Shown: piece after piece, positions 1 through 29,270 of the stretch
Position numbering within the stretch: position 1 is the first letter of the stretch
Layout: each line of letters opens with the position of its first letter
IMG/VR virus record: IMGVR_UViG_3300024492_000008
Coordinates: 1-29,270 of that record
Strand: one strand, 5' to 3'
DNA: 29,270 bases
From: a virus
Notes under the pieces: model-generated
Told to the model about the DNA's origin: nothing
Database searches by the model: none
The model's input: the letters and a program-made list of their open reading frames with translations, nothing else
Position numbers and translations under genes: made by a program

Positions 1-462
1 AAGCTAGTTAACGAAGGTATTTTGGGAGATTTACTCAAAGCATTGTCTGGATTGGCTTCTACCCTTATGAAAGATGTGTCTGGTGGCTATAAAAAACAAA
101 CGATTGATAATTTAAAAAAACAACAGACACAAATCAAGAAAGCAAAACTCACGCCAGAGGGTGCTCAAGCTTATGCGGATGCTCTTAAGAAAGCAGTAGA
201 AGTCGCAAAATCTTCTTATGAAGCTGGCATGAAAGAAGTAGCTAATGCTATGGGGAATTCAAATGATCCTACCATTCAGAAAGACTGGAAAGGCTATGCT
301 GTGATTGCAATGACTACAGCTTTTGGTGACATCACTGGTATTATGGAGGGCAATTCAGAGATCTCTACGCTGATAAAAGACTTAGAATCTGGAAATTTAA
401 GCGAAAAGAAGAAAGAAGAGAAAGAAGAATCGAAGCCTCCGGCAAAAGATTTGAAAGTATAG
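1..462 (+). CDS. Hypothetical helical protein, 5' end outside window
   Basis: The reading frame is open from base 1, and the codons before the first TTG at 22 are in frame with no stop. The gene therefore almost certainly begins upstream of the window, and the TTG should not be taken as its start. The visible 153 residues are mostly helix-forming, with a Lys/Gln-rich stretch early, an Ala/Lys-rich middle and a highly charged Lys/Glu tail ending in a Pro-Pro-Ala-Lys segment. No catalytic motif, signal peptide or membrane segment is visible. It lies upstream of the neck genes, where T4-like phages keep structural or assembly genes, but I do not recognise the family and assign no function. Confidence 0.75.
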   Translation, partial: KLVNEGILGDLLKALSGLASTLMKDVSGGYKKQTIDNLKKQQTQIKKAKLTPEGAQAYADALKKAVEVAKSSYEAGMKEVANAMGNSNDPTIQKDWKGYAVIAMTTAFGDITGIMEGNSEISTLIKDLESGNLSEKKKEEKEESKPPAKDLKV

Positions 463-470
463 TATAATTA
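463..470 (+). promoter_or_regulatory. TATAATTA box, candidate phage late promoter
   Basis: Exact TATAATTA directly after the TAG stop of the preceding gene and 26 bases before the next start codon. No TTGACA-like element lies 17 bases upstream. The same octamer recurs at several other gene junctions in the window. T4 late promoters also consist of a lone AT-rich -10 box (TATAAATA), so this is proposed as the equivalent here. That is inference. Confidence 0.4.
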
Positions 471-496
471 ACGGTGTTTATTTACAAGGAGTTAAT

Positions 497-859
497 ATGT
501 CAAAGAAAAAATCATTTAAATCTACGGAAGAGACTTTTGAATTGTCAGAAGTAGAAGAAACTGTAGTAGAATCATCAGAAGGAGAAAATGAAATGGCTGA
601 ACATACTCATGCAGAATTGGAAGCTAAAATTGCTGCTTTAGAAGCTAAAGTAGCTGAACTTGAAAAACACGATGTTTTAGCTGCTGCTGAAGCAAAATCA
701 CACGCTTTGGTAGATGCTGCATTTGCAAAAGTCGCAGATGTTGTAGAAGCTAAAGTAGCAAAAGCAGTGAAAAATATTCAAAGCGGAAATGTAGATTTTG
801 AAGAAATCTTTCAATGGTTTAAGAAAAGACAAGCCAAAGGTCGTCCTTTCTCTCGTTAA
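497..859 (+). CDS. Small coiled-coil protein
   Basis: A 120-residue protein with an AAGGAG ribosome site at 486-491. The first 32 residues are Ser/Glu-rich and acidic after a short Lys-rich start. Residues of about 38-60 form a clear Leu/Ala heptad coiled coil (repeated ELEAKIAALEAK-like units). An Ala/Lys/Val helix follows, and the C-terminus is basic and aromatic (FQWFKKRQ then GRPFSR). An internal in-frame ATG at 593 has its own GGAGA site at 581-585, so a shorter 88-residue form holding only the coiled coil and basic tail could also be made. It sits alone between a TATAATTA box and a terminator. Function unknown; a small virion or scaffold component is possible but unproven. Confidence 0.75.
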   Translation: MSKKKSFKSTEETFELSEVEETVVESSEGENEMAEHTHAELEAKIAALEAKVAELEKHDVLAAAEAKSHALVDAAFAKVADVVEAKVAKAVKNIQSGNVDFEEIFQWFKKRQAKGRPFSR

Positions 860-940
860 TGATACGTAACTTCATTACCTCATTGAGAATAAGGCGATAA
901 ATTTTATTTCAAAAAAAATCGAAATATTTTTAATTCGTAT

Positions 941-996
941 GGATCAAATCTTCCTCGTAAGTAACAGCGGAAAAGGGAGTTTGATCCTATTTTTTT
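941..996 (+). terminator. Rho-independent terminator before neck genes
   Basis: Perfect 8-base arms GGATCAAA (941-948) and TTTGATCC (980-987) enclose a 31-base loop, which itself has TTCC and GGAA able to pair. A T-rich run TATTTTTTT follows at 988-996. This would end transcripts from the two upstream genes. The rest of 860-1067 is AT-rich with no gene that I can support. Confidence 0.6.
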
Positions 997-1022
997 AAGG
1001 AAGAATAACGGAAATTTTCTAG

Positions 1023-1030
1023 TATACTTA
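1023..1030 (+). promoter_or_regulatory. TATACTTA, possible late-type promoter for neck genes
   Basis: TATACTTA differs by one base from the recurrent TATAATTA octamer and lies just after the terminator and 37 bases before the gp13 start. That is the position expected for a promoter of the neck operon. No -35 element is evident. Support is positional only. Confidence 0.3.
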
Positions 1031-1067
1031 TAGATTGTGAACAATAAACAAACCAAGGAGGTAATTT

Positions 1068-2249
1068 ATGGCTACATTTGCTAATACTGATAGTCCAACA
1101 CCGTTTGGGATCTATGATGCTGATGCAGACTTTATTTTAGAAGCTGATCCAATGGTTACGTTCGTGAAAAGAAAGTTAGGTGATGATATTCTCTCGGTCG
1201 AATTGACAAAGAAACAAATCTGGATGTGTTTTGAAGAAGCAACTCTAGAATACTCCAGACACATGAACGAATATCAAGCAAAGTCTCAATTGAGTAATCT
1301 CTTAGGCAATTCTCTTAATTCTGTAGCAGGTCAAGGACCGAGTGGAGCACAAGATAAATTTCCAAGAGAGACCCTAGAGTTCTTAATGAGAAAAGCAGAA
1401 CCGTACGCAAGTTTTGCAGCTGTAGGTGGTAGTTACAATATTATTTCAGGATCAATTGAACTTGTTCCAGGAAAACAAGACTATAATATCTACGAAGATA
1501 TGATGATCAGAGATTCGAATGGCGACGAAGTTGTTGCAGCAGATGTATATCCAAATCAAAAACTAAGAATATACGATGTGATGCATACCTCGCCACAGGC
1601 AGCGTATAGATTTTTCGATACTACTAGTGCGATTAACTATCTAAACAATGAATTTGCCTTTGAGTCATTCACACCAGAGACAGTATTCTATGTATTACCA
1701 GTATACGAAGACGTATTACGACAACAGCAAATGAATGTGTCGAATCGTGTTCGAAGATCTAATTATTCATACGAAATGATAGGGAAGAATCTTCGAATTT
1801 TTCCTATGCCTACTGAACCAAGAAATTTATGGATTAAGTTTTCTCTCCCACAAGACGGATTAAGTCCGGACATCCTGGATAACTCTATAGACGGTGTAAA
1901 CGGTCTCTCTAATATTCCATTTGGAAATCTCGCTTACAGCAATATTAACAGTGTGGGAAGACAATGGATTAGGCAGTATACTCTAGCATTAGCTAAAGAA
2001 GTTTTGGGTAGAGTGAGATCTAAATTCGGTTCTATTCCTATTCCTAATGGAGATTTGAGCTTAGACGGTGATTCTTTGAAATCAGAAGCACAGAGTGAAA
2101 AAGACGCACTGCGTGACAAATTGAGAGAATTATTAGATTCATTGACTTATGACAAGTTATTAGAGTCTCAAGCAGCTGAAGTCACAAATATGCAAACTAT
2201 TCTTAAAGCAATTCCTGTGCCTCTTGGCAAGTGTATTTCAATCGGATAA
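1068..2249 (+). CDS. 13: Neck protein, T4 gp13-like
   Basis: A 393-residue protein with a very strong ribosome site AAGGAGGT ahead of ATG 1068. Near residue 28 it has the gp13-type opening: a charged helix (VKRKLGDD), then a segment on the pattern V-E-L-T-x-x-Q-I, then an amphipathic helix. The C-terminal part (WIRQYTLALAKEVLGRVRSKF, Pro-Asn-Gly-Asp-Leu, then a long charged helix) resembles the gp13 ending, where a Trp-rich helix precedes a P-G-G-containing turn. In T4, gp13 joins gp14 on the portal side to complete the head and form the neck. This protein is longer than the T4 one (about 309 residues). It is followed closely by gp14- and gp15-like genes, which supports the call. The homology is recalled, not searched. 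Confidence 0.7.
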   Translation: MATFANTDSPTPFGIYDADADFILEADPMVTFVKRKLGDDILSVELTKKQIWMCFEEATLEYSRHMNEYQAKSQLSNLLGNSLNSVAGQGPSGAQDKFPRETLEFLMRKAEPYASFAAVGGSYNIISGSIELVPGKQDYNIYEDMMIRDSNGDEVVAADVYPNQKLRIYDVMHTSPQAAYRFFDTTSAINYLNNEFAFESFTPETVFYVLPVYEDVLRQQQMNVSNRVRRSNYSYEMIGKNLRIFPMPTEPRNLWIKFSLPQDGLSPDILDNSIDGVNGLSNIPFGNLAYSNINSVGRQWIRQYTLALAKEVLGRVRSKFGSIPIPNGDLSLDGDSLKSEAQSEKDALRDKLRELLDSLTYDKLLESQAAEVTNMQTILKAIPVPLGKCISIG

Positions 2250-2260
2250 GGAGGTAAATT

Positions 2261-2902
2261 ATGGCAAGACTATTTATTACTCCTCGCGAGATAGACTTTA
2301 TTAGTGATATCACTAAAGAGATTACCAAAGACGTAATCGGAGACAAAATCTACTATTATAGAGTTCGTGAAGACGCAACTCAAGTTCATACGCTCTATGA
2401 AGAGTCACCTGAAAAAGTCGTAGACCCTCCTGTTGAAATTGATGCTAGAGTTCAATGGAACCCAAAAGAAGTGACTTCTGATAGATTTGGTACACACGCT
2501 ATGTATAACTGTGAAGTGTATATCCACTATCGAGATATGCTAGACAGAAATATTAAAATTGTCGAAGGTGATTTTTTCACTCATGGTGACAATGTTTTTG
2601 AAATCACTTCATATACTTATGACAAGACTATTTTTGGTCAAGTAGAACACATTGTCGGTTTCAATGTAAAAGGTAAGCAGACTCGCAAAGGTGTTGTTGA
2701 CCTTAAGATTTGGGGACCTACAGAAAGAAAATACACGGATCCAGATGCCATTCGAGACACATTTCAGCAACAGAGGGGCGATGCTACAATGGGCGACAAT
2801 CGAATTCTAGTCGATCAAGGAAAAGTAGACGATAGTTTACATACTCAAAGAGAAGTGAAGAAGGATGATACGTCTTCGTCGTTCTACGGAGATGAACCAT
2901 GA
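2261..2902 (+). CDS. 14: Neck protein, T4 gp14-like
   Basis: A 213-residue protein starting 11 bases after the previous stop, with an AAGGAGGT site. The core carries the pattern seen in gp14: a segment DRFGTHAMYNCEVYIHYRD, then EGDFFTHGDNVFEITSY, then FNVKGKQTRKG. In T4 gp14 the corresponding parts are a beta strand followed by E-G-D-L-I-Y-F-P and F-E-I-N. The C-terminus is acidic and probably disordered. Gp14 forms the outer neck ring with gp13 and joins the tail to the head. Its stop overlaps the next gene by four bases (ATGA), implying translational coupling and matched expression. Confidence 0.65.
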   Translation: MARLFITPREIDFISDITKEITKDVIGDKIYYYRVREDATQVHTLYEESPEKVVDPPVEIDARVQWNPKEVTSDRFGTHAMYNCEVYIHYRDMLDRNIKIVEGDFFTHGDNVFEITSYTYDKTIFGQVEHIVGFNVKGKQTRKGVVDLKIWGPTERKYTDPDAIRDTFQQQRGDATMGDNRILVDQGKVDDSLHTQREVKKDDTSSSFYGDEP

Positions 2903-4047
2903 GCAGTAGATATAAAGTAAATGCTGTTGCTACTGATGGCGGTATGAAAACAGGTGTTGAAGGTCTAGATATTCCTCAAGACTTTCAAATGCCATCTTGT
3001 GGTATCGAGGATGTCGATAGAGCAATGTTTAAATTGTTCAACGAAGACATACCTCTCTACTACCTCTTAGATGGTGACCTGAAGAAAATCCCGACTATCT
3101 TTGGCGCTGGTGAGAGAGCTTTTCTCTTGCGGAGAAAAGAGCCAATTAGAGACGTGAATGGCGCATTAATTCTTCCAATGATCTCTATTCTTAGGACTAG
3201 CATTCAACAAGACGTTCAGGGAGGAATTGGGCCTGGTAACGGTGAACTCGTAATAAAGAAAAAATTATCCGAAGACGATAAGTCTTGGAAAAAATTGAAA
3301 AATTTTCAGAATCTACAAAATGCAAAAGACGTTCAAGGCACAGGTGATCTCTCAAATATCTCTTTGGCTATCAATCCTAATAATTCTATTTACGAAGTCA
3401 TAGTAATTCCTGTACCTAGATTTTATCAGGCTACATACGAAGTCACATTTTGGGCTCAATATCAGTCTCAAATGAACAATATGATAGAGGCTTATACTTC
3501 TTCATACAACTTGAGATCTACAAGATCTCATAGAATTGAGAGCCCAAAAGGATGGTGGTTTGTTGCTAATTCTGATGAATCAATATCTTTTGAAAATAAT
3601 ATCGATAATTACACTGATGACGAGAGAATATTAAAAGCAACAATTACAATTAATGTCACTGGTTATCTCTTGGGTCCGTCGTTTCCAGGAGCACCTAATG
3701 ATGTAAGGAGATATATTAGCGCACCTAGAATTTCTTTTGATATCGCAGATACCGATATAAAATCTGTGCCTTCTTCTAGAATTCCATCAGGAAATGCGGA
3801 GGATTATACATTCGAAGATATAATGAATGAGACTTATCCTCTTCCTGGTGCTGGTGTAGCACAAGCAGATCTTCAAGCAGATTTAACTAGAGTGACAATC
3901 GGCGGGAAAAACAAAGAAAATATCAATAATCAAACCCAAATAATCGAAAATCCTTTTACGGGTTTTTCCGTAAAAGCGACATTAAAATCGAAAAATTTAT
4001 CAACCGGTGAACGAGTTTATGTAATAATCGATAACTTGGACAAATAA
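2899..4047 (+). CDS. 15: Tail completion/sheath stabiliser, T4 gp15-like
   Basis: A 382-residue protein coupled to gp14 by an ATGA overlap. In T4, gp15 caps the tail tube and sheath and docks the tail to the neck. Features shared with T4 gp15: an N-terminal segment on a loaded ligand-like fold, a middle strand YEVTFWAQYQSQMNNMIEAY matching the T4 YELSIFTRYEDDMFQIVEQI pattern, and a late strand ITINVTGYLLGPSFP matching WSLTFEVNGWMYPP. It is about 110 residues longer than T4 gp15. The last 50 codons are Asn/Lys-rich, contain an intragenic hairpin and look like a late extension. In T4, gp16 and gp17 lie between gp15 and gp18; here the sheath gene follows directly. Confidence 0.7.
   Translation: MSSRYKVNAVATDGGMKTGVEGLDIPQDFQMPSCGIEDVDRAMFKLFNEDIPLYYLLDGDLKKIPTIFGAGERAFLLRRKEPIRDVNGALILPMISILRTSIQQDVQGGIGPGNGELVIKKKLSEDDKSWKKLKNFQNLQNAKDVQGTGDLSNISLAINPNNSIYEVIVIPVPRFYQATYEVTFWAQYQSQMNNMIEAYTSSYNLRSTRSHRIESPKGWWFVANSDESISFENNIDNYTDDERILKATITINVTGYLLGPSFPGAPNDVRRYISAPRISFDIADTDIKSVPSSRIPSGNAEDYTFEDIMNETYPLPGAGVAQADLQADLTRVTIGGKNKENINNQTQIIENPFTGFSVKATLKSKNLSTGERVYVIIDNLDK
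3953..3976 (+). other. Perfect 9-bp hairpin within gp15-like gene
   Basis: CTTTTACGG (3953-3961) and CCGTAAAAG (3968-3976) are exact reverse complements around the loop GTTTTT. It lies near the 3' end of the gp15-like coding region, and no T-run follows it. Possible roles are RNA processing or slowing of transcription before the highly expressed sheath genes; this is speculative. Confidence 0.5.
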
Positions 4048-4050
4048 GGA

Positions 4051-4058
4051 CATAATTA
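4051..4058 (+). promoter_or_regulatory. CATAATTA, possible late-type promoter for sheath 1
   Basis: One mismatch from the recurrent TATAATTA box. It sits just after the gp15-like stop and 32 bases before the sheath start, a spacing like that of the exact copies. No -35 element is seen. Confidence 0.3.
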
Positions 4059-4090
4059 TCACAAGATTTTTTAATTAAGGAGAAAAATAT

Positions 4091-7081
4091 ATGGCTGAGA
4101 ATACTTTCAAATCTCCAGGTTTTTTCGAAAGAGAAATAGAATTGACCGCGGAGAAACAGTCTCCGATAGGTACACCTGCTGGAGTTATAGGTTCATCTCT
4201 GATGGGACCAGCTTTTGTTCCTCTAACGATAGGAACATTTACAGATTTCGAAAATCGTTTTGGAACTGTATCACCAGAAAAACCAGCAACTTATGCTGTG
4301 AGAGAATGGTTGAAAAATAGGACAGCATTGACTTTTATGAGAACTCTAGGTGCTGGTGCTAATGCGACTCCTGCAGACTTTGGAATTACAAGACAGTGGG
4401 GTACAGTAAAAAATGCTGGCTTTAAAGTCGTAGGTGACAGTGATACCGGAAAGGGTTTTGTTCAATTCTTATATGCGGATCACGTTGTGAGTGCTAATTC
4501 AGATGTTGGATTTCCAATCTATACGGATAATGACACTGTGTCTCTTTCTCTTAGAGAAAACCCACCGACAAATGATTCTCCAGTAAAAATCGTAAGAGGT
4601 ATGATTATTTGTGCAGAAGACGCAAAATTTGAATTGAAAAACTTTAGTGGAGTGTATGGTGCGTCTGGTATGGTATCCGAAGACAATGGATCAAATACTT
4701 TTGTGATGAAATTGACCAAAGGAGAGAGCACTAAAGAACTTACTGTCTCTTTGGATCCGGATCACACTTATTACTTAGGTAAAGTGTTAAACACTGATGC
4801 TAAAAAATTCCAATCTGAAGGATATGTCCTCTATTTGGATCTCGGCGTAGAGCAAGAATTAGCTCCTGCAATGACAGCTGCTAATGCCAATCATGTTTTT
4901 ATCTCTCATGGTAAATCTGATGTTGATGCTTCTAATAATGAATCTTTTGCTTCAGCATTTGGTAGATTTGATACAAGATATAAGGCTCCAAAGACTACGT
5001 CTTTTATCTCTCAACCTTTCGGAAAAATCGAATATGATTTGTTTCACTTTGAGTGTTTGAGCGATGGCGCTTATGCTAATACTGAATTCAAGATCTCAAT
5101 CGCAAACTTGAGAAAATCTTCAGATCCTAATGACAAATATGGAACTTTTGATGTCCTCGTGAGAAAGTTCAATGATACAGATTTTGCTCCTCAAGTTCTA
5201 GAGAGATTTATCAATTGTACATTGAATCCTAATTCGGATTCTTTCATCGCTAGAAAAATCGGTGATAAAAAAGTAGTATTTGCTTTTGATGCAGATCTTG
5301 AAGAAGAGAGAAGATTAGTTATCTCTGGTAGATACCCAAATCGTTCTTTGAATATCAGGGTAGTGATGAATGACTCCGTATACAAAGGTGAAGTTCCACA
5401 AGAAGCAGTACCTTTTGGATTCCGAGGAATTCCTGTGCTAGATATATCTGAAAACTTGGCTGCAGGAGCAGCAAATTATAATTTTCCAGCAATGCCTTTG
5501 ACTTTCAAAGCTACAAAAGGTCAAGTGAAATATTCAAACCTTTCGTATGTAGGAGAACCTGGAAATAACGAGAGAGCAGATAAGAGAATCTACTTTGGTG
5601 TGAAAACCACAAGAATTGTTGATGATAGCGAAGTCGCTGATGGCGTGCTTGAATCTAACTTGTCTGGTGAGATGTCTCCGGTAGTAAAGGCTTATACAAA
5701 GTTTATGGGTGTAAAAGGTGGATCTTCCGAAATAGGGCACTTTGTAAGTGATGCAGACAGTTTCAATAATAATAAGTTCACATTAGCTCGAATAGCATTG
5801 AACACCAATTCTGCTGCAAACTTCGATAGTCTCTCCTCTGTAAATGCAATGAGAGAAGCTTGTTATATTAGAAATGGCAATCCTGATGCTAGTGATTATT
5901 CTGTTACAGATTCTCTATCTCAAGCTAAGAGAATGACTTTTGCTTCTTTGATTCACGATGATACTGCTAACAATTTCAATAAATTCTCAAACTTTGCAAA
6001 ATTCACTAACGTATTCTACGGTGGTTTTGATGGTTTGAACATCTTGGATGGTGATATCCAACACATGAATGATAGAGCAGCTTCTTCCGAAACATCTAAT
6101 TCTCTTGATTCTACCGGAAAGGCTTCCGATTCTTTCACTGGTGGTTTGGGACTAAGCGGAACAGATGACGGTACAATGATGGGTAAGGGTAAAGATAACA
6201 ATATTATCTCTTCTTATCGTCAAGCAATCAAAATTATGACAGATCCTATGACAACAAAAATCAACTTGTTGGCAATCCCAGGAATTAGAGATCCTTACAT
6301 CACTGATTTTGCTGCTAATATGGTAAGAGATTATTCTTTAGCAATGTTCTTGATGGATATTCCAGCATTTGACAAAGATCAAAAAAGAATATTCTCTTCA
6401 GGACGTCCGGACATCGAGTATACTGGAAATGCTTTGGAAGCACGGGCTTTGAATAACAACTATGTCGCTACGTATTTCCCAGATGTATTCATCACAGATC
6501 CTATCAACAATCGAAGAGTTTTAGTACCTGCTTCTGTTGCTGCTATCGGAGCTCTAGGATACAACGATGCTGTAGCATATCCTTGGTTTGCGCCAGCCGG
6601 TTTCAATCGCGGTGGTTTGGATTTCGTAGAAAACGTAAAAACACGCTTGAGTTCATCAGATCGAGATGATTTGTACGAAAGAAAAATCAATCCGATTGCA
6701 AACTTCCCTAATGGAGGATTCGTAATCTTCGGACAAAAGACAATGCAAATCAATGAATCTGCTTTAGATAGAGTCAACGTGAGAAGACTAATGCTTGAAG
6801 TAAAACGACAAGTAGTAGAAGTCGCTAGCACAATTCTCTTCGAACAAAATAATAAAGCGACAAGAGACAGATTGGTGGGATTAATTTCGCCTAAGTTGTC
6901 CACGATTCAAGCACAGTCCGGTGTAGAGAGATTTAAAGTGATCTGTGACGAGACAAATAATTCACAGACAGACGCTGATGAATATAAATTGAATGGTAAA
7001 ATTATCATTGTTCCAACAAAGACAATCGAATTTATCGCAATAGATTTTATCGTTACAAATTCAGGCGTTTCTTTCGGATAA
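4091..7081 (+). CDS. 18: Contractile tail sheath protein 1, T4 gp18-like
   Basis: A 996-residue sheath protein; T4 gp18 has 659. The N-terminus (KSPGFFEREIEL, then PAGVIGSSLMGPAFVP) and the C-terminus (ALDRVNVRRLMLEVKRQ, then ILFEQN, then PTKTIEFIAIDFIV) carry the conserved sheath arms that link neighbouring subunits and drive contraction. Further conserved sheath blocks are the Trp-Phe-Ala-Pro-Ala-Gly-Phe segment and the DLYERKINPI segment near residue 860. The extra length lies in the middle, so the outer surface domains are probably enlarged. It is clearly paralogous to the next gene over both ends. The ribosome site is AAGGAG at 4077-4082, and the gene precedes the second sheath and the tube gene. 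Confidence 0.93.
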   Translation: MAENTFKSPGFFEREIELTAEKQSPIGTPAGVIGSSLMGPAFVPLTIGTFTDFENRFGTVSPEKPATYAVREWLKNRTALTFMRTLGAGANATPADFGITRQWGTVKNAGFKVVGDSDTGKGFVQFLYADHVVSANSDVGFPIYTDNDTVSLSLRENPPTNDSPVKIVRGMIICAEDAKFELKNFSGVYGASGMVSEDNGSNTFVMKLTKGESTKELTVSLDPDHTYYLGKVLNTDAKKFQSEGYVLYLDLGVEQELAPAMTAANANHVFISHGKSDVDASNNESFASAFGRFDTRYKAPKTTSFISQPFGKIEYDLFHFECLSDGAYANTEFKISIANLRKSSDPNDKYGTFDVLVRKFNDTDFAPQVLERFINCTLNPNSDSFIARKIGDKKVVFAFDADLEEERRLVISGRYPNRSLNIRVVMNDSVYKGEVPQEAVPFGFRGIPVLDISENLAAGAANYNFPAMPLTFKATKGQVKYSNLSYVGEPGNNERADKRIYFGVKTTRIVDDSEVADGVLESNLSGEMSPVVKAYTKFMGVKGGSSEIGHFVSDADSFNNNKFTLARIALNTNSAANFDSLSSVNAMREACYIRNGNPDASDYSVTDSLSQAKRMTFASLIHDDTANNFNKFSNFAKFTNVFYGGFDGLNILDGDIQHMNDRAASSETSNSLDSTGKASDSFTGGLGLSGTDDGTMMGKGKDNNIISSYRQAIKIMTDPMTTKINLLAIPGIRDPYITDFAANMVRDYSLAMFLMDIPAFDKDQKRIFSSGRPDIEYTGNALEARALNNNYVATYFPDVFITDPINNRRVLVPASVAAIGALGYNDAVAYPWFAPAGFNRGGLDFVENVKTRLSSSDRDDLYERKINPIANFPNGGFVIFGQKTMQINESALDRVNVRRLMLEVKRQVVEVASTILFEQNNKATRDRLVGLISPKLSTIQAQSGVERFKVICDETNNSQTDADEYKLNGKIIIVPTKTIEFIAIDFIVTNSGVSFG

Positions 7082-7089
7082 TATAATTA
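7082..7089 (+). promoter_or_regulatory. TATAATTA box before sheath 2
   Basis: Exact octamer starting directly after the sheath 1 TAA stop and 30 bases before the next ATG. No upstream -35 element is visible at 17 bases. It could give the second sheath gene its own late transcript. Confidence 0.42.
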
Positions 7090-7119
7090 GAATAAATTAA
7101 CAATTTTTAGGAGTTTAAG

Positions 7120-10100
7120 ATGGCAGAAAGAATTTTGAAAAGTCCTGGAATTTCCACAAGAGAACTAGACTTGAGTGCACCTGGTAAGGTTTCTCCTCAA
7201 GGCATTCCAGCTGGAATTATCGGGACAGCCGAAAAAGGCCCTGCTTTCGTACCTACAAATTTTGCTACTCTCAATGAGTTCACCAGTCTCTTTGGTGGCT
7301 CAATGGGAGTGCATTACGGTGCGATGGCGATGAAAGAATGGATGAGAAATGCTCGATCAGGTGTATTTTTGAGAACACTCGGAGTGGGAAATGCTCAAGC
7401 CGCAGACGCTTCTTCTGGCGTCACAGAAAATGCAGGTTTCATTGTAGGAGATGAAATCGTCGATTATACAAATACATCAGCGTCTTCACAAGGATTAGAA
7501 TCTGAAGGAAGTGTATGGGTTCCAAGTGCTAATCCTTTTGCAGGAGACGGTGCTGATATAGATCCTGATACGATCACAGTATCTAATCCTATAGTAGGCT
7601 CAGATGAAATCGCAGCAGTATCAGAAATTACTAGTATATCTTTTGGAAACGGCGACGGCATCAATGATAATATTACCCCAAGTGATTGGAATGGTGTAGT
7701 TATACTAATTGCAGAAGATAATAGTGGAACAACTGCATTTTATTTTGACAATAACGGAGATGCTACTGTTGATGGATTGACTGTAACAGATGGACAACTA
7801 ACCCCTTCAACATATTGGGATGGTACATCGGTTACTGGACTTTTAAATATCCAGATTGTTGATATATCAAGTGCTACAACAGAACAAGATTTATATAATG
7901 CATTTGCTGCACAAATAGGAGGAGCAAATAATACCTTGGCTATTGAGTCTGAAAACACTATTGATGTAATATCTATTCAGGCGCAAGCAGGTGCTGTATA
8001 TGCTTCTTCTACAATACAGGAAAATCCAAATATTGTGTCTTTATCTGTTTCTTCATCTCAAACTGGCGAAGATCTTGTCCCTGCTGTTTCTGCTGAATGG
8101 ACTATTACAGTAGATGATTTGCAAATCTTAGATGGTACTCTGATCACTGTAACAAAAGTAGATGGTAGTCCTTTCGTATTTGAGTTCACAAGCACAGGAG
8201 ACATTGCATCCACTTCAGATTGGCCAATCGATATATCTTCAGCTACAACTGTTGACGAAGCTGCTACAATTATTCGAGGTGAAATTCAAGATGCGATATC
8301 TGATCAAGGAATATCTTTGCAATCGGCAACCGTATTGAATAGCGTAGTAACTCTTGTGACTGTTGTTCCAGATACAAACAATGGTGAATCTTGGCCTACT
8401 GTTGATGAATGGGAACCTTCTACTACTTCGACAGTTCCTGGCACTACTTATTTCTTAGCTGTGAATATGACGACTTCCGATAACACGGAAGACTATTTGG
8501 GCATCAGTACAGGTGCTAGCTCTAAAGTTCTTCGTGGTGTTCTAATGGTAGCAAATGGAATTGTGCCTGCATTACAACAATCAGGTGAGACTCTAAGTAG
8601 TGTTCCTACTGTAGCATACGGAGAGTTTGGAGCTGGTAAAGACGTTGGTGGAGCTACTGGCGAATTACAGAGTACAGATGACAGATTCGTCATTGCTTTG
8701 AACGGTTTTGATAATTCGAACTATAGTTCATTGTTGACAGCTTCTTTCGATCCTACTTCTCCTGTGTACTTTCCAAAAGTATTGAATACAGATCCAAATA
8801 AGCTCCAAGAGAGAGGTCACTTCTTGTATGCTCACTACGATATCCCAGGTGGATTAGCTGTAGCAACAGGTGAAGGAACAAATGCTGTATATCTCACAAA
8901 GAGTCAACACGCTGCAAGTGGCTTGGCTAAAGACAATTTCTCTAAGACAAACTTTGACAACTGGCAACAAAAATTCACACATGCTGCAACTCCTTGGATC
9001 ACGTCTCAAGTGCTGGGAGACACTGCTAAGAAATTATTCAGATTTCACGCTTTAGATGCTGGTGCTTCTGGTGCAGGTAAATTCAAAGTATCAATTTCTT
9101 CTATCAATAAGTCCGCAGAAATGTCGAATCCTTATGGCACATTTGACGTTTTGATTCGTTCTGCGAGTGATTCTGATGACAAACCCGTTGTACTACAACA
9201 ATTCCGTGGTGTTAACTTGAATCCTGGTTCCGATCGATATATTGCAAGACTAATTGGTGATCAACACGTATTCTTCGATTTTGAAAAACCTGTAGGTAAA
9301 CAAAAATTAGTGATGGAAGGTCTATATCCAAATCAGTCTCCATTCGTACGTATTGAAGTAGATGAATCTATCGAAGACGGTACAATGAATCCTAGTGCAC
9401 TTCCTGTAGGTTTCCAAGGTAAGAATTTCTTACAATTGGATGCAGAAGACTTAGAAGAAGCACTTGTTGAAGCTCCTTTGCCATTGAGAAATAATGTGTC
9501 AATTGGAAGTGGAAATACTAAAGTAGTAGATTCTAGATTCTTCTGGGGTGTTCAAATCCAAGACATTAGAGAAGTATCTTTGAAAAATAAAGAGACAACT
9601 GTAATTTCCCTCGTAAATGAACTCACGAAACATTTTACCACAACAGGTGGAACAAATGCTGCTTGGCAAGGAGATTCTACGACAGCTGATGCTTATAACA
9701 ATAATGCTTTCACTCTCGAGAACATCTTGATTGCTACCAAGACTGATAATGATGGCGCTGTAAATACAGAAAATCCAGTAGATCCTAATAAGTGGCACGA
9801 GGCTGTATATATTAGAAACAAAGCAGGATATAACTTGAGTACTGCTGCTCTCGTATCTTCCGGATTTCTGGAAAGTGTCGAGATAGGAGCAGACGGCAGT
9901 AACAAATTTAAGAATTCTGCTAATGGCTATCGATTCTTGGATGTCTCTAAAGACTTTGGTCAATCCGCTTCGAAGAAATTCATTAAGTTCACTGTACCTT
10001 TCCAAGGTGGTTGGGACGGTTTGGATATCTTCGATAAAGAAAAGGCAAAAATGTCTAACGTATCATCCGTAAGAGAAATGGATACCCTAGGTTCTTCTTA

Positions 10101-11001
10101 CTTCGGTGGACCAGACGGTGCTACTACCGCTGCATTTAGAAAATCAATCGATATCCTTGCGGAAAAAACCGATGTCGATGTACAACTATTGGCAACTCCT
10201 GGAATGCGTTCTAATGGCATTACCGATTATGCAATCGATAAAACTGAAGAGAGATTCGATGCACTCTACATCTTAGACACAATGTCTTACGATCATGAGG
10301 GGTATTATGTGACAGCTTCTTCTCAAGAAGTTTCTGTGTCTAATACAGCACAAGCGTTGGCTAATAGAAACTTGGACACTTCATTCGCAGCTGCATATTT
10401 TCCAGACGTAGTGCTTAAAGACGGAGACACTGCAGTAGTAGTTCCTCCTTCGGTTCCTGTACTTGGAGCTTTGGCACTCAATGACGCAATTGCACATCCT
10501 TGGTATGCTCCTGCTGGTTTTGCTCGTGGAGCACTGCCTACCACTATTGAGACTGCTGTGAAATTGAATAGAGCTAATATGGATGTACTGTATGAAGCTG
10601 ATATCAATCCGATTACTTCATTTCCTTTGACAGGAGAATCTGTTGTGATTTTCGGTCAAAAGACACTCTTGCAAGCACAATCTGCTTTGGATAGAGTGAA
10701 CGTAAGACGTTTGCTGATTGATGTGAGAAGAAAAGTAAAACAAGTATCCAACAGTATCTTGTTCGAACCAAACAGAGACTCTACTCTGTCTAAGTTCTCT
10801 GCAATGGTGAATCCAATCCTTCAGAGAATTCAATCTCAAAATGGTCTCGAAAAATTCAAAGTGATTATCGATACCACTACAACAACTCAAGAAGACATCG
10901 AAAATAATACAATCCGAGGAAAAATCTTCTTACAGCCTACGAAGTCTATCGAGTTTATCTCTCTTGACTTTGTTGTTGGAAATCAAGGAATGGATGTATA
11001 A
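7120..11001 (+). CDS. 18: Contractile tail sheath protein 2, enlarged T4 gp18-like paralogue
   Basis: A 1293-residue sheath protein, about twice T4 gp18. Residues 1-90 match sheath 1 closely (KSPGISTREL, PAGIIGTAEKGPAFVP, FLRTLGVGN). The C-terminal block (ALDRVNVRRLLIDVRRKV, ILFEPN, PTKSIEFISLDFVVGNQG) carries the same contraction arms. The main difference is an insertion at about residues 100-450, rich in Thr, Ser, Asp and Gly with little Lys or Arg. It contains two related beta-rich repeats and would be surface exposed. AGGAG precedes the ATG. Either the two paralogues build a mixed sheath, or one is decorative or confined to one end. Both reading frames look intact, so neither looks like a decaying copy. 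Confidence 0.9.
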   Translation: MAERILKSPGISTRELDLSAPGKVSPQGIPAGIIGTAEKGPAFVPTNFATLNEFTSLFGGSMGVHYGAMAMKEWMRNARSGVFLRTLGVGNAQAADASSGVTENAGFIVGDEIVDYTNTSASSQGLESEGSVWVPSANPFAGDGADIDPDTITVSNPIVGSDEIAAVSEITSISFGNGDGINDNITPSDWNGVVILIAEDNSGTTAFYFDNNGDATVDGLTVTDGQLTPSTYWDGTSVTGLLNIQIVDISSATTEQDLYNAFAAQIGGANNTLAIESENTIDVISIQAQAGAVYASSTIQENPNIVSLSVSSSQTGEDLVPAVSAEWTITVDDLQILDGTLITVTKVDGSPFVFEFTSTGDIASTSDWPIDISSATTVDEAATIIRGEIQDAISDQGISLQSATVLNSVVTLVTVVPDTNNGESWPTVDEWEPSTTSTVPGTTYFLAVNMTTSDNTEDYLGISTGASSKVLRGVLMVANGIVPALQQSGETLSSVPTVAYGEFGAGKDVGGATGELQSTDDRFVIALNGFDNSNYSSLLTASFDPTSPVYFPKVLNTDPNKLQERGHFLYAHYDIPGGLAVATGEGTNAVYLTKSQHAASGLAKDNFSKTNFDNWQQKFTHAATPWITSQVLGDTAKKLFRFHALDAGASGAGKFKVSISSINKSAEMSNPYGTFDVLIRSASDSDDKPVVLQQFRGVNLNPGSDRYIARLIGDQHVFFDFEKPVGKQKLVMEGLYPNQSPFVRIEVDESIEDGTMNPSALPVGFQGKNFLQLDAEDLEEALVEAPLPLRNNVSIGSGNTKVVDSRFFWGVQIQDIREVSLKNKETTVISLVNELTKHFTTTGGTNAAWQGDSTTADAYNNNAFTLENILIATKTDNDGAVNTENPVDPNKWHEAVYIRNKAGYNLSTAALVSSGFLESVEIGADGSNKFKNSANGYRFLDVSKDFGQSASKKFIKFTVPFQGGWDGLDIFDKEKAKMSNVSSVREMDTLGSSYFGGPDGATTAAFRKSIDILAEKTDVDVQLLATPGMRSNGITDYAIDKTEERFDALYILDTMSYDHEGYYVTASSQEVSVSNTAQALANRNLDTSFAAAYFPDVVLKDGDTAVVVPPSVPVLGALALNDAIAHPWYAPAGFARGALPTTIETAVKLNRANMDVLYEADINPITSFPLTGESVVIFGQKTLLQAQSALDRVNVRRLLIDVRRKVKQVSNSILFEPNRDSTLSKFSAMVNPILQRIQSQNGLEKFKVIIDTTTTTQEDIENNTIRGKIFLQPTKSIEFISLDFVVGNQGMDV
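7621..8319 (+). repeat. Two diverged beta-domain repeats inside sheath 2
   Basis: Residues of about 168-265 and 325-400 share a pattern. Strands with Ile/Val alternate, then a Phe-rich strand (TTAFYFDNNGD and SPFVFEFTSTGD), then the near-identical stretch VDISSATTEQD / IDISSATTVDE followed by an Ala/Ile helix. The repeat is visible at protein level and only weakly at DNA level. It looks like an internally duplicated surface domain inserted into the sheath fold. Confidence 0.55.
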
Positions 11002-11004
11002 TTA
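10997..11004 (+). promoter_or_regulatory. TATAATTA box before tail tube gene
   Basis: Exact octamer overlapping the TAA stop of sheath 2 and lying 61 bases before the tube gene. The predicted start of such a transcript would fall just before the perfect palindrome at 11013-11034. Confidence 0.4.
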
Positions 11005-11012
11005 AAATAAAA

Positions 11013-11034
11013 GGAGGCGAATATATTCGCCTCC
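11013..11034 (+). other. 22-bp perfect palindrome/hairpin in tube gene leader
   Basis: GGAGGCGAATA followed immediately by its exact reverse complement TATTCGCCTCC. As RNA it would form a nine-pair stem with a TATA loop. No T-run follows, so it is not a normal terminator. It lies between the TATAATTA box and the tube gene's own ribosome site (AAAAGGAGA, 11053-11061). A 5' stabilising hairpin for an abundant mRNA, a processing signal or a protein-binding palindrome would all fit. Confidence 0.6.
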
Positions 11035-11065
11035 GCATTCTATAGAATTACAAAAGGAGACCGAA

Positions 11066-11557
11066 ATGGCAGAAACATTAAGTGTACAAGATATGTTACC
11101 AAACAAATTCGAACCAAAAAGAAAGAATCGATGGATTTTTGCTTTAGAAGGTATCGATTCATATTTGATCAAAACAGCTAACAGACCGACAATCACAATT
11201 TCAGAACAAAGCGTGTCTTACATGAACTCTAAGAGATACTTGGCAGGAAATGGTTCTTTCGATGCATTGTCTTTGACTTTGCATGATCCTATCGCTCCAA
11301 GTGGTGCTCAACAAGTTATGGAATGGGTACGTACTCACTGGGAATCTGTATCCGGCCGTGCTGGTTATGCAGACTTCTACAAGAGAGACGCTCAATTGAA
11401 ATTGGTTGACCCAGTAGGAACAGTAATTGAATTGTGGGATATCAAGGGATGTTTCATCACTTCAGCTGGTTTTAGTGACCTCTCTTATGAAGACGATGGT
11501 GCTTTCATGGAAATCTCATTGTCTTTGAGATTTGATAATTGTGTACTTCAGTACTGA
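11066..11557 (+). CDS. 19: Tail tube protein, T4 gp19-like
   Basis: A 163-residue protein, the same length as T4 gp19. It shows the tube-protein pattern: an N-terminal segment ending in RKNRWIFALEGID, a strand with RPTITISEQSV, then NSKRYLAGNGSFDALSLTLHDP, where tube proteins pair a basic loop with a strand entering the ring. It ends with a beta hairpin DGAFMEISLSLRFDNC. Hexameric rings of this protein stack inside the sheath and form the DNA channel. It directly follows the two sheath genes as in T4. The start is set by a clear AAAGGAGA site. A strong terminator follows, so this is the last gene of its unit. Confidence 0.93.
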   Translation: MAETLSVQDMLPNKFEPKRKNRWIFALEGIDSYLIKTANRPTITISEQSVSYMNSKRYLAGNGSFDALSLTLHDPIAPSGAQQVMEWVRTHWESVSGRAGYADFYKRDAQLKLVDPVGTVIELWDIKGCFITSAGFSDLSYEDDGAFMEISLSLRFDNCVLQY

Positions 11558-11586
11558 TCTTACTTGATAGATAGAGATTTACTAGT

Positions 11587-11620
11587 AAACCTGAGCTTGA
11601 AAGAGCTTGGGTTTCTTTTT
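11587..11620 (+). terminator. Rho-independent terminator after tail tube gene
   Basis: A 12-pair stem from AAACCTGAGCTT (11587-11598) to GAGCTTGGGTTT (11603-11614), with three G-T wobbles and a stable GAAA tetraloop. CTTTTT follows to 11620. It closes the neck-sheath-tube region. Confidence 0.85.
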
Positions 11621-11731
11621 GTTCTCCAGAACAATAAATTCCAGTAATTAGAATTTAGTATTATCACTTTTTCCCTTTCAGTATATATTCATTTTCCAAT
11701 TGATCCGTGCAAGGGAATTTTATAGCTAGAT

Positions 11732-11753
11732 CGTTCTATATTACAATAGAACG
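11732..11753 (+). other. Inverted repeat in the gene-free control region
   Basis: CGTTCTAT and ATAGAACG are exact 8-base arms around the loop ATTACA. They lie about 85 bases upstream of the sigma70-like promoter in the 368-base gene-free stretch 11558-11925. It could be an operator for a dimeric regulator or an RNA hairpin. The remainder of that stretch is AT-rich and I see no gene in it. Confidence 0.45.
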
Positions 11754-11836
11754 TAGATAAAATTTCGAAAAACTCTTATCGACTACGAATATACATAAAC
11801 AAAAGAAGAATTTTCGTAAATATAATTCTAGAAAAA

Positions 11837-11872
11837 TTGCAATTAGGCATATTTCTCTGTATAATATAATTG
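11837..11872 (+). promoter_or_regulatory. Sigma70-like promoter with overlapping TATAATTG box
   Basis: TTGCAA at 11837-11842 and TATAAT at 11860-11865 are separated by exactly 17 bases, the ideal bacterial spacing; the -10 is perfect and the -35 matches four of six. A second box, TATAATTG (11865-11872), overlaps it and differs by one base from the recurrent TATAATTA. This is the only place in the window where I found a convincing -35 element. It lies 53 bases before the gp26-like start. Confidence 0.6.
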
Positions 11873-11878
11873 AATTAT

Positions 11879-11898
11879 GAGGTAATGACCTCTTTTTT
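11879..11898 (+). terminator. Terminator-like leader hairpin before gp26-like gene
   Basis: GAGGT (11879-11883) pairs with ACCTC (11888-11892) around AATG, followed by six Ts. It sits within about 10 bases of the expected transcription start of the promoter at 11837-11872. It could act as an attenuator or simply as a 5' hairpin; five pairs make a weak terminator. Confidence 0.4.
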
Positions 11899-11925
11899 GT
11901 TCAACAATAGTTTATGAGGAAATTT

Positions 11926-12795
11926 ATGACAACTAGAAAAGGAAATGACGTCTTTACTGGTGGAACTGATGGTGCACCTGAAGGTTCTATGGCTCAAGGT
12001 TGGGCTGGTGAGCGTAAAGATGTATTGCGTGATGAATTTGGATTAGAGATTCCTGTAGAAGACATACCTCTGCCTTCTAAGGGATTAGTGTATCCACCAT
12101 CTTCACCACTTCACATGAAAGAGACAGTGCAAATCAGAGCAATGACAGCAAGAGAAGAAGATATTTTGACTTCTCGGGCATTGATTAAAAATGGTACAGT
12201 AATTTCTGAATTAATTCGTTCTTGCTTAGTAGACAAAAGAATTGATCCAGATGACATGTTATTGGGAGACAGAAATGCTCTAATGGTAGCACTTCGAATT
12301 ACAGGTTATGGCTCTTCATATCCTACTGAGATGACATGTCCAGCTTGCAATGAAAAAGGGAAATTTGAATTTAATTTATCAGAACTTCCTTTGAAATTCT
12401 TAGAACAAGAACCTGTTGCACAAGGCTCTAATGTTTTTGAAGCCAAAGTAGACGATAATATGACAATTCGTTTCAAATATATGACTGGTCATGAAGAGAA
12501 AGAAATGTCAAAAGCCGCTGAAAGAAAGAAAAAACAAGGATTTCAATCAGATAACTTGATTACTACTCGTTATCAATATCAAGTTTTGGCAGTGAATAAC
12601 ATCACGGATAAGACAAAAATTCAAATGTTCGTACAAAAAATGCCTACAAAAATCTCTAGAAACTTACGAAAAGTAATGGATTCAGGAGAACCAGGAATTG
12701 ATATGAAACAGCATGTAACATGTCCTTCTTGTTCTGAGGAGTCGGAGGTGAGTATGCCTTTAGGTGCCAGCTTTTTTTGGCCTGACGCCGGATGA
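11926..12795 (+). CDS. 26: Baseplate/tail assembly protein, T4 gp26-like, with zinc ribbon
   Basis: The start is placed at ATG 11926 because GAGGA lies seven bases before it; an in-frame ATG at 11914 overlaps that site. The product has 289 residues; T4 gp26 has 208. After about 45 low-complexity residues comes the gp26-type block: a Pro-Ser-Lys-Gly-x-x-Tyr-Pro motif near residue 50, the segment MTAREEDILTSRALIKNGT, then a helix and NALMVALRITGYG. Two Cys-x2-Cys pairs (about residues 138/141 and 266/269) bracket the last half and probably bind one zinc ion. In T4, gp26 is needed for baseplate hub assembly. The last 11 codons overlap the next gene in another frame across a T7 run, an arrangement like the frameshifting tail assembly chaperones of other phages. 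Confidence 0.7.
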   Translation: MTTRKGNDVFTGGTDGAPEGSMAQGWAGERKDVLRDEFGLEIPVEDIPLPSKGLVYPPSSPLHMKETVQIRAMTAREEDILTSRALIKNGTVISELIRSCLVDKRIDPDDMLLGDRNALMVALRITGYGSSYPTEMTCPACNEKGKFEFNLSELPLKFLEQEPVAQGSNVFEAKVDDNMTIRFKYMTGHEEKEMSKAAERKKKQGFQSDNLITTRYQYQVLAVNNITDKTKIQMFVQKMPTKISRNLRKVMDSGEPGIDMKQHVTCPSCSEESEVSMPLGASFFWPDAG

Positions 12796-13048
12796 TAAGA
12801 AGATATTTCTCGAACATATATTTCTCTTAATGTATTATGTTGGTTTTACCTATTGGGAGTGTTACAATATACCTATTTGGCAGAGGATCTGGTTTATCGA
12901 TCGACTTCAAGAAGAGATAAAGAGATATACTGATAAAGATGGAAATACTCAACCTACAAGGGCAGCACATCAAAATACTCAACAGATGAGAGAATTAATG
13001 GGCAGACAGAGAAATCAGGTACCTGCAAACCTTCGAAGATTTACTTAA
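12764..13048 (+). CDS. Second-frame protein after gp26, gp51-like or frameshift extension
   Basis: A 94-codon frame overlapping the gp26-like gene by 32 bases. It opens right after a TAG in its own frame, so its only possible upstream start is GTG 12764, which has no well-spaced ribosome site. The product has a Phe/Tyr-rich helix (FLLMYYVGFTYWECYNIPIWQRIWFIDRLQEEIKR), then a Gln/Arg/Asn-rich tail. The Tyr-Asn-Ile-Pro plus WFIDR pattern recalls small T4-like gp51 or chaperone T-type proteins that sit after gp26, but I hold this loosely. It may be made as a frameshift fusion with the gp26-like protein, by reinitiation, or the T7 run may be a sequencing error that hides one fused gene. Confidence 0.6.
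   Translation: MPAFFGLTPDDKKIFLEHIFLLMYYVGFTYWECYNIPIWQRIWFIDRLQEEIKRYTDKDGNTQPTRAAHQNTQQMRELMGRQRNQVPANLRRFT
12771..12780 (+). other. T7 run, candidate frameshift site
   Basis: CTTTTTTTGG, where the gp26 frame reads TTT TTT TGG. A +1 or -2 slip would move ribosomes into the downstream frame as Phe-Phe-Gly. With six Ts instead of seven the two frames would be one gene. A GGAGGT element lies at 12744-12749, 22 bases upstream. Confidence 0.4.
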
Positions 13049-13095
13049 ATTTAGAAAATTGCAGGATAATTAAAGACCGGGTCTTCCACCCACTT

Positions 13096-13103
13096 TATAA
13101 CTA
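13096..13103 (+). promoter_or_regulatory. TATAACTA, weak late-type promoter candidate
   Basis: One mismatch from TATAATTA, in the 148-base gap after the gp26 region and upstream of a hairpin. No -35 element. Confidence 0.22.
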
Positions 13104-13150
13104 AGGGTATATCATTAAAGATATAGAGGTGAATTAAGTAACCAAACGAA

Positions 13151-13172
13151 AGGGGAGGCAATAGCCTCCCTT
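13151..13172 (+). other. GGGAGGC/GCCTCCC hairpin before small gene
   Basis: AGGGGAGGC (13151-13159) pairs with GCCTCCCTT (13164-13172) around AATA, nine pairs with one G-T. Only scattered Ts follow, so termination would be weak. Its arms resemble the hairpins at 11013, 27515 and 28654. Confidence 0.5.
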
Positions 13173-13196
13173 AGTAGTATTTAGCCAGGATATATT

Positions 13197-13664
13197 ATGG
13201 AAATTCTAGATATCTTTCACATATTACAGATTCAACACACTGAAGACTATAAGAGAGAATATAATGACTGTTATCTCTCTAGAGGCCTATTTCTACCAGA
13301 CATTATGTGGACTGAAGGCTGGCACGATGGATATACTAAAGAAGAATTACGAGAAATAAAGAGAAAATATCGAAAAGTTTTCAAAGAAGCGCATGCTTGG
13401 GCAATAGAGTATTATGGAGATGATTATTCTCATCGAGTGAAATTGATACCTTGGGAATATCACCAGAATTTGTCTAAAAAAATAAACAAGCAAGGACACG
13501 CTTCTCAAGAATTACAAAAAAGGTATATAGTCTATGAGTATTTCAACACCATTACGCTTAAAAAATTTGGTATCCAAAGGATGTCTCCTGGTTCTTCGAA
13601 CTTTATTAGAGTGCGTAGCTCTGATATTGGTGTTGACTCTTTATCTAGGGTGGCATGTCCGTGA
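13197..13664 (+). CDS. Hypothetical protein
   Basis: A 155-residue protein with an AGGA site ahead of ATG 13197. It is rich in Tyr, Trp, His, Lys and Glu: the segment MWTEGWHDGYTKEELREIKRKYRKVFKEAH is a charged amphipathic helix, followed by an aromatic AWAIEYYGDDY region. No membrane segment or known catalytic motif is visible. The last 44 codons are overlapped by a small membrane-protein frame, and the tail beyond about residue 120 reads less like constrained protein. It sits between the gp26 pair and the tape measure, where tail assembly factors are common, but I do not recognise it. Confidence 0.65.
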   Translation: MEILDIFHILQIQHTEDYKREYNDCYLSRGLFLPDIMWTEGWHDGYTKEELREIKRKYRKVFKEAHAWAIEYYGDDYSHRVKLIPWEYHQNLSKKINKQGHASQELQKRYIVYEYFNTITLKKFGIQRMSPGSSNFIRVRSSDIGVDSLSRVACP

Positions 13665-13713
13665 AGTTATTGAAAGAAAAATAGATGAGATAGAGAAACA
13701 ATCTTCTCAGTGA
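13534..13713 (+). CDS. Small one-pass membrane protein overlapping the previous gene
   Basis: A 59-residue frame starting inside the previous gene and running 49 bases beyond it. It has a basic N-terminus (SISTPLRLKNLVSKG), one strong hydrophobic segment at about residues 17-40 (CLLVLRTLLECVALILVLTLYLGW) and a charged helical tail (REVIERKIDEIEKQ). The sequence shape is that of an N-in single-pass membrane protein with a short coiled tail. The ribosome site is weak (AAAAGG at 13518-13523). No lipoprotein cleavage motif is present. A lysis accessory role is possible but cannot be shown. Confidence 0.45.
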   Translation: MSISTPLRLKNLVSKGCLLVLRTLLECVALILVLTLYLGWHVREVIERKIDEIEKQSSQ

Positions 13714-13739
13714 ACTCGCTATGAGATTTGAAACTTAGA

Positions 13740-13747
13740 TATAATTA
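13740..13747 (+). promoter_or_regulatory. TATAATTA box before small gene
   Basis: Exact octamer 28 bases before ATG 13776 and 26 bases after the preceding stop, without a -35 element. The spacing matches the copies at 463, 7082 and 14044. Confidence 0.42.
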
Positions 13748-13775
13748 CACTATATCATTTATTGGAGACTATACT

Positions 13776-14030
13776 ATGCGAAATGAAAAGAAGAATAGAC
13801 TACTTATCGAGAGTGTTAGATATATTACTGGCAATCAAAAGAATCTAAAAGTCAAAGGGCCAACACCTTTTGTTAATGCTTATAAAGAAGCAATCAAAGC
13901 ATCAAGAGATCTTTATGAAGCACTTCATAATGATAAGTCTTCATTAAAAGATATCGAAACATTAGTTGAGATTAGAAATAAAGCAGGTATTAAATTTCAG
14001 AAAATAACTGGAACTCGTTGGCCTTTCTAA
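13776..14030 (+). CDS. Small hypothetical basic protein
   Basis: The start is placed at ATG 13776, which has GGAG at 13764-13767; an in-frame ATG at 13728 lies upstream of the TATAATTA box and lacks a ribosome site. The 84-residue product begins with a Lys/Arg-rich, Leu-Leu-Ile-Glu segment (RNEKKNRLLIESVRYITG), then a Pro-x-Pro turn and helices rich in Lys and Glu, ending TGTRWPF. It is soluble and helical, and its function is unknown. It stands directly before the tape measure gene. Confidence 0.65.
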   Translation: MRNEKKNRLLIESVRYITGNQKNLKVKGPTPFVNAYKEAIKASRDLYEALHNDKSSLKDIETLVEIRNKAGIKFQKITGTRWPF

Positions 14031-14043
14031 AATTTTATAGATC

Positions 14044-14051
14044 TATAATTA
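14044..14051 (+). promoter_or_regulatory. TATAATTA box before tape measure gene
   Basis: Exact octamer in the 44-base gap before the tape measure gene, 23 bases ahead of its ATG. No -35 element. Confidence 0.42.
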
Positions 14052-14074
14052 CCTCTATATAAATGGAGAGTTGA

Positions 14075-17000
14075 ATGAGTACTGGTCCAACACAAGATCA
14101 AGTAGATATAGCACAAGCGCTGAATAATGCGTTAAAAGAGAATTCGGATATTTGGGATAAAATATCTAATTCTGCTACTAGTACTTCAGAGAGACTTCAG
14201 GAGGCTCTAAAAGATCTTAAGAAATTCACGGACCAGACAGAAAACCAACAAGAAGCTTCTGAAAAACTCACGGATACCATCAGAGACTACAACAGCGAAA
14301 CCAAAGCAGGTGGAAAATCAATAAAGATCTTTGGAAAAGAAATCAAATTGCTTACTAAAGAGCAAGAGAAAGCTATGAGAGTGACTGCAGCTCTTACAAC
14401 TGCAATTTCTGGTCTTCAAAATGGAATTGCTGCTACAGGAGCTGCTTTTAGTCTAATTGGTGGTGCTGTCAAGGCTTCATTTTCTATTATTAAAGGAACA
14501 ATTGGATTCTTTGGAGGTCTAATGGGTGGCCTCTTTAAAGCTGCATCGTCATTCTATTCTAATAATGCTGGTGCTGTAATGCAAGCCAATGAGAATATCA
14601 GGGCATCTTTTGGTAATTTACAGGGGCCTATTGGAGGTATGGTAAAATCTTGGGGAAAAGATTTACCACAGGCTTCTAAAGCTTTAGCTGCAGCTGGTAC
14701 TTCTCTTTTTAATGTGCTAGGTGATACAGCAGCCAAAATTGAAGAATTGAATAAGATAGGACAAGCTTTTGGTGAGATGATTGTAAGATTAGGTCATCAT
14801 GTTTCAGGTGCCGCTGGAAAAATGATGCTTTTAGAAAAGGGTATGGGCATCACTTATGAAACAATGAAGACCATGTCTGTTAATGCCGAAGCCATGGGTG
14901 GTACTCTTGAAGAACAATTAGATTCAGTTGCTATTTCTTCTGCTCACATGGCAAAGAAATTTGGGATAGATGTAAAACAAATTGGGAAAGGTTTTTCTCA
15001 AATGGCAGCAGACACAGCTCATTTTGGTGATATTGCTCCTGCAGCTTTAGCTGCGACTGCTGCTTATGCTTCAAAACTAGGCATTGAAGTTAAGAATTTA
15101 GCTGGAATTATGGATAGTTTTGATTCTTTTGAACAAGCTGCTCAATCTGCTGGAAATCTTGCCGAAGCATTTGGAATGAACATTGACGCAATGGATATGA
15201 TGATGGCAAATAATCCTGCGGAGAGAATTGACCAGTTGAGAAAAGCCTTCCAAGACACCGGTAAATCCGTAGCAGACTTATCGAGACACGAATTGAAAAT
15301 GCTTAGTCAACAGATGGGTGGAATGGATATTGATTCAATGAAGAATGCTTTATCTATCCCAGTTGATGAAATGGGATTTGATGATTTTGAAGACGCTATG
15401 AATGAAGCAGGTGAGAAAATGACGCTTGAAGAATCAATGGCTGATATTGCAAAATCGATTCAAAAGCTTACTAATTCTTTAGCTGATTTAGGAAGTGGCC
15501 CATTATCTGCTATGACGAATGGCTTTATGAGAGGTCTAGAGAGATCTAAAGAATGGCGAGAGATGATGAAAATTCTCGGAGACTATTTAGTGAAATTCTT
15601 TAGATTTGGAGAGAGTATTGGACGTATGTTTGCGGATTGGCTAGGTACTCTAGGTGATGTAAAAACACTATGGAAAGACTTCTTGAATTTCGATGGCTTG
15701 GAGAAAGCATTTGCAAGAATTAAAAATGCATTTCAGGACTTTTTCAAGAATTTCAAAAAAGACCCAAAGAAAGCAGGAAGAGACCTAGCACAAGAAATCA
15801 TTGGAGGAATTCAAGAATATTTCAGCGGTGTGGGTGGTGGTGAAGGAGGCAATGTCTTTTCTGGTTTGATCGAAGGATTCATATATGTTGTTGAAGGTTT
15901 TGCACCCATAGTAATAGAGAAAATAGCTTCTATGATTCAGTTGGTTGCAGATTTTATTTCAGGTAACGGTGTAGAGAATAAACTTCAAGAAGCTAGCGAA
16001 TCTGGTATTGGTGGTGCCATGACTTCAGCAATGTTAACTATCTTTACTTCGTTGCAAGACACATTATTGCCTGCTTTGATGAATTTATTCTCTGTGCTTT
16101 TTGAAAAAGTGAAACCATTTTTGATAGATTTGTTGATAAAACTTTGGGGAATTGTTCTCGTGAAGACAATTCTGACGGCTTTAGTTCAACAAGCTGTTAT
16201 TTCTGCTATCTCTGGTGGGTTTTCTACATTTTTAGGAACTACTGCTGCTGCAACTACAGGTGCAGGTGCTCTTGGTACCGCTGTTAATCCTGCCACAGCT
16301 GTTTCAACAGGTGCTTCTTTGCAGGGGTTTATGATGTCTACTGCTGCAATGACTCCAGCATCTATTGCGAAATTTGGAGTTAAGTTAGCAGCAATTGCAT
16401 TATCTGTTTTGCCTACTCTGATTATTTTTGCTACTGAGGCAATTATTGTAGCGACAATTCTCAAAAAAGTTCCTTTTGAAGATTTGCTTAAGGGGTTTGC
16501 AACAATAGGGATGGCGATTTTAGAAATTGCTGCATTGCAATGGGTAGCAAAATTGATAGATCCAAAATCTGTTCTTAAGACTTCTTTAAGTCTTTTAGCA
16601 GGAGCTGCTTTGCTTGCTATTGGTGGTGTTTCATTTGCTTTAGCATTACTAGCAGTGAACTCTCTCATGAAAAAAGTCCCTATGAAAGAAGTAGATGAGA
16701 TGTTTTGGAAAATAATTTCTGCTTTAGAGATGTTACTCATACTTTCTCTTGCAGGGTTTGCTGTAAGTCAATTTTTAGGGGGCCCACAAGCAATTGCTGT
16801 AGTTGCCGGTATTGCAGGAGGAGCTGCATTGTTAGCAGGTGCAGGTTGGGCATTTGCGGAAGCTCTTAGATTCATAGTAAAGGAATCAAAAGGTATCTAT
16901 ATGAAAGAAGTAGAAGAGACCTTTAAATTGATGATTGCTGCAATAGAGCAAGTAGCAATTCTTGCAGCTGCAGGCGCTCTTTTAGGTTTGTCACTACCAT

Positions 17001-18769
17001 TGATAGCTTTAGCTGCCATAGCTTTTACCGCTGCTATTCCATTCTTGAAATATGAAGGATTAGAATTAATCGAAGCTATTAATATTTTGACTCAAGGGAC
17101 CAACATCGAAATTGGGAAGTTAGAGAAAATACTTTCTGGAACTATATTGGCTTTAGATCTATTGGGAATTGTTATTGCTTATGGTGCAGCATTAGCACTT
17201 GATATACCTGATATTTGGCTTGCTACGAAAGGATTGAAACACGCGAAAGCATTCATGATAGGAGAAGATGGAGACACCGTAGGGTCTCTCTTAGAATTTG
17301 CTGAACAAGGTGGTCCATTATCAAAAATATCGGCTTTAAATATTAATAAAGCGAAACTAGAATCGAATTTAACTGCTTTAACTTTTACACTTGAAGCAAT
17401 CGATGATATGATAGACAATATGGCCGGTATTGGATTTTTATCTTGGTTTGGATATATGAGACTTGCAAGCCGAGGCATAGAGTCAATGGCGGGGTTTATT
17501 TCTGGAGACACGTCTAGCAACCTAGATAGCATAGTGAGAGCATTAAATAAAGTTAGAATTGGAGATCCAAAAGAATTTTCTGAAAAAATAGATGCTATTG
17601 GAAAGCTCATTATAGCAGTTCAAAATCTCTCTCAAATTGGGATAGAAGCTACAAAAATGGCACTCCTTGGAAGCCTCTTTGGAAAAGAAGGAGATACTAT
17701 AGCTACTACTTTCTCTCTCATGTTTGGATTTATTCATAAAATTCTTGGTGGATTACAGACTTTCATCAAAGAAGTGGTGACTCTTACAAATGGAATAACA
17801 CCAGACTCCCTCAAGGGAATTGAAGCAGTTGCAGGTATTATTAGTGCTATAGCAAGTTTTGGATCAGCAATGTCAGGACCATTGACAAAGATAGCAACAG
17901 ATCAATCTTTTGTAGACGATTGGTGGGGATCTTCCGTACAAGATAAAATAACGGCTGTTGTAGATGGTGCTAGCAAAATGATGACTAGTATTTCAAAGAA
18001 ATTGCCAACTCTTTTTGAGAATTTACTTCCTGTTCTTAATTTGATTACTGATGCAGAATCAATAGAGAAAAAAGCAAATGCCCTCTCTTCTGTATTTAAT
18101 GCTGTGGTCTCTATTGTAGACGCTGTTGCTAAATTAAATGAATTAGGTGCAAAAGGAAATAAATGGAATGATTTAGTTTCAACTAATTCTGAAGGATTTG
18201 AAAGACTTCTCGAGAATGCTTCAAATATGATGGAAAGCCACGCCCTTCGAACTCTTATAACTTCTACTAATGCATTCTTGAATAATATCAATATTACTGT
18301 TCCTAAAGAAAAAATTACAGCAGTTTCTGATTTTGCTAGCTCAATAAAGAGTATTTTTCAAGACTTGGGAGATTTAGGCTCGTACTTGAAAGAAGAAGGC
18401 GTAGCGAATATTACTGCAGTCTCTACTGCTCTAGAAGACCTAACAAATAGAAATTCTTTGCCAAGTACTGTTATGGCAAAGCTCAACGATGAAATGGTTA
18501 CAATCTCTAATAACTTGAAAGACATGGAGATTAACTTAGAATCAATTGCGTTGAAACCGTTTTTAGATTCCACATTGAAAGCAACAGGAAAGCATGAGAT
18601 TACAATTAAACCTGGACAAGTTAATATGACTGTGAACTTTAATGTTACAATGGATGCAGAACAATTGGCTGTTACAATGCATAAAGGCAATGACAAGACA
18701 AACAATAAAGGGTTCTTTGTCCTTACAGAAGAAGCTAAAAAATCTGAAGCATTTGCAGATGATGCATAG
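14075..18769 (+). CDS. 29: Tail tape measure protein
   Basis: A 1564-residue protein, the longest in the window, lying between tail tube/assembly genes and baseplate genes. The first 100 residues are charged coiled coil. Residues of about 104-160 are an Ala/Gly-rich hydrophobic block, and about 690-1045 hold at least six membrane-like helices separated by short charged linkers. The rest is amphipathic helix. This pattern is typical of tape measure proteins, which set tail length inside the tube and help DNA cross the inner membrane. T4 gp29 has 590 residues. Simple scaling would give a tail about 2.6 times longer than T4, roughly 230-250 nm (inference). The symbol 29 is by role, not proven homology. 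GGAGAG precedes the ATG. Confidence 0.85.
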   Translation: MSTGPTQDQVDIAQALNNALKENSDIWDKISNSATSTSERLQEALKDLKKFTDQTENQQEASEKLTDTIRDYNSETKAGGKSIKIFGKEIKLLTKEQEKAMRVTAALTTAISGLQNGIAATGAAFSLIGGAVKASFSIIKGTIGFFGGLMGGLFKAASSFYSNNAGAVMQANENIRASFGNLQGPIGGMVKSWGKDLPQASKALAAAGTSLFNVLGDTAAKIEELNKIGQAFGEMIVRLGHHVSGAAGKMMLLEKGMGITYETMKTMSVNAEAMGGTLEEQLDSVAISSAHMAKKFGIDVKQIGKGFSQMAADTAHFGDIAPAALAATAAYASKLGIEVKNLAGIMDSFDSFEQAAQSAGNLAEAFGMNIDAMDMMMANNPAERIDQLRKAFQDTGKSVADLSRHELKMLSQQMGGMDIDSMKNALSIPVDEMGFDDFEDAMNEAGEKMTLEESMADIAKSIQKLTNSLADLGSGPLSAMTNGFMRGLERSKEWREMMKILGDYLVKFFRFGESIGRMFADWLGTLGDVKTLWKDFLNFDGLEKAFARIKNAFQDFFKNFKKDPKKAGRDLAQEIIGGIQEYFSGVGGGEGGNVFSGLIEGFIYVVEGFAPIVIEKIASMIQLVADFISGNGVENKLQEASESGIGGAMTSAMLTIFTSLQDTLLPALMNLFSVLFEKVKPFLIDLLIKLWGIVLVKTILTALVQQAVISAISGGFSTFLGTTAAATTGAGALGTAVNPATAVSTGASLQGFMMSTAAMTPASIAKFGVKLAAIALSVLPTLIIFATEAIIVATILKKVPFEDLLKGFATIGMAILEIAALQWVAKLIDPKSVLKTSLSLLAGAALLAIGGVSFALALLAVNSLMKKVPMKEVDEMFWKIISALEMLLILSLAGFAVSQFLGGPQAIAVVAGIAGGAALLAGAGWAFAEALRFIVKESKGIYMKEVEETFKLMIAAIEQVAILAAAGALLGLSLPLIALAAIAFTAAIPFLKYEGLELIEAINILTQGTNIEIGKLEKILSGTILALDLLGIVIAYGAALALDIPDIWLATKGLKHAKAFMIGEDGDTVGSLLEFAEQGGPLSKISALNINKAKLESNLTALTFTLEAIDDMIDNMAGIGFLSWFGYMRLASRGIESMAGFISGDTSSNLDSIVRALNKVRIGDPKEFSEKIDAIGKLIIAVQNLSQIGIEATKMALLGSLFGKEGDTIATTFSLMFGFIHKILGGLQTFIKEVVTLTNGITPDSLKGIEAVAGIISAIASFGSAMSGPLTKIATDQSFVDDWWGSSVQDKITAVVDGASKMMTSISKKLPTLFENLLPVLNLITDAESIEKKANALSSVFNAVVSIVDAVAKLNELGAKGNKWNDLVSTNSEGFERLLENASNMMESHALRTLITSTNAFLNNINITVPKEKITAVSDFASSIKSIFQDLGDLGSYLKEEGVANITAVSTALEDLTNRNSLPSTVMAKLNDEMVTISNNLKDMEINLESIALKPFLDSTLKATGKHEITIKPGQVNMTVNFNVTMDAEQLAVTMHKGNDKTNNKGFFVLTEEAKKSEAFADDA

Positions 18770-18777
18770 GAGGATGT

Positions 18778-18948
18778 ATGGATATCAGACGAGTTGTAGA
18801 AATTACTAATATTATAGAGTCTCTTAGACAAATATTGCCAGAAAACCAGAGAATTCAATTTGATAAAATCGCAGAAGAAAAACTTAAGTTCTACGAAAGC
18901 GTTAATGAAAAAATAGAAACATTAAAAGAGAAAAAAGATGTCGAATAA
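18778..18948 (+). CDS. Small helical protein between tape measure and baseplate genes
   Basis: A 56-residue frame with a perfect AGGAGG site at 18768-18773, overlapping the tape measure stop. The product is a single charged helix with Leu/Ile heptad spacing (RRVVEITNIIESLRQIL, then KIAEEKLKFYESVNEKIETLKEKK). Its end overlaps the next start by 11 bases, implying coupled translation. It may be a small baseplate or tail assembly partner. The strong ribosome site makes it more convincing than its size suggests. Confidence 0.65.
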   Translation: MDIRRVVEITNIIESLRQILPENQRIQFDKIAEEKLKFYESVNEKIETLKEKKDVE

Positions 18949-21937
18949 TAATGATACTACAAGAAGTAGACAGAATGCCGATGACGAGAGTACTTTTGCG
19001 TCTGTGAAGCCAAATGATGGTTCTGGCTATACTACCCTTGAATCAAAAGACGATTTATATCCTAAGAGAGTAAAGAGGCTAAAGGATTATTTAGCTGATA
19101 CTACTAGTGCGAATTCTTCTAATCCAGATGTCACTTATTCTGGAACAAAAAATAAATATCCTATCGATTCTGGAGATGGTCCAAATACTAACACATTCGA
19201 ACAGGAACAGGCCCTTCGAGAAGCGTTCGAATCCTTTAATACACTATCTTTTGGGACTTCTTTTGAAGGCAAAATTTCTTCTCTAGAGAAAGGAATTTAC
19301 AATTCTAGTAATACTTCGGATTCTTTTATCTCTAACAATCCTGAAAAAACCAACGATATTGTCAAAACTAGTCTAGATCCAAACAGGTCACAACAGAGTC
19401 GATGGTTTGGAGTTACAAGAGAAATTGATTATCAAAAAATAAATAAAGACTTGATTTCAAATAGTAACACATATCTCTCTGCTGCTCGTGATAATTTTCT
19501 AATTAAAAATAAGAATATGAATCTAGGATTATCTAACACAAAAGAGATAACTCCTTCTTCTGAAGTAGCTATTAGCGGGTCTACAATCGGAATTGATGTA
19601 GATCATAGAAATTTGCAATTTCTTGATGATCCACAGGCTCGTTGGGGAGTGGATACTAATGGATCTAGATATTCTACGACGACTTATGGAAACAGAAATA
19701 CTCATGATAATCCATTTGAGACGAAGATTAATTTCGAATTAGGAGATACTTCTGATAATAAAGTCTTGGCATTTGCAAGTGATCTCTTTGAGATATTTTT
19801 GTTAGGTATTATTAATGCAAATGCTGGGAATTTATTTCAGGTTTTGAGTTTTGCAATAAGTGAGACACAGAGCTTTACAAAAGACTCAAGCCCACCTGTA
19901 ATTAATAGGTCATCGTGGGAGAATATTTATATTGATAATCCGCAACTTCAAGATCCTACGGAATTATTTAAGGGATCCTCTGGATACAATCAAGACAGTT
20001 TTAGAATATTATTACAAGATATTGACAATAACTTTTCGAGTCCCGAGATGATTTTTGATAAAGGAACTTCAATTGACGCTATCATAAGCGAATTAAAAAA
20101 TGCAGGCCTCAATGAAGTAGTTAGAGCTATCAATTTTTTCTCTTACATGTTGAGAGACTTGAATATTTCTGTACCAAAAGCTACTTTGAGTAATCTTCGA
20201 CATGGTGAGTATTTAAATCCCAAAAAAGAAGGTGGCAATATTGTATTAGCTTATAATATTGCAGCAGCAAAGGGATTATTGCACTTGGTTTCACATGGAG
20301 TAATTCATGGTCTCTTAGATCATAGGAACCGAGGATTCTTTGAAAATCTCACCGTGAACATTAAAAAAGAAAGAGACTTTTATAAAAAATTTATTTCTGT
20401 CGATAATCTCTTAGTAGAAGACGTAAGACATTGGCTCGGTGATTCTTATAAAATTGTGAGATTTTTTAACTATCTTGTAAATTTAGGAGATATTGTCGCT
20501 CTGAGTGATCCTAAATCTCACGTGAAATATTCTGCTTCAAAAGTACCTTTAGATACTTTAGAGAATAGTCCCACTACTAGACTAGCAAAATATCGTAAGA
20601 AAGGAATTAGGAAATCCACCTTGAGCCTTTCAGAATTGCCTAGCCAATATTTGATATTACAAGATGATCAAAAAAATGTAGCTTTAGGTAGAATGTCAGA
20701 AATAGGCAACAAATCGTATTTTGGTTCTCAAAATTCAGATAAGTCCAATGAAGAAGACAAATCTTCTAAATTTAGTGGCATTACAGGAAACCGTTTCTCT
20801 AGAGAACAAGTAATAGCTCTAGAGAACCAACTTGAAGCAGAACAGATGCCATTTTATATTCAAGATCTTAGAACAAATGAAATTATTGCTTTTCATGCTT
20901 TTCTCGGAGATCTATCGGATTCTTATTCAGCGACTTGGGCTGCTCAGCAAGGTTTTGGAAGATTAGAAGCTGCGCAGATATATGGAGGAGGATCTAGGGC
21001 TATTGGCTTGAGTTTTACCATGGTTGCATTTAATGAGACAGACTTCGATGAAATGTGGTGGAAAATTAATAAACTCACGACGCTTGTGTATCCACAGTGG
21101 TCTAGAGGTACTCTAATGGAAGATTCAGAAGGAAAATCATTTGTGCAACCGTTTTCTCAAGTGCCTACAGCTTCACCTCTTGCTAGAGTTAGGGTAGGTG
21201 ATATTTTTACATCAAATTACTCAAAGCAGAATGTTGCAAGATTATTTGGGATGTTTGAGAATGATGCTAGTAAATTTGAATATACTCCTTCTACAGATAT
21301 AAAAAGGAGAAAATTAAATACAAGAGGTTTGAGAATTTTTTCTGAAATTCAGAATTCAAATTTGGGATTAGATTCATCTAATGTTAAGATTTTAGATTCA
21401 GAAATAACAGTTAATTATGATTCTTTACATAAGACAATCAATGCAAAAGGTGTTCCAATCATAAGAAATGTTGAGGTAGAAGACTATCTTGCAATGACTG
21501 AATATCAAGATAGTCCCCAAAGTGAAGTTCAAAATGGAATTTCTGATTTTTTTAAGAGTGAAAATAATCCTATAGTGAAGGCCTTTGAATCTACTGCGGG
21601 TAGAGGGATTGCTGTAGCAATTAATTCAATTCAGTTTTCTTGGAAATTAGGAGAATATCCTTGGAATACCGATCCAGGTTCTAGAGCCCCTAGAATGTGT
21701 GATGTATCTTTAGGAATGACACCAATTCATGATATTACTCCTGGTCTAGACCACAATGGTATCAATCGTGCTCCTATATATGGGGTTGGTTCTTATTCAA
21801 ATAATCTTAAGGGCGATCCTCACTTATCGACAGATTCTTATAATAAAATGATGCACGATATTACTTTAGAAGAAGCACAAAATCTTAGACCTCCGAAATC
21901 TCCCCATAAATTTAATGCTAATGATTATAAGGAATAG
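18938..21937 (+). CDS. Baseplate tail-tube cap/initiator-like protein (gp48/gp54-type)
   Basis: A 999-residue protein. The first 270 residues are Ser/Asn/Thr/Asp-rich and look disordered or strand-rich. A helical middle (about 280-520) follows. A recognisable domain at about 650-740 reads IIAFHAFLGDLSDSYSATW, then RAIGLSFTMVAFNETDFDEMWWKINKLTTLVYP, then a Pro-x-Ser-Pro-Leu-Ala-Arg-Val-Arg-Val-Gly-Asp segment. That layout is common in phage baseplate proteins related to the tail tube, which cap the hub and start tube polymerisation, as T4 gp48 and gp54 do. Neighbours (tape measure upstream, LysM and hub proteins downstream) fit. The exact T4 counterpart is uncertain, so no symbol is given. The ribosome site is weak and translation is probably coupled to the 56-residue gene. 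Confidence 0.6.
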   Translation: MSNNNDTTRSRQNADDESTFASVKPNDGSGYTTLESKDDLYPKRVKRLKDYLADTTSANSSNPDVTYSGTKNKYPIDSGDGPNTNTFEQEQALREAFESFNTLSFGTSFEGKISSLEKGIYNSSNTSDSFISNNPEKTNDIVKTSLDPNRSQQSRWFGVTREIDYQKINKDLISNSNTYLSAARDNFLIKNKNMNLGLSNTKEITPSSEVAISGSTIGIDVDHRNLQFLDDPQARWGVDTNGSRYSTTTYGNRNTHDNPFETKINFELGDTSDNKVLAFASDLFEIFLLGIINANAGNLFQVLSFAISETQSFTKDSSPPVINRSSWENIYIDNPQLQDPTELFKGSSGYNQDSFRILLQDIDNNFSSPEMIFDKGTSIDAIISELKNAGLNEVVRAINFFSYMLRDLNISVPKATLSNLRHGEYLNPKKEGGNIVLAYNIAAAKGLLHLVSHGVIHGLLDHRNRGFFENLTVNIKKERDFYKKFISVDNLLVEDVRHWLGDSYKIVRFFNYLVNLGDIVALSDPKSHVKYSASKVPLDTLENSPTTRLAKYRKKGIRKSTLSLSELPSQYLILQDDQKNVALGRMSEIGNKSYFGSQNSDKSNEEDKSSKFSGITGNRFSREQVIALENQLEAEQMPFYIQDLRTNEIIAFHAFLGDLSDSYSATWAAQQGFGRLEAAQIYGGGSRAIGLSFTMVAFNETDFDEMWWKINKLTTLVYPQWSRGTLMEDSEGKSFVQPFSQVPTASPLARVRVGDIFTSNYSKQNVARLFGMFENDASKFEYTPSTDIKRRKLNTRGLRIFSEIQNSNLGLDSSNVKILDSEITVNYDSLHKTINAKGVPIIRNVEVEDYLAMTEYQDSPQSEVQNGISDFFKSENNPIVKAFESTAGRGIAVAINSIQFSWKLGEYPWNTDPGSRAPRMCDVSLGMTPIHDITPGLDHNGINRAPIYGVGSYSNNLKGDPHLSTDSYNKMMHDITLEEAQNLRPPKSPHKFNANDYKE

Positions 21938-21942
21938 CTCTT

Positions 21943-22233
21943 ATGATAAAAAGGTATTCGAAAGACAGAATTTTATCCGGCAATAAATTGTCCACTCATG
22001 CTGGCGTAGCTAATATCAGGCGTGCCATTGAATTGAATTTATTGACAACAACAGAAATATTTGTCACGGAATCCAAGAGGTTAGACCATCTTGCTCATGA
22101 ATTCTTAGGTGACTCTCAACTCTGGTGGGTTCTTGCTGCTACTTCTAACATTGGATGGGGATTACAAGTTCCTCCTGGTACAATTATTAGGGTGCCAAAT
22201 GACTTGGCAAAAATTGAGGCGTTATTAGGATGA
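21943..22233 (+). CDS. 53: LysM-domain baseplate protein, gp53-like
   Basis: A 96-residue protein. The second half carries the LysM-type pattern seen in baseplate proteins: RLDHLAHEFLGDSQLWWVLAATSNIG, then a Pro-Pro-Gly-Thr-x-I-R-V-P ending. T4 gp53 (196 residues) and P2 gpX use such a domain to anchor baseplate parts to the tube or hub; this one is a short version, about half of T4 gp53. Its stop overlaps the hub gene start by four bases (ATGA), so the two are translationally coupled. The position between a tube cap-like and a hub-like gene supports a baseplate role. Confidence 0.7.
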   Translation: MIKRYSKDRILSGNKLSTHAGVANIRRAIELNLLTTTEIFVTESKRLDHLAHEFLGDSQLWWVLAATSNIGWGLQVPPGTIIRVPNDLAKIEALLG

Positions 22234-25130
22234 GTAATTTAGAAGACGAAATCTACAAATTGAACAAATATCTGAATATCAAGAGTTCTGTCGATATGAT
22301 TAAACTCTTATTAAATCCTAGTCTAAAAAATGATATGAGGACAGATACCACGACAGTAGAGTCTTCTCTTGAAAAAATGATTAAATCTCTTCTATCAGTT
22401 CAGAAAAAAGCCGAATTTGGCTCTGATATGAAGAGATCTATAGACGAATATTGTAATTCTCATACAAGCAAAGATAATGCAACAAAGGGTTTAGCAGATA
22501 GGCTAAAAGAACCTCCTACTGATAAAAATAGACCGCCATTTTCTTTAACTACTTGGTCTGATGACCAAAATGCAAACGGCTATCAAAGAAAAACAGGAGT
22601 CAAAAGTATCTTAGGGCTAGACGATTCAATCAAGACGTCTATATCAGTATTCGAAATATCTGAGCCTTCTTTAAATTTTTCAAATAGAGACTGTTCTTCT
22701 GTAGCGACATTTTTGCAATTGTTACCTTCTATAGAGATATCTCGAGCTGTTCCTTATTTTGATTGTAAGGTAGTTACAACAGTACAAACTAATGAAGGCG
22801 AAATAGATAACCAAAGTGTTTTTGATAATGGAATTTCTATTGGAAAATTCTTGGGAGGTAAATTAGAGAATAGCGATAATAGTGTCCTGAACAAATATTT
22901 GCTAGCAAAATTTTCTGCAGGACAAACAGTTGACAAAAAAGTCCTTAACAATATGGAGAAAAATAAGAAATCAGATTATCCTAACACTAACGCTGGAATG
23001 GAATTATTTACGACTCCACAGACTTTGGTTCAAGGAAATGGTAAATATTTTGATTTAGATGCTAGAAAAAACGCAGTAAATCCAAGTCAACAGTCCATTA
23101 TGGATCCATTTAGACCCCTAATGACTTTTGAATCATTCACTTTGAATGTAGTTCCTGCAACTGGGATGATATCTACAAAACAGGCTGATGTAAAAATCAA
23201 ATTACACGACAGATCTAGAATGAATGAAATTGCTCCTCTTTTGGTGCCAGCAAGAATTGGAGACGTAGATCTTCACATTGAATGGGGGTGGAGTCATCCT
23301 GAAAGCGATCCTGAGAAAAATATATTTGGAGCGCTTATCAACTCAATGAGAGTCCAAGAGATATATGGAGTTTCCAATTCTTCATATTCTTTTACCCCAG
23401 AAGGACAAGTGGACATTTCGCTTAAGTTATATACAAAAGGTGCCCTCAATGTAGCTTATGATCTCATTAAAGGGAAACCCGGAACTGATGGAGCTGATCA
23501 GCAGAAAAAATTAGAAGATGCCGTATTAGCATTTAGAGAAGTAGTTTCGAATCTACGAGGAGAAGGCTATAATTTAAAAGATGATTTGGGAGCTCCGGAT
23601 ACTCTAAGTAAAGCATCGTCTTCCAGAGGTATATTATCTCTTACAGAGGATCAAATTAAAGAATTGAATGAATTTCTTAAGAATCTCAAAAAAGTGAAAA
23701 CTAATAATAATACTACAAGAGATGCAATGAAGAAGTTCTCCACGGCCTTTTCTGGAGCTTTGACAGCTAGTACCGATTTTGCGGCTCAGCAAACAAAGAA
23801 TTTGAATGCTTTATTTAGCGATATGTTTGATGGTGATGATCCTTATTTGGTTTCTCAGGTTGTAGGTGTTAAGCCACAACAAGTAAATATTAGCCATGAT
23901 ACTCACATATCTTTTGCGAAATTTTTATTATTTATATTAGGGACAAACCTTTTACATGCAGAACAAAAATTTGATGAAATTCAATTTATTTTTTATCCCA
24001 TGAATGAGTCCGCAATGTGGGCTAGAGAATTAAACGTGGGTCAATATCCTATGTCAAAAAGTCTCCTTAAAGACTTATTCGCTAAAGAGTTTGTTAAAAA
24101 TCCTACAATGAGAATTCAGACGCTTTTGAATCTAGTTAGAAAAATTTTCATGAACAATGTAGGAGATGACGTATATGGTTTTTCTGAGTTTTATGATTCT
24201 AAGAATAGATTAGAGATTAAAAAAGAGATAAAAGAAGATAAGACGAAAAAAGCTAATATGGGTATCAAAAAACAAGAAATCATGAAAGCGTGCTATGAAA
24301 CCACCGGTGCAAAATTTAAGAAACCTAATATTACCATGGTAATAGAGACTGTGAAAGATGAAAGTGGTACAAAATCTGTTTTGAGACTTCATTTTTCCGA
24401 TGCAAACTGTTCTTCTTATTCTTCTTATGCTGATCTTTGGAATTCTATGAATAAATCAAATATTGGTACGATTGCAGAATATAAGAGACTTAAAATCAAG
24501 AGTACTCAAAAATCTCCTAACTTCAAAGGAGACAAGAAAAAACAACAAGAGTTTGAGAAGAATAAAGGCGATTATTCTTCTAGGTTAAATAGTCATGAAG
24601 AAGCTTTTCAAAAAGCAAAACAATTTTTTATCGATGAGAAAATATTAGAAAAAGTAGGAAATGAGAAATATAAAATTAAAGGTGGCCCAAATAGAATACG
24701 TGGCCTAATGGCTTCAAATATGCCTACACTAAAATATGGAACTGAGTACTCCGGAATTTTAGCAGCTTCTCTCTCTAACAATTCGAATCCTCAGATGGAA
24801 ACTATTCAAATGCAAAGAGCTCAAAAAGACAGAAGTAAACCTAATTTGCCAGGAGATGATGGCCTTCCAATGAGGGTGAGACCAGCGCAATTGAGTCTAG
24901 ACGTATTTGGATGCCCATTAGTGAATTTTGGACAGCAGTTTTTTGTTGATTTTAATACTAATTCGACTATCGACGATGTGTATTTTGTAACAGGAGTGTC
25001 TCATAATATTTCTCCAGGAGAATTTAAGACACAGATAAAATTGACTCCTATGCAAGCCTTCGGTCAATTTGGAGCATTAGAAGACACGCTTGGGGATATA
25101 TCAGATATGGCTGCTGAAGAATCAGAATAG
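22230..25130 (+). CDS. 27: Baseplate hub protein, gp27-like
   Basis: A 966-residue protein coupled to the LysM gene. Near residues 150-190 it has PSLNFSNRD, then a helix and IEISRAVPYFDCKVV, a pattern I associate with hub proteins of environmental T4-like phages. About residue 341 begins RIGDVDLHIEWGWSHPE, then MRVQEIYGVSNSSYSF and a strand DISLKLYTKGA. Near the C-terminus (about 919-940) is VTGVSHNISPGEFKTQIKLTP, the closing beta hairpin typical of gp27/gpD-type hub domains. The middle (about 640-830) is Lys-rich and helical. T4 gp27 has 391 residues, so this is much larger and may include functions held by separate T4 proteins. No lysozyme domain is visible. Confidence 0.65.
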   Translation: MSNLEDEIYKLNKYLNIKSSVDMIKLLLNPSLKNDMRTDTTTVESSLEKMIKSLLSVQKKAEFGSDMKRSIDEYCNSHTSKDNATKGLADRLKEPPTDKNRPPFSLTTWSDDQNANGYQRKTGVKSILGLDDSIKTSISVFEISEPSLNFSNRDCSSVATFLQLLPSIEISRAVPYFDCKVVTTVQTNEGEIDNQSVFDNGISIGKFLGGKLENSDNSVLNKYLLAKFSAGQTVDKKVLNNMEKNKKSDYPNTNAGMELFTTPQTLVQGNGKYFDLDARKNAVNPSQQSIMDPFRPLMTFESFTLNVVPATGMISTKQADVKIKLHDRSRMNEIAPLLVPARIGDVDLHIEWGWSHPESDPEKNIFGALINSMRVQEIYGVSNSSYSFTPEGQVDISLKLYTKGALNVAYDLIKGKPGTDGADQQKKLEDAVLAFREVVSNLRGEGYNLKDDLGAPDTLSKASSSRGILSLTEDQIKELNEFLKNLKKVKTNNNTTRDAMKKFSTAFSGALTASTDFAAQQTKNLNALFSDMFDGDDPYLVSQVVGVKPQQVNISHDTHISFAKFLLFILGTNLLHAEQKFDEIQFIFYPMNESAMWARELNVGQYPMSKSLLKDLFAKEFVKNPTMRIQTLLNLVRKIFMNNVGDDVYGFSEFYDSKNRLEIKKEIKEDKTKKANMGIKKQEIMKACYETTGAKFKKPNITMVIETVKDESGTKSVLRLHFSDANCSSYSSYADLWNSMNKSNIGTIAEYKRLKIKSTQKSPNFKGDKKKQQEFEKNKGDYSSRLNSHEEAFQKAKQFFIDEKILEKVGNEKYKIKGGPNRIRGLMASNMPTLKYGTEYSGILAASLSNNSNPQMETIQMQRAQKDRSKPNLPGDDGLPMRVRPAQLSLDVFGCPLVNFGQQFFVDFNTNSTIDDVYFVTGVSHNISPGEFKTQIKLTPMQAFGQFGALEDTLGDISDMAAEESE

Positions 25131-25135
25131 TGTAA

Positions 25136-25143
25136 TATAATAG
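25136..25143 (+). promoter_or_regulatory. TATAATAG, weak late-type promoter candidate
   Basis: Two mismatches from TATAATTA, but placed as the others are: just after a stop and 21 bases before the next start. No -35 element. Confidence 0.25.
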
Positions 25144-25164
25144 AAAATCTATTATGATTGATTT

Positions 25165-26274
25165 ATGATATATTTAAATAATAAAATTACTGGCACTAAA
25201 AAATCTATAGGGTGGGATATTTCTTCTCAAGATTGGGCTTGGTCTTCTTCAGAAGGAATTTCGTACATGGATTGGATTCTTGGAGATGAATATCAACAGA
25301 ATTCAGTAGAGTCGATACTGAGAATCTATGGGAAAGAAGTCAAAGAACTCATTCCGGAAAATTATTCAATAATGCTTCGATCTTTAAATTTAGATTCGAA
25401 AGCAAATATTTTGAAAATTTTAGGTCCAAAATATTCTCAAGTCATTAAGTCTCAATTGATAGAGTGTGCAGAGTGGCTTCACTCAAGAAAAGAAGATCAA
25501 TATATACGGTTTTATCAAGACACTAATAAACTTTTAACTCAATTGCAGCCTGCAAAGATAGATTTGACTCGATATAGAAGTATCATGAACATGGGTATAG
25601 ACTTAGGCACAGAGCCTTATATTGACGAAGATGGCACATATAAGATTCCTCCTCCTATATATTCACGTGATCGCTCTAAAACTGGTAGATTTTCGATTGT
25701 GAAAGGAGTCAGAGCCCTTACGATGCAAGCATCTCATAGAAATATCTTGAAAGATGCTTGGCAGCTTGACTTCGAAGCATTAGAGCCTAGATTCTTATTG
25801 TCTCTCTTAGGCAAGAGTGTGTCTGGTGATTTTTATACTTGGGTGGGTGAACAGTGTGGATTTAAGACTATGAGTCGAGCACAAATCAAACTCGCTGTAA
25901 TATCATCAATGTATGGTCACAAGACTCAAATTCCAGAAGTCACTAGGGTCTTAGGTTTAGATGTGTTTGAAAAAGAGTTAGAAAAAGACGTCGTAAATGG
26001 CTGGACAAGGAACTGGTTTGGTAGACCTCTCAATGTGAAAGACGTAACAGGAAGACACTTAGTGTCTCTTTGGTTACAATCCACCGCTGCAGAAGCCTCG
26101 GTATTAGGTTTCCAGACATTTCTTAGAGATAATCCGAATGTCACACCACACTGGCTTATTCATGATGCCATGATTTATTCTTGCGATTCTCAATTAGAAC
26201 CAAGAGGCAGTATAATTATCGAATATAACGGTATGAAAATTACTATGCCATATAAGATAGGGAGAGTAGAATGA
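25165..26274 (+). CDS. Compact family A DNA polymerase-like protein, polymerase domain only
   Basis: A 369-residue protein with the ordered motifs of a Pol I polymerase domain. TGRFS at 173-177 matches the conserved TGRLSS. Motif A is LDFEALEPR, with D202, E207 and R209 spaced like D705, E710 and R712 of E. coli Pol I. Motif B is R238-x3-K242-x7-Y250-G251. FGRPLN near 285 matches the GRRR-x-LP loop, LQSTAAEA at 304-311 matches IQGTAAD, and motif C is HDA at 333-335, with the usual second acidic residue replaced by Ala. No 3'-5' or 5'-3' exonuclease domain is present, and the spacings A to B and B to Q305 are shorter than in E. coli. It lies directly behind baseplate genes, an unusual place for a replication gene. 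The ribosome site is weak. Activity on DNA is inferred, not shown. Confidence 0.75.
   Translation: MIYLNNKITGTKKSIGWDISSQDWAWSSSEGISYMDWILGDEYQQNSVESILRIYGKEVKELIPENYSIMLRSLNLDSKANILKILGPKYSQVIKSQLIECAEWLHSRKEDQYIRFYQDTNKLLTQLQPAKIDLTRYRSIMNMGIDLGTEPYIDEDGTYKIPPPIYSRDRSKTGRFSIVKGVRALTMQASHRNILKDAWQLDFEALEPRFLLSLLGKSVSGDFYTWVGEQCGFKTMSRAQIKLAVISSMYGHKTQIPEVTRVLGLDVFEKELEKDVVNGWTRNWFGRPLNVKDVTGRHLVSLWLQSTAAEASVLGFQTFLRDNPNVTPHWLIHDAMIYSCDSQLEPRGSIIIEYNGMKITMPYKIGRVE
26211..26218 (+). promoter_or_regulatory. TATAATTA inside the polymerase-like gene
   Basis: Exact octamer 52 bases before the start of the next gene but within coding sequence. It could drive the 197-residue gene or be a chance occurrence in AT-rich DNA; it is the one exact copy I noticed inside a gene. 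Confidence 0.2.
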
Positions 26275-26864
26275 AAAGAGATTTGATGTGGTACCTCTTA
26301 AGAGAAAATAAAGACGATAAAAAAGAAGAGAAACCAAAAGAAACTCCTAAGCCTGTAGAAAAGTCAGATTCTAAAAAAATAGGGAAACCTTTGCTTCCTT
26401 CTGGAAAAATGGGCCAAGATTTAGCTATTTTAATTAAAGAGATTCGTAAAGAATATAATACCAGTGTGTCTTCTACTTCTTTGTCAAGTTACAATGGGTC
26501 AAAATTATTGAAAAAACTAAATTTAAAGTCAAATTTAGATAAGTCTCAATGGACAAAAGTACTAAAAGACATTAAAGATGCCACTTCTATTTCGGAGATA
26601 TTCTTAGATTCTAAAGCAGTAGATGACTCTCTTCTAAAAATTCAATTAGCACCAAATTGGCGTTCTATTGGGGTGAAAAAAGAAGACTCCAAGAATCAAG
26701 ACAAAGACGAAAATATGTCTCGAAGATTTATCGGCTTTTGGATTACTGAGATTCTAGTTGCAATTGGCCACGATAGAAATAGAGAGGCTGGTCTTGCTTT
26801 AAAAGATTTTGATCTTCGACTTGAAGGCAATAATGTTTATATAGTTCAGACTAAGAAGTCTTAA
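26271..26864 (+). CDS. Hypothetical protein coupled to the polymerase-like gene
   Basis: A 197-residue protein whose ATG overlaps the previous stop by four bases (ATGA) and has GGAG at 26261-26264, so the two are expressed together. The N-terminus is basic and hydrophobic (KRDLMWYLLREN), followed by a Lys/Glu/Pro-rich linker to about residue 40. Then come a folded helical region (MGQDLAILIKEIRKEYN and KVLKDIKDATS), a short Lys/Asp-rich linker near 140-148 and a C-terminal part SRRFIGFWITEILVAIGHDRN ending in two predicted strands. I do not recognise the family. The tight coupling suggests a partner of the polymerase-like protein or simply a shared transcript. Confidence 0.7.
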   Translation: MKRDLMWYLLRENKDDKKEEKPKETPKPVEKSDSKKIGKPLLPSGKMGQDLAILIKEIRKEYNTSVSSTSLSSYNGSKLLKKLNLKSNLDKSQWTKVLKDIKDATSISEIFLDSKAVDDSLLKIQLAPNWRSIGVKKEDSKNQDKDENMSRRFIGFWITEILVAIGHDRNREAGLALKDFDLRLEGNNVYIVQTKKS

Positions 26865-26935
26865 TATCGTTTGTAATCCAGCTTAAATTCAATTAATATT
26901 ATATTGTCAAAATAACACTCACAAATGGAGACAAT

Positions 26936-27499
26936 ATGAGAGAACTCACTATAGATGATATTAAGAAGAATTGGAAAATATATAGTACGATTTTGACTCG
27001 ACTAGAAGACGATAATATCAATAATCTGCTGGAGAAATTAGGACAACGCTTAGCACTATCACCAGCAAATCAAATTAAGGGTCAATATGGAGCTTATCTT
27101 GGTGGTTTGGTCGAGACTTCAACCAAATTAGGTAAATCTATGCAAGCGCTCAATGAATTCCACGGAAATGCTTGCGATATCAAATCAGTCTATAAGGTCG
27201 GGCTCCTTCATGATGTAGGAAGACTTGGTACGCTTACAGATGAATATTTTTTACAGCAAGATTCAGATTGGCATAGAGAGAAATTAGGACATCAATTTAA
27301 AATCAATCCAAACATAAAGACTTCTCATTTACAGAGAACTCTATTTTTGCTCTCTCAGTTTCAAATTGTTCTCTCTGAAGAAGAATTTAATGCTTTGTTA
27401 GGCTTAGATGATAAGGAAGCCAAGAATCAATTAGGGGCTATTCTCTTACATGCGAGAAATATGTTAGAAAATTCTAACAATGTAGAATATCCTGTATAA
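26936..27499 (+). CDS. HD-domain-like protein with altered metal-site residues
   Basis: A 187-residue protein with GGAG before ATG 26936. It resembles small phage HD phosphohydrolase-like proteins: a GQYGAYLGGLVETST segment, a helix, then GLLHDVGRLG (H92, D93), an aromatic DEYF segment, QDSDWHREKLG, a region TSHLQRTLFLLSQF, an SEEEFNALLGLDD segment, and LLHARNM near 171-176. In canonical members the first segment reads GGLVxHS; here the His position is T61. The last Asp of an H-x-A-D-type ending appears as N175. Central HD and several downstream His residues remain. The fold is probably kept, while metal binding and hydrolysis may be changed. Substrate unknown. The family match is from memory. 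Confidence 0.65.
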   Translation: MRELTIDDIKKNWKIYSTILTRLEDDNINNLLEKLGQRLALSPANQIKGQYGAYLGGLVETSTKLGKSMQALNEFHGNACDIKSVYKVGLLHDVGRLGTLTDEYFLQQDSDWHREKLGHQFKINPNIKTSHLQRTLFLLSQFQIVLSEEEFNALLGLDDKEAKNQLGAILLHARNMLENSNNVEYPV

Positions 27500-27502
27500 T
27501 TA
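27495..27502 (+). promoter_or_regulatory. TATAATTA box before cysteine-rich gene
   Basis: Exact octamer overlapping the TAA stop of the HD-like gene. A GCCTCC/GGAGGC hairpin begins 13 bases further on, the same order seen at 10997-11034. Confidence 0.38.
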
Positions 27503-27514
27503 CCTAGGAATATG

Positions 27515-27548
27515 ATGCCTCCGTATTCATGGAGGCATTTTATATTTT
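27515..27548 (+). terminator. Terminator-like hairpin after HD-like gene
   Basis: ATGCCTCC (27515-27522) and GGAGGCAT (27531-27538) form eight perfect pairs around an eight-base loop. They are followed by a T-rich stretch broken by one A pair (TTTTATATTTT). It probably ends the preceding transcript, but it also lies in the leader of any transcript from the box at 27495. Confidence 0.6.
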
Positions 27549-27560
27549 AGGAGATTGATT

Positions 27561-27896
27561 ATGCGTAGAAAATATTCTCTAATGGAAGCAATTTATGGAA
27601 ATTATCCAGAAGCTAAATTGAAACCATTAAACTCTTGGGGAGTCTGCACGTGTGATGATGAGTGTGATTGTGGTGCTATTTGTGACTGTGGAGATCCAAA
27701 TTGTGCACAGTGTGGAAACTCACTTACAGAAGCTGTATTGGAAGAAGACGAAGAACAAGTCTTGACTGATTGTCAAGAAGGTGATTGTGCAGGATGTTCT
27801 GAGTGTGACGGATCTATGCAAGAGAGTTCTGGATGTGCTGCTGGAGCTGGTTATATCGGCCCAATGGATGAAGCAGAAGAGACATTAGAAGAGTGA
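27561..27896 (+). CDS. Cysteine-rich acidic protein
   Basis: The start is ATG 27561, which has AGGAGA at 27549-27554 (a TTG six bases upstream is unlikely). Of 111 residues, 13 are Cys. Eight fall in a cluster at about residues 29-54 arranged as C-T-C, C-D-C, C-D-C and C-x2-C units, four more at about 76-87, and one near 97. The remaining sequence is acidic, ending in a Glu-rich tail, and the first 20 residues are basic (RRKYSLMEAIYG). The Cys spacing suggests metal binding, metallothionein- or zinc-cluster-like; I do not know the family. The short basic start resembles those of neighbouring small proteins. Confidence 0.7.
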   Translation: MRRKYSLMEAIYGNYPEAKLKPLNSWGVCTCDDECDCGAICDCGDPNCAQCGNSLTEAVLEEDEEQVLTDCQEGDCAGCSECDGSMQESSGCAAGAGYIGPMDEAEETLEE

Positions 27897-27906
27897 GGAC
27901 AAAACG

Positions 27907-27923
27907 ATTAGCAGTTTGCTAAT
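27907..27923 (+). other. Short perfect hairpin after cysteine-rich gene
   Basis: ATTAGCA and TGCTAAT flank a GTT loop, seven perfect pairs, followed by ATTATTT. A weak terminator or mRNA 3' hairpin is possible. Confidence 0.4.
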
Positions 27924-27971
27924 ATTATTTCATGAAAAATTAAGTAAAATTAAATAACTATAGCACACTAT

Positions 27972-27983
27972 TGTGTTAACACA
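27972..27983 (+). other. 12-bp palindrome upstream of small gene
   Basis: TGTGTTAACACA reads identically on both strands and lies 16 bases before ATG 28000, just upstream of the AAAGGAGA site. It could be an operator, or form a small mRNA structure near the ribosome site. Confidence 0.35.
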
Positions 27984-27999
27984 TCAAAAGGAGAATGAA

Positions 28000-28359
28000 A
28001 TGAGACTTACTAAAGGTCAACTAAAACAAATTATTAGAGAAGAATACTCTCGATTGAAAAGACAAGGATTGATTACCGAGTCTTTCAGCTTTGATAAGCC
28101 AGACATCAATCCGGAAGGCCAGGAAGTCGATTGGGAAGATTTGGAGTGGTATCCAAAACATGTGATTGGCGATCTTGATGCGGAACCAGCCCTAACAATA
28201 CAACAAGATCAAAAAACCGGCCAATGGAGAATCAACACCCATTATTGGTCCGGCCTAAACATCTCACATCTAAGATTTGATTCACCAGCTGAGGCTGCAA
28301 ACGAAGCAGATAAGTATGGAATTCGAGGTGATATATATTATGGGCCTTACGATCGATAA
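28000..28359 (+). CDS. Small hypothetical protein with LTK-QLK-IIREE start
   Basis: The start is ATG 28000, which has AAAGGAGA at 27986-27993; an in-frame GTG at 27973 is not preceded by one. The 119-residue product opens with the amphipathic helix RLTKGQLKQIIREEYSRLKR. This kind of opening is shared by many small proteins of environmental T4-like phages, as far as I recall. Then come an acidic Trp-rich segment (EVDWEDLEWYPKH), the strand-turn-strand ALTIQQDQKTGQWRINTHYWSG and a helix SPAEAANEADKYGI. The part after residue 40 looks like a small alpha/beta fold. Function unknown; a packaged or regulatory small protein is possible. Confidence 0.7.
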   Translation: MRLTKGQLKQIIREEYSRLKRQGLITESFSFDKPDINPEGQEVDWEDLEWYPKHVIGDLDAEPALTIQQDQKTGQWRINTHYWSGLNISHLRFDSPAEAANEADKYGIRGDIYYGPYDR

Positions 28360-28413
28360 AAACGTAATCTAAACATTTCCTATCTTTCGTAAATACTTTT
28401 GTAAATTACCACT

Positions 28414-28449
28414 GCCTCCGAGTACGTTGTCTACATAACTAAAGGAGGC
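28414..28449 (+). promoter_or_regulatory. Possible ribosome-site-sequestering stem for the 42-residue gene
   Basis: GCCTCC (28414-28419) is the exact reverse complement of GGAGGC (28444-28449), which contains the ribosome site of the gene at 28456. Pairing across the 24-base loop would hide that site. Six GC-rich pairs is modest support. Confidence 0.35.
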
Positions 28450-28455
28450 TATTTT

Positions 28456-28584
28456 ATGGCTAAAACAAAGACGAAAACTACGAAACCAGGTGGCACTAAC
28501 GATTTCACTAGTTCTTTGATTAGTGCCCTTAATAGTGTAGCATACAATCTTGCAATGGAAGATTCACCTACACATGTTGATTGA
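28456..28584 (+). CDS. Very small hypothetical protein
   Basis: A 42-codon frame with a very strong ribosome site AAAGGAGG at 28441-28448, seven bases before the ATG. The product starts with a Lys/Thr-rich basic stretch (AKTKTKTTKPGG) and continues as a short Ser/Leu/Asn helix ending SPTHVD. No known motif. It stands alone between the 119-residue gene and the terminator before gp32. The ribosome site and position make it plausible, but its small size keeps the confidence moderate. Confidence 0.5.
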   Translation: MAKTKTKTTKPGGTNDFTSSLISALNSVAYNLAMEDSPTHVD

Positions 28585-28653
28585 TGGCTTGCACACTCAA
28601 GGCCTATTAAATTAACAAATTAGATCGTATACTAGTAAATGAAGCTAATAGAA

Positions 28654-28681
28654 GGGGAGGTCAAAGACTTCCCCCTTTTTT
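28654..28681 (+). terminator. Rho-independent terminator upstream of gp32
   Basis: GGGGAGGTC (28654-28662) pairs with GACTTCCCC (28666-28674), nine pairs with one G-T and an AAA loop. One C and six Ts follow. It isolates gp32 from upstream transcription. Nothing else is evident in 28585-28737. Confidence 0.8.
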
Positions 28682-28737
28682 ATTAATTTATTTTTTATCA
28701 ATTGTAATACGCCGATATCTCTTGTATTATTATCTTG

Positions 28738-28753
28738 TCACCAATCCTGGTGA
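28738..28753 (+). promoter_or_regulatory. Inverted repeat upstream of gp32
   Basis: TCACCA and TGGTGA are exact arms around ATCC, with G-T pairs possible outside, 48 bases before the gp32 start. T4 gp32 represses its own translation through structure in its leader. This hairpin could be part of a similar control, or a DNA operator. Confidence 0.35.
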
Positions 28754-28757
28754 TGTT

Positions 28758-28765
28758 CATAATAA
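28758..28765 (+). promoter_or_regulatory. CATAATAA, weak promoter candidate for gp32
   Basis: Two mismatches from the recurrent TATAATTA box, 36 bases before the gp32 ATG and after the terminator. The overlapping AATAAATACT also resembles a T4-type late -10. Support is positional only. Confidence 0.25.
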
Positions 28766-28801
28766 ATACTAAAAGTTAAATGTTAAACATTGGAGATAAA
28801 A

Positions 28802-29270
28802 ATGGCGATTGATTTCGAAGCTATTAAAAAACGATTGGCTGGTTTGACTGGCACAAATGATAAACAAAAATTGATGTGGAAACCACCAGAAGGTGAGACA
28901 ACTACTGTTCGTATTGTAGCGTTCCCAAATAGTGATGGAACTCCTTTTCAAGAACGTTACTTCTACTACGGTATCGAAAAATTTGGTATGTTGGCTCCTT
29001 ACCAATTTGGTAAACCAGATCCTGTCAATGAACTTATCCAAAAATTGAAATCTGAAGGTACTAAAGAGTCTTACGAGTTAGCTAAAAAGCTATATCCAAA
29101 GATGCGTACTTATGCTTTGGTCTTGGTTCGAGGAGAAGAGTCAGAAGGCTTGCGATTGTGGTCTTTTGGAAAAGGCATCTATCAAGACTTGTTGAAAACA
29201 ATGATGGATCCAGACTATGGTGATATTACTGATATCGAAAACGGTTTTGATATTAAGATTACTGTGACTA
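28802..29270 (+). CDS. 32: Single-stranded DNA-binding protein gp32, N-terminal part, cut by window end
   Basis: The frame is open to the last base; 156 residues are visible. GGAG at 28792-28795 sets the start. The sequence follows the gp32 core of environmental T4-like phages: KLMWKPPEGE, VRIVAFP, PFQERYFYYG, then FGKPDPVNELIQKL, YELAKKLYPKMR, ALVLVRGEESEGLRLWSFGKGIY and DPDYGDITDIENGFD. Gp32 coats single-stranded DNA during replication, recombination and repair. T4 gp32 binds zinc through His64 and three Cys; the matching region here has no Cys at all, so the zinc site is absent, as I recall for several non-enteric relatives. The acidic C-terminal tail lies beyond the window. Confidence 0.92.
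   Translation, partial: MAIDFEAIKKRLAGLTGTNDKQKLMWKPPEGETTTVRIVAFPNSDGTPFQERYFYYGIEKFGMLAPYQFGKPDPVNELIQKLKSEGTKESYELAKKLYPKMRTYALVLVRGEESEGLRLWSFGKGIYQDLLKTMMDPDYGDITDIENGFDIKITVT

Follow-up and report, generated by a model that had tools for sequence, protein, structure and literature searches.

Does the open reading frame at positions 25165 to 26274 of this phage DNA encode a genuine DNA polymerase and, if so, is it the enzyme that replicates the phage? The window, i.e., the whole stretch of DNA analyzed, is an entire IMG/VR record of 29,270 bases. The original prediction had read the frame as a compact polymerase domain of family A that stands alone in a T4-like phage, a reading that the results below uphold, the phage being a distant T4-like myovirus. 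The frame and its neighbors are:

21943..22233, + strand: gp25-like baseplate wedge protein (c4; phrog_7145, 4.9e-8)
22230..25130, + strand: hub-region protein of 966 aa (c11), directly upstream of the polymerase; weak match to phrog_184, baseplate hub
25165..26274, + strand: compact DNA polymerase domain of family A, 369 aa, ATG start
26271..26864, + strand: 197-aa protein without confident family; its start overlaps the polymerase stop (ATGA)
26936..27499, + strand: HD-domain-like phosphohydrolase of 187 aa (c21, 21 loci; PHROG 28876, E 5.1e-4)
27514..27539, + strand: intrinsic-terminator-like hairpin after the HD gene (terminator prediction)
28654..28674, + strand: second terminator-like hairpin, just before gp32 (terminator prediction)
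28790..29270, + strand: gp32-type single-strand DNA-binding protein, truncated where the contig ends (Pfam gp32 6.1e-8; phrog_1192 7.4e-17)

Translation of the frame places every family A motif at the residues predicted, namely motif 2 (TGR 173–175, within TGRFS 173–177), motif A (D202 with the steric-gate E207; R209 is also present), the O-helix (R238, K242, Y250 and G251), Q305-STAA and motif C (H333-D334), and, as had also been claimed, no exonuclease is fused to them. As a single sequence, the window polymerase had no match in Pfam, PHROGs or the PDB and gave nothing useful as a query in INPHARED and IMG/VR. A genome-collection scan with it found nothing, a degenerate DNA pattern of motif A had no match, and the hub protein used as search bait recovered no relatives. 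AlphaFold run on the window polymerase alone yielded an unusable model (pLDDT 34).

Relatives were reached through the partial gp32 of the window. A tblastn search with it led to three phages: Flavobacterium phage immuto, Microcystis phage Mel-JY01 and LR756508, an uncultured phage of 484 kb. Upstream of its gp32, each encodes a compact PolA-like protein, namely gp001 in immuto, which bears the annotation 'DNA polymerase family A' (Pfam DNA_pol_A 4.6e-11), WWT39333 in Mel-JY01, located behind structural genes, and in LR756508 the product of an ORF without annotation. An alignment of these three proteins (P0006 of immuto, P0008 and P0009) was used to seed a branch termed A4; against IMG/VR it gave at least 565 related stretches, 80 of which were kept. 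With gp32 as bait, 80 loci were collected from IMG/VR. The branch termed A3 comprises 54 loci (window included) that carry gp32 and a homologue of the window polymerase; no A3 representative was found among 50,697 INPHARED phage records.

We aligned 36 A3 sequences, the window polymerase and its IMG/VR relatives. Invariant in 36/36 were Y166, G174, R175, D202, E207, P208, D222, Y224, R238, K242, G251, Q305, S306, F316, H333 and D334. The DNA_pol_A (PF00476) match that the original prediction had called for was absent with the single sequence, but was obtained with its homologues, 28 of the 36 A3 members matching (best 7.4e-19). The A3 profile matched Pol nu, Aquifex and Bst Pol I and Taq in the PDB at 3.6e-12 to 1e-10. 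With the A3 alignment, AlphaFold2 modeled the window polymerase at pLDDT 94.3 and pTM 0.91, and all 43 Foldseek matches of this model in the PDB at E ≤ 0.001 were family A polymerases. TM-scores of these matches were modest (about 0.3–0.6 of the query), as is to be expected where subdomains differ in size and orientation. The model has a palm fold with the aspartates of motifs A and C and the R/K/Y-G residues of the O-helix. A chance match of motifs was considered and rejected on the invariance across 36 divergent sequences and on the structure model. Pairwise dN/dS ranged from 0.10 to 0.26 for pairs with estimable dS, and was 0.163 for the window vs. L091, with dS near saturation; such low values show that the polymerase gene is under purifying selection. 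We confirm that the product of ORF 25165–26274 is a genuine polymerase domain of family A that stands alone.

The position behind hub genes, which the original prediction had found striking, is real and is a family-wide feature. Across loci the upstream order is a large baseplate-region protein (c5), the gp25-like wedge protein (c4), a hub-region protein (c11 or c10) and PolA; the gp25-like gene is upstream in 29/31 A3 and 38/43 A4 loci, and the position of the c11 protein is conserved in 48 loci. On the 3′ side follow one to several small genes, gp32, RecA, a 5′-3′ exonuclease (PF02739), the DnaB helicase and ribonucleotide reductase, giving the polymerase a fixed hub-PolA-gp32-RecA-5′-3′ exonuclease-DnaB place. 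Wherever a gp32 locus extended 5 kb or more upstream (41 loci), the polymerase was present, and gp32 lay downstream in 33 of the 35 A4 polymerase loci with at least 5 kb of downstream sequence; since the A4 loci were found via the polymerase, the latter count is not biased by the gp32 bait.

Within the window, the ATGA overlap suggests that the 197-aa protein is possibly translationally coupled to the polymerase. The region has 7 terminator-like hairpins vs. 2.2 expected, and the two listed above lie between the polymerase gene and gp32, so that a shared transcript is not necessary. A homologue of the HD gene (L092:8933-9475) also has a weak HD match. Between the HD gene and gp32, a 113-aa ORF with a TTG start (27555-27896) contains a dense Cys run, CTCDDECDCGAICDCGDPNCAQC, and is possibly metal-binding. 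Proteins of these phages that otherwise have little in common share a short motif at their ends, resembling MRLTKxxLKxIIxEE (window 27973-28359, L007:14014-14328 and the C-terminus of L005:18610-19896); the window copy is matched at ∼80% by stretches at L091:8170 and 9225. Elsewhere in the window, 4091-7081 and 7120-11001 are large adjacent paralogues of the same cluster, with 94-nt and 68-nt direct repeats at 71%.

The A4 HMM had no direct match to the window polymerase, so intermediate sequences were needed to link the two branches. At the profile level A3 and A4 are homologous (hhalign 98.1%, E 6.6e-14), and they are also alike in gene order. In an unrooted tree with long branches, a well supported branch (100/99) parts four reference phage PolAs from A3 and A4.

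Branch A4, which holds immuto gp001, is divPolA1, a family described in 14 phage genomes, Flavobacterium phage immuto included, that accompanies a regular polymerase of family A, B or C, has replication genes conserved downstream, keeps the catalytic residues, and has a truncated thumb and an inactivated exonuclease (Yutin et al. 2024, PMC11348598). The replication context of the locus had already been described for divPolA1. A3 is related to immuto gp001 through the A3-A4 profile match, and resembles divPolA1 in its presence in addition to a regular polymerase and in the replication genes conserved downstream. Unlike divPolA1, A3 was accompanied by family C replicases alone, and no remnant of an exonuclease is detectable in it, the comparison of A3 and A4 N-termini giving no profile match (hhalign probability 0.6%). 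In the literature searched, divPolA1 is mentioned only by PMC11348598 and its preprint, and A3 looks like an undescribed branch related to it.

Three further systems bear comparison. As in bacterial DNA polymerase I (Klenow, Bst and Taq; PF00476), the A3 protein has palm, fingers and thumb with motifs A, B and C, but it is only about 370 aa long, lacks the 5′ nuclease and 3′-5′ exonuclease domains, has shorter fingers, and mostly has Ala or Ser in place of the Glu after the motif C Asp (Ala/Ser in 32/36, Glu in only 2). The divPolA2 of barbaviruses is likewise a small exonuclease-less PolA beside another replicase, but the variable neighborhood and unrelated N-terminal domain described for it set it apart (PMC11348598). 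Rhodothermus phage RM378, a distant T4-like phage with polymerase and exonuclease in separate genes, had been put forward as a precedent for a split family A polymerase. We rejected this precedent, since p024 is a PF03104 exonuclease and p092 a PF00136 polymerase, i.e., the split enzyme of RM378 is of family B.

The two branches differ at residues near the active site (F762 and R754 in E. coli, Klenow, numbering). All 36 A3 sequences have Glu at the steric gate (E207), Arg and Lys in the O-helix, and Leu, Ile or Met at the site equivalent to F762. In contrast, the steric-gate site of A4 is always His, its R754 site is Tyr in 32/33, and F762 is kept; L009:1322-2668 (residues 254-261 and 296) is an example of these motif A and O-helix sites. 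The His, together with Tyr for the O-helix Arg, might alter sugar discrimination in A4. To judge from its residues, A3 appears to be a DNA polymerase whose catalytic metal ligands are intact, and its invariant E207 fits a DNA rather than an RNA polymerase. T7-like phages recruited family A for transcription. For divPolA2, a role as RNA polymerase or primase was raised by Yutin et al. (PMC11348598). With E207 invariant and the significant PDB fold matches all to DNA polymerases, we consider such a role very improbable for A3.

Some of the same features would suit an enzyme of lesion bypass or end joining that behaves like Pol nu or theta: there is no proofreading domain, the residue at the F762-equivalent site is not Phe, Pol nu is the best PDB sequence match of the A3 profile, and the fingers are short, with 55 residues from Y250 to Q305 in the window polymerase vs. 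83 in Klenow (E. coli numbering). The Pol nu match, however, is only marginally better than that to Bst or Taq Pol I, a Pol theta-like helicase fusion is absent, and the constant neighbors are general replication genes; we regard such a role as unlikely.

Which polymerase, then, replicates these phages? Among 13 A3 records of 123–289 kb, 11 carry a family C (DnaE-like) polymerase with an open frame of 1,035–1,269 aa (∼1,200 aa), whereas a family B polymerase, the gp43 type that the original prediction had suggested looking for, and a second DNA_pol_A match were each found in 0/13. The family C gene was not found in L132 and L135. The records may be fragments. Further A3 records of 48–86 kb also carry a family C polymerase.

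The lineage of the window itself leads to such a gene. The window ends at gp32, and its end is overlapped by L089 at 99.9% and by L088 at 98.3% over 1,359 columns. L088 continues through RecA, the 5′-3′ exonuclease, DnaB and ribonucleotide reductase, and ends inside the DnaE N-terminus: its last ∼120 bases encode the start of a DnaE PHP domain, with a frame change there, and follow the same neighbor gene as in relatives. Two insertions were seen in this contig. An ORF that matches Vsr and DUF559 nucleases splits the RecA gene (L088:1794-4604), probably through insertion of a homing endonuclease, and a similar split is seen in L098; the ribonucleotide reductase of L088 (7672-10611) carries an intein-splicing domain within its barrel domain.

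In A4 phages the replicases vary. Family B was found in Mel-JY01 and ten IMG/VR contigs, immuto has a full second PolA of 777 aa, and L052 and L073 have family C. In the tree this family C pair nests among family B bearers, so that the replicase apparently changed while the compact polymerase stayed. The 484-kb LR756508 (W03) has, besides the compact PolA, a family B polymerase in pieces and a 575-aa family C fragment (near 260623-266900 and 47415-48068).

With a separate family C polymerase in relatives and the start of one in the window lineage, the compact polymerase is unlikely to be the phage's replicase, one of the roles first proposed for it. The case for that role is that the gp32-RecA-nuclease-helicase block contains the compact polymerase rather than the family C gene, the family C enzyme then having some other job; Yutin et al. 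(PMC11348598) likewise read the divPolA1 context as one of replication and the context of the regular polymerase as less telling. A stand-alone 3′-5′ exonuclease could perhaps assist, and the search for a separate exonuclease did turn up a DnaQ-like RNase_T gene (c17) between the polymerase and gp32 in 25 loci. None was detected, however, in several A3 records, and in the window the HD-domain-like gene lies in this stretch instead. Together with the ∼1,200-aa family C polymerase of most large A3 records, and the family B or full family A enzyme of sister-branch phages, this leaves the replicase reading improbable, and among the options put forward in the original prediction the better fit is 'repair or specialised synthesis enzyme'.

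We favor, at a probability of about 0.65, an active, exonuclease-less accessory polymerase of Pol I type, with the family C enzyme in charge of bulk synthesis. We infer catalytic activity, a gap-filling role and a partnership with the nuclease as follows: (i) the compact polymerase would extend 3′ ends on a gp32-coated template; (ii) the gaps filled would be Okazaki-fragment junctions, or recombination or repair intermediates; (iii) the 5′-3′ FEN-type nuclease encoded a few genes downstream would remove the primer; and (iv) bulk synthesis would be carried out by the separate phage-encoded family C (DnaE-like) polymerase. A more specific proposal, to which we give slightly less than even odds, is that the gene would supply the polymerase to a 'split Pol I' of the phage whose other half is the FEN-type nuclease of the same block, the accessory enzyme being fixed while the replicase swaps among families A, B and C. 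A3 would then be the minimal form, devoid of any exonuclease domain and paired with a phage-encoded DnaE in the way that bacteria pair Pol I with Pol III.

These data indicate that (i) a large clade of uncultured myoviruses has two DNA polymerases with a bacteria-like division of labor; and (ii) the small polymerase is the constant part of the replication block, in which the replicase is swapped. They also offer very small natural family A polymerases (about 340–400 aa) for biochemistry, and caution against equating a 'polA' found in phages of this kind with the replicase.
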